Source: Tetrahymena thermophila SB210 (Eukaryota; Ciliophora; Oligohymenophorea; Hymenostomatida; Tetrahymenidae). Taken from it: 64,000 nt of DNA. The stretch covers positions 992,001 to 1,056,000 of the forward strand of contig NW_002476463.1 of assembly GCF_000189635.1 (NCBI RefSeq), read 5' to 3'. The position numbers and the translations under genes are program-made. The first letter of the stretch is position 1. Each line of letters opens with the position of its first letter. The notes below the pieces were generated by a model, which worked only from the letters and a program-made list of their open reading frames with translations, made no database searches and had not been told where the DNA came from. This document shows positions 1-64,000 of this stretch, one piece after another.

Positions 1-2060
1 TTATTTACTCAATTTAAAATGATAAATATTTTTATTATGCTTAAGTAACATTTTTATTTATTTACTTGCTAAAGATTTAAAATTAATTTAGAACTATCTT
101 AAAAATAGTAAAACTTTCTTTTTCTCATAATTTAACTAAAATGGTAAAAGCTTTAAATTTTTGAGCAGAAAAAAAAAGGAAATCATTTTAATCAAATATT
201 AATATTTTAAAATATTTATTTTTGTTTGCTTATTTTTGAAATATTATTTTTCTAAAATCCTAATCATTAAAAGAATAAAATAATAGCTTTGGCTAAAAAA
301 AATGAAAAATATATACTCATTTTTTGATGAAATTTTATTTTTGTTAGTTCGAACAAATAAATATATATTTAGATTCACTAATAGCTTTTTGATAGGGCTG
401 TACACATACATATACAAGAAACTAAAAAAAGTAAGATAATGATATCAAGTCTGTTTACTGAAATTAAAAATAATAAATAATTATAATCATCTATTTTTAA
501 AAGAAATTGATTTTAACATATTTAATAATATAAAATATTAAGTATATTAATACAAGAATATATATAAATGTTATAAGATGTAGAATCATAATTGTATTAA
601 ATATTTTTTAAAATGTGTTATTTAATGAATTTGCTTTTCACAACAAAAAAAATGTATTTTTGAAATTTGTTAAGTTACTGGTATTTTATTTTAAAAAGCT
701 ATTTTTTAGAAATTATAATCAAAAAAAACTTTTTAAAGGAAGTGTTCTTGTGTAAAGTGTAAGATTATTAAGGATGGATTCTATTCTTTTTAAAATTTGA
801 TAAAAATAAAATTTATAAGCATTAAATAATAATATACACAAAATCATTTAAACATTACTGATTTTAAATATTGTTTAAACCTTTTTTTTTTAATAGTTAG
901 CTCTCTAAGCTAGCTCTATTTTCAATATTCATAATAAATAAATTTAAAAAATATAACACTTAAGTTAAAAAGTTTTCAGTAGTAATATTTATTTCAAAAT
1001 GTTTAAATATTTGAGTTTCTTAATAGTTAGATAGCTGTATTTTCAATATTATTTTATAAAGAATCTAAAAAAATTTAATATAATATAATATTTATATCAA
1101 AAATATTTAAGGAATATAATAGTTTTTTTCATGTTTGGTCTTAGAAACAAAACATTGCACTCGCAACTATTTATTGAAGTTGGCAATTTAAGCTTACTAT
1201 TAATTACTAAACGAAGTGAAAAGGAAGAAAATTGATTAATTTAGTAAAAATAATAATACTTTAATATAAATTTCCAACAAAATCAAGTGATCCTACATTA
1301 TGAAATAATATTCTAATGTTTATATTTTTTAAATTTAAAAATATTTCTCAACATAAATTATATTTATTGATAAAGTTATCATTCAATTTGTTCAACTACT
1401 TTTTGATGGATTTATATAGATTTTTATCATATTAATTTGTAATTTATTAAAACAGATTTATTTATCGTAGAAATAATAAACAACTTTATAAAAAAATCTC
1501 TTTCCTAAAATAAATAGATAAAAGTATGGTTTAAAATATTTAAAAGAAAAACATAAATTTTTTTTGCTCCTTAAAATATGTTCAAATTTAATTCTAACCT
1601 TATATTGATTTTATTTTTTTGTTTTACTTATTTCAATATTAAAAGAGCTCAGAATTTTTAGATTACATAAAAAAACTCATGGGAAAAAAACTATAATCTG
1701 TAAAAAATAATTTGGATTAATAAGTCTTTTCTTTATAATTATCACCATATAAATTAAACATAAAAAAATAATAAATTTCAATAAATCATAACTTGAATAT
1801 TGATTACAAAATTAATTAAAAGATTGAGATTGTAAATTTCTTAAGTTTTTATGATAAAATATCATAAATACCAATACAATCACAATCACATATTTTAATT
1901 AAATATTTCTTTTTTTTCAGTCAGCTAAACTGTCTTTATATATAATTTATTAGTAGACCAGCCTGTTTGTAATATTCTCTGTGATTTTATGTTCTTTAAA
2001 AACCAGCACAAATATTTTGATAATTTAATTTATTATGTAAAAATATTTTGCTTAAATAAA
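1..2060. other. AT-rich intergenic region, no gene seen
   Basis: No protein-like reading is seen on either strand with the ciliate code. Two related segments near 885-957 and 1015-1080 share TTAATAGTTAG followed by TATTTTCAATATT and look like a decayed direct repeat of about 125 bases. The last part should hold the promoter of the ABC transporter gene that starts at 2061. Confidence 0.5.
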
Positions 2061-5000
2061 ATGTCATAAAATAAAAATAATAAAGTTCCTTTTTTTTCAC
2101 TTTACAGATTAGCATCTAAATAAGATATTATATTTATCTTTATTGGTACAATCTCAGCAGTTGGAAATGGAGTTATGCAACCTCTTTTTGGATAACTATT
2201 TGGAGAAATGGCTCAGAAATTTACACCTGAAAATACTCCTGACTAAGTTTTTGAAGGAAGTGCTGTATTAGCTGGATATTTCATTCTTGTTGGAGTTTGT
2301 AAATTAAAATAATTTTAAAATGTTTTAATTTTAATTTAAAAATTTAAAAAGTATCGTTTTTTCTGTCGTGCAGCATGCTTTACTGTTGGATAAATGTAGG
2401 AGAAAAATAAGCTATTAATATAAGATATAGCTATTTTAAGAGCATGATATAGCAAGATATAAGCTATTTTGATAGCATCAATTCAAATGAGTTATCTTCA
2501 AAAGTTGCTTTGGATTGCTTTAAAATTTAACAAGCAATTGGTGAAAAACTTTGCATGTATATTTATACTCTCAGTATGCTAGCTGGGAGCTTAATTATTT
2601 CTTTTATCAGAGGCTGGTAGATTGCCCTTGTTTCTTGCATTATTATTCCTATTGTATGGTATACTTGCAAATTCTTAACTTGGGTTTCAAGCGGTGTAGT
2701 AAAAAAGACTAGTTAAGAGTACTAATAGGCAGGAGGTGTTGCGGAGTAAGCACTCAGTTCTATTAGAACGATAAAAAGTTTGAACGGAGAATAATTTGAA
2801 GCAGATAAATTTTCATCTTTAATCACTAAAGCTTATAAAGTATCTATCAAATATAGTATATTCACTGGTATTGCTTATGGTAAATAAATTAAACAGGATT
2901 TTATAAAAATAAATGATTTTTTTTTTTAAAGGTATTTAAAATATGATGCTTTTTTTTGACTTTTCTTTGACTTTCTGGGTGGGATCAATTTTTATTGAAA
3001 AGGGTATTACCAACTAAAACATGTAGAGAGATTATTTGTTTTCAGATATAATAGTTGTCTTTTTATCTATTGTCCTTACTAGTTTTAGATTAGGAGGAGC
3101 TACTGATTCTGTTAATTATTTCTAAGAAGCTTAAGTATCTGGATTCGAAGTTTTTTCTGTATTAATTTGATAAGCTTTTATCTGAATAGTTCTAATTTTT
3201 ATTTTTTTTTAAAATTAGATCATAGAAAAGAAACCAGTAATTTAATAGAATGAAAGCGCAATCAAATTTACTGATTAAGTTTAAGATGGGAAAATTTAGT
3301 TTGAAAATGTTAGGTTTGCTTACCCAAGCAGAAATGGAATTGAGGTTTTCAAAGGTTTAAATTTTTAGCTTTAAGCTAAAAAGAAGACGGCTTTTGTTGG
3401 AAAATCTGGATGGTATTTATTAAATAAATAGTTTAAATTAAAATTTTATTTTCTTTAATTACATAATAGCGGAAAATCTACGATCATATAGCTAATAGAG
3501 AGATTTTATGATCCAACTGAAGGAAGTATTTATATTGATGGAGTAAACATCAAAGATATGCAATTAAACTCTCTTAGACTTGCAATTGGTTATGTCTCTT
3601 AGGAACCTATTTTGTTTGCAACAACTATAAGAGAAAATTTAAGATATTCGAAACCTGATGCTACTGAAGAAGAAATGATTGAGGCTCTAAAAAAGGCAAA
3701 TGTATGGTCTTTTATAGAAAATTAAGAACATAAATTGGATACATTTGTTGGATAAAATGGAACTTAACTATCTGGTGGCTAAAAGTAAAGAATTTGCATA
3801 GCAAGAGCAATTCTAAAAAAGCCAAAAATACTTTTATTGGATGAAGCAACAAGTGCATTAGACACTAAAAACGAAGCCTTAATATAATTAACATTGGATG
3901 AGGTAACTTAAGGTATTACTACTGTAATCATAGCGCATAGATTATCAACAATTTAAAGTGCTGATGAAATTATTGTTATTGATGACGGTCAAATTATGGA
4001 GAGAGGTTCTCACTAAGAACTAATGGAAAAAAATGGATTTTATTTTGAATTTGTAAAAAAATAATAGAAGACTGAACAAAACAATGAAAATAATAATACT
4101 TTATTAGAAACTGATAGAAAATTAAATCAAGCTGAAGAATTCATAAATATTGATTTAAATAAATAAACTTCATTACTTTTTACAAACAATATCTTAGTTT
4201 AAAATTTAAATGGCACTAGTTATAAAGATCTTCCAACAACTTAAAGATAGATGTCAAGTAATCAAGATGCAAACTTAATATCTTAAAACTTAATAACAAA
4301 TCTGTACACAGAGACAGACACTTAATAATTAAATTATTAAACTAGCTAAAATGAAAATAAATTAGATAGAATTCCTTAATTGAATATCGAAGTACCAAAA
4401 TAATATTCATTTTTTTAGATGGTTAAAAAGTTATTGACATACGATAAAAAATAAACATTAAATGCTTTTTTGGGTATGTTTTTTTCAATTGGGAATGGAA
4501 TCGCTTATCCTTTTTGTGGTTGGGTATTCGGGAATATAGCAAGCATTTTATTGAACCCCAACGTTGATCATTTTAGAGAAAAAGCTGATCTTTATAGTAT
4601 TTATTTTGCTGTTATAGGTTTAGTGGATTTGGTTTCTTTGACTCTTTAATATTTCTTTTAATCAAGAATATCTGAAACTTTAACTTTAACTCTAAGATAA
4701 AATCTTTTTAAAAAATTCTTGACGATGCCAATTAGTTGGTTTGATAAACCCTCTAATAATTCTGGAGCTTTATCATCTTCACTTCAAATAGACTGCAAAT
4801 AAGTTAATGTTTTAGTTGGCACCACATTAACTTTTAATGTAAATTTCAATTTTTTATATAAACGCTTATATTCAATTTTAAATAATTAGATTGCTAATGT
4901 AAGTTCACTTATATGTGCAATTTTGTTGGGGTTATCTGCTGATTGGAGAACTACTTTAGTAGGATTATTTTTGATGCCCTTAATAGTTTTGGCAAATATT

Positions 5001-6319
5001 CTCTTTGCTGTAAGAATGAATATTTTTAGTTCTAAAATGAATCAATCATCTGAAGACACAGCATAATTAATAAACGAGTCTTCATGCCATATTAGAACTG
5101 TAGCAAGTTTAGGAAATCCTCTATGCTTCTGTGAAAATTTTAAAGCTATTTTGAGCAAAAATATAAGTGATATTAATGAGTCTGCTTTTTAAGCAGGAAT
5201 GGCAATTGGATTTACCAATCTTGCTCTTTTTGGTAAATTTTTTAAATTTTAAATGATAATTATTTGAAAATTTTTTCATTTAAAAGGTGTTTATGGGATC
5301 ATATTTATATGTGGAGCTGCCTTTCATAGGAGTTATGATGTAGAAATCAGAGATATCCTAATATCAATATTGTGCTTAATGTTTGCTGCCTTAGGTATAG
5401 GAAAAAATACTGAATTTATGGGAGATGCAGGTGCATCTTTGGTTTCTGCGAATAAAATATTTTAGACCTTAGATTTATAGGATGAAATTTAGTAAAATAA
5501 AGGCGTATTCGAAACAGATTTGATCAATGGAGAGTTATCATTTGAAAATGTATCATTTAAGTATCCAGAAAGAGATGCTTATGTTTTAAAAAATGTCAGC
5601 TTTAAAATACCAGCAAAGTCAAAAGTTGCATTTGTAGGACCTTCAGGGTCAGGAAAAACTTCAATAATTTAACTAATATAACGTTTTTACTCAAATTATT
5701 AAGGAAAAATTTTTTTAGATGGAGTAGATATCAAATAATACCATTTAAAAAAGTATAGATCTTACTTAGGTGTAGTTCAATAAGAGCCTGTTCTTTTTAA
5801 TGGAACAATCTAATAGAATATGATTTACAATACTTAAAATGTTAGTGAACAAGATTTAAACAATGCTTCTACATTATCTAATACTTAAGAATTTGTTAAA
5901 ACTTTTGAAGGTAATAATTAAGATTTTTTTAATTAAGATTAATTTTATTTTTTGTAAAAAAAGAGGGTTTCCAAAAGTAAGTTGGTTAAAGAGGCATCCA
6001 AATTAGTGGTGGCTAAAAACAAAGAATTGCAATTGGAAGAGTTATTCTTAAGTAACCTCAAATAATGCTACTTGATGAAGCAACAAGTGCTCTAGATTCG
6101 TAAAATGAAAATTAAGTCTAAAATTCATTAAATAAAGTAATGTAAAACAAAACCTCAATAAGTGTGGCCCATAGAATATCAACAATAAAAAATTCTGACA
6201 TTATATTTGTTCTAGATAATGGATAAATAGTAGAGCAGGGTGATTACAATTAACTAATGAAACTTAAAAACCACTTTTTCAAGTTATAATAAAATACAAA
6301 TAATCAAGATTAATCTTGA
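2061..6319 (+). CDS. ABCB-type full ABC transporter
   Basis: Predicted membrane exporter driven by ATP hydrolysis; the substrate cannot be told. Eight exons: 2061-2298, 2352-2879, 2932-3158, 3219-3412, 3470-4838, 4890-5232, 5287-5910, 5964-6319, giving 1292 residues ending in TGA. The order is TMD1-NBD1-TMD2-NBD2, the size and layout of full ABCB/MDR proteins. NBD1 has Walker A GKSGCGKST (392-400), Q440, LSGGQ (496-500), Walker B LLLDE (D520, E521) and H552. NBD2 has GPSGSGKTS (1084-1092), ISGGQ (1188-1192), LLDE (D1212, E1213) and H1244, so both ATP sites look intact. An intron splits the Cys codon inside Walker A of NBD1. The linker (about 575-700) is rich in Asn, Gln and Thr. The 51-base intron 4839-4889 has a length divisible by three and no in-frame TGA, so reading through it would not be caught by frame alone; the family alignment argues it is spliced. 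TAA/TAG codons within conserved motifs fall at expected Gln positions. Confidence 0.95.
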
Positions 6320-7892
6320 ATTATTTGTTGAATAAATGTTAATAACATTTAATTATAAATATTTAATATACTATTCAAAAGATTTGATTAATCTTCAAAA
6401 AAATTTTATTTCTAACATAAAAAAAATGCATTTACTAATATTTAAATCTATATAATTCTTATAAATTATTATATTACTGTTTGCTTACTATGTTTTCAAT
6501 TTTTTAAGTTCCTTGAAATATAATTCTTAAACAAATTCTAAATAAATGAATTTATAAAATAAGAATTTTTAATATAAAAAATATTTTTGTCAGGGGTAGG
6601 TAGGAAAACGGGATTAATAAGACTTCCATTTAAAGTGAATATAAGTATTTGTATGCTTAACTATTTTAAAAGAATATATCAAATTTTTATTTTTACCCCT
6701 CTTTTCTTAAATATTCTTAAGAAAAAAGAGCAAAATTAGGTTTTATTTTTTAAAAAGGGGGTCTTAATTAATGTTAATTAGATATATAATTAAAGATTTT
6801 ATTATTTATTATTAAATTTATAATTTTTTAATAGCACTGTAATTTTAATATAAATAAATTAATTAGTTCATTAAAGGTATATTAATAATCCTGAAATCAA
6901 TATAATTATATAAATGAAAAATAGATTTATTTTTTAGGCTAGTATAAGTAGTAATGATTTTGGAAAATATCATTGAATTTATTTTAGCTAATTTTATAAA
7001 TAATATTTTATTTTGAATTAAAAGTATAAAATATTTTTAATATTATAAGATTGAATAAATATGCAAAAATTAAATGTTCAAATATTGCTATTTAAAAAAC
7101 ATTTATTCTTTGATGAAAAAAAATTAAAATATCATTTTTAAATTACTTTTAAACAAAAATATCATTTAATGAAAAATAAAATAATTAAAATTTTGCTTAA
7201 AAAAATAATATTATTTTATTCTATTTTATTTTATTATTGAATATTATTATTGATTAAATTTTTAAAAAAGGGATAAGTTAAACATAAAACTAATTAAAAT
7301 CGTATCATTAATTATATAAGAAAACAAACAAAGATTTGTTACACAGATTAAATTTTTTTTTAGTAAGTAAAAAGAGTAAATAATTTTTATTTTAGAAATA
7401 GAATAGAAAATAAAATAAATAAACAAAAAATACTGATCGAATAGAAAAATTTATGTAAAAATTTACAAATTATACATATAATTTAATGATGATTTCTTTT
7501 CTAATATTGATCTTTTTATTATAAGATAAATGTAAAATTAGTAAATTAAGGCCGACTCAAAGTATTAATTAATTATATTTGAAAATATTTCATAAAGAAT
7601 TCAAAAATCTTTTAAAAAATTAAGCCTGAACTAATTATTCTAGTTATTTAGCATTAAATTTATTTGATTTACGCGTTAGTAATTATCACTAAAAAGTACA
7701 AAATTCTAAATCAGTAAAATAAAATTTTTGATATCAGTAAATTTAATTAATATAAACCGGATTAAGATTTATTTTGATATATTATTTCATACCATGTGCT
7801 CAGAATCAAAAGTATTTTAGAAAAAATTAATTAATTAATTAATTTTAATAAAATTTTTGATAAAAAAGCTCTAATAATAGTAATAAAATAAG
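6320..7892. other. AT-rich intergenic region with short inverted repeats
   Basis: No coding signal is seen. AGGGGTA at 6592-6598 is matched by TACCCCT at 6694-6700, and 6701-6728 forms a near-perfect hairpin with arms CTTTTCTTAA and TTAAGAAAAAAG. Short G runs here stand out from the AT background. The end of the region is the presumed promoter of the gene starting at 7893. Confidence 0.4.
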
Positions 7893-9040
7893 ATGTAAGA
7901 CTCAGTTTAATCGATGTAAGTCAAGCACTTCGGGTTAACAAATGCTTTAATAATAATAGTAGGTGGTTTAATTACATTGGGTATAACATATTAAAATAGA
8001 TTATATGCTCTGTTTTTAGCTTGTTTACCTATTTTATTCCTATATATGCTGATTGAATACTACTTAGTTTGGAAAAAAAAATGGGAGTTCACTAGAAAAT
8101 TTAAATGCTTTAATTTTTTGCTTTTACTTATAACGCTTCCTATTTTCTTAGCAATGTATTATATTTTTTATTATGAATCCACCTCATATCAGTTTTAGAA
8201 AGTAGAGAACTGCTAGGTAGTTGGAAAAATATCTTCTAACTTAGAGTCAAATGAAAATTATTCTATTTTATATGTAGACTTTGAATATCAAGGATAAAAG
8301 TTATTAGGATATGCTTGCTCATCTAATTAAAACTAAGGAAAAATTTACGAAAAGATAAGGCCTGGGATATTTTATAACCAAGGTGATGCAATACCGTAAG
8401 AATTAAATGAACTAAAATTCAATTAAATTCTTAAAATTATTTTTCTAAAATAGATGCAATAAAAAAAAGAATTAGACAGAGTATGTTTATAGCTTTTTAG
8501 GTCAAGACGTTTAAAGTTAAGTTAGTATTCCAACTTAATAAACCTAACTTTAGAAAGTGTACTCCCGAATCTATAAAAATGGAGGTATTAAATTAATAAA
8601 ATCCTATTTAATCTCAAAAGAATTAATATTTTTATTTAAATGTAATAGATTGCTCGATCCCTTTTTCATTTAGTTCTGTCAAATTACCTAGTTGGTATTG
8701 TCTAGAAAAAAATTTTGATTTGGAAAAATATATGGAACCATAGAGTTGCTATATGAATTTATATAAAGAAGAAAACACGGCTTTAAAGAGTGGAATAAAC
8801 AGAGAAATTTTGCGTTCTTCAAGCAATTTTCCAGCTATAACTTTCTCAAATCCAAATTACTATCCTTAAAATGATTTAGCTTTGCTAATTATGTTTGTAT
8901 ACTACCCATTTTTAATTTCGCTAAACTTAATATTTAGTCCTCTAGCTAAATATGCTATCCATATAAAAGAATAAGCATCTTTTAACAAACAAGTTCTCTC
9001 AAGCGAAAATTTCACACTTAAAAGCATAAGCAGTTAATGA
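7893..9040 (+). CDS. Membrane protein of unknown function, about four helices
   Basis: Two exons, 7893-8395 and 8470-9040, give 357 residues ending in TGA. The N-terminal 100 residues contain two closely spaced hydrophobic helices (around residues 18-50) and a third (around 70-90) with a tryptophan- and lysine-rich loop between them. A long polar region with several cysteines follows and may face a lumen or the outside. A last helix (about residues 310-335) precedes a short polar tail. The intron is inferred: an alternative acceptor at 8453 gives a frame that soon ends in TGA, whereas acceptor 8469 restores a frame with convincing protein character through to the stop. I do not recognise the family. 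Function cannot be given; a ciliate-specific membrane protein is the cautious description. Confidence 0.75.
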
Positions 9041-9904
9041 TTTTAATTTTATTTTAAAAATAATTCAAATTAAACCAAAAATATTAGCTAAATTAATTCA
9101 CACATTATACTCAAAACAAACTCAAATTTAAGACATATTTAAAATAACTTAATTAAAATTGAAATTATCAATAATTCATAGCTACTAAAAAATAACTAAC
9201 TAACTACATATTTTCTATTAAAACATACTAAAATTAATTTATTATTATAATAAATAAAATATAAATCGATTTATCAAATTGTATTTTTTTATATATGTAA
9301 TAGCAAAAACATTATTTAATTTAAAATAAATTAAATTAATAATTTTTTAAGTCTAGGAGCATAAATAAATGTATATATTTATCTATCAATCTATATCTTT
9401 TACAATTTATATTTTCATTTTCATTCAAACGCAAATTAAATTAATAATAACGCAAATTTTTATTAAAACAAGACTAAATTTATAATTTTCCATAATTCAT
9501 TTACTTTAATAATAAATGCGCCTATTTGCTAAAACTTTAAAAATGAATAATTTTAATTAGTATTCTAATTTTAAATTAATTATCCTATTTAACTTAGTAG
9601 ATAGATACTTTAGATTCTAAGGATAAATTTTGCATTAAAAGAAGAGAAAATAATCTTATACAGTATGTATTTAGATCTAAATTTAAGTGAGTTAAAGCTA
9701 AATTATTAAATTATTATAATAATTGAATAAATATAAGACTTTTATACATATATTGGACAGAATATAATTATTTTATATATTTTTTAAATTAAAAAATTAT
9801 AGGAATTAAATATTATTTTTTATTTATTTATTTATATTTTTATTAGTTGTAAGTTACATAGTATTTTATATTTTTGTGTCTAAATCAACAAATAAAGTTT
9901 AAAA
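9041..9904. other. Intergenic region between convergent genes
   Basis: It lies between the ends of the plus-strand membrane protein and the minus-strand FHA-RING gene. It is AT-rich with runs of A and T, should hold both 3' untranslated regions, and shows no coding signal. Confidence 0.5.
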
Positions 9905-11655
9905 TCAATTAAAATCAGTAACATTTTTTTTGCATATGGGGCAAGTGGCTAATGAGAGAGCACAAAATTAGCAGAATTAATCGTGACTACAAGGGACTAG
10001 TGTATATAATGTTTAAGTTTCTTTTCCACATATTCTGCATTTTTTTTCCTTTTTACTGCTTTATTTTTAAATGCCTGGAACTTCGATGGTAACTTCTAAG
10101 ACTTTTGTGTATGGAGTAAATTAGTATTGATTAAAAAAGCCAAACCTTATAACGCTATTGGCTGATAAATCAACTTATTTTGTTTTATCTAATTTCTTAG
10201 CTGTTTTGTATTGAACATTTTCACAGTTTTATATCTTTAGCTTTTTATTTTCAAAGAATATGAAGCAATGATCATTTTGAACTAGGAAATCTGATTCAAG
10301 CTACTTTTAATGATTTTTACCAATCATAAATTTCATCCCTAAATCTACTTTTCCTATTACTGTGAACTGTGGAGTATCTTCAACAGAGTTTTCAAAGAGT
10401 AGTTCAACTTGGATTGGGAAATCTTTAGTTATTTTAACAACCTTGACTAAATGCAAGCCAATCATAATTTCATCATCAACTTTAATTGGAGAATTGTTTA
10501 TTATTAAATAGGTACCATTAGTTGATCCTTCATCTGATAAGCACCAAGTTATTTTTTATGGTTTCCAAACAATCTAAGCATGTTTCCCGCTCACAGTATT
10601 GCAATCGATTTATATATCAGGAGGATTTGGCTTACCTGTAGCCTATCTTCCTATTATTACTTTCTGCTTTCCTTCACTTTAAAGAACTTTCGCTGGTTTG
10701 TTATTTTAGTCTAAGAGTTTTAGATCAAAATTCTATATGTATTGCTTGTTTTTCTTATGGTTCGTATTTGAGATGATATCAGGATCAAAAGATTGTGCAG
10801 GAATACTTTCATCCTCAGAAGATTCGCTTTTTTGAATTTCATTAATGATCTAAGTGCCAGCAAGTCCTTAGCCTCTCTAGATGTTTTAAATTCCTCCAGT
10901 ACTATTGCATAGCTATTTATTTTGCTTTCCCTTAGGTTCAGTCTAATCTGATTGCTAAGACTGCTATCTGAGCTATTATTAACTTTGAGGTTAATAACTA
11001 AGAAGATTACTATTGTTGTTTTTAAAATAATTCTCTGAAAAATTAGATTAAGTTGAAACACTTGAGGAACAATCATTAGTCAGTACAGATTTTTCATTCA
11101 GCTATTGTTCTTCCACCTTTTAAAAATTTACTTGAATTGGAAAACTTTCTAAAATATCCTAATTATAGAATTAATTTCCTTATTTTTCTTCTTTCTCGCA
11201 CTAAGATGCAGTTGATTATTGTTAAGAAGAATCATTAAACTTTTATGCATTAAAATTTAAATCTAATTATTATGCAAGCTTGCCCTAATTGCTGGTATTT
11301 TTAAGAGTATCAGAATATGTATGTATTGGAATACTTTCTAATAACACATTGCATGAAAGATATCCTGGTGTTTGCTTATCTGAAGACGGCATTGCAGTGC
11401 TACTGTTATAAATATATTTATTAATTTATATCCATTATTGCTTAGCTTAAAATGAATTGATTACTTCAAGTCTGAGTCAGAACCCTATTGATATTAATTA
11501 GAATTAAAGCTGATTGGAAAGCTCTCTTCAAGCTAAAACTTTTACTAATTTTGCTCATTTTAATTTTTTTGTTTACTAGTGTCACTAAATTTGGCTAAGT
11601 TAATCTCAAATTCTAAACTTTTATCAAGATTGTAATATGAATCTTTATGAGCCAT
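9905..11655 (-). CDS. FHA and RING domain protein, probable E3 ubiquitin ligase
   Basis: Minus-strand gene with exons 11465-11655 and 9905-11402 (intron 62 bases), 562 residues. Residues 1-290 are Gln/Ser/Asn-rich and probably disordered. Residues about 298-385 form an FHA domain: GR at 315-316, SGKH (S335, H338) and STNGT at 357-361, the residues that bind phosphothreonine in this family. Residues about 405-490 look like a second, diverged FHA unit (IGK at 424-426, NDH at 440-442). The C-terminus is a RING finger with C519, C522, C535, H537, C541, C544, C551 and C554, matching C3HC4 spacing. FHA-RING proteins such as CHFR, RNF8 and Dma recruit ubiquitin-conjugating enzymes to phosphorylated partners in cell-cycle and damage control. 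By analogy this is a phospho-directed ubiquitin ligase; the target is unknown. Placing the RING at the extreme C-terminus after two FHA units is less usual. Its 5' part is duplicated at 14400-15560. Confidence 0.88.
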
Positions 11656-12710
11656 ATCTTTAATCTTTTTTCTTCTCCTTTTATCCAGATTTATCTATTT
11701 ATTTTATTTGATTTTTATGCAATCCTTAAGTAAAAAAAAATCTTATAAAATATAAGCGTGATTTTCAATCAAAACTAGCAGATAGATTCTATTAAAAAGT
11801 TGTAAAGAAATGGCTTTAATTAATTCCTAAGAAATATATTAATTGCAATAAATTCTTTCAATAAATAGCTAGAAAAATTTACCATAAATCTTAATATCAG
11901 CCAATTTCTAAAACATTTTTTAAACATTTACTAACTAATTTTTCTTTCTAAATATATCTGTTTTTTACTTTGATAACTAATGAGTTTACAATACAATCTT
12001 CTTTTTTTATTGTTGATATCTTTAATTTGTAATAGAAGATTTATTTATAACATGTGATATTTATTTTATAATTCTTATAATTAAGTAAAAATATAAATTT
12101 GTAATTTAAATAAAAATAAATTATTTTTCTTCTTTTTAATTTTTCTATTTTACCTTTTTATTTTTTATAATTTTGTGACTAAAAACTGCTTTTGAGCATA
12201 TAATTTTAATATTTAATTTAATAGAAGTAAGAATTGATCATCTAATTAATATAGATATTATTTTCAAACAATGAAAAATTTTTAATCATCAATTAAATGC
12301 TTTAACTGAGTTTCTTAAATTATTTTTAAAACTGAGTAAATTTCAATAATTTGAATTCAAAATATTTTCAAAGTGGTAGTTAAACGAAAGAAAAATAAAA
12401 ATTATTTGTAAAATTTTCATACCAAAAATATATTTTACAAATTAAAAGATAGAAAGAAGATAATTTGCATATTAATATTTTTAAGATATTGCAATTTATG
12501 CTCATAGAAAAATATAGAAGCTATTACATAGCTAAGATAGATAAGAGGAAAAAAATAAATTAATAATTAATTAGAGTAAATTTTTCTCTATCTTGAAAAG
12601 AAACATGAATTGATAGAAAAGTAAGTAACAATAATATTAAAATTTAGAAATTTATTTTTAATTTGCGAGAAAAATACCAATTAATCAAATAAAAAAATAA
12701 GAAATTAATG
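11560..12710. repeat. Left copy of a ~1.1-kb decayed direct duplication
   Basis: This segment covers the first codons and upstream region of the FHA-RING gene and aligns by eye with 14400-15560 in the same orientation. Shared blocks include GTGATTTTCAATCAA, AATAGAAGTAAGAATT and AAATACCAATTAATCAAAT in the same order. It carries the intact start codon, so it is the probable parent copy. Confidence 0.7.
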
Positions 12711-13255
12711 AATTATTTTTAAAAAAGACAAGAATCAAAAACCTCAAAATAAATTTATTATTTTATTAGGTATATAAATTAATTTTCATATCTTTAATTT
12801 AAAAATCTTACTTCAGTATCGAATAGTAAAAATAGATAGATTAAAATTGCTAAAATTGATTTAGAAAATTTACTTAAAAATTATTGCTCTCAAAAGATTA
12901 TTTTCATTATTAATCTAAAAAATGAAAGTGTTTGTATTTATTAAAACAAATAATTGAAATTATTTAAAAATTCTAAATAAAAAATAATTTTTCTGGTTTT
13001 TATATTTATTTTCTAGCAAATTAAGCATACTAAAGTACTTAGGGATCAAAAATGATAAAGATTGCTATTATCAAAAAATTATAACTGTGAAAAACATATA
13101 AATTTATAAAATAAAAAAAGGAGAAAAAAAAAACCAATTAAAAAAAATTAGCATAGAAATGAAACTCTAATTGCTAGCTCTCTTAATAATATATGCTTTT
13201 TTAATACATTTTCTTTTTAAAAGATATATCCAAAATAGCATTTTTTAATAAATGA
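12711..13255. other. AT-rich intergenic region, no gene seen
   Basis: No coding signal is seen in this stretch between the duplicated segment and the first broken reading frame. Confidence 0.5.
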
Positions 13256-13850
13256 CAGATACTAAGAATATTACAATTAACTAATAACTAATTCATCAAA
13301 ACTTATCTAGTGTAATTTTGAGGCTTAATTATGAGTTAGATACATTTATAGTAGATTAAATTTTTTCTGATGAAAAACTTGGGATTAATTTGCAATATAA
13401 CTTAATGATAAGAAGCTAAAATAAGCTTTTTATTTTATTTAGACTAATTAATTGATATCCTGACAATATAAATCAAAAGTATAAGATGGCATACACTTCA
13501 AATTTTATTGAAGTTTCTGTTCATTATGGCATTAATCTCTAATAAATGTTTTAAGTAAACGGTTATTAGAATCCATAATTCCTTTATGAATATTTTGTTT
13601 CATTTAATCAAACAAATCTTTGAGAAGATAATGCCTTTATTCTAGCAAAAATTTTCATTAAAAAATATTTTTATTATTATTTTTAAGATATTAAAAATGG
13701 ATTAAAAGAATCAAAATTAATTTATTTCGTTTAATGATAGGTTATGATTAGAATGAAAAAATACCGATTTATACATTAAACTATAATTATAAAATTTCAA
13801 TATTTAGTGCATCTTCCCTTTTAAATTTAACTGTTTAAGTTTATGATTGG
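13256..13850 (+). pseudogene. Broken gene remnant, possibly C2-domain-like
   Basis: Pieces of protein-like sequence in different frames are interrupted by TGA. A first frame opens with ATG at 13256 and stops after about 65 codons. A second, from about 13484, reads like the first strands of a C2 domain (a hydrophobic beta strand, then GYQNPQFLYEY). A third, near 13740-13860, reads YDQNEK followed later by LNLTVQVYDW, which resembles the later strands of a C2 domain. No intron model that I tried joins them without a stop. C2 domains bind membranes, often with Ca2+, but this assignment rests on weak likeness. It may be a decayed gene or a fragment dragged in with the duplication. Confidence 0.35.
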
Positions 13851-14390
13851 AGAAATCAGTTTTATAAGCTTTCTCATATCTAAGCTTAAATATTCAATTT
13901 AATTTTGAATGAAATTCTTATCTTTACTAAAAATAATATATGCACTTTATTATTTGTTATCAAATTTTTATAAATGAATGATGTGTTTTCAAGATAAAAT
14001 AGAGTAGTTAATTAGTTATATAGCTTGCTAATTTTTTAATAATGATATTGCTGACTTCCATGTTAAATTGGATATTTACAGTCCTTACCCAGCTAAAGAA
14101 TTTACAAATGTAAATCTAGATCTTTAATAATTTAAATTTTATATGTTATTCAAAGAGGCAACAAAAATTAAATGATAACTTAATTTGCACATTATGGTAT
14201 CTATAGGTCAGGTTAGAATGATTTCAAATTAAAAATATTTATTTAAATTAAATTTACTAATAAGCTTCATTTATAACTAAAAACTCATCTGAATATTCAT
14301 TCTAATTTAAAAAATTGAATTATTTAACTTTCATATTTAATCTAATTTCAAAGCATTCTTAACAAATACAAAAAATAATTAGATTTTCTT
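13850..14390 (+). pseudogene. Decayed copy of the leucine-rich gene at 15627
   Basis: Several blocks match the gene at 15627-16679 in order: TGAATGAAATTC, AAATTGGATATTTACAGT and the block around CATCTGAATATTCATTCTAA. Large internal parts are missing, and the aligned frame hits TGA soon after the first block. It sits directly before the decayed copy of the FHA-RING 5' region, the same order as 15627 would have in a tandem duplication. Confidence 0.65.
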
Positions 14391-14399
14391 CATGCTCAA

Positions 14400-15560
14400 A
14401 ATTTTGGTTTTACTATCCACTTTAATTATTTGTTTAGTTAGTGTAATTAAGTTAGGCAAAATAAATCTCAAATACAAAACTTTTATAAAGCTCTTAAAAT
14501 GAATCTTTATGCTATATATATCTATGATACTCTTTTCTCCTTTTACTCAAATTGATTTATTCATTCTCTTTGATTATTATTCAATATTTAAGGGGAGGAA
14601 AAGTGTGATTTTCAATCAACCAAATCAGATAAATTCTATCAAAGATTAATAAAGAAATGGATAAAAATAATTCGTTAGAAGTCTATTAATTAAACTAAAA
14701 TCTTTCAATAAATAGTGAGAAGATTTAAATATAAATTTTAGGATCAACCAATCTCTAAAATATTTAGAAAATATTATAATTAATTTTACTAAATTAGTAT
14801 ATCTAGATTACACTGTTTGAAATATTGATTTAATAATTGAAATAAATTTTTAGATAATTTATATCTTTAATTTATAATAGAAAATCTATTAATATCATAT
14901 CAAATTAGTTATTAATTTAAAACTTTTATTATCATTGAAGAATAAAAAATTTTACATTTAATTTAAAGTAAAGGATTTTGTTTTTTATTTTTTCTATTTT
15001 AATTTTCTAAAAAGAGAAGTAAAAATAATTATTCTATGCATATAATAAGTATTTAATTTTATAGAAGTAAGAATTAATGAGCAATAAGTTAAAATGGATA
15101 TAATTTCAAACTTAAAATGAAAAAATTGTTATTATAATTTTAATAAACAAAAGGATTATTTAATATGCCAAATTTTACATATTTGCTAAAATATTTAAGT
15201 ATGTTTTAAGAAGAAAAACTATCAATCAGCTCAATTTATTAATTTCATGTTTCTCATGAATATTAGATCTATATTTATTTTCTATTCACTATTCCAGATC
15301 ATCAATCCATAATTATGCAGCTATTATAGTAATTAGAAGAGAAAAATAAATTAAAAATAATTAATAATAAACTAGAGTAATTTAATAACAAATTAATTTT
15401 TTTCTTCCTTGAAATTGAAAGAAAAGATAATTCATAGAATAATAATAGTGATGATGATGATGATATTATTATATTTTAGTTTTTTAGCTTTCCTTTGGAT
15501 GAAAAAATACCAATTAATCAAATTAATAATTTTGCAAAAAAACTAAAAAAAGAATATTGA
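14400..15560. repeat. Right, decayed copy of the ~1.1-kb duplication
   Basis: It aligns with 11560-12710, offset by about 2.85 kb, same orientation. The FHA-RING start codon is not kept (the cognate bases near 14510 read GCTATA), so no product is expected from the minus strand here. A GATGATGATGATGAT run near 15450 is absent from the parent. Confidence 0.7.
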
Positions 15561-15626
15561 AATTAACAATTGATAAAAAAACTAATGGAATTTAACAGCT
15601 AATTTTTTATTTAAAGCAAGCCTTAT

Positions 15627-16679
15627 ATGGCAAACTCTAATGAAGGTCAATTTTTTAAAGAAAACTTAACAACTAGCAAATTAGAGAGCCACGCCTACAT
15701 ATAAGATGATAATATCAGCTAGTTTCTGAATGAAATTCATAGCTATACTCACATTAACACTTTAATTGTTTGTTAAGACTTTTTCTACTAGAAGATTGAT
15801 GAATGGTGTGATTTTTAAGATCAAATGGCTTAGTTATTTGCACATTTGCCATGTTTTGATAATTTAACAGACTTATTTATTAAATTGGATATTTACAGTT
15901 CTAATCCTAACTAGGAATTTAGAAAAATAAATCTAGAGGATATTAAAATTTAAGGTTGTCCAATGATAAATAGCTCTTTAATGCTTAGCGATAATAAAAT
16001 CGATACAAGCTACACTAATATTCTTTCAATGCTATCTGCTATTCAATAAAGTAACCCCTATTTAAATAACAAAATTAACTTGCACCTAGTTATGTGTATA
16101 AGTCAGGATTAAAACACAAAGCATTTTATAGATTCTATCAGCATGATCTCAAATTTAAAATCGTTAGAAATTAAATACTATTGCTAAAATTATATGTAAG
16201 AAAATATTAATGATAATAATTAAATCTCAAACAATAGACTTCTTTTTCTCAACTTAACAAGACAAATATCTAAATGTTAGAGCTTAAAAAATATCAAGCT
16301 CATCATCCCTAGCTTAGACTTAATTCAGCCTATCCAAACTTAAGAAAACCACAATCCTAATTCTTTTAACTAAGAAGTTATGCAATTAACAAGTGCTATT
16401 TCAATGTGTAAGAATCTATAAAAAGTATCTCTTCACCTTCCTATCCAGTTCTTCTTTTAAGACTACTTAAAGCAAAAAAATTCATCTGAAAAAAGTATTC
16501 ATTCTAACTTAAAAGCACTCAGCAATCTTAATAAAATCAAAATTTTTGAGTTTCATTTAATAAAATTTAAAAACACTCCCAACATGCGCAGAAAAACACA
16601 GCAAATTAATGATCTTAGTATTTACTTGAAGAAGTAAATTGTATAAAATCTATCTCATCTTGTGCTTTATTAACCTTGA
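15627..16679 (+). CDS. Leucine-rich-repeat-like protein
   Basis: Single exon, 350 residues, ending in TGA. An in-frame ATG at 15585 could extend it by 14 residues; 15627 was taken because the sequence between is AT-rich and unlike protein. The protein is rich in Leu, Ile, Asn and Ser. Irregular units of the type NLxxLxIxL recur (FDNLTDLFIKLDIY, ISNLKSLEIKY, SLKNIKLIIPSL, NLQKVSLHLPI, NLNKIKIFEFHL), the pattern of degenerate leucine-rich repeats seen in many ciliate proteins. No catalytic motif, signal peptide or membrane helix is seen. Such repeats usually bind other proteins; the partner is unknown. A broken paralogue lies at 13850-14390. Confidence 0.78.
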
Positions 16680-17740
16680 TTTAATAAATTCTTAATAACC
16701 AAAATTCAATTAAAAATGTTTTTCAGATTTGACTAATGATAATAAATTTTATATAAAAATAAATTTCAAACAAATATAATAAATTTATAAATAAAAATAA
16801 ATATTTAAATATAATAATAATAATAAAATAGCACTAATATTTCAATTAAATTAATAATATTTTATGATATTTTGTAGTTTAGTTTTAATGAATTTATCAA
16901 ATTATTAAAATCTTTTATTTTAAAATTAATTCAAAATTTAGTCTTTGGATTTAGTTTACTTTTATTTCTTATAAACAAACTTACATTCATTTATAATAAA
17001 GAAATTATTTAGAAAATTAAATATTTAATATTATTTTCAAAAGAAAAAAAAAAATGTTTTTTAATTCCAAAATTAATTAAACAAAAATCTTTTTATAAAT
17101 AAATCATTTAATGTAATTTTAATTTCTTTATTATAATTAAAATATTGTATTTTTTAAAAACTTTATGATGTTGAATTTTCAAATCTTTTGACCATTTTTG
17201 AGAGAAGCCAAGTGCTTACGTAAAAGGAAATACAACAGATATATTATGAATATTTAAAAAATTATTTTGAGTAAATAAATAAATATCTGAATTCAAAAAA
17301 AGGTGTTTAATTTTCATCATTGTAAATTTAATTTTCTCAAACTTTTTTTTAACTCTTTAAAGTCGAAATAAAACTCATAACAATTATTTTTTTTAAATTA
17401 GAAAAATATAAATGGTTATTAATATTTAAAGAATTTAACTTTAAAGATTACTAATTTACTTTTTATTCTTATTTCAAATTTTTTTTTTTGGAAATCAGTT
17501 TTATATTAAACAACATTAATTTATGTGGATTTTAGTTATAATTAAAAATACTATTTAAAAAAAAATAATTTTTGAATTGAAATAAAATTTGCTATGAATT
17601 GTCAATTAAAAAAATCATTAGTATGATATTTACCATTTTATTTTTAAATGAATTCATTTTGAAACAAATTAAAAAATAAACATGTTAAAAAACTAACAAA
17701 ACGCTATTTAACTTATTATTCAAATATTTATTATAGATAA
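16680..17740. other. Intergenic region between convergent genes
   Basis: AT-rich, with long A and T runs and no coding signal. It holds the 3' ends of the leucine-rich gene (plus) and the lipid-transfer gene (minus). Confidence 0.5.
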
Positions 17741-18436
17741 TCATGGGAGAGCGGTTAGATTATTAGCTTCATAAAAGCCCCATTAAAAACTTTTTACTTT
17801 ATCTATTCTAGTATAAATGTCGGTCATAATTTTGTAGAATTGCTCATCTGTACCATTTTTGCCAAGACATAACTCCTTAACTTTTTCTCTACTAGGAGCT
17901 GCAGACATAGCTAAACTAGCACCAGCTTTAACCATAAAGGAATGATGCTTAGAGAAAGCAAAGTCATAAGCCTTTTAGAAAGCTTTGCTTGATTTTTATT
18001 ATCTATCTATAACAAGTTCTTCAAACATAACTTTGAGATAATTTTAGAACCACATCATTCTTAATAAATTTCTTGAAAAAGAATCATAATTTGAATATTT
18101 AGGATCTTTAGTTAGCTTTTTGTTATTTTCTCCGTTAAGAGCAGCAATATTTAAGCCCATTTCTTTCTTAACAACAGCGAATAATTGTCCATGACATTCA
18201 TCCTTGTAATTTTAAGTATGGGTTCTCAAGATTCTGACTTTGTCGTCAACATCACTAAATGCCATGCTAAGTAATTTACCCATTTTTCTAAAAACTCCGC
18301 AAAATTCATGAAGGAATTTGCACAATTCTTCAACTGGGAAATCCTAAGTTTTTTCAAAGCTTTCAATGATTGTATCTAACCATTGAACACAGCCCTAATG
18401 ATTGAAAAGATCACTTTCTTGGTGGTGAGTATCCAT
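17741..18436 (-). CDS. GLTP-fold lipid transfer protein, ceramide-1-phosphate type
   Basis: Single exon, 231 residues, close to the family's usual 200-230. It should move a sphingolipid between membranes through the cytosol without enzymatic change. The all-helical GLTP domain spans nearly the whole protein. Positions that contact the lipid headgroup can be seen: D62 and K66 in SDVDDKVRIL, R122 and R126 in SRNLLRMMW, and H164/H165 in SKHHSF, followed by the typical AMSAAPSRE segment (176-184). In the family, the D-xxx-K and R-xxx-R pairs are found in proteins that carry phosphate-headed lipids (human CPTP, plant ACD11), while glycolipid-specific GLTP has D-xxx-N and a Trp at these places. I therefore infer a ceramide-1-phosphate or similar phosphosphingolipid specificity. 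Nothing in the neighbours supports a shared pathway. Confidence 0.9.
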
Positions 18437-20326
18437 TTTATTTCGGTACTTGCTTAACTTTTAAACTAAGAAATTTGTTTTAAATTTTATAAGTTAAATA
18501 ATTAATTTTAATAAATATTATTTCAATTTGGTTTTATACTTGTTAATAATATTAATAAACTATAATTTCTTGAAGAATTTTCAGAAGAATAAATAAATGC
18601 AAGCTCAATCTAACTAAAATACTACCTTTAAATTATTTCACCAAGTATGCAAGTCCAAATTAATTTTTGGTTTAATATCTATGATGCGTCTGTGCCTAAT
18701 CAGTTTTCTATTTTAATTAAATGTCAAAAATTCTTTCTTTTCACATCAGAACTGTTATTTGGCCATCAAAAATAAAAATAATTTTCTTATAAATATTAAA
18801 AAATACAAATTTAATTTTATATTTTAATTAATTTTATTTCAGAATTACTCTTTTTCTATTTTCAAATTTTAATTTAAGTTAAAATTAATCTACATCACAA
18901 AATCTATTTTAAATTTAATTAATTAAAATATTTGGTTTCTTAATCTAATTTAGCTTATTTATATTAACCTATTGAATAATATAGTGTCATATAAATTAAT
19001 TTCCTGAAATGTTTTTATAATTTAAATATTTAATTAAAACTTTATTCAAAATATACTGTCATTTTTTATTTATTTATATATCAAATTTCTTTGCTAAATA
19101 AAAAAATTTATTATTTACTAATTTTTGAAATTTAGTAAATTTTTATTGAAGAGGGGATAATTATTTATGAAGATATAAAATAGTTAAGAATATATAAATC
19201 ACAAAAATTATAAATAAATTATTAGAATATTTATTTAGATTATTGACATTAAATTTAATCAATTATATTTTATTTGATCTTAACTCTTGTTTTAAAAAAT
19301 TGAAATTCGAAAATGTAATTTGAAGCTATCAAAATAGAGATGATTATGAAATGAATGTGGTAAACTTAAATATGATTCTAGACACTCAATTTAATATAAA
19401 TATTATAAAAAATAATATTAAAATAAAAGGAATGAATGATGTGTCTCTTAACTTACTAGTCTAAAACAAATTCATTAAATTTATAGTAAAATTTTTTCAG
19501 TTTGTCTATATTTTGTAAAATCAAATATGCTGTTATTTTTTTATTTGTTTATGATTAATGAATTCACAAAAAAAGTTTAAATTTTTAAATAAATTTAATG
19601 TCTAGCAAAGTATTTATTTAATATTTTAATGTGTGATTTAAATAGCTATTTTTACACTATTTTAAAATAGAAAAACTATATATTTTTGATGAAAAGTTTG
19701 CTTTCCTTACTTACTTCTTTTATTTATATTGCACAAAAAAAAAACCAATTTTTTTCAGAAATTTTGGATCAGCGAAAAAATTTATTCTATGAAACAAACA
19801 AACAATTGCCATTTATAGTCATTTGAAGCAAAATCTAGGTCTTTGAAGCAATTAATTTTAAATAATATAGGGAGAATATTTATTAAATTTATTAGAATTT
19901 ATGATTAACTCCAATCAATATGATAGAAATACTTATATTAAAATTCTTCCTGATAAAAAGCATATTAAAAAAGAGTGAAGAAATTAGCATCACTATTTTT
20001 TTTTTTGAAGTATATAGTCTATCTTTATATATTATGGAGTCAAGTAAAATAAAAATAATAATTTAGTAAAATGAGTGGACAAATAAATTGTCAAAAAAAA
20101 AAATGAAGATTTAAGAAGACACTATATTTTAATATAAAGGCAACTCTAATTACGGATATATAAAATACTAACAAATATCAAGGTATCAGTCAAGCAAGCA
20201 AGCTAGCTAACATTCAATAATGAAGCATATAAAAGTAAAATAGAATCTGTATGAATGAGAAAGAATGAAGGCTGAGTTAAAATATTAACAAAATTCCTTT
20301 GTTATTTATAATGTGTCTAATTATTG
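18437..20326. other. AT-rich region between divergent genes
   Basis: It separates the start codons of the GLTP gene (minus) and the gene at 20327 (plus), so it should contain both promoters. Open frames such as 18597-18900 lack homology, and with only one stop codon such lengths are expected by chance. Simple repeats (AAGCAAGCAAGC near 20190) occur near the right edge. Confidence 0.5.
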
Positions 20327-22422
20327 ATGAGTTAATTAAAAAAAGAGGAAAAAGTATATGCATTTTATTATAATAAAAAAGAAAAATTATCAATTGTGTT
20401 TGCTTCTGAATTTTTGAAAGCAAAAGGGAAAAAATTTAATAAGTCTTTACTAATGAAAGAAATACCAAAAATTATCTAAGAAAGGATAATTTAAAACGAA
20501 GGGAAAGAATCTTAGCTGACATCTAAGATGGATGTTGAAAAAGAAGAAATAGATAAAGAATTAAAATAACGATGTGTTTAGCAAATAGGAGATTAAGGCC
20601 TGTTATATTTGCCATGCAATTTATTCAACTTTATTTGCATGTTTTTAAAAGCAAAGGAAATAGTCAACTTAATGAGAGTGAGTAGAGCTATGAGAGAGAA
20701 AGTACTCACTTAGGCTTAATACGCTATTTCAAATATCGCTCTTAAATTGTTCTTTAGCAACGAAATAGATGCGTATGTAGAATACGGCGAAGAAGAAAAA
20801 TATCTGGCTTGCAAAGTTTAGAGAAACAATCTTATAGCAGAATACATGAAAGGAGCCACTATTAACCATCTTCAAAGATACTCTTAATTACGATCTTAAA
20901 TTCAACATACTCCTCAAGTGGCTGATTTAGACCATATTTTTGCTGATATTTTGAACCCACCTATGCCTATTATGAAGATTAGACGAGAAAACGTGGGCAT
21001 GCATGCTCATTCTTGGTTTTAAAATAAATTAGTTGATGTCTATTACGACAATTAGACTAAGTCATCTAAATAGTTAAACTCATTTAATTTCGCTAGCTAA
21101 GCATTTAGAAAAATTAACTAAGGATCAATCGGATCATCATTCGGAAATGGATCTTTATCTTAGACCTTTCCCGCATAATCATCAAGTGCTTTTGGCTCAT
21201 CAGGAGCCAACATTTTATCATCTTCAAATTCAAAATCTCTCGGATTCTTTAATAATCACTTTGGGGCTTCTCACAAGAAGCTTAAGTTCTTTAGTTAAAC
21301 TATTTCAGAAATTTAATAAAAATTAATAAGATAAAAGTAGATGCCACTTTAGTAGTAACAATAACTTTTAGGGATATTTTAGTCTCTACAAAATAATACA
21401 AATTCTAATAACGGTACCAACAATAACGATTTCTAGATGAGCGACTAACACTAGTTCTCATAATAGAATATTGAAAAGCTTTTAGACTTGATCAGATGGT
21501 ATCGCGATTTTGATGAGATTTAGTTGATTACTGACTCATCAAATCCTGAAATCTAAAGATATATCTAAGAAAACACAGTTGTGCTTACAGTTTTACTAGT
21601 GTCTACCATTTTTAAGAAATAGTGTGAATTCCTACATTAATATCTAGAACTCAATAGCAATCATGCAACTTATTTTGATCTTATTTCAGAATACAATCTT
21701 AAATGGAATGCTTATTAAGCAGCCGTCATAGAGACTCAAGAGAATTTAGAAGAGGTATATAAATCTTTTAATGATTTGTATTAATGTGAAATAGGTGTTA
21801 AAATGTATCCACAGTACTCTGTACTTCGTGTTGCAGCTTAACATTGGACAAGAATAGTGCTCAAGCCACTTTAAGAAAAGTTGTTTGAAGCCTTTTTCTG
21901 TTTACTCCAAAATCGTAGATTTGAAAATTTAAGTTATGTTGTCACTGCTGATCCATAGAAGATCGATCCTAAGCTAGCATCTATTTATTATATGCCAGAT
22001 AAATTAGAGATAACTTCAGGAGAACTTATTCAAAGATTTTAACGTTTAGCTCCTTAAAATGTGTTGTATTGTGGCAAGGCCACATAATGCTTCACCTCCA
22101 ACTCAAATGCAATTTCATGCAACGATAAAATGTATCAAGAATTTTTTTCAAAAAACAGTTATTATGTAGATAACATGCTTTATACTTTCACCGAGAACAT
22201 GATGGATCTTTCTGTTAATGAGGCATCAGTTCACTGGTTAGGTCACACTGACATGCAAGTTGGCGAAATCTATTCCAATTTACATCATAATTTCCTTGAA
22301 AAAACTGCTCTTTACTTTGAAGAACTCTACAACCAAGTATTCTTTGGATACGTCAAGTAATTTTTTTATTATTTATTTTTCAAAATTTTTCTTTCTCTTT
22401 TATTAAAAGTATTTTAATATGA
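20327..22422 (+). CDS. Protein of unknown function with possible F-box motif
   Basis: Two exons, 20327-22356 and 22410-22422, give 680 residues. The last exon adds only a few residues before TGA; the TAA at 22358 is not a stop, because it lies inside the intron donor. The start is the first ATG after an in-frame TGA. Residues about 92-127 (LLYLPCNLFNFICMFL, then VSRAMREKV) resemble an F-box, the motif that ties substrate receptors to SCF ubiquitin ligases; the match is modest. Residues about 250-345 are rich in Ser, Gly, Phe and Asn, with FGS-type repeats, and then Gln; this is probably disordered. The C-terminal half is helical, with conserved-looking Trp, His and Tyr residues, and matches no family I know. 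If the F-box is real, the C-terminal half would be the substrate-binding part. Its base use is slightly richer in G+C than the neighbours, typical of a well-expressed ciliate gene. Confidence 0.8.
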
Positions 22423-22932
22423 ATCCAATTTCTATTCTTCCTTTCTTATCTTATAAAGATTTTATTCACAAAACAACTCCAAAAAATAAAAATCAATTAA
22501 TTATTTTTAAAATCAACAAAATCAATCAATAATTTGTTTTGTTGTTTTTTATAAAATTATTTTAAATAAAAATACTAACAATAAATTGATCAATCATAAA
22601 AAAAAATGCTTAATGAGAGCCTTATAAACTCTAGACTGAAATTACTATCAAGTTGTAGAAGAATTAATCAGGTTTACTCATCTACAGATAAAATATAATT
22701 TATTATCAATCAATCAATCAATTAATCTATCTATCTTTCTTTCTGCCGACGCTTTTAAAATACCTACCAATAAATAAATAGATAGATGAAGTTTTATCTA
22801 AATTCCTTTGTTTTATTAAAAATACTACAATTGTTAGTGTAGTTGCTAGTTTTTAGATGAGTAAATGAGAAAGATAAAGAGAATATTCTTTATTTAACCA
22901 CTAATAAAAAAATCAGAAAATAATAATTATAA
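22423..22932. other. Short intergenic region with simple repeats
   Basis: It contains a compound microsatellite at about 22696-22744 built from AATC, TATC and TTTC units and a second run of AATA/GATA near 22775-22795. No coding signal is supported. Confidence 0.6.
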
Positions 22933-23985
22933 ATGAATAATTTGAATGTTATTAAAGACACATTAAATATTTTTATTTTAAAATAATTACATAGCGAATG
23001 GAAACAATTCCTTATGGGAGAACTCAAATACTGTCGCAAGATAGTTAAAGAATCAACATTTAAATTAACTAATAAGCTTGTTTTAGAAAAATTTTTTAAA
23101 GCATTTGTCAAGGACATTGAGACTAGAGCAGCAAATGCCTAGCCAATTCAAATTTAATAATAGTAGCAGCAGTATGGCACGACAGAAGAGTCAATATTAC
23201 GATAAAAGCTTCTTCTCAAAGGTTTAACACTATAAGCTTCTAATTATATTTTAAGTGAACCCAAGCTTAGAAAAGTTTTAGAATCATTCAAGGAGATGAA
23301 GGAAGAAGAAGAAGATTTTAACTGCAAGTCCGTCAGAGATGAGGATATTGAAGACATAAACAGATATAGACAAATCAAATAGAAATTAGATGAAGATTCT
23401 TTTGCTTTTTATGATCTCATCGGAAACGTTGATGCCAACCTCATTGAAAAGACAAAGAATTTAATCAGACAAAAATTGTAAAAATAAAATGAAAATTAAT
23501 CAAATTTATAAAAATAAAATAGTGCAATTCTTAGCAATAGCAGTAGCAACAGCAATCCTTTGGCTTAAAATAATGCCTAACATGGAATCAATATTCAATA
23601 ACTTTAATAGTAATCACAATTTAATAATAGCAGTCATAATCATGGAAATAACCATCACTATAATAATAGCCATCACAATCATCACCATCACTTATCAACT
23701 TACCCTACTCATTATAATGGAAGTCATTTCTTAGCTTTATAAAATTCTAGCCATAATATCAGTAATTACTTTAATAATAATCATCATAATAACAATAATG
23801 CTAGCCAGCTGCACCATCATAACCAACAGCAATAAAATACATAGATTTAAAATTAATCTACCCATTAAATTGATGGACTCTTTGTCATTTAATAAAATTA
23901 AACTTTAAATAATGGTAGCAGCAGCAGGAACAGCGTTAGCAATCCAAATAATGGCAATAATCTGAGCACTTTTCCTAACAACTGA
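22933..23985 (+). CDS. Protein of unknown function with Asn/His/Gln-rich tail
   Basis: Single exon, 350 residues, ending in TGA. Residues 1-170 are charged and helical, with an acidic patch (EEEEDFN) and no motif I recognise. From about residue 180 the protein is almost only Asn, Gln, His and Ser, with a His-rich core (HNHHHHL near residue 250) and a final Ser/Asn segment. Such tails are common in Tetrahymena proteins and are probably disordered; a His-rich core could bind metal, but this is speculation. It follows the possible F-box gene by about 510 bases on the same strand; no functional link can be shown. Many Gln residues are encoded by TAA or TAG, which would hide this gene under the standard code. 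Confidence 0.78.
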
Positions 23986-24039
23986 TTGAATCCTAATTAA
24001 CTTTTTACTTTTTTTGAATAAGTTTGATACTCACTCCAT

Positions 24040-24066
24040 CATCCTAATGCTCAAAAAATTAGGATG
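24040..24066. other. Perfect 9-bp hairpin downstream of a gene
   Basis: Arms CATCCTAAT and ATTAGGATG pair perfectly around a 9-base loop, 55 bases after the stop codon at 23983-23985 and followed by a T-rich tract. It may sit in the 3' untranslated region of the Asn/His-rich gene as an RNA-processing or stability element. The position and pairing are seen; the role is a guess. Confidence 0.45.
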
Positions 24067-25350
24067 CTTTGATTTTTTAATTTTTTATTCTTTTAATCAT
24101 ATTCTAAATATTCTCAAAAGATTTACTTTTTGTTAGACATTTAGCAACTAAAAGTATTCTTTCATCAAAGACATCAATATCATCATCATCTATTTCATTC
24201 AATCAAAATCTTTAATGAAGAAGTCAAAATGTATACAGATATTCATTTTGTAATCCTTCTTGCTCTTTTTGCTAGCTTGTCTTGACCCAGTAAATATAAT
24301 GAATGATCAAGGATACCTAATGTAGAAATATTTAATTGACAAAATTGAAAAAAAAAAAAAATTTGGTCATATCAAATAAAAAATTATTTGAATTAGTTTA
24401 TTAGTAGAACTTAGCTACAAAAAAAAATCTTAATCTCTAAATCATTCATTAATGTCTAAATAGCAAATACTTATCAAAATTATTCTTTTAAATCAATTTG
24501 GACCTACTCAAAAGCTACTCTAACAAGATAAAGAATTTGATCAACTAACAAAAGAAAATCAATTGCATAGACATTTAGCAAGAAAGAAGAAAAGCAAATT
24601 AATATGGAAGTAAAAATTATCAATACGATTTAAATTGTTTTTATTATGCCATTTGATTGAAGCATAGAAATGATTCCTTCCTAATTGAGAAAAAAATTGT
24701 AAACAGAATAAATAATTAATATGACCTTTCTTTTAAGTACAACTTAAAAATAAATATATTTAGGCAAAATAATTAGGCAAGCAAGCAAACACATAGCAAA
24801 ACAAAACTCAAAAAACATGAGACAGAAGTTTTGTACAAAAATGATGATCGATCCCAGGATAAGATATGAACAAATTACAATAAAAATGATGTAATAAAAT
24901 AGAGAGAAATAAGATGATGATGAAGAAGAAAGAGATGATAAGCGAAAAAAAAAAAAAATCAAAAGTATAAAAAATTAGAATGTGAAAACACTTACTTCTA
25001 ACTTCTATTTACACCCACCACTATCCACTACTCTAATAAATATACAAACAAACAAACTCTAACTTATAAGTAAACAAAGATTAAAAATAATATAACCAAA
25101 CACATCAATTAAACTATAAATATACCATCGCAATAGAAAACACTACTACTATATTAAATTAGAAGTATGATAATTTTCAATCCTTTTTTAAATTTTCCTA
25201 GTTAAACTATCACTACTTATATAACACCTTTTTCAAGCCAAAGTCTTTTAGTGTGTAAAATATCTAAATTATGCATAATTGTATTAAACTTAAACAAAGT
25301 TATGTTTATTGTATAGAAAATCATTCATATATGATCATTCTATCCACCTT

Positions 25351-25485
25351 CATATAACTCTGGCACCTCAGATCCCCCAAACTGAGAAGCTTATATGTTT
25401 GTAGTGTTCGTCTATTTATTTTCTATTCCACACTCCAAGACTTAGGCTAAGGGTTGGGATAGGATTAAATAGGAAATCACGAACA
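25351..25485. other. Two adjacent imperfect hairpins, candidate structured RNA
   Basis: Hairpin one (25351-25397): outer arms CATATAA/TTATATG and inner arms CTCAG/CTGAG around a C-rich loop. Hairpin two (25405-25485): TGTTCGT/ACGAACA, then CTATTTA/TAAATAG, then CTATTCC/GGGATAG (one G-T pair), with CTTA/TAAG near the tip. Stems are nested in the right order and the segment has more G+C than its surroundings. No protein frame explains it. It could be a non-coding RNA gene of either strand or the remains of a small inverted-repeat element. I could not match it to tRNA, SRP, RNase P, snRNA, telomerase RNA or snoRNA signatures. Confidence 0.4.
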
Positions 25486-26308
25486 TTCTAATTTTACTCC
25501 TATCTTCTTCTTCATCATCTTTTTAAAAAAAAAATTTTTTCTTTTGTTTACATTTACAGCTCTCTATTTTTCTATCATTTTTATTTATTTATGTTTGTTC
25601 ATTTTTACCCTTTCATCTTTGTTTTGTACTCCTGTCTCTCTTTTTCTTTATATATGCTGCCTAGTTTTGTACCAAAATTAATTATTAACTATTATTAAAT
25701 GAATGAATGAGAGCCTTTATTTAGGCAAATATTTTATTAATATGCAAACACATTCAAGAAGAAGATGTAATGATGATGATAATTATGATGAAGATGATAC
25801 AAGATGTTTTTATGATGAATAATTTCAAATTTGAAAAGATTAAAAGAAATCTAAAAACATTATTCAAATATATTTTTATTTTTTTAATATCAAATTAAGA
25901 TCAATCAGTGAGTTAGTTTGAAAATATTTTATTAAAAAATTCATTTTTAAAAGGGATGGCTTTTTTAATCCAATCCAATCCAAAACATATAATTGAAATT
26001 TTAAAAATAAAAATAATATTTTGCTTTTGGAATAAATTGCTAATTTTACGCTATAAAATTTAATAATTTCATAAATAATTTGAAATATATCATTTTTGAA
26101 CTTCAGGTGATGATTTGTAGATAGGCTTTATAGAGTATATAGAAAATATAATAAATTATTTAAAGTGATTGAGTTATGAATTCCTTATATAAAAGTTGAT
26201 TATGATAGGTGAGATTAAATCATTTTTATATTTTAAATTCAATCAAAATATTTACTTATCTCTTTTAACATTTTAGAAAGTAGGTAGGTAGATAGTTATG
26301 TATGATTG

Positions 26309-27944
26309 ATGATAGAAGAACAGTAATTTACAAACCTTCCCTTATTGATAAGAGAGTTCTTAAATTATTGTTGCACTTAGTTAATCAGAATGAAGCTAGC
26401 TAGCTATACTTTTATTTTTCTTTAAATATTTTTTTTAATTTAGGATTGCTTTGCTTACTTGCTTGCTATGCAGTGAATTCAAATATTTAATTTAAATCAA
26501 TTTAACTTCTTTAAAGAAATTACAATTTAAAATTTATTTAAAAAAAGGCTTTTTGATCAAATCAATATATTCAACCGACCTTTTAGCAGCTAAGAAGAAT
26601 TTTTATTTGATTGCAACTACAATACTAACAGTGAAGATGAATCTTACAACTTATAATCTTTTGAGTATATTTTACTTTCAAATAGAATAAAATAATAATA
26701 AGTTTTATAATTAGAAACACTTAGGTACGAGATCAATAATACGACTTTAATTTTGGTTTAAATATTGATATATAAGGTAAGTATTTTTTATACTTTATTT
26801 TCATTCTTTTTAACCATTTTTATACTACTAGAGTAAACCTATGAAGTGGCTACATTAGGCGAAAGCCTGCACTATTAATTTAAGAGCTCTCCTATTCCTT
26901 ACGATGAATTTTAACTATCTCGTAAGTTATTTTATTTTCATTTATTTTATCTTTGACTTATCTTTAAAAAGTACCATAAGGATTTTAACAAAACTTCTAA
27001 ATCGATCAACGGATGCAATATTCAAATAATCTTTCGCTTTCTGGAGGTAAATATTTTTTAGCTTATTCAATAAATAAATAATTATTTATTTATTAATATA
27101 TGAAATTACTAAGATTCTTGTTTACTTCTCGGTGACTTGAATATTAAGGGGAGTTCTGATTATCTTGATGCTTAATAACTCAAGATGTTCAATGAATAAA
27201 GTCCAAGTACATAAGATTCGAGTAACCACTTCTTTGATGAAATAGATTAGCTACTACCAAATCCGAAGGCAAAACTAGTTGTAGACAGTGTATGATTTAT
27301 TTAAAACTGAATTGTTTAATTAAAATATAAAATTTTTTTAAAACAGAGGCGAAAAAATAGTTAAGATGTATCTACCTAAGATAACAGCTTCAACTCAAAT
27401 GAGATTGAAGAGGAATTCTCAATAATGTGATTTCCTAAACCTTTAATCTCTAAATAAGAAGTATGCAATCAGAAAACTAATTGCATATTTAAACAAAACC
27501 CCCAAAAATTTAAAGAGTTTTCAAATTAAATTTCTAAAATATGCTTTTAAAAATAAAAGTAATGCTTCTGAAAAATTGTATGAGATTAAATATTTCATTT
27601 AAATCTGTGCAAATTAATAAATTCACATCGTTGAAAAGAAAAATAAAATACTTAGAAACTCCAAGAACGACAATAGACTCCTAAATAAATGTTAGAAGCA
27701 TTTTAGCAAATAATTTGTGAGCTCTCAAAATTCAACCACCTTTAAAGTGAGTTAGGCACTATATAGCTTAACCCTACATAATTTATAATAATATTTTGCT
27801 TGTATTGCATTTACTCATAATAAGAATTTGCTTAATTTAAGGAGGTCTTCTATTTAGGGCGTTTCTTTAAATGCAGAAATGAAATTTCTAGGCGGTCTCA
27901 TTAAAAAGCATTTTCTTATTAATTTGTATAATTTGTAAATTTGA
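26309..27944 (+). CDS. Seven-exon protein of unknown function
   Basis: Model: 26309-26322, 26548-26664, 26715-26776, 26832-26921, 26972-27046, 27114-27287, 27349-27944, giving 375 residues. Exons two to seven are linked by clear GT..AG introns of 50-67 bases and each join restores protein-like sequence. The first exon is a guess: the second exon has no ATG before an in-frame TGA at 26474, and the only short upstream exon that fits the frame starts at 26309. At the last intron the donor at 27288 and acceptor ending 27348 are chosen over the overlapping GT one step on, because only this pair avoids an early TGA. The N-terminal half is acidic and Ser/Gln-rich; the C-terminal 180 residues are basic and helical with several His and Cys. 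No known domain is recognised. Confidence 0.62.
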
Positions 27945-29126
27945 ATTTATCATTTTTGTTAAAATAATTTTTTTATCATTTTTCAAAAGACTCTTTGTAG
28001 TTTGAGAGCCAATTAATTAATTACACATTATTAGTTTTTAAATTTTTATGAAAAATGTCTACTTTTTATTCATGTTAGCTTTATAATAATTATTACTCTA
28101 TATTTTATCTTATTCAATGAGTATCACATATGATCTTTTTAAAAGATCTTTGGAATTGGTCTTCTTTAAAATATATCTAGATATTGAAAAGGTATTTTTT
28201 ACTATTTCTTTATTATGATTTATAGATTTAATTGAAATTTATTACTAAAAAGTTTTATTTATTTGAGATATTTACTTTATTTTTAAAAAAATTGTAAAAT
28301 AATAAATAAAATTCTTTGATTTATTATAATTTAGTGCTTTTTCAAAGTAAAAAATTTACTAAAGTTTGTTTTATTTTTAAAAATAATTTTAAATCTTTTT
28401 TACCTTTTTTGTGTAATTAAATATTTTATAATCTAAATCCAGTTTTATTTAATTTATTTCAAAGTTTTTTTGACTTAATTTAATTGATATTTAATATTAT
28501 TAAAAGATATTTCTGTTATTTTTTAATCAAATGCTTTAAAAACTGTATATTAATATGAATGAATATTTTAAAAAACCCTACTTAACTATTTTGAAAGTAA
28601 AAGTAAATTATTTTTTTATCATAAAATCGTTAATTGAAGAATTTTTCAATTTCAAATCATCTTTTGTAAAAAAATAATGTTCAGTACTTTTTATAAATCA
28701 TGATATGCAAATATCAGTTTAGTTTAGTTGCTAGCAATACAAAAAATTAGATTTAATTATTTGCTCAAATAGTTCTATAATTTAATAGTATTTTGATATA
28801 GGCAGAAAGAGAGTTAAAAAATTTAAAAGCCAAAAAGATTTAATTGAATAATGAAATTTTATTTTATTATTTGGGAAAAGCCTACCTAAAAACAGTATAA
28901 GAGAAGAATATTCATAGATAGATAGAAATAACTAATGATGATTTGAAAAAGCAAAACAAAGCAAAGACAAACAAAGCAATTAACAAAATAAATAAATAAA
29001 CAAGCAAAATTAAGAAATTATAATTTTTTGAAGAAAAGAAAATAAATTAATAGTCAAAAAAGAAATAGTTTTGCAAATAACAAAATTAATAAATCTTTAG
29101 GAACTTATAAATAAACAACATTATAG
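27945..29126. other. AT-rich intergenic region, no gene seen
   Basis: No coding signal is seen. It holds the 3' end of the seven-exon gene and the promoter of the RRP1-like gene. Runs of AAAC/AAAG repeats near 28950-29000 lie in the presumed 5' leader. Confidence 0.5.
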
Positions 29127-31808
29127 ATGAGTATATCCACAGAAAACAATTCCAATAACAATAGCGCTTCTAACACTAATGCAATCACTCCTGCAATTAT
29201 TGCTAAAAAGCTATCAGCTATTGGTACGAAAATAGATAAATAAATGAATTTGGAAAACACTAAACTCTTTTTTTTTAAACAAAATAGTTCCTGCTAACAC
29301 AAAAGAAGTGATTGAAGAAGTTAAATCATATTTAGATTCATAAAAGCTTGATAAAGATGGATATCGTTAAATCTGGAAAGGAATCTTCTTTGGTATGTTT
29401 ATATCTTAAAAATAGTTTACATTAGAAATTTAAGTAAAAATTCTTTACTTTATAATAAAATAGCTATGTGGGCAAGTGATAAAGTTCCTGTTTAATAAGC
29501 TCTAGCTGATGAATTGGCTAATCTTATTTTTAGTGTCAATAAACAAAAATTTGAAGCCATTAACATGTGGTTTTAAGCTTGTTTCAATATAATGAATAAG
29601 GAATGGGCTAAAATTGATTACTGGAGAGTAAATAAGTTCTCCTCCTTAATGAGAAAAGTTATAACTGCCTTTATCAGATATTTAAGGAAGAAAGGCTATA
29701 ATACTGATGTAATTATTGATTAATTACTAATTCTACTCAATTTAATTCTCAAATAAAAAGCACATAGATTTTAATCCTTATTTAAAAAATAATAATTAGT
29801 ATGTCAGATAATTCAGCAAATCTGTTCATGATGAATTCTACGTTGAACAAACTCAAACAGGTAAGAATTTTCATATTTTGATCATTTTGACTTAAAAATT
29901 TATCTATTAATAAATCTGTCTATCTTTTTAAAGTAAATTTACTCCTTAGATTATTCTCCTAAATAGCTTAAAAATGTATTAAAATAAACTATTTCTCATA
30001 AAAAGCCAAATTAAAAAGCAAATTAGTAGAAGGCTTACTATTTAGGAATTAAATTTATTTAAAGTATCAAACAGTTTATTCACAAAGTGCTTGTGAGTTA
30101 AATTAATTGATTGTTTATTAGTTACATTGATAGATAGATATAAAAATAAATAGATAAATTTTTGATTAATTTGTCAATATTTAAAATTCTAATTAATTTT
30201 TAATCAGTAAGTGGATTAGCTCTACATATTATGCAAATATTCCCAGAAGTTTTGAGTCATTTTACTAGTGCAAAACATGATTAAGTTTGTTTGTTTCTTG
30301 ATATCTTCTTGAAATAGCTCAATCCTAATTCTTGCAAGGGACTTAGATAAAAAATAAAGGAATGCATTTTCGAAAAAATAATAGAATTGAAGAATTCATC
30401 TTAGCTATATTAAAATTTTAACTTGAAAGCTTATCGTGAAAAGTTATTTGACATAGCAAAAAAGAAGTAATAGATAATTAGACTAACTTAAATATAAATA
30501 TTAAATGCTTCTTATATATAATTAGGAAAACTGATGATGTCTCAAGAAAGGAAATTTATGAAATAGTCGAGCTTATAGATGCTAATGTTTAATTAGATGA
30601 AGAAGATGAAAGATATAACAAGTACATTAAAGAAAAGGAAGAAAATAGATAAAAGGTTAATGCAGAAAAAGAACTTAAAAAGAAAGCCAAAGAACCTTCA
30701 TAAAAGAAAAATAAAGATGAAAAACAATCAAATAAAAAAGAAGAAAAAGTTAACAAGAAGGCTGATTTAGAAAATGAAGAGTAAAACAAATAAAAAAAGT
30801 AAAAACTCAATGATACATCTGCAAAATCAGTTGATAATAAATAGTAAAAGGTGACTGAGTCAAATAAAAAAAATGAAGAATAAAAAGAAAACAAAAGTTC
30901 AGCAAATACTAAAAATGAAGAAAAGTTAACTAAATAGCAAAAGAAAGAGCTTAAAAAGTAAGAAAAATTATAGCAAATGATAGATGAGGAAGAAAAGAAA
31001 CTTTTATAAGAAGAAAAAAAACTCAATTAAATGGAACAAAAGCTATTAAAATAGGAAAAAAATGGTGAAAAGCTTTCTAAAAATGCTAAGAAACAAGTAT
31101 AGGAACCTGAATAAAATGAAGAAGATTGGGATGATGAAGAAGACGATGAAGAAGAAGATTTTTAAGATGAAGAAGGAGAGGAAGATGATGAAGACGAAGA
31201 CGATGAAGATTTCTAAGGAGAAGAAGATGAAGAAGATGACGAAGAAGAGGATGAAGAAGAAGATTGCGATGAAGAAGAAATGGAACTTACTGAGGAATAA
31301 TTAAAAGCTATATTAGGCAAAAACGGTGATTTGGAAGATGATGAAGATGAATTAGATGAAGAAGAATTGCAGATGTTAATTAAAGGTACTGCTGAAGACA
31401 TTGAGGTCGATGATATGGATGATGATTTTTACTGTGAAGATGATTTTGAGGGATATGACATTTAGGAAGTTACTAATAATCCTCTCAGAATTAATGGATT
31501 ATAAAATGTCTATAACAGCTTACCTGAATATCATTTTCTTTCAGATCCTTAAAAAATTAAATACTTTAATAACTTAACAAGCAAATTTAAATAAAATCTT
31601 TTAAAAGAAAAAACAAATGGCTGCTCTCATAAAAAATCTGTAATTATCAATACAAACAACAACTTGATCAAAGGTAAATTTTTTTTTTGATATTACGATC
31701 TTATATTTAAATAATATTTTTAAAGAGTTTGATTTGAATGAAGAAGTCACAGCAATCTCTAAAGCCCCTGTCATAAAGAAAGCCAAAAAGGTTAAAACAG
31801 CAGCTTGA
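29127..31808 (+). CDS. RRP1: RRP1/Nop52-family ribosome biogenesis protein
   Basis: Eight exons: 29127-29223, 29288-29392, 29464-29708, 29768-29860, 29934-30096, 30208-30466, 30526-31673, 31726-31808, giving 730 residues. The family acts in the nucleolus in pre-rRNA processing for the large ribosomal subunit. The Nop52 core is clear: YRQIWKGIFFAMWASDKVPV (about residues 60-79), matching the family's WKGLFYCMWMSDKP-type block, then helices to about residue 150, then SGLALHIMQIF, matching its GLxxHxxDI block. Between them lies an insertion of roughly 80 residues that human RRP1 lacks. After about residue 330 comes a Lys/Glu/Gln coiled region, then a tract of about 60 residues that are nearly all Asp and Glu (31120-31275), then a conserved-looking tail. 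The donor at 30097 is uncertain; another at 30064 would remove about 11 residues. Confidence 0.88.
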
Positions 31809-32638
31809 ATTTGAAAACAATAACTTATAACTACAAAATGAATTACAAAATTCAATCAAATATCTATAAATTTGGCAACAAAGCAATACTAATAAAGAAA
31901 GAAATGAAACATAAAATTGAAATCACAAACAAATAAATTATTTAATGTTGAATTCTTAAGCTACAATAAATAACTCCAGACATACTTAATTTATATCAAT
32001 GAATATTAACAATTAAATGGAAAAATTGTATTATTTATCTAAACTCTTTTAATCACTTAAATAAAGATAGTATATTCTTGTACTAAATATTATTTTGTAT
32101 ATATTTTATTGAATCAGATTACATATAATATTTTTTCATTTAATTATTATATACTTCCTAAAATATTGTGCATTTAATTAATAAATAACGCATAACTATG
32201 ATTATATGTCCTTATAAAATTCAGAAAGATAACTTAACAATACTAAATTTTAATCAAATTTTGGTTTTTTTTTTTTGAACCTAATTGAATTTAATAAAAC
32301 TGTATAAACTGTATATGATATAAAATTTGATGTAACTTCATAATTTGTTTATTGGGTTTATTGATAATGAAGTATTTTAAAATGAATATAAACATTAAAA
32401 AATGAATTTAAATAACAATAAAATTGATTAATAGTTAATTACACTGTTTTTTAATGATAATATAATATTATTTAGAATAAATGAAATTAATTATTCATTT
32501 AAATTTGTAGTAATTAGCAATATTTTATATTAAATTGTTTTTTAGACTTATTTATCTGCTTTGTTAAATATAGAAGATAGATTGATGGATGAATAGTTGG
32601 ATAGGCGTGAAAATTTTAGTTTAAAAAAGCTAAACTTT
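31809..32638. other. Intergenic region before the Rab repeat units
   Basis: No gene is seen. It contains the 3' end of the RRP1-like gene; from about 32240 on it belongs to the first of three repeated units. Confidence 0.5.
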
Positions 32639-33349
32639 TCAACAACAATTTTTTTTAGTTTCTCCATTTTCTTATTTTTTCTTTGGTACAATAGATTAAG
32701 GAGACCTAGTAGAACTTTTTATCTCATACTAATCTAAGCACATTTTAGCAAGTTAATAAAAAGATTCGCTCACATTAATATTATTAAGAGCACTAGTTTC
32801 CTAAAAAGGAATATTATATTACTCAGCAAGCTTTTCACCCTATTCTAATGAAACTACTCTTTGTTTTGAATCAGATTTATTTCCAACTAATAATATAGAT
32901 ATATTAGCATTATCGAAATTTTCTTTTATGCATTAAATCCAGCTTCCTACTTTCTCAAACGATTCTTAGTCTTCTACTGAATAGGCTACTAAAATACCAT
33001 GAGCTGCTTTGAAATAATTTGGAGTAATGGTTCTAAATTTATCCTAACTAGCTGTATCCAAAATATGCAAATTAAGCTTTTTTTTATTAATTTCAAGTTT
33101 TTTTATTTTTAAATCTATACCTTTTTATTAACAAAGAAATTTACTTTTACATGTTTATATTTTTTTGAATTAGATCATTATTTTTTTAATTTTAAAATAA
33201 TCAATAAATACAATACCCAATGTGATTATGCTACTATTTGGAAATTCACTATTGCAATATCTCACCAATAGACATGTATTTCCAACTGCTGAGTTGCCTA
33301 TCATTAATATTTTAAAATAAATTTGCTAATCATCCTTATTCTAACTCAT
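32639..33349 (-). CDS. Rab-like GTPase, copy 1, altered P-loop
   Basis: Exons 33217-33349 and 32639-33120 (intron 96 bases) give 204 residues ending in CC, the double-cysteine signal for geranylgeranylation in Rab proteins. The fold motifs are present, but the P-loop reads GNSAVGNT (18-25), so the invariant Lys is N24, and the switch II motif reads DTASQ (67-71), with Ser in place of the invariant Gly. NKSD and ETSA are kept. Loss of the P-loop Lys should cripple GTP/GDP binding by normal rules, so this copy is either decaying or working without ordinary nucleotide cycling. The frame is intact, with no stop or frameshift, which argues that decay is recent or that the protein is retained. Confidence 0.85.
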
Positions 33350-33924
33350 AAATCAATTTTTCACAAATAACCTTTTACTTTACTTTCTTTTCAAGTATAT
33401 TTATTTTTTGAATTTTAATTTATAAAAATTTAATACTTCTTTACAGGTTAATTGATTATTGAATATCATGTTAGTATCATACCATAAAAATTTATTCCGC
33501 ACCACATATCTTGAAATTAGAATATTTTCTCATATAATTTAAACATTAAGAAATTAATAAAAAAAGGTCTGTTTGATAATGCAAATTACAAAATTAATTC
33601 CAGTAAAATAAATCTTAAAATAAAATGGATGAATGTATACTTATTTTTTAAAATTTGTTAAAAATAAATTAAGTCTTCTCTATTCACTATTTATTAATAC
33701 TAATTTCATGATAAGCAAAAAGATTACAAACTATTTGTTATTAACTGAATAATTTAGACTAATAAAATCCAAAAAAACTATAGGAGAAAATAAAACAAAA
33801 AAGACTTACAAATATTAATTATAAAAATAAGTAAAAAGTACTATCCTTATTTTTAATATTAATAAAAGATAAATATCAATTAATATTACTAAATTATTAT
33901 CTTATAATTATAGTTAAATGGCTA

Positions 33925-34014
33925 ATGATTGAGACTGAAATTAAAAACAAGAGATTTTCTGTGGTTTGTTATTTTGTATTAGCTTATTGCTCATTTAGTT
34001 ATACTATTCTCTGA
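33925..34014 (+). pseudogene. 5' fragment of the small membrane protein gene, copy 1
   Basis: The first codons match the gene at 37920 (ATGATTGAGACTGAAATTAA), but a deletion shifts the frame and TGA follows at 34012. Only the copied 5' end is here; the rest of the gene is missing. Confidence 0.75.
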
Positions 34015-34568
34015 TAATTATTTCTCTAGTAGGAAATAAATATTTTTTTGAATAATATTTTATTTTAAAAATTTAAAGAAAATTTATAATCATAAAAAAA
34101 GGTATATAAATAGGTTTCGAACCTGAACAAACAAAAAAATAAAAAGGTTTTAATCAAAGATTAGGTTTTTTGAACTTCAAATTTTGGTTTGTTTTTTTTT
34201 TGACCTAATTAAATTTTATAAAACTGTATAAACAGTATATGATTTAAAATTTGATGTAACTTCTTAATTTATTTATTGGGTTTATTGATAATCAAGTATT
34301 TTAAAATGAATATAAACATTAATAAATGAATTCAAATTACAATAAAATTGATTAATAGTTAATTACACTGTTTTTTAATGATAATATAACATTATAATAT
34401 TAATAAAATAATAAATGAAAATTATTTTTTTAAATTTGTTGTAATTAGCAATATTTTATATAAAATTGTTTTTTAGACTTATTTATCTGCTTTGTTAAAT
34501 ATAGAAGATAGATTGATGGATGAGTAGTTGGATAGGTGTGAAAATTTTAGTTTAAAAAGCTAAACTTT

Positions 34569-35274
34569 TCAACAACAATTTTTTTTAGTTTCTCCATTTT
34601 CTTATTTTTTCTTTGGAATATTAGACTAAGGAGAAATAGTAGAACTTTTTATCTCATACTAATCTAAGCACATTATAGCAAGTTAATCAAAAGATTCGCT
34701 CACATTAATATTATCAAGAGCACTAGTTTCCTAAAAAGGAATATTATATTACTCAGCAAGCTTTTCACCCTATTCTAATGAAACTACTCTTTGTTTTGAA
34801 TCAGATTTATTTCCAACTAATAATATAGATATATTAGCATTATCGCATTTTTCTTTTATGCATTAAATCCAGCTTCCTACTTTCTCAAACGATTCTTAGT
34901 CTTCTACTGAATAGGCTACTAAAATACCATGAGCTGCTTTGAAATAATTTGAAGTAATGGTTCTAAATCTTTCCGAACCAGCTGTATCCCAAATATACAA
35001 TTTAAGCTTTTTTTTATTAATTTCAAGTTTTTTTATATAATAATCTATACCTTTTTATTAACAAAATTTACTTACATGTTTATATTTTTTTCAATTAGAT
35101 CATTATTTTTTTAATTTTAAAATAATCAATAAATACAATACCCTATGTGGTTATGTTACTATTTGGAAATTTACTTTTCCAATATCTCAGCAATAGACAT
35201 GTCTTTCCAACTGCTTAGTTGCCTATAATTAATAGCTTAAAACAAATTTCCTAATGTTCCTTATTCAAACTCAT
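34569..35274 (-). CDS. Rab-like GTPase, copy 2, altered catalytic site
   Basis: Exons 35142-35274 and 34569-35050 (intron 91 bases) give 204 residues ending in CC. The P-loop GNQAVGKT (18-25) keeps the Lys, and NKSD and ETSA are present. Switch II reads DTAGSER (67-73): the catalytic Gln of DTAGQ is Ser at 71. In Rab and Ras proteins changing this Gln strongly reduces GTP hydrolysis, so the product may stay GTP-bound, if made. The intron matches the other copies in position and sequence. The frame is open throughout. Confidence 0.85.
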
Positions 35275-35530
35275 TAATAAACTTTTCACAAATAACCTTT
35301 TACTCTACTTTTTTTTCAAGTATTTTTATCTTTTGAGTTTTAATTTATAAAAATTTAATACTTCTTTACAGGTTAATTGATTATTGAATATCATGTTAGT
35401 ATCATACCATAAAAATTTATTCAGCACCACATATCTTGAAATTAGAATATTTTCTCATATAATTTAAACATTAAGAAATTAATAAAAAAAGGTCTATTCG
35501 ATAATATAAATTACAAAATTAATTCCAGTA

Positions 35531-35822
35531 AAATAAATCTTAAAATAAAATGGATGAATGAATCCTTATTTTTTACAATTTGTTAAAAATAAATTAAGTC
35601 TTCTCTATTCACTATTTATTAATGTTAATTTCATGATAAGCAAAAAGATCAACAGACCTTTTTTTATTAATTTCTTAATTTTTAAATTTATATGAGAAAA
35701 TAAAAATAAATCTTAAAATAAAATGGATGAATGAATCCTTATTTTTTATTATTTGTTAAAAATAAATTAAGTCTTCTCTATTCACTATTTATTAATGCTA
35801 ATTTCATGATAAGCAAAAAGAT
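35531..35822. repeat. Nested 118-bp direct duplication
   Basis: 35531-35648 and 35704-35822 are near-identical direct copies, beginning AAATAAATCTTAAAATAAAA and ending in AAGCAAAAAGAT. They are separated by about 55 bases beginning CAACAGACC, which resemble sequence in unit 3 near 37555-37605. Only unit 2 has the doubling. Confidence 0.75.
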
Positions 35823-36023
35823 TACAAACTATTTGTTATTAACTGAATAATTTAGACTAATAAAATCCAAAAAAAACATATGGAGAAAATAAAACAAAAA
35901 AGACTTACAAATATTAATTGTAAAAATAAGTAAAAATTACTATCCTTATTTTTAATATTAATAAAAGATAAATATCAATTAATATTATTAAACTATTATC
36001 TTATAATTATAGTTAAATTGCTA

Positions 36024-36080
36024 ATGAATGTGACTTATTTTGTATTAGCTTATGGCTCATTTAGTTATACTATTCTCTGA
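36024..36080 (+). pseudogene. 5' fragment of the small membrane protein gene, copy 2
   Basis: A shorter remnant than that in unit 1: a deletion removed most of the first 20 codons, and the same TATACTATTCTCTGA ending stops it. It shows that units 1 and 2 share an ancestor that already carried the truncation. Confidence 0.65.
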
Positions 36081-36585
36081 TAATTATTTCTCTAATGGGA
36101 AATAAATATTTTTTTGAATAATATTTTATTTTTAAAATTTAAAGAAAATTTAAAATAAATGAGAAAATTCAGTTTTTTGAACAATAAAATTTGGTCTTTT
36201 TTGGACATTATTGAATTTTATAAAACTGTATAAAATAAAATATGATATAAAATTTTGATGTAACTTAATATTTTTTTTATTGGATTTATTGATAATGAAG
36301 TATTTTAAAATGAATATAAACATTAATAAATGAATTTATTCTAACTATCTGATAGATTAATAGTTAATTTTATAGTTTTTTAATGATCATATAATATTAG
36401 AATATTAATAAAATAATAAATGAAATTAATTATTTATATAAATTTGTGGTAATTAACAATTTTTTATATTAAATTGATTTTTAGATTTATTTATTTGTTT
36501 ATATGCTTTGTTAAAATATAGAAGATAGATTGATGGGTAAATAGTTGAATAGGTGTGAAAGTTTCAGTTTAAAAAGCTAGACTTT

Positions 36586-37346
36586 TCAACAACAATTTTT
36601 TTTACTTTCTCCGTTTTCATCTTTTTTCTTTGAAGTTAACTTTTTAGATTAAGAAGGGCCAGTTATTTGCTCATCAATATCGTTTGATGAAGATTTCTGG
36701 TTCTTTTTTTTAGAGCTTATTATTTCATGCTAATCTAAGCACATTTTAGCAAGTTAATTAAAAGATTCGGTCACATTAATATTATCAAGAGCACTAGTTT
36801 CCTAAAAAGGAATATTATATTACTCAGCAAGCTTTTTACCCTATTCATATGTAACTACTCTTTGTTTTGAATCTGATTTATTTCCAACTAATAAAATAGA
36901 TATATTAACATTATCGCAATTTTCTTTTATACTTTCAATCCAGCTTCCTACTTTGTCAAAAGATTCTTAATCTTCTACTGAATATGCTACAACAATACCA
37001 TCAGATCCTTTGTAATAATTTGTAGTAATAGTTCTCCATTTTTCCTAACCAGCTGTATCCCAAATAGACAGTTTAAGCTTCTTTCCATTCATTTCAAGTC
37101 TTTTTATTTAAAAATCTACCCCTATTTATTAACAAAGTATTTACTTACATGTTGATATATTTTTGAATTAGATCATTATTTTTTTAATTTAAAATAATCA
37201 ATAAATACAATACCTACTGTGAGTATGTGGCTATATGAAAATTTATTATTGCAATATCTCAGCAATAGACATGTCTTTCCAACTGTTGAGTTACCTATAA
37301 TTAATAGCTTAAAACAAATTTCCTAATGTTCCTTATTCAAACTCAT
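36586..37346 (-). CDS. Rab-family small GTPase, intact copy
   Basis: Exons 37214-37346 and 36586-37121 (intron 92 bases) give 222 residues. All GTPase motifs are present: P-loop GNSTVGKT (18-25), switch I T44, WDTAGQE (66-72), NKSD (126-129) and ETSA (153-156). The C-terminus ends in CC for double prenylation, so the protein should cycle between cytosol and a membrane and direct vesicle traffic. The exact Rab subfamily cannot be fixed by eye. The hypervariable tail (about 180-215) is longer than in the two neighbouring copies by a Lys/Ser/Asp-rich insert. This is the only one of the three copies expected to bind and hydrolyse GTP normally. Confidence 0.92.
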
Positions 37347-37919
37347 AAATAAATCTTTCACAAATAACCTTTTACTTTACTTTCTTTTCAAGTATTTTTA
37401 TCTTTTGAATTTAATTTATAAAAATTTTATACTTCTTTACAGATTAATTGATTATTGAATATCATGTTATTAGCCTACCATAAAAAATTATTCCGCACCA
37501 CATATCTTTTAATTAGAATATAATAACTGGAATTAATTTTGATAATTTGCCTGATCCAAGAGACCTTTTTTTGTTACTTCCTTAATTTTTAAATTTAAAC
37601 GAGAAAATAAAATAAAATGGGTGAATCAATCCTCATTTTTATAATTTGTTAAAAATAAATTAAGTCTTCTCTATTCACTGTTTAGGAATGGTAATTTCCT
37701 GATAAGCAAAAAAGATTATAAACTACTTGTTTATTAACTGAAAAATGTAAACTAATAAAATCCAAAAAAGCTAAAGGAGAAAACAAATCAAAAAAAGACT
37801 TTACAAATTTTAATTGTAAAAATAAGAAAAAAGCACTATCTTTATTTTTAGTACTAATAAAAGATAAATATAATATAATATTATTAAATTATCATCTAAT
37901 AATTCTAGTTAAATAGCTA
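37347..37919. other. Region between divergent genes, part of repeat unit 3
   Basis: It separates the start codons of the intact Rab gene (minus) and the small membrane protein gene (plus). It is shared, with changes, with units 1 and 2 and should hold both promoters. Confidence 0.5.
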
Positions 37920-38387
37920 ATGATTGAGACTGAAATTAAAAGCAAGAGTCCTTTAAAAACGAGAGATTTTCTGTGGTTTGTTATTTTGTATTAGCTTATG
38001 GTCCATTTAGTATCGCATTGGGATAATTATAACTGCGGTAGCAATTTTAATGTTTTTCTAATTTGCATTTATATAATACATCTACTGAGAAGGATAGTCA
38101 GTTATTTAGGAAAGTCCTTAAGAAACAAAGCTTTGACATGGATAGGTTACTCTTTTGTTATTCCTATTTTAGTTTGGAGCAGTGTGACTGCTTACTATTT
38201 ACAAAAATACTAAGAAGAACTAACAGATTACTCTAACTGTTCATCATTTTTTATAACTTTAACCTTTGTTGTATATGGGTTCGTTGTTTCTATTTATTAA
38301 ATAATAAAAATTGTAACTCACCGCAATCAACATTTCCAGAGTGAAATAGATGAAGAGTTTTTAGGAAGAGTTAGTACAACTTCTTGA
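37920..38387 (+). CDS. Small membrane protein of unknown function
   Basis: Single exon, 155 residues, ending in TGA. About four hydrophobic helices are seen: DFLWFVILYQLMVHLV (about 18-33), NVFLICIYIIHLL (about 43-55), the helix ending VIPILVWSSVTAYYL (about 75-92) and FITLTFVVYGFVVSIYQII (about 107-125). The tail is acidic and Ser/Thr-rich. An in-frame ATG at 37998 could start a shorter form, but the upstream ATG at 37920 adds a good first helix, and its start is conserved in the truncated copies at 33925. I do not recognise the family. Confidence 0.75.
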
Positions 38388-39677
38388 TCTTCCCAAGAGT
38401 ATGAAGGAAAGATACATTTTTAAATAAATTTTTTATAAAAAATAAAGCTCTACATAAAGAGTACATGTAAATTTAATTAACTAATGCTATATTTATATTT
38501 GTTAATGTAATACAAAAATAGATAAAAATAGTAAATTTTTGTGCTCAAAAAAAATATTTTACAATAAAAATTGAACTCCTTTCGATTATTAATATTTTTA
38601 ATTTTATCTAGGATTTATTCTTTTAATTAATTGATTTAGTAATAAATATTAAAAATAATTATTTGATTTTTAGTCTATTTATTTAACAATAATAATTAAT
38701 ATCATCTAAAATACTTTGAATTTAAATTTTTTATAAAAACAATTTATTCACATAAAAAGTACATGTAATATTAATAAATTAATGAATGCTCTTTTTATTT
38801 TTGTATAAATTAATTAACAAAAATAAATAAAAATAATAAATTTTTGTGCTGAATAAAAAATTTTTATAAATATTTTTCAATAAAAATTAAACTCCATTTG
38901 ATTGTTAATATTTTTAATTATAACTAGGATTTATTATTTTAATTAATTGATTTTGTAACAAATATTAAAAATATTTTAAAAAAATAATTAATATCATCTA
39001 AATAACTTGAATATAATTTTTTTATAAAAACAATTTCTTTGAATAAAAAGGACATGTATAATTAATTAATGCTCTTTATTATTAATGTATACAAAAGAGA
39101 TAAAAATGTAAAATTTTGTGTTTAATAGAAATATTTATATAAATAAATATATGTTATTGCATTTTGAAATTTTAGTTATCTATATTTAATAATAATTATT
39201 ATCTATTCTTCTAATTGATTGAGGATACATATTAAAAAGAATTTTAAGTCTATTAATTTTAGAGAATGATTAATAAATTAAGAATTTTAATATTTTGAAT
39301 ATAAATTTATTAAATTAATATTTTAATCCAGCCATAATAAATAATTAATCAATTATATATTTATAAGTTAAAAAGTATTCATTTTTCCATTTAATATACC
39401 AACTAAAATAATATCATAAGATCAATTTTTTAATAATTAAAATAATTATGAATAAAACAAACATACAAAATTATAAATTCTAACTTGGTTCTTTTACAGT
39501 TAATGGTTACAAAAAAATTTTACTCTTGAAGTTTACAGATTAGATTTTACTATAAAAAAGAATGTTTTAGAACTCAATCAACTTTTTATAATAAATTATT
39601 TTTTAAAGTAATTAAATTAGAAACTTAATCAATCAAAAGTGACTTGCACTAGTTTTTTTAAGAGTTTTGTAAATAAA
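38388..39677. other. Intergenic region with tandem repeats
   Basis: No gene is seen. Most of the left part is made of three tandem repeats, listed separately. The right part is plain AT-rich sequence leading to the WD40-like gene. Confidence 0.5.
38450..39240. repeat. Three tandem imperfect repeats of about 295 bp
   Basis: Each unit starts near a GACATGT or GTACATGT landmark (38461, 38759, 39050), so the periods are 298 and 291 bases. Shared blocks in order include AATTTTTGTGCT, CTAGGATTTATT, AATTAATATCATCTAAA and TTTTTTATAAAAACAATTT. The third unit is shortened and the most diverged. Confidence 0.75.
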
Positions 39678-40715
39678 ATGGATAAGATATGGACCAAGTT
39701 CAAAGACTTGTTATAATTTGATAAAAAAGAAAGGTAGCAAATAAGTTAATGCGAAATTTGCGTTAAGTTATTTGTGAAAGATAGTGGATAAACCATTCAT
39801 ATTAATAATAAATAAGTAGAAATTTTTTATCCTAAAGATATCAAATAGCCAAAATCTGTAGTTTTTCTTTAAAATCCTAACATTTTCTAGAAATAAATTC
39901 TTTATGGGAAACACATAAGCGGCACTGATTTGGTGGCAATAATATTAATTGATTTAAAGTTGATTTTATTAGATTACAAGAGAGGACATGTTTTAAAAAT
40001 AGTTAGTAATGTTAATTAAATAGAAAAATTGAACACAAATTGTCTACTTCTCTTTGGTACAAATTAAGTCAGAACTATTTGCAAAAGAACTTTTAAAGTT
40101 ATCCATTAAGCCAAGACCTCTTTCTCTTCTCCTGTGTTCACTATAGATGTTTAAAAAGACCTATTTGTTATTGGGTCATACTGGGATATCTATGTGTATA
40201 ATCATAACTTATAGTAAAAAGCAAATTAAATAAGAGCTCATAGTATGAATGTTCTATGTGTAAAATTTATTAATTAAAATAGTATAGTTTCTACTAGCGA
40301 AGATTATTATCTCAATATATGGGAGATATAATAATAAATAATAGAAGGAGAAGAAAAATATGAATTAGTTAAAAAATATACTGTGTATATGTCATACGTA
40401 GCTGCAAGTTGCATAATTCCTTGTCCATATAACAAATACAGCCTCATGGCTAATTCAAATTCATCAGTAAGGTATATAGTATTTAATCAAGATATTAATG
40501 GACAAAATCCAATAGACTATGATTCACTTCAGCACAATATCTGTAATCTTAAAATGGATAAAATGTTTGATTCTGAAATGCAATTTTATATAAAGTAATT
40601 AAATATAGATGTAAAAAACAGTCAGATGATAGCCTATTTCAAAGATTCTTGCAAATTATATTCTTTTTACTTTAATAAATTAGCTTTTTCCAATTTATCA
40701 TTTAACTAAAATTGA
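39678..40715 (+). CDS. WD40-repeat-like protein
   Basis: Single exon, 345 residues, ending in TGA. The clearest repeat is near residues 185-225: a GH-like AHSMNVLCVKF start, then IVSTSEDYYLNIWEI, where the Trp-containing ending is the WD signature. Weaker repeats lie before it (VFTIDVQKDLFVIGSYWDIYVY) and perhaps after it. The first 60 residues include a Cys pair (CEIC) but no full zinc motif. WD40 propellers hold protein complexes together; seven blades would need about 300 residues, so a degenerate single propeller is possible. The partner cannot be guessed from the neighbours. Confidence 0.75.
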
Positions 40716-41720
40716 TCATCCAATTTTTAAATATTTATCTAAGAATTATTAAAATAATAATTTACCAAAAGGAATTTTAATATTTATTTATAATTAAATA
40801 TTATATCTATTTCTTTTTTCATGTATAACCAACAATTTTGTTGAATTAATTCTAGATTGTATTAGTTAATTTAGCAAAATAATTAAAAATAATCAAAGTA
40901 ATATTTTATTGTAATAAATTTATCAATTAAAATTATTATATTTTCTTTGATTTTAAAATTAATTTAACAAAAAAATTAATAAATATAATTTGAAATAAAT
41001 GTTATAATTAATAATGAAAGATTAAAAATAATATATGCAGCTAATCAAAAACAATAAATATTGTATGAGATAAATAAATAAATATTAAAACTTTAGAAAA
41101 TTGGATGATGAAAAATTTGTAAATAAATAAATAAATAATTCACAAGAGTTTTTAAATGAAAAGTTTTAATAAATAAATAAATAAATTTTAATAAATAAAA
41201 GGTTATAAAAAATTCAGTATTAATAAATCTTATTTAAAATATCTTAAATCAACATTATTTATTGTATGGATAGTTATAAATAGATTGATAATTAATTTTA
41301 AATCAGTAGATTTTTTAAATTACTACATTTATAGTTAGTTAGTTAGTCAGTTATTAGAGAAATTATAATTTTAAACAAAGTAAGCTTTAAAATTTTCAAT
41401 ACAACACATAAAGGTATTAGATTTTATTTTTAACCATGAATCAATAGCTAACTGTAGATAGCTAGTACCCTTATTTTAGAAATTAGCCAATAAGTCTTCA
41501 AGATCTTCCAAGCCAATAGCATTCATAAAATTAATGGACAGGTGATAATAGTTTTTAAATGGAATATTCAGGGGCAAATGGAACCGTCCAAGTGAATTAT
41601 CCAAATTATTTAGTAGCTTAAAACTAAAGTTAATCATCAAGGATTACTCCTTAAATGAATTAAAGCTTTTAAAATTAATCAAGATCACCTCTTTAAGAAT
41701 TAAATGTTTAAAGAAATAGC
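40716..41720. other. AT-rich intergenic region with AATA microsatellites
   Basis: No gene is supported. Runs of AATAAATAAATAA occur at about 41065-41190, and TAGTTAGTTAGTCAG at about 41335. A weak protein-like stretch at 41430-41660 does not join the next gene in frame. Confidence 0.45.
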
Positions 41721-43253
41721 ATGAATAATCTTATTTAAGAAAATGAATATGAAAATAACGGACCTAAGTATGTAGCTTTTTAGCTTCCTGCAATCATGTG
41801 CACTAAAGGAAAAGGCAACTCAATACACGCTCAACATGATTAGCCTCTAACTATGGTATGTGTTGATAGAAATTGTCTTGATAATAACTAATTTTTGTTA
41901 TGTTCTATTTGTAGCTAAACTGATCACTAGTTTCACGAATAAGTCCCACTAAAACTTCTGATACACGATATAATAGCATGCTTGAACGATAAAAAAGACT
42001 CACCGAAAAAATTAAGCAGCAAACTGGCAAATTTAAGAGCAGAGTCCTTGTAGCGTGTAAAAGAAATAAGATAAAAGATATCCTAGAGATTAGATGAAAT
42101 TGAATAAGAGATTATTTTTCTCTATGAAACTCTTTAGGAGCATTAAATAAAATAAGTTATTAGATTTTCATAAAAAGATGTTCTTGAGGGAATTGATAAT
42201 CTAATGAGTTGTAAGACAAAGGAGCATCTGTAAGCGGAAATAAGAAACATTATGAATAATACGCACATTGATAGTGGTAATGCAAATAATTTCGGAGTAG
42301 ACATTTTAAATGAAGCAATAGCAGAAAACACCTTATAAGATATTGGAATTAAACATGAAAACTTGACAAAATTACTAGTTAATCTTTAAAAAAGCTGTGA
42401 AGATTTACTTTAAGATAAAGAAAAATTAGTAGCAAACTTCACAATTAATTGCAATGAAAGCTTTAGTGTACACCCAACCTTAAATAACTCAGCAGTGGCT
42501 GCCTTAAATAATCATTCTGCTCTTTAGGAAAATATCGTACATCACAAAAATACTATTTATGATCCAGATTATGTAAACAAAAAAGGAGGGTTGCAAGGGA
42601 GTGGAGACTCTTTTAATAACATTCCAGTAGACGAACCTTAGAGTTTATTATAAACATCTTTTATGTCTCATACTTCTAAATCTAGCAATATCTTGACTTA
42701 GCGTTTCGAATTCAGCAAGACAATGCGTGATCCTAACATAGTTTTGCAAAGGAGAGTAATTATTAACGGTAATTACGAAGGGAATAATGAAAGATTACAT
42801 TATCGTGTCTAACTAGTTTTACCAGAGCTAGAAACAGCTACGCCAAGTATTAAATAATGGAGCTTTAAAATTGCTAGATAGTTACCTCACTGGATTGGAT
42901 TTGGAGTTTGTCATGTAAATGATATCAAAAAGCAATAATTCAAACTAACAAACAATGAATTCTCATTTACTCATCATGAAGGCCAAAAAAAAACAAATGA
43001 TCATGGATGCTATTTAATTACAACACACGGATGGGCATTTGGCCATAAAAACTAACCTTAGAGAACTAATCTTCGTTTTAGCAAAAATGATATTATAACT
43101 TGTAGATTTGATCCTTTTAAAAATTTCATAATTTTCTACAAAAATAATGATTTCTAAAATCCCTATAATTTGAGTTTTGAATCCATCTGCTGGAATAAAC
43201 TTTACCCATGTGTAGTATTTTGGTATCCAGGAGATTCTGTAGAACTCCTTTGA
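41721..43253 (+). CDS. TRIM-like protein: B-box, coiled coil, SPRY
   Basis: Single exon, 510 residues, ending in TGA. Residues 27-72 are a B-box-like zinc site (C27, H39, C47, C52, C61, C64, H69, H72). Residues about 85-290 are charged and Gln-rich with heptad character, a likely coiled coil. Residues about 350-510 form a SPRY domain: WIGFGVCH, then GCYLITTHGWAFGH, LRFSKNDIITCRFDP and FIIFYKNN, ending WYPGDSVELL. In animals, B-box/coiled-coil/SPRY proteins with a RING are TRIM ubiquitin ligases, in which SPRY binds the target. No RING is present here, so ligase activity is not expected; a scaffold role is the fair reading. Similar architectures are common in ciliates. Confidence 0.85.
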
Positions 43254-44032
43254 AGCACCATTTATTAATATAACAAATAAAATAATCTTTGAGTAAAGGA
43301 TTGTTTTTATAATTGTAAGCTAATTTTTAAAAAATCTTATTTTTTAGCATGTATTTAGTATTGTTTTAAATGAAATATGAAGAAATAAATAATAAACAAA
43401 CAATAAAAAACATATAAATAAAAATAAAAAATCACTTTTATAAATCTTTAAAAATTGAGATATTTTTTTTATGTTTAAAAAAACAGTTTGACAAATTTAG
43501 AAATTATTTAGCTATTATTTAATTTCCATAACAATATGTATACTTTTTTTTCTTTATATATTTTTTAATATGCCAACAGTTTAAATCATAAACTTTTTTG
43601 ATTTTTTTAACCTAATGCATATTAAGGGAAACATATAATTAAGTCTAACTTAAGTTGTAGAGAGACTATAAATTAATAAATATAAATTATTTTGTGAAAT
43701 TAGCACATAAATATATGTATGCTTATTAAATGGCTTTGAGAAAAATTTTGCAAGTATATATATATGTGGCTTGTATTTATATTTATTAAGGAATTATGTT
43801 AATTATTTTGATGTCTAAACAATAAATAAATTTATTCATATAGATTACGGCTACTTTTTTTAGTTTGTTAAAAATTATTTATTATTTCTACTTTTAAATA
43901 AATTAATTAACTAAATAACTCCAGAATATTAATAATAAGTAGAATAAAAGAAATTCACTGAGTTTTAGCTTTGAAATACTCATTTTTAAATTAAAAAGCT
44001 ATTTAAAGTTTTGAATAGAGAAGGTTTTAGCT
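43254..44032. other. AT-rich intergenic region, no gene seen
   Basis: No coding signal is seen. It holds the 3' end of the TRIM-like gene and the promoter of the first channel gene. Confidence 0.5.
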
Positions 44033-47000
44033 ATGTAATCCTTGAAATATGAAGAAAGCTCATTTAGCCCATAAAATCCATTCCATTCTTTTAATGCTTA
44101 AGTATAATATTTAATTCATTAATATGATAATTTTATATAGAAATTATTGTGATATTATTTTAGGAGCACCAAGAATTGAATGATATTTCAAGAAAAAAAG
44201 ATGATAGCGTTATCTCTGATCGTAGTATACAAAAAAATATAGAAATAATTCCTCATATAAAAAATGAAGCTAAATCTATTTTGTAGTCAATTAAAAATTC
44301 GCCAATCCATCATATAAAAACATCAATAGAAGCTAGCTAAAGATTTATCGAAGCAAGTCAGGATATAAATCCCAGCTAAATGATTATCCATAACAGAAAA
44401 AAAGGAGAAACAGTGATTTCAAACTTAACTAATCATGATGAAGCAATACAGAAATAATTAGAAAGCAAATCTATTAAATAAATTTAAGAAATGAAAGAAC
44501 CTCGAAGACTCATGCTTGCAATTAATTTGCTTGTGAATGTTAAAGGGTTTTATCGTAAAGTAACTTAAAATTCAAGACTAATTGAAAAATTATCAAGAGA
44601 GTAGCATAACTAAATTGGAGATTTATCTTCATTTTTTACAAAAAATTAATTTTCAAAAAAAGTCAAAAGACTTTTTAAATTCTAGACAGCATTTAAAAAC
44701 ATGGTAGCTTAATTAAACAATAATACAAAGTATATTCCGATTTTGGCTCCGTACAGCATATTTAAGCAAATATGGGATCTAATTTAGACAATCCTAGAAA
44801 TGATAGTTTCTTTTCTCTTTAGTTTGTATATATTCTTTCAACTTGATGTTTAAGAATACAACAATCTCTTCTTAATTTGTTTTATTCTTTTTTTCTGCGA
44901 TGTTCTTGTTAATTTCAACACCGGAATTCTTTAAGAAGGTACAGTTATCTACAAAAGAAAGCTAATAGCTTAGGAATATATAAAAGGGAATTTTTTTTTT
45001 GATATAATTGGTCTTATACCCTTCATGAATTTTTTCTGGATAGGTGGAGTTGCATATTCTAGAAGAGAAGTGAACACCGTGCTAATGAGCTCGCTAATAT
45101 CCATGAAGTGGTTTTCTCTTGGAGCAAATCTTGGAAAGCTTACTTTTTTTCTAAGCTATTAAAAAGGGATGAAAAATTCACTTGATTTGATAAAGCTAAT
45201 TTTTCTTATGCTTTGCGTTTGCCACTCATTTAGTCTTGTGTGGCATGGGTTAGCTATATACGAAATATCATATCTGTAAAGAGATGACTCGTGGCTTTAG
45301 TAATATCAGATACTTGATTTTAATGTTTGGGTAAGATACTGCTATTCTTTTTACTATTTAACAGTCACTATGACAACCACCGGATATGGTGATATCACTC
45401 CAAAAAATTATATTGAAGTGATGTTTGCAATAGGAATCATTTTTATAACAGCTATTTTCTGGGCTTTCTTCTTAAATAAAATAGGTTAAATTATTGATAA
45501 TATGGAGGAGAAAGAAAAGCAATATACAGAAAATATGCTTGTAATACATAGATTAATGAGAGAAGAGGAAGTTGACAAGGAGTTAAGGGTAAAGATCTCA
45601 AATTACTTGAAGTATTTGTATCAGGTATTTCTACAATAATATCGTTTATTGAATAATCTTAAATAAAATTCTTAATATAAACTTGAAAAAGTATTTATAA
45701 TTTTATATACTTATTATATTTAAATAGGAATCAAATTAAGTACAAAAATCGAAGGAGAAAGAAATTATGGATAAACTCTCCAAGCAGTTGAAAGACGATC
45801 TTATATTGGACATGAATGGTAAATTTATAAGAAATATACCAATTTTAGAGAAACTAGAATCAAAGAATAAAATAGCTTAATCCATGGAAGAGTGTTTATT
45901 TTCTCCTGGAGAATATATTTTTAAATAAGATTAACTGGATGATTCTTCTTTGTATTACATAGCAAAAGGATCTGTAAGTATTGTTTTTGAGTCAGAAATT
46001 AACTTTAGAAGCTAAATAAACGTGATCTAAACTTTAGGTAAATAGCAATACTTTGGAGAAATTGGTTTTCTTTTTTAATCTAAGCGTGCTTATTCTGCTA
46101 AAGCTAATAACTTTTGCAGGCTTTTTAAATTACAAAGGGTTATTTTTGAATAGATAATTAAGCAATCCGAACATGATTTTGAAAATTTTTAAATGACCAA
46201 AGAATCAATCCTTATGAAAGATAATTATAAATTTTAAAAGATCAGATGCTATACTTGCAATCAAGGAAATCACTTGTCTCATAATTGTCCTAAAACCCAT
46301 TTGACTATTTCTAAATAGGTGCATATTAATCGCCACAACTACTCATAACCACACAAAGAGAGAAGTAATTTCACTAGATGTAGAATTAAGATCAATAGTT
46401 TAATTACCATGGTGATAGCTCATAATGCAGTATTTTAGATAAACGATAATGTTGACTTTTTTGAATATCTTGATAAAATAGAAGAAGGTTTAAATTTATC
46501 TGACTAAGATCAAGATTAAGATTTCGATTACAGCGAAGCATACAACACAGATAACGAAAACTACTCTGATCATGATTTAAATCAAAATCATTTTTAAAAG
46601 TTTGATGAAATGGGTTCTGCTGATTAAGAATTTTCAAGAACTCCTGTTACAAAATCAAGATCATTGGTAAAAAAAGGTACAGCTAATTCATCTGTTCCTT
46701 TGCAACCAGGTAGGCAGAGTATCATGGAATAAAATGTGATGTCTTTCTAAAATCAATAGTAATCAATTATTGATGAAGCTTACCATAGAGAGGAAGAATC
46801 ATAACCTTCATCAAAAAGCTCAATATCTTCTTCAGATTAATTATCAGATAAAGATTAGTCATAATACACACACACAGTCACTAATAACGATACATTAACA
46901 TCTAAAACAGGTTAAAGGTAGAACTAAGAACAGAATATACCTCAGATTGTTAGAAAGTAAAAATCTAATTAAACATTTGTTAGAGGGGATTCTAAAAAGT

Positions 47001-48070
47001 TGAGTCACAACGTCACTGGAGAGCATTCCTCATTAGCTAACTAACTCAAAGGTTCATAATTGCTCCCCATCACAACTATTTTACCTCCGACTGATTCATA
47101 AGTATTTAATCAAGAATATCATCAAAATCAACCTAACAATAAAAGAATTGTTTCTGAATTACAGCCTTTTAAAGATAATGATTCACATGTAGGTTCTCTA
47201 ACTTCAATTACAAGCAGATCCAGAGTCCCATCGAGGTTAGTACTGAATGAAAAAGATAACAAAAGAAACCCAACAACAAATTCATTCTAAGACTAAAATT
47301 AGCTGAATGCGAATAATAATGAATAGATCCGTTCTTTGACAAAAATTTCTACCCACTCAGCCAGAGAAAAGTCCCCTATTTAAAATTCTAACGTGAATTA
47401 AAATTAACAACAATAGAATGCAAATGATAAAAAACCTATGAAAAATAATAGCATAAATGAAATAGTTTAGAGTAGGAGAAGCAGGTTGAGTGAACGAAGA
47501 AGCATAGGAAGAGACCTATAATTTAACAATTAATTATAGCAATAGCTTTAGGAAATGCTGATAAGGAATCCTACAAGAGGAAATAATAAAAAACTGAGTA
47601 AAACGGATATATAAAATATGGCTAAATAAAAAACACGTGCTTCAGTTTCAGTAGATAAATTAGCAAATTAAATAAAAATGCTGTAAAACCTAAAAGGATA
47701 CACCACGAATCAAACTTTAAAATCTAACAATGATAAAAATAATCTTTAAAAGTAAAATACTCCAACTAATTCTAACAATATAGAAGAACAAATAATGTAT
47801 GTCCTAAAGGACTAGATAGATTTATAATAAATATAAATAGGAATGGAGGAAGAAATAAGAGACCAAACAAATTATTTAAATATTTAAGAATTCGATAGAG
47901 CATTTACATTTAAATTTTATTATAGAAATGATAATTATCTTCTTGTTGTTGAAAGATATCAAGAATATTGGAAGAAAATGAACAATTTATTAGACAAAAT
48001 TGCCAAAAAAAACAAAAAAAAAACAAAAAAACGTTTGAAATCTAAATTAGGCGGAAAGTAAGTTTTCTGA
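44033..48070 (+). CDS. K+ channel with CNBD and zinc knuckle, paralogue 1
   Basis: Exons 44033-44101, 44164-45624, 45728-48070; 1290 residues. A conserved N-terminal module (RRLMLAINLLVNVKGFYRK) precedes six membrane helices. The pore has GYGD at 430-433 preceded by TTT rather than the TV of its paralogues, so it should pass K+. After S6 comes a C-linker (MREEEV, then SNYLKYLYQ at the exon end), then a cyclic-nucleotide-binding domain with SPGEY and the phosphate-binding cassette FGE (619-621) with a following Arg. Exactly 65 residues after F619 is a CCHC knuckle: C684, C687, H692, C697, then PKTH. A further conserved block reads INDNVDFFEYLD. The tail is long and Gln/Asn/Ser-rich and ends with FKFYYRNDNY and a Lys-rich stretch. 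S4 lacks regular Arg/Lys residues, so voltage sensing is probably weak and gating by cyclic nucleotide or another ligand is inferred. Confidence 0.92.
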
Positions 48071-50614
48071 ATAAATTTATATTTAAATACATCATTATCA
48101 ACTAGCCAAATAAAAATACACTTCAAATAATACATTTTGATTAATTAATATATTACTTACTACATTCATGCACCTTGACTGTAATTATTAATTTATTTTT
48201 TATCAAAAATATTATACTTCTTATTGTTTTTACCCTCTTTCTTTAAATTTTTTCATAAATATTTTACATTAAATCATTTAAAATATTTTTTGACTAAATT
48301 ATGACTAATTTATTGACAAGTTAGTAATTAATTATGCACAATTTCAATGTCATCGTTAATTTATTTTTAATAAAACTAAGCATTTCATTAATTTCTTTTA
48401 TTTTACATGTTTTAATAAATATTTTATCTATTTATTTTTGAAATAAATTTACAGTAAATCAAATAAAAAATGATAAAATTTGCACAAAGCATTTTTTATA
48501 GCACTAAATAGTAAAACTATTGAAACAGTTAAATTATTTGCTCAATTTTAGAAAAAGACTTTCCTTACTAATAATCACATTTAATAAATTGTATTTTTAA
48601 AATAAAAAATAAATACTTTATTGAATAGAAAATAACAAATTTATTAATTTAAGTAAAAATACTGAAGCACTGTAAAACCTGAATGATTGTAAGATTGATT
48701 AAAATAGGGAATAATTAAAAATATTATGGTTAATTTGATATTTTAATCAAATTTATCTCTATTTTTAGTACGTGAAATCAAGGTATTACAGATATTAAAA
48801 CTTTTTTGATTCTGTTAATTTTTTATTAATTTAGTTTACAATTAAATAATATCACATTACATTCTAAAAATAATGAATCAATTAATTTTCTATAGACTTT
48901 GCAACTTAACGTATCAATAAATTTATTAATTTATTTATTTCTTTAATCAAAATTCTATTTTTATAATTTTAAATATCAATAAAAGTCACAAAGCTTTTTT
49001 TGCTTGATTGTAAATAAATGAATCTAATTTTTGAAAATTTATTCTGTTATAATGGTCATAATTTTTCAAACTTTATTTATTTTCTTCTTTAAGATAATTT
49101 AAATCAAAAAATATAAAAATATCAATGATAAGATAAAATTTGTCAGTAACTAAAATTAAAGATTTTTTAATAAAAATAAGATAAAATATAACAAAATAAC
49201 CACAATTTAAATTACATAAATAAAAATTAGTAAGTCCCTAACTTTGAATGTAAACAAATCAAATATTTCACAAAAAATAAGTTATTCAACATTAAAATTT
49301 GATGTATCATAAAGATAATATTGTGATGAATATGAATAGCAATAAATTTCAAAATTTATAAATTCATTTAAAAGGAAAAAAGACTGAATTATTTATTACT
49401 TTTTTATAAGAAATAGAAATGTTCTATAAAAATTTTTATTTTTTGATGTATTTTTTAAATATAAATCTTAATATAAAGCTATCTAACAGAAGTAGATTTT
49501 TTTTATAAATTATCTTTTTATATGGTGGTCTGTCTATCCATATTTCTATCTAAATTATATTTGATGCGTATAATTGAATTTATTAAACATTATCCAAACT
49601 ACTGATTAAAAATTGAGAATTGGAGAAATTTCTGTAAATAAATTTTTCTTTGTTATTTTTTAGCATCTTTAAAACTAATTTTATGTTCGTATGAATAATT
49701 ATCATTAATTTTTTAAGAATTTTCATTTTGAATAAATTAGAAAAGAAGATATTTAATTTAGATTTGATAATTTAATTAGTAGGAAAAATAAAAGATATTA
49801 TATTAAAATTTATTTACGTGAATTAAATAAATAAAAAATATTATTCTTATTTATTTATTTGTTTGTTTTGCTTTTTTAATTTCATTTTCAATAACTAATT
49901 TTAATTTATCTAATCTTTTTTTACATTACACCTTACGTTCTAGTGCTTAACGAATAAATTAATTTATGACTAATAAAATTTTTTAGATCGTTATCAGTTC
50001 AAAACTTTTTATATTTGATATGCTTTTATTTTTCTTTTAAAGAATTTTGAAAATAGGTTTTGTTACATTTGAGATATACATATATATTTATAATTTATCT
50101 AGTATCTATAAACCTAATTGTCTTTTTTTTTCAATAATAAACAATATATAAAATAAAATAAAATTAATTATTGATGAGAAATCACTTGCAGAAAAATTAA
50201 AAGTTTAAAGTTATTTTTTAAATAAAAAAAATAAATTACAGAAATCTTAAAAATACAAACATTTTTTATATTTTTTCGTAATAAATAAATTAAAAATTTT
50301 TTCTAAAAGTAAAAATTACTATTATAATAAACAGGTTAATAATAAATAAAAAGTGTTTTCTTTGCTAAAAAAAGAAACATATCCAATAATTTATCAAAGT
50401 AATTTTAAAGTAATAGATGATTGATTGATTTTCAAGGTTAGTTAGTACATACCTACTTTATTTATCACTCGTTTTTATTATTAATTTTAAAATAAATGCT
50501 TTTATACTTGATTTAGTTATTATTAATTAAACATTCAAAACTATTTATATTTCTAAAAAATAATTAAAAGTAGAACTAAGTATCATAGATAGAGAGATTT
50601 AATTATATAAATAA
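48071..50614. other. Long AT-rich intergenic region, no gene seen
   Basis: About 2.5 kb with no coding signal on either strand under the ciliate code. No repeat or structured element stands out beyond A and T runs. Confidence 0.5.
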
Positions 50615-53600
50615 ATGCTTACATTTTAAGATGATACTGTTTTTGGCAATGAAGAGAGCTTATAAAATAAAAAAAGAGCCTTTGTTTTTAATTAAGAAGT
50701 ATCCCATTATTATACTAATTATATTTATTATAGAATAACTTCTCTATTATAAAAAGGACCATCATGGATTACAAAATATAAGCTTAAAAAAAGAAACATT
50801 TGTTACAATGAATGATTCATTTATCCAAAAATCATTATGCGATATTTCTGCTAAAGAGAGTCTTCCAAGACCTGATATTAAATAAGATAATTCAAATGAA
50901 AGTAACTCTAAAGTTATTTCAAATGTGAATAGCTTAAATGTCTAAAGTTTACAATTGAATTTGAGCTTTACTAAAAGAAAATAATCTAAAATGTAAACTC
51001 ATCTTTCAAAGGCTACGCAAAGGAAGTTTAAATCTGAAGTTATACTAGATGAATATAATTAATAGCTTAGCTCAAAGGAACCAAGGAAATTAATGAAAGC
51101 TATTAATCTTTTAGTAAATGTAATAGGATTATATAGAAAGTTATCAAGAAATACAAGGCTGTTTAGTAAGCTTTCTCTAAGTTAGTTTAGATCAATAGGT
51201 GATTTTTCATCTAATTTTAATAATAAAGGCCAGCTATTTTAAAAAAAAAGTTTTATTACTTTTTTTTGTAGATTAATCAAAGCGCAGATGAATGTTTTTC
51301 AAACAATTCCAAAATTGTCTCCATTCAGCTTCAAGAAGAGTATTTGGGATTTGCTTTAAGCTTTTATGATTATCTTTTTGTCTTTTATATTGAGTATCTA
51401 CTTTTTTTTTGGATTGAATTTAACTGAGTACCAAATTTATATCAAATATTGCTCTTTGATGTTTTTAATAGATATTTTTATAAAATTTAATACTGGAATA
51501 GTTAAAAAAGGAAGTATTATATTTGAATAAAAAATTATAGTTTCTAAGTATTTAAAAGGTATCTTTTTTTATGATTTGTTAGGAATAATACCCCTAATTT
51601 ATTTCTTGACAAAAGGAGGAAATATGAATTATAAATATTTCTTGCTATTGTTTTTCTTTAAATTAAGAGTCTTAAAAGAAATCGGTGAGACTATTAATGT
51701 ATTTTTAGGGTTTAAAAAAAACATGAAATCTGTGATAGATTTAATGAAATTGGTATTTTTAATAGCTTTTGTTTGCCACATATTTAGTCTTTTTTGGTAT
51801 GGGCTTGCTATCACACAAATAGATTATGGTAGAACTGACACATGGCTTAATTCTAAGCACCTTGTTGAAGAAAGTACCTGGGTTAAATATGTTTACTCAT
51901 TTTATTTTTTATCAGTCACTATGATTACAGTTGGCTATGGTGATATCACCCCATAGAATTACATCGAAGCGTTATTCACAGTTTTGATTATGTTCACAAC
52001 TGCCATTTTTTGGGCTTTCTTTTTAGGAAAAGTAGGGAAGATCATTGATACTATCGCAAAACAAGATAAACTCTATAACAAAAATATGGGAATCCTTCAC
52101 TAAATGATGAGAGAAGAAAGAGTAGATGTTAGTTTGAGAATTAAAATATCTAATTACTTAAGCTATTTTTATAAAGTAAAATTTTCATTAATTATTTCTA
52201 AAATTCTTCAAAAACAAATTTAGGATAGTAACATTTTTTAACATTTAAAAAATAAAATATAATTCATTTTTTCATACTGAGTCAAAGTTTTAAATGTAAA
52301 ATTCAAAATAAAGTTTGAAAAAATGGATTAAACTTAATAAAATAAATATAAATAGATGAATAATTTAATTTAAAAAATAATTTTTTCAAAGATATTAATT
52401 AAAATGAATATTTTTTTGCAAATTTAGTTTGAAATCATTTAAATAAGATTTTTTGAATATTAGGAATTTAATGAGACATAGAAGAGCTAAGAGAAGATTA
52501 TAATTAGTAAACTATCTAAGCAGCTTCAAGATTAATTAATTTTAAATATTTAAGGAAAATATTTAAAACAAATACCGTTTTTTGAAAAATTGTACTCAAA
52601 AAAAGAAATAGCTATTATTATGGAGGAAGTTATTTTCTCACCTGGAGAATATATTTATTAAAAGGATGATGTTGATGATTGTTCTTTATATTTGATTGTC
52701 AAAGGATAGGTTGACATAGTTTTTACTTCTGAGAAAAGAGGAGAATCTATTATTTAAACATTAGATAAATTAAAATATTTTGGGGAACAAAGCTTTATTT
52801 CTGGGTTTTAGAGAGAACTTTCAGCTAAAGCTGCTACTTTTTGTAGAGTATATAAAATACCTAGAAATAAATTTCTTGAAACAATAAAACTCTATGACTT
52901 TGATAAGGAGAGCTTTCAAATGCTATAAGATGCTCTTTTTCTTAAATAAAACTACAAGTTTTGCAACATTAGATGCTAAATTTGTTAATCCTACCAACAC
53001 CTACCGCAAAATTGTCCAAAAACTCATTTTGTCTTATCAAAATAAGCTCTTATATGTAGACATAATCAATCTCAAGTTCATTTAGACCGCAAACAATTTA
53101 GTAGAAAAAGCTTTAAATTCTAATCTTTAAATTAAATAAAAAATTGCTATTAAGCTATATTTTCTATAAATGACAATGAAAATTTTTTTGAATATCTTGA
53201 TTATTTAGAGAATCTTATTTAATCTTTCGATAATTTCTCAGTAAGTGAATAAGAATAGGAATTCGCTTAAATTTATGAGAAAGAAGATAAGGAAGAAATT
53301 AATGAGGGTAAAAAAAGATAAAAAAAATATTCCTCTTCTAAACAAAGTCTTTTCACAAAAATGACTCAGTAAGAAACACTAGAAAACTTTTAAGCTCAAT
53401 AAACATACTAATAATAATAATCTAATTTAGAATCATAACTAAGTAGCATTCAATATTAAGATGAACAACAAAAAGAATAGGAAGATGACGATTAGTCTTA
53501 CAATTTGTTAAATAAATCAATAAATCTAAATAATTAAATTAATCTGCAGTAGAAGCTAAATAGCGAAGCTTTATCATAAATCAATAATCAAAAGGCTTAA

Positions 53601-54569
53601 TAAAATTAGAAAAAAGCTTCATTTATAATGAATACATTAAACATGCAAGACAGTAGTAATATTTAAGTTTTAGAAGGATAATTTAGTCCACAATCCGAAT
53701 AAGGAAATTAAGTTGTTTCAGACTATATCTTAAACGATAATGATAATAAAAGTTAGTATTTTTAATCTAATTTTGAGTCTCAAAATTCTTTAAAGAGTAA
53801 ATTTCCTTCAAGACTATTATAGAATAATACAGAAAAAAAATAAACTTCATTTACATCATTCAAGGAACATCCAAGTAATAATTTAGCTTAAAAAAGATAG
53901 TCAATGCAAGAATCTTTTAAATCTTAATCCTAAATTACAAATGATTTTAGTTAACTATAGATGAGTCCTCAGCCAGAAAGGGAATAACAAATCTATAAAA
54001 ATAGCAATTATTAACAATTGCATCAATATACTAATAAAAGCAAATTAAAATAAAATATCCATCAAAATCCTTTAAGTCTACATAAAATTTAAAACAAACA
54101 CATATCATCGAGCCATTTGTAAAATATATCTTAAACTGATATTTTAAACAGTTCTAAGATAGCTCCTTAGAGTATCAGTAACTTACCTCACTAAATTCAA
54201 GTTCTCATAAAACAAAGGTAATCTTCTTTAGGTTCTGAAATTTCTGAATCACCACTCTATGGTCAATAAAAAATAAAAACTAAATGTCAAGATAAAGAGT
54301 AGATTCTAATAGGATAATTAAATGATGAATAATTAATGTTTATTTCAAAATAAAAGTATGAAAGCAACATCACTGAATCTGAGAATAATTATTTCGTTTT
54401 GTAGTTTTTTGAAAAAGCTCATATTTTTAAATACTACAATCCACAAAGTAATTATGATCATGTTATTTTTAAGCATTAAAAAGTTATGCTAAATAATTTA
54501 AAACAAAGACAACACTTTCAAAATAAAGAGAGAAAAAAATCAAAATTTATTTTCTTATAAAAAAATTGA
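50615..54569 (+). CDS. K+ channel with CNBD and zinc knuckle, paralogue 2
   Basis: Exons 50615-50698, 50757-52175, 52464-54569; 1202 residues. The N-terminal module reads RKLMKAINLLVNVIGLYRK. The pore is TVGYGDITP with G421. The CNBD has SPGEY and FGE (607-609) but reads FGEQSF where the paralogues have FGEI; the Arg of the cassette is kept. The zinc knuckle is C672, C675, H680, C685, then PKTH, again 65 residues after the Phe of FGE. The block INDNENFFEYLD follows. The tail is rich in Gln, Ser and Asn and ends with FKYYNPQSNY and a basic end. The short first exon joins at the same place as in the other paralogues (its second exon starts DHHGL; compare EHQEL and SHLEL). The second intron, 288 bases, is the longest of the four. 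Predicted membrane K+ channel; S4 is charge-poor. Confidence 0.92.
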
Positions 54570-55641
54570 AATGAAAATTAAATAATTATGTACCTTTCTT
54601 TATAAAACTCAAATTCTTGCTTATAGACAAGACCATTTATTAAATATAATAGTATTGCTTAAACCGTATTTTTATTATATATATCCATACATGAATTTAG
54701 TTGAAACTTATTTTACATCATAATTCACAGAATTAAATTATTCAAATACATATAGGGATTGAGGAATTAATTCATGAATCCTAAGATAAAAAAAGAACTT
54801 CTAAAAAATTATTAAACAAAATATAATTTTGGAAATTTGAATTATAAATACTACCTCATTAAATTTAAATTTAAGCAATTCAAAATATAAATAAATCTTT
54901 ACAAACGAAACAAAAATACCCTCCTTCCATCTCTTGGCTTTGGATTTAGAGCCACTTGGAGGAGTCAAGTTTTTACAGTGTAGTTTTTAAAATAATTTTT
55001 AGAATGGGGAGTACAGAATGAAATCAACTTCTTATCTTTTATTTATAATATTTTATTATTTAGAGATTTAATGAATTCTATAAAATTACCTTAATAAACA
55101 AAAATACAACAAAAAAAAAATAAATAATTAGTCTCTATTTAAATACATAAATTTTTTTTTTGTGTTTTTACAAATTAAACTATGATTTTACTTATATCAT
55201 ATTAACTGTATTCTAATTTTTTTGTAAAGTTTATTTCTATTAAGTTTTAATCAATACAGTTTTAGTTCTTATTTTATCAAAATATATTTTTTAGTAAATT
55301 AATTTGTTTGATTGTTTTTTTAGCAAGACCAATAATTGTTTTTTTCCTATAGAGAATTAAACAAAAATGTCATTAATATTTGCTTATTAGTTAGTATGCT
55401 ATTAAAAACAACTTAAGCTGATTTCAAGAATTTATTTTTTAATTTGATATATATTTTAAACTAGATGATAGATAAGAGTTTAGATTGACCACAAAACTAA
55501 GTCTTTTTACATACATACATACTTATAAATTTCTAGATTTATTAAAGAAATTTTTGGGATTAATAATACAGTTTTGCATTATATTTCAATAAACTATTAG
55601 AAAACAAAAAAACACATAAATATATTAAAGTCATAATCAAA
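54570..55641. other. Intergenic region between channel genes
   Basis: AT-rich with no coding signal. CATACATACATAC runs occur near 55510. It holds the 3' end of paralogue 2 and the promoter of paralogue 3. Confidence 0.5.
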
Positions 55642-58600
55642 ATGAGTTAAGATACTGATGAAAATAAACAAATTGAAGATAAGCATCAAAATCAGATTCA
55701 CTTTGATGTCGAAGTAATCAATATAATTTTTGAAACAAATAATTTGAAAGTATTTTTATTTTAGAGTCACTTAGAATTATCGAAATTTCCATTGAAGAGA
55801 GATGATAGTATAACCACTAATTATTTAGAAATAGTTGATGAATCTGAACTGAATTAAAAATAGAATCTCAAAAATTCTGTTGATTCGTTGAAACTAAACT
55901 TAGACATTTTAAATTTTTCTGATTAGAAACGTTAGTCAATTAGAAGCTAAAGTAGACAAATGCTTACGCCTTTTTAGATAAGAAAAAGAAGTTAATAAAT
56001 TAAGTATTCTATTGACGAAGGAAGCACATCTTCTGCCTAAACTCCAAATTCAAGAGATGGGAAATTAAGTAACTTTACTAGGAGAAGTAGAATGCTAAAT
56101 TTTGTTAACTTGTTTTTAAATGTAAAGTTATTTGTTGATACCCTGCAAATTAATTTAAGAGTTTTAAGCAAGCTAACATAGGAATAGCATGATGCTATTA
56201 ACGATGTTAGTTCTACTTTTGGAAATTCAAATCAGAAAAAATAATTTTTTAATAAATATAAAATTGATGTATTATAATCAAAAATATTTAAATTTCTCCC
56301 AAATATTCCTGTATTTAGTCCATATAGTATCTAAAAAAGAATATGGGATTACCTCTAAGTTCTCATAATCTTAGTATTATTTTATTTAATTAGCTTGAGC
56401 ATATTTTTTGATTTAAGTATTAAATTTATGATACTCGACTTTTACAAAATTTGTTTGAGCATGTTTATAATCGATATGCTCGCAACCTTTAATACTGGAG
56501 TTTTATAAAAAGGTTCTGTAAATTATAGTAGGATAAGCATAGCGATAGCTTATATATAAAAATACTTACTGAGTGATATACTTGGAAATTTATCATTAAT
56601 GATTTTCATTCCATTGAATGAATCGGATAATGAAAAGTATAAATTTATTTAAATTTTAATCTTTGCAAAATGGGTTAAGCTCAGAGACATTTTTTAGAGA
56701 TTGAGTTTTTATTTGTGCTATGAGACAAATTAGAAGAATATACTTGATATTATTAGACTATTCTTTTTATTGATAGGAATTTGCCATATTTTTTGTTGTT
56801 TTTGGCATGGATTAGCTATGTACGAAATCAGCATAGGAAATTAAAATACATGGATGCATCATCTAAATATAGTCAATACTTCAATCATGGTAAGATATAC
56901 TTACTCCTTTTATTTTCTCTCAGTAACTATGATAACTGTTGGTTATGGAGATATTACTCCTCAAAATCCTATTGAAATAGCCTTTACAATAGCAACTATG
57001 TTTGTTACAGGAATCGTGTATGCATTTTGTCTGAACACAATTGGATTTATCATTGACGATATTGAAAAAAAGAATAAAAATTATAAAGAAAATATGTAAG
57101 CTATACACTAACTTATGAGAGAAGAAAATGTGAATAATGATATTAGAACTAAAGTGTCTAATTACTTAGAGTATTTGCATAAAGTATTTGCTATTTCTTT
57201 ATAAAATATTTCCTCAAGAATATTTTTTAATTTATTATTCAAAAATACCAAAAAAAAAATTTACTTTTTTTTAAAGCTAATTAATTTGATGTTTTAAAAT
57301 TTTAAAATAATTGTTTAGGGATAAAATGAGATTTTATAAAATAAGCAGAAAACTATAATTGAGAAATTTTCTTAATAGTTGTAAAGAGATTTCATGATTG
57401 AAGTAAAAGGAAAATATATTAAGGACATTCCTATTTTTAAATCCTTGACTGAAAAAAATTAAGTTATTCTTTTGATGGAAGAAGTAGTTTATTCCCCAGG
57501 AGATTACATTTATAAGTAGGAAAAAAGAGACGATTATTGCCTATATTATATAGTAAAAGGAAAAGTGGAGTTAACTCAGACTCATTTTAAAGAAAAAGAA
57601 ATTGTTCTAACAACGAAATCTAGGCAAGAGTATTTTGGTGAAATTTCTTTTATTACAGGATGCATAAGATAGCATACAGCAAAGGCTGTTGATTTCTGTA
57701 GAGTGTATAAAATTAATAGATAATAATTTCTTAATGCCATAAAATAGGATGATCATGATTATGAACTATTTTAAATGCTTAAAGATACAATAATTTATTA
57801 AAAAGAATATCAATAGTGTACATAATTATGCAAAACTTGTAATCAAAATGGCCATTACAAAACATATTGCCCTAAAACACATTATACATTAAATAAATAA
57901 ATTTTAGCTGCTAAATTATTTTACTCAGAGCCTCATGCTAAAAGAATGGATTTTCATAGAAGAAATATAAGCAAGTAAAAATGTTTATTATTACTTAAAT
58001 AGCTTGATGAAGCTTATTTCAAAATAAATGAAAATTAAGATTGCTTCAATGCATTGGATGAAATTGAGAGAGGATTAAATATATTTGAAGAAATGAATAT
58101 TGATGAAATAAATGATTAGTATCTTGAATGTATAAATGAAGAAGATGAAAATATGAATAGTGAACCTCTACTACAATAAAAATATTTTAAAACAAATTAT
58201 TCTATAGGATCTTAAAAGAGAATCTAAATGACTCCAAATTTATTCAATTAGGATACGACATAAAAGCAGAACTAGCAATACTAATTACATTTTAGATGTT
58301 CATTGCAAGAATTTGATGTAAATGAAAATGGTTATAACAATAAAGTAAACTCTTCATCTTCAAATTCTTTTTAATCTTCATAAATGTCGTGTTCTAACTC
58401 TGGTAATAAATCAATAATCTATTCCCCTAAAATTATATAAGAAAAATCTAAAAGTTTAAACGAAGAGAGTTAAATCAACAAAATTCCTAGTTATTTAAGA
58501 TAAAAAACTTCTTAAAATGGCATAAAATAAGATGATTTGCGTAAAATAGTTACAACAGATCTCGATCAATCTTATAGCAAAAATTCAAACACTCTACAAA

Positions 58601-59454
58601 AATCAAGCATAAATTCATCAAATTAATAGGAGAATTTAAATTAAAAGTAAGAATATGTTATCTAAACCAATTTATTTGGTCCATAAATTTCTCAAAGTTA
58701 TTCATAAAGTATTACAGATATTGAAAAAGTCTAAAAATTATAAACAATTGACTAAGATAATAATGAAAACGATATAAATTCAAGTAAAAGAAAGAAAATT
58801 AATTTACCTTAAGAAAATTTATTTAATTATTAAGGAAATACTGAAGGTTTCTTTTAAAAAAATGAAAATTAATATTTAAATGAGAATTATCAAACTAAGT
58901 TTTGTTTTAAAATTTAAAATAAGAATGATGCAAGCGAAAATATGATGAGATAAAACGAACATAATTTAGCAGGATAAAATAAATCAAATCTGTCAATTAA
59001 CTTAGATTAACATTAAAATAGATCTAGAAAAAGCTTTAAAGGTATAAAAAGATGTATAAATAGTTAAGAAACTCTTCAATCAACCATTAATTAGTTTTTA
59101 AATAATCTTAAACAATCAAATATTAAACAAGCTTAAGATTTAATGACTGTTGGTTTCTCAAAATCAAGTTTACAAATGAATAGAGATAAATTTCTATATT
59201 CTACTAAGTTCGAAGAAAATGTAGATACTATTCAAGACGAAACTAGCTAGATTCTTATTATGCTTGATAAGCCTCACATATTTTAACATTACTTTCCATA
59301 ATATAACTTTCCAATCATCTTAGAAAAAAGACACAAATTTTTCATTAAAAGATAAGAAAAGAAGAAGAGAGATAGAAAATAAAGTTCATAAAAAAAATCT
59401 GTCACATAAAAGTAAAAGTTCTTCTTTTCGTAATATATAGGCAATAATTCTTGA
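55642..59454 (+). CDS. K+ channel with CNBD and zinc knuckle, paralogue 3
   Basis: Exons 55642-55713, 55765-57183, 57319-59454; 1208 residues. The N-terminal module is the most diverged (RMLNFVNLFLNVKLFVD). The pore is TVGYGDITP with G417. The C-linker is MREENV, then SNYLEYLHK at the exon end. The CNBD has SPGDY and FGE (603-605) with the cassette Arg kept. The knuckle is C668, C671, H676, C681, then PKTH, 65 residues after F603. The block INENQDCFNALDEIERGL follows. The tail is Gln/Asn-rich and ends with FQHYFPQYNF and a Lys-rich stretch. Exon two is exactly as long as in paralogue 2 (1419 bases), suggesting these two are close in the core although their tails have diverged. Confidence 0.92.
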
Positions 59455-60741
59455 ATAATTATGTTTAAAGAAAATTTTTAAAATCTTTTACTTATTTATA
59501 CCTACATATATTTACATACATGAATTTTCTATTAAGACTACATTTAATTAAAACCTAAAAATCATATTTTTTTTATTTAGAATAAATTTTAATATTTTGT
59601 ATGATAAAAAATGAAATAATTAATGAAGAGGGAATGAATTAGAATGCATTTTATACTGATCATATAAATTTATTGATATTCTAATTCTATCTATTTGACA
59701 TATAAATTTTTATATTAATATTTATTTAATTTTATATTATTAAATTTCCATTTTGTATCAATCAATATTAAATTATTTTATAATTAATTACTGCTTGATT
59801 AAACTAATAGTATCAAAATCGTTTGCTTACATAAAGACCCAAAAAATTAATAAAAAGAAATTTCATATTTTATCTTTAGTGAATTGTTTTTAAAAATTGT
59901 TTATTATTAAATTTCGATTTCTATTTACTTTAAAAATTATTAAATTGTTACTTTCTTATTGTATTTTATTTTTAGATTTTGAAGGATTTTAATTAACTTT
60001 TTATTTGCTTTTTTTTGTGATTATTTTATTTTTTATTTAAAAGTATGCCTAACTAAATATAATAAATAAAAACCAAATTTTATTTGAACCACAATTTATA
60101 TAATTGTTAAAATAACTTCAATTTATATAATTTATTATATCATTTTTTGAAATATGCCAAAAAAAATTAAATTTTTTTCAGATAAATACATGAAACCTTT
60201 TTACAAAAAAATTACTAATTTCTATAACAAAAAAGCAAGATATTACTAATTTTGTTAACAGAATAATATATTAATTTTTTTAAAGATTTTTTAAATACTG
60301 TAGATACTCAATAATTAAGGCCTACCTTAATTAAGGCCGATTTTTTGGAAAAAAAAACTTTTGGCCAAATTTTCAGTTTTTAAAATTAAAATCTATCGGC
60401 CTTAATTAATGAGTATCTACAGTAATATAAACTATTATTCTTAATTAAAATAAATATATTAGATTTAAAATTCTAAAAATATTTTCTTAATGCTTAGTTT
60501 TATTAAGAAATTTTAATGATTGCACAAATATTTTATTTCATTCAAATTTAGTTAATTAACATAGAAAATTTAATTTTGGGTTGAGTTTTTGATACTTTTT
60601 TAATAATAATTTATTAATATTTTGTTACTTCTATTTTTTTTAGCTAAAATTGGTAGAATCCTATTAAATATAAAAATAGAAGCTTTAAAATTTTTATAAA
60701 ATAACTCAAATAAATTTAAAATATTTTAATTTAAGATATAC
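59455..60741. other. Intergenic region with a small TIR element
   Basis: No gene is seen. The 125-bp inverted-repeat element at 60298-60422 lies about 320 bases before the start codon of paralogue 4; the rest is AT-rich. Confidence 0.5.
60298..60422. mobile_element. MITE-like element with 25-bp TIRs and TA flanks
   Basis: Arms 60298-60322 and 60398-60422 are inverted copies with one mismatch in 25; both begin CTGTAGATACTCA and continue to TAATTAAGGCC. The element is flanked by TA on both sides (60296-60297 and 60423-60424), the target duplication of Tc1/mariner-class transposons. The left arm is followed by a second copy of TTAATTAAGGCC. The interior has no coding capacity, so this would be a non-autonomous copy. 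Confidence 0.65.
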
Positions 60742-63700
60742 ATGAATACTGAAAATGCAAATAGTAGTGAATAAGATTAGTATTATCCTAACTTTAACTC
60801 TAGCCATATGCTTGAGGTTTAAATTGGAAACAAAGTAAAAAATGATTATTAATAATTAACATAATTTAGCTTAAAAAATGATATTTACCTTACAACTTAA
60901 TTATAATTTTTAAATAGAATGAAGAGGAAGATTTTTATAGCTTAAACATGCGTAAGCAGGATACAATAATGATATCAGCTTCATTAGTTACTGAAGCAAA
61001 ATATTTAAATGTAACGAAAGTAGATTCAACTCAAGATTAAATAAATGTGATAGAATAGTAAAGAACTAGACTAGGGTCAGTGTAATCAAAATTAGAGCAA
61101 TAGTAAAAAAGAATGACTACAGAAAGAGATCAAAGATTTAGTAGTGTTAGTAAAGCTATATTAGGATTTTAACGTAGAAAAATTCAAGATTAGAATTCAA
61201 ATTAAGAATAAAATTTAAATGTAGAAGTTTCTGAATAGTAGAATGTAGAAGTTGTACCAGTTAAGCTAATGAAAGCTATAAATCTACTTGTCAATGTAAA
61301 ATCTTTTTATAGGCAGCTTTCTAAAAATTAAAGGATTTGGGGTAAACTAACTGATTAATAGCACAGCGTAATAGGAGATATAACATCTTTCAGAAAATTG
61401 GAATAAGATTATACATTTTTTGCCTTTTAGATAATTCGAATAACACAAAAAATTGTTAATCTTTTTAGATTGCAAAAAAACTCTGTTTTAATACAAATAC
61501 CATTATTTTCACCATAATCATTATGGAAGAGGACATGGGATTTATTTTAAGCCTTTTTAATAATTACCATATCTTTTTTGCTCAGTCTAAGGAATTTTTT
61601 TTTTCTAGATATAAGTCCATATTAGACCTATTTTAAGTTAACGTCATTTGTTTTTGTGATTGACGTTATTTTCAGCTTCAATACAGCTTTAATACAAAAA
61701 GGTAATCTAAACATAGATAGAAAATAGATTTCTCTTCATTACTTAAAAGGAAATTTTGCTCTAGATTGTATTGGAATTATTCCTATATTTTTATAATCTT
61801 ATGATAATTAATCGGAAGCTGATGCTCTATATTGGATTCTTGATTTATTGATTATTTTCAAGTTTTTTTTATTGTCAAAAATTATTGAAAATATTGCCTT
61901 TTATCTTAATTATGAGAAAAATTCCAAAAACTCTGTTGATTTGGCAAAATTATTATTTATGATTGGATGTGTATGCCATTTTTTTTGTATTTTATGGCAT
62001 GGTTTAGGAGTTTATGAAGTTAAAATAGGAATCGAAGATAATTGGTTATCTGCATAAAATTTAGTCAATGAATAAAATGTATTAAAAAGATATGTTTACT
62101 CTTTTTATTTTTTAGCTGTAACAATGATAACTGTAGGATATGGAGACATTACTCCTAAAAACTAGTATGAGATGTGTTTTACAATATTGACAATGTTTAC
62201 CACTGGATTTATCTATGCTTTTTGTTTAAATAAGATAGGTAGTATTCTAGAAAATATTGAAAAAAAGGATAAATAATACAAAGAAAGTATGCAAATCCTT
62301 CATGGATTTATGAGAGAAGAAAATGTTTCCACTATCCTAAGAGCTAAAATTTCTAATTACTTAGAGTATCTCTATAAGGTATTATTTTATATATTAAAAA
62401 CTATCAAATATAAGATAACAAAAGTGACATTTTAAAATAAATTAAATAAATTTTTTTTTTAAATTAATAAAAACATTATTTTTGTTTGAAAAAATTTAAG
62501 AAAATTTGAAAATAAAATTTTATAAAATAAAAGGAGTCAAATGAAGTGTAAAAGCAATAAGAAAAAAGTATAATAGAAATTTTATCTAACTAACTAAAAA
62601 GTGATTTGATTAAAGATGTTTAAGGTAAATATGTATGCAATCTGCCCATTTTAAGCAAATTAAACTCATTGCAAGAAATTATTTACATTATGGAGGAATG
62701 CTTGTACTCTCCAGGGGAATTTATTTTCAAATAAAAAGATTTAGATGACTCTGCTCTTTATTTGTTAGTTAAAGGTCATGTTAATATTGTAATAGAAACT
62801 TAGAATAAAGAAAACCCAAATACTATATTAAGAACTATAGAAAAATAATAATATTTTGGAGAAATATCTTTTTTTACTGGATTTTGTAGAACTGCTTCGG
62901 CAGTAGCTGCAGATTTTTGCAGAGTTTATAGAATTAAAAGACAAAAATTTCTTGAGGTCATCAAAAAAGATGAGCAAGATTTTGAGAATTTTTAGATGAC
63001 TGTTGAAACATTGATATAAAAAAATAATTTTAAGTTTGCAAATATAAAATGTTATTTATGTGGTCAAGGAGATCACTATTCTATCAATTGTCCTAAGACT
63101 CATCTTACTTTTTCAAAGCAAGTTATAGTAAGTCAAAATAACAAATCAGAACCTCACATGGAAAGATCTTAAACTGATAGAAGAACAATGGATAAAACAA
63201 AAGCTCTCTAATTAATATAAAGATGCGTAAATGGGGTTTATGAGATAAATAATAATTAAAATTATTTTGAAATATTAGATGAGTTAGAATAAGGTTTGAA
63301 ATTAGATGAGTGGTATGATGAATCTGAGTCAGAAGAAGACACTTTTTCTCAAGATAAAGTGTATAATTAGAATATGAAATTAAAAGACGAATAAAATGTT
63401 TCGAATAGCAAATTAAATTTCCTGAATGAAATTTATCATAAAGAAACTGATTAACATAATGATAAATTTTATTAATAGCCTTCAGACATCTCTAGCTAAA
63501 TAATGTGTTTAGAACAGAAAGATTAGAACAATAGAAGTAGATTATCAATATTTAATTTGAATAACAATAATAATTGCCCTCCTTAAACTATTGGTAAATA
63601 TAGATCCTCAATAGTTGACTAAATTTAAAATAATATACCTAAAAATGAATCAAATTTATTGTAAAGTGTATCAGAGTAGAATCAATCCTCTTAATTCAGC

Positions 63701-64000
63701 AGCTCTGAATCAGACTCTAGTAGTACTAATTCTTAAATCTCTTCAGAGCAAGTATCTTAGAGTTCATAATTTCCAAAAAAAAAACGAACTCAAAAATCAA
63801 ATAATAAATCATAAAATTAAAAATAAATTAAAACAAATAATTGCACAGAAACTAACTCCAAAAAAATTACCCAATATCTTGCAGAAAATGAGAACTTATC
63901 TCCTAAATTACCTAAGTATAAAAAAGAAAAAGTAAGTTAAAATGAGGGTAGCCTTATAATCTAAGAAGAAGATACTTAAAAAGATCATACAATAAAAACT
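60742..64000 (+). CDS. K+ channel with CNBD and zinc knuckle, paralogue 4 (3' cut)
   Basis: Exons 60742-60834, 60918-62378 and 62534 onward; the third exon is open to the window end, so the C-terminus is missing (at least 1007 residues). The N-terminal module reads VKLMKAINLLVNVKSFYRQ. The pore is TVGYGDITP with G438. The C-linker is MREENV, then SNYLEYLYK at the exon end. The CNBD has SPGEF, FGE (626-628) and the cassette Arg. The knuckle is C691, C694, H699, C704, then PKTH, 65 residues after F626. The block following the knuckle runs SEPHMERSQTDRR and later NYFEILDELEQGL. The tail is Ser/Gln/Asn-rich and becomes Lys-rich near the window edge. Exon two is exactly as long as in paralogue 1 (1461 bases), so 1 and 4 share a core length while 2 and 3 share another. 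Confidence 0.92.

Follow-up and report, generated by a model that had tools for sequence, protein, structure and literature searches.

Results

Four tandem channel genes with a putative zinc knuckle

The window, the whole 64 kb stretch of Tetrahymena thermophila DNA analysed here, carries four tandem channel genes from ~44.1 kb to its end when translated with the ciliate code (Table 1). Gene 4 is truncated by the end of the window, and a homology search with this gene places at least two further members just outside, giving an array of at least six. Pfam matches above cut-off were obtained in all four genes for Ion_trans_2 and for PF00027 (cNMP_binding), the latter C-terminal after the C-linker, and in two of the four for Ion_trans. 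A K+ selectivity filter of the form [VT]GYGD is present in each gene. The S4 segments, judged by eye, seem to contain few positive charges, which would fit control by ligand rather than by voltage.

Table 1 Features of the four channel genes in the window (positions refer to the window)
Gene	Feature	Position	Strand	Evidence or remark
1	Upstream coding part, 6-TM pore region	44128..45624	+	Pfam Ion_trans_2 and Ion_trans above cut-off; open frame rather than a mapped start codon; exon end from splice search
1	Selectivity filter TTGYGD	45376..45393	+	
1	Predicted GT..AG intron, C-linker	45625..45727	+	Sole frame-consistent solution in the range searched
1	Cyclic-nucleotide-binding domain	45899..46165	+	PF00027, E 3.4e-13
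1	Putative CCHC zinc knuckle CYTCNQGNHLSHNCPKTH / CYTCNQGNHLSHNC	46247..46288	+	PF00098, 17.3 bits, below cut-off
2	Selectivity filter TVGYGD	51927..51944	+	
2	Predicted intron, C-linker	52176..52463	+	Splice search
2	Cyclic-nucleotide-binding domain	52632..52889	+	PF00027, E 7.3e-17
2	Putative CCHC zinc knuckle CQICQSYQHLPQNCPKTH / CQICQSYQHLPQNC	52974..53015	+	No zf-CCHC match listed in the Pfam search of the window ORF
3	Selectivity filter TVGYGD	56935..56952	+	
3	Predicted intron, C-linker	57184..57318	+	Splice search
3	Cyclic-nucleotide-binding domain	57484..57750	+	PF00027, E 4.6e-18
3	Putative CCHC zinc knuckle CKTCNQNGHYKTYCPKTH / CKTCNQNGHYKTYC	57829..57870	+	PF00098, 10.7 bits, below cut-off
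4	Selectivity filter TVGYGD	62130..62147	+	
4	Predicted intron, C-linker	62379..62533	+	An alternative acceptor also fits, extending the intron to 62536
4	Cyclic-nucleotide-binding domain	62705..62971	+	PF00027, E 8e-19
4	Putative CCHC zinc knuckle CYLCGQGDHYSINCPKTH / CYLCGQGDHYSINC	63050..63091	+	PF00098, 18.8 bits (ORF), below cut-off
4	Conserved region behind the knuckle	63092..63334	+	Invariant columns of the four-gene alignment; homologous stretches in genes 1–3

Behind the cyclic-nucleotide-binding domain (CNBD) of all four genes, a C-x2-C-x4-H-x4-C motif, followed by PKTH, stands at a distance of 65 residues from the F of FGE. The first-pass annotation had described the motif at exactly this distance, and the ciliate-code translation confirms it in four of four genes. 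A six-frame scan of the whole 64 kb for C..C....H....C gives four occurrences, each being one of these knuckles. The Pfam zf-CCHC model (PF00098) is listed for three of the four window ORFs, each time below the curated cut-off of 20.8 bits. Since a fragment with the gene 4 knuckle reaches 20.9 bits, some members may already be picked up by automatic annotation, and public domain databases may already show the architecture for those above the Pfam cut-off. The first-pass annotation had further regarded the tails near the knuckle as diverged; the stretch directly behind it is not simply so, since ~60 further residues hold 15 more positions that are invariant among the four genes. In gene 4 the conserved region reads PKTH, K-Q, S-x2-H-x2-R and then I-N-x-N...F..L-D..E. 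The PKTH element itself holds in the window genes and is less strict in the wider family, where an alignment of 109 members (see below) has its H in 95 and its P in 85, and it was rejected as a family-wide part of the motif.

Distribution of the knuckle across the genome

We searched the T. thermophila assembly (101 Mb) by homology with gene 4 and with a segment of PDB entry 7w5z chain C, both of which include the knuckle, and read all 108 distinct places obtained. The assembly's best match to 7w5z chain C, from a T. thermophila entry, is 94% over 234 residues with 12 internal TAA or TAG codons; as the window matches itself at only 92%, with 39 such codons in 496, these codons evidently score as mismatches, and the assembly is presumably that of T. 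thermophila. At 105 of the 108 places the CNBD and the knuckle share a reading frame, a count independent of picking for the motif. Two of the others (L108 and L110) contain a complete knuckle in a frame other than that of the CNBD, presumably past an intron, and one (labelled both L107 and L156) contains the first three ligands followed by a presumed intron, for which no splice bringing in the fourth ligand was found.

Of the additional places listed by a Pfam search of the genome for CNBDs, which number at least several more, 45 were read, bringing the CNBD places read to 153, a lower bound for the genome. Nine of the 45 have the knuckle in frame and two in another frame (L118 and L132); at L115 and L120 a predicted intron interrupts the knuckle, and splicing restores CX2CX4HX4C; at the remaining 32, no knuckle was found in any of the six frames of the 601–701 bases read at each. 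For the 153 places together, the knuckle is thus in frame at 114, in another frame at 4, restored across a predicted intron at 2, partial at 1 and absent at 32.

The 32 knuckle-less places were compared by eye with the coordinates of pore matches, and 31 have no pore match nearby among the matches listed (at least 150 and at least 139). Many of the 32 show FGE-x-AL...R-x-A, which we take to be the pattern of PKA/PKG type proteins. The place L141 (contig C198) is the only knuckle-less one with a channel match close upstream among the matches listed, and FGE, the Arg and the knuckle are all absent from the 701 bases read there.

Pores were assessed directly wherever upstream DNA was available. 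All 56 loci with ~1.5 kb of upstream DNA contain the [VT]GYGD filter. A contiguous T-x-GYGD reading fails in 29 of these 56, and among six long loci that were inspected the filter is split in several, apparently by an intron. At the other family places the reading begins a short way ahead of FGE, and their pores are assigned by homology and by the pore matches listed. The family consists of 6-TM K+ channels with a GYGD filter, a C-linker and a CNBD, to which the CX2CX4HX4C knuckle is the shared addition.

Constraint on the four ligand residues

We aligned 109 members that had been picked for the motif, with CX2CX3HX4C also accepted; five in-frame members (L134, L136, L138, L142 and L148) stand outside this alignment. 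Because of this choice of rows the ligand columns are conserved in part by selection of the members, and the genome place counts given above (105 of the 108 homology-found places) serve as the unbiased measure of how often the knuckle is carried. Pairwise identity averages 36% with a minimum of 18%, and the only invariant columns are the G of FGE and the ligands C, C, H and C. Each aligned segment contains one motif, of the form CX2CX4HX4C in 107 members and CX2CX3HX4C in two, compared to 0.01 motifs expected from shuffling the same 109 segments, which were preselected for the motif. The distance from the F of FGE to the knuckle is 65 residues in 106 members and 63, 66 and 86 in the remaining three. 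Residues between the ligands vary, with entropies of 2.1 to 3.5 bits. Behind the knuckle, the H mentioned above and two R (94/108 and 76/107) are conserved, and alignment residues 99–125, which correspond to part of the conserved region described for gene 4, have on average a net charge of +3.7 (n = 109). A zf-CCHC match at E ≤ 0.1 was obtained for 69 members, the best at E 6.1e-8.

In a FastTree tree of the 109 paralogues, the median number of changes per column is 30 over 124 columns and zero at each of the four ligands. The third bases of the ligand codons have undergone at least 33, 28, 29 and 38 synonymous changes, and TGT and TGC as well as CAT and CAC are both common. Since synonymous changes are many and replacements absent, purifying selection acts on the ligand residues themselves. 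The knuckle in these channels is far more widespread than the four genes in which the first-pass annotation had noticed it; the annotation's proposal that strict spacing and unchanged Cys and His residues reflect function is strongly supported by the tree, and free loss of the ligands among relatives, which would have spoken against it, is the opposite of what the paralogues of this one genome show.

The same data bear on the reading that the motif is a functionless relic or a chance pattern, conserved only through young duplicates. The genes stand in tandem arrays, and the CNBD is one of the seven commonest domains in species-specific genes of ten Tetrahymena species according to PMC6564038, both of which would agree with recent duplication. 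Pairwise identity as low as the minimum above, the absence of any ligand replacement against at least 28 synonymous changes per ligand codon, and the in-frame knuckle at nearly all homology-found places speak against it. We rejected an artefact of young duplicates on the contrast between synonymous and replacement changes at the ligand codons, and assign a relic hardly any probability.

Composition of the knuckle is informative for a further alternative, in which the knuckle, together with the basic segment that follows, would bind RNA or single-stranded DNA and would localise mRNA or link the channel to RNA. CCHC knuckles that bind nucleic acids typically have a Gly after the second Cys, a Gly before the His and an aromatic residue after the first Cys. 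In our alignment these positions are occupied accordingly in 6, 38 and 77 of the 109 members, with His counted among the aromatic residues in the last case. The aromatic position, the zf-CCHC matches and the positive charge of the following segment are in line with a nucleic-acid tether; the two Gly positions, the single motif per segment and the free variation between the ligands, which fits a structural role better than a shared reading of sequence, are not. Because two of the three hallmarks are mostly missing, an RNA tether was demoted from its place as leading reading and appears decidedly unlikely. Among the functions suggested in the first-pass annotation (zinc sensing, RNA tethering or a partner-binding clamp), it is RNA tethering that is weakened by these counts.

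Knuckle and cyclic-nucleotide pocket

We compared the knuckle to the residues that we expect to contact the phosphate of the cyclic nucleotide, namely the E/D of FGE and the R. Both are present in 86 of the 109 aligned members. The remaining 23 have an altered phosphate cassette, and the knuckle is intact in every one of these, so that the four ligands are more strictly kept than the phosphate-binding residues of the CNBD itself. Members with an altered cassette have probably lost nucleotide binding. As the knuckle outlasts the nucleotide-binding residues, it would serve something general, such as gating-ring assembly, coupling or a docking step.

Persistence of the knuckle in these members is shared ground for two readings. 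In the first, the knuckle would provide the surface on which one dedicated protein docks, for instance a ciliary trafficking or scaffold factor, and would act as an address rather than as a part of gating. Its presence in channels with altered nucleotide-binding residues and the conserved H, R and R behind it would agree with this; a single docking face should itself be conserved, and the positions separating the ligands instead differ greatly from member to member, and no partner is known. We consider a pure docking function unlikely. In the second, the knuckle would be a zinc or redox sensor, with Zn2+ occupancy or Cys oxidation switching the CNBD and hence the K+ current. Three invariant Cys and one invariant His at the end of a ligand-gating domain that are retained where the phosphate cassette is altered would suit such a switch. 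Canonical CX2CX4HX4C sites, however, usually hold zinc very tightly, a property that suits structure better than sensing, and we regard a sensor as quite unlikely.

Structure prediction

AlphaFold2 models of the four window sequences have a mean pLDDT of 39.8, too low for ligand geometry. Residues 171–188, which comprise the knuckle, form the longest run with pLDDT ≥ 50 in a model likewise too weak for geometry. A 75-residue piece is predicted with a mean pLDDT of 58.6 and contains a low-confidence helix (residues 2–29) over the C-helix segment, with the first Cys at residue 33. The helix of this low-confidence model ends four residues ahead of the first Cys, a weak point in favour of a structural module that follows where the C-helix stops.

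Discussion

The best explanation is that the knuckle forms a structural zinc site where the C-helix of the CNBD ends and that it serves gating or assembly, a reading to which we give about an even chance of being right. In HCN and CNG channels the C-helix is a lid that moves when cyclic nucleotide binds, and we take the position of the knuckle to be where this helix ends in those channels. Judged from the conserved residues, C, C, H and C would bind one structural Zn2+. The metal would fold the chain directly behind the C-helix into a rigid cap, and the cap together with the basic segment behind it would dock on the neighbouring subunit or on a cytosolic partner. In this way the knuckle would serve all members of the family, also those that probably no longer bind nucleotide, in assembly of the gating ring or in its coupling. 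Fixed spacing and invariant ligands with variable residues between them form the pattern that a structural zinc site would show.

Several observations support this structural module: the ligands are invariant at 36% mean identity, are free of replacements against many synonymous changes and stand at +65 in 106 of 109 members, the knuckle is carried by 105 of 108 homology-found places and kept in 23 of 23 altered cassettes, GYGD is found in 56 of 56 long loci, and splicing restores the knuckle at two places. Others count against it: the window ORFs score below the zf-CCHC cut-off and only 69 of 109 members match at E ≤ 0.1; two members have CX2CX3HX4C, L141 is without a knuckle in the 701 bases read and L107/L156 has three ligands ahead of a presumed intron; the homology queries contained the knuckle, and the evidence comes from one genome.

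A broader proposition concerns the ~120 CNBD genes of T. thermophila that encode K+ channels wherever upstream DNA was read. In these the knuckle, and not the cyclic-nucleotide pocket, would be the main conserved control element. A metal-folded module on the C-helix, acted on by a partner, by RNA, by zinc or by the redox state, would gate or license the channels, and cyclic-nucleotide sensing would be optional. We consider this quite unlikely.

The 6-TM pore, GYGD filter, C-linker and CNBD are shared with HCN, CNG and KCNH channels and with the plant channels AKT, SKOR and GORK; among PDB channels, HCN4 (E 2.7e-18), AKT1 (E 1.2e-15) and KCNH2 (E 1.6e-14) were obtained as matches to the TM exon of gene 4. 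From all these channels the Tetrahymena family appears to differ in its invariant CCHC knuckle directly behind the C-helix, and also in the altered phosphate cassette of 23 of 109 members. The CX2CX4HX4C spacing is that of zf-CCHC knuckles (PF00098) of the retroviral nucleocapsid, Lin28 and eIF3g types, to which the 69 members with a match at E ≤ 0.1 are similar; unlike those types, the Tetrahymena knuckle follows a CNBD as part of a membrane channel and mostly misses the Gly positions of nucleic-acid binders.

The same family includes chain C of PDB entry 7w5z from T. thermophila, deposited as a cyclic nucleotide-binding domain protein of 1471 aa, which aligns with the two exons of gene 4 at E 1.3e-29 and 6.7e-28 and has the knuckle CYNCKKIGHISSSCPKTH. 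This entry serves as a model of the complex IV dimer, and the term 'cyclic nucleotide' is absent by term search from the available text of the supercomplex papers PMC10227065 and PMC10060162. Beyond Tetrahymena, a contig scan of genomes gave four bacterial loci whose CNBD proteins also contain the FGE motif; no knuckle was found in the frames read around these matches, and a separate scan of viral contigs gave no relatives. The terms 'channel', 'zinc knuckle' and 'CCHC' are all absent by term search from the main text of PMC6564038. No paper on a CNBD channel with a CCHC knuckle stood among those listed by full-text searches of a literature in which coverage of subscription journals is thin. 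The parts are known, and their combination as a family-wide invariant, not found in that literature, is apparently new.

Few ion channels have been studied as closely as those with a CNBD, in which a zinc module attached to the tip of the ligand-gating helix would be a new component. The conservation of the four ligands suggests an integral role for zinc in the working of these channels. More than 100 paralogues have an intact knuckle, and among the 109 aligned the nucleotide-binding residues are altered in 23. The family constitutes a natural experiment that offers a direct test of the role of the C-helix end, and it may help to account for the large number of K+ channel genes retained by ciliates.

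The zinc knuckle in variant form and across predicted introns

At two CNBD (cyclic-nucleotide-binding domain) loci of the T. thermophila genome, L115 and L120, the putative zinc knuckle is interrupted by a predicted intron (Table), and splicing out of these introns restores the CX2CX4HX4C pattern. A knuckle shorter by one residue, CX2CX3HX4C, is found in two members of the channel family, L102 and L104, both located on contig C426, and the phosphate cassette (the E/D of FGE and the Arg expected to contact the cyclic-nucleotide phosphate) is altered in both carriers.

Table. Predicted introns within the knuckle and the upstream neighbour of the channel array
Feature	Location	Strand	Details
L115	contig C246		67-base predicted intron inside the zinc knuckle, between His and last Cys
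L120	contig C249		46-base predicted intron inside the zinc knuckle, between His and last Cys
SPRY-domain protein, upstream neighbour	window 41289-43253	+	PF00622, E 2.6e-6

Selectivity filter, S4 and array neighbour

The selectivity filter lies within a single exon in the window channel genes, whereas in one family branch (L031, L033, L046, L059 and L029) it is apparently split by an intron between TTMTT and VGYGD. Judged by eye, the S4 segments of the four window channels (44128-62489) are poor in basic residues, which sets them apart from the usual voltage sensor. The SPRY-domain neighbour has a Cys/His-rich stretch that appears B-box-like by eye.

A family member in PDB 7w5z

Chain C of the T. 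thermophila complex IV dimer entry PDB 7w5z is a member of the channel family, with the knuckle present in its sequence. Term searches for 'cyclic nucleotide' in PMC10227065 and PMC10060162, two papers on this complex, gave no match. Chain C may represent a wrong sequence assignment or else an unexpected subunit of the complex.

A possible outgroup channel

FGE, the Arg and the knuckle are all absent from the L141 CNBD within C198:361600-362300 as read. A channel match lies upstream of this CNBD, and L141 is possibly an outgroup channel.
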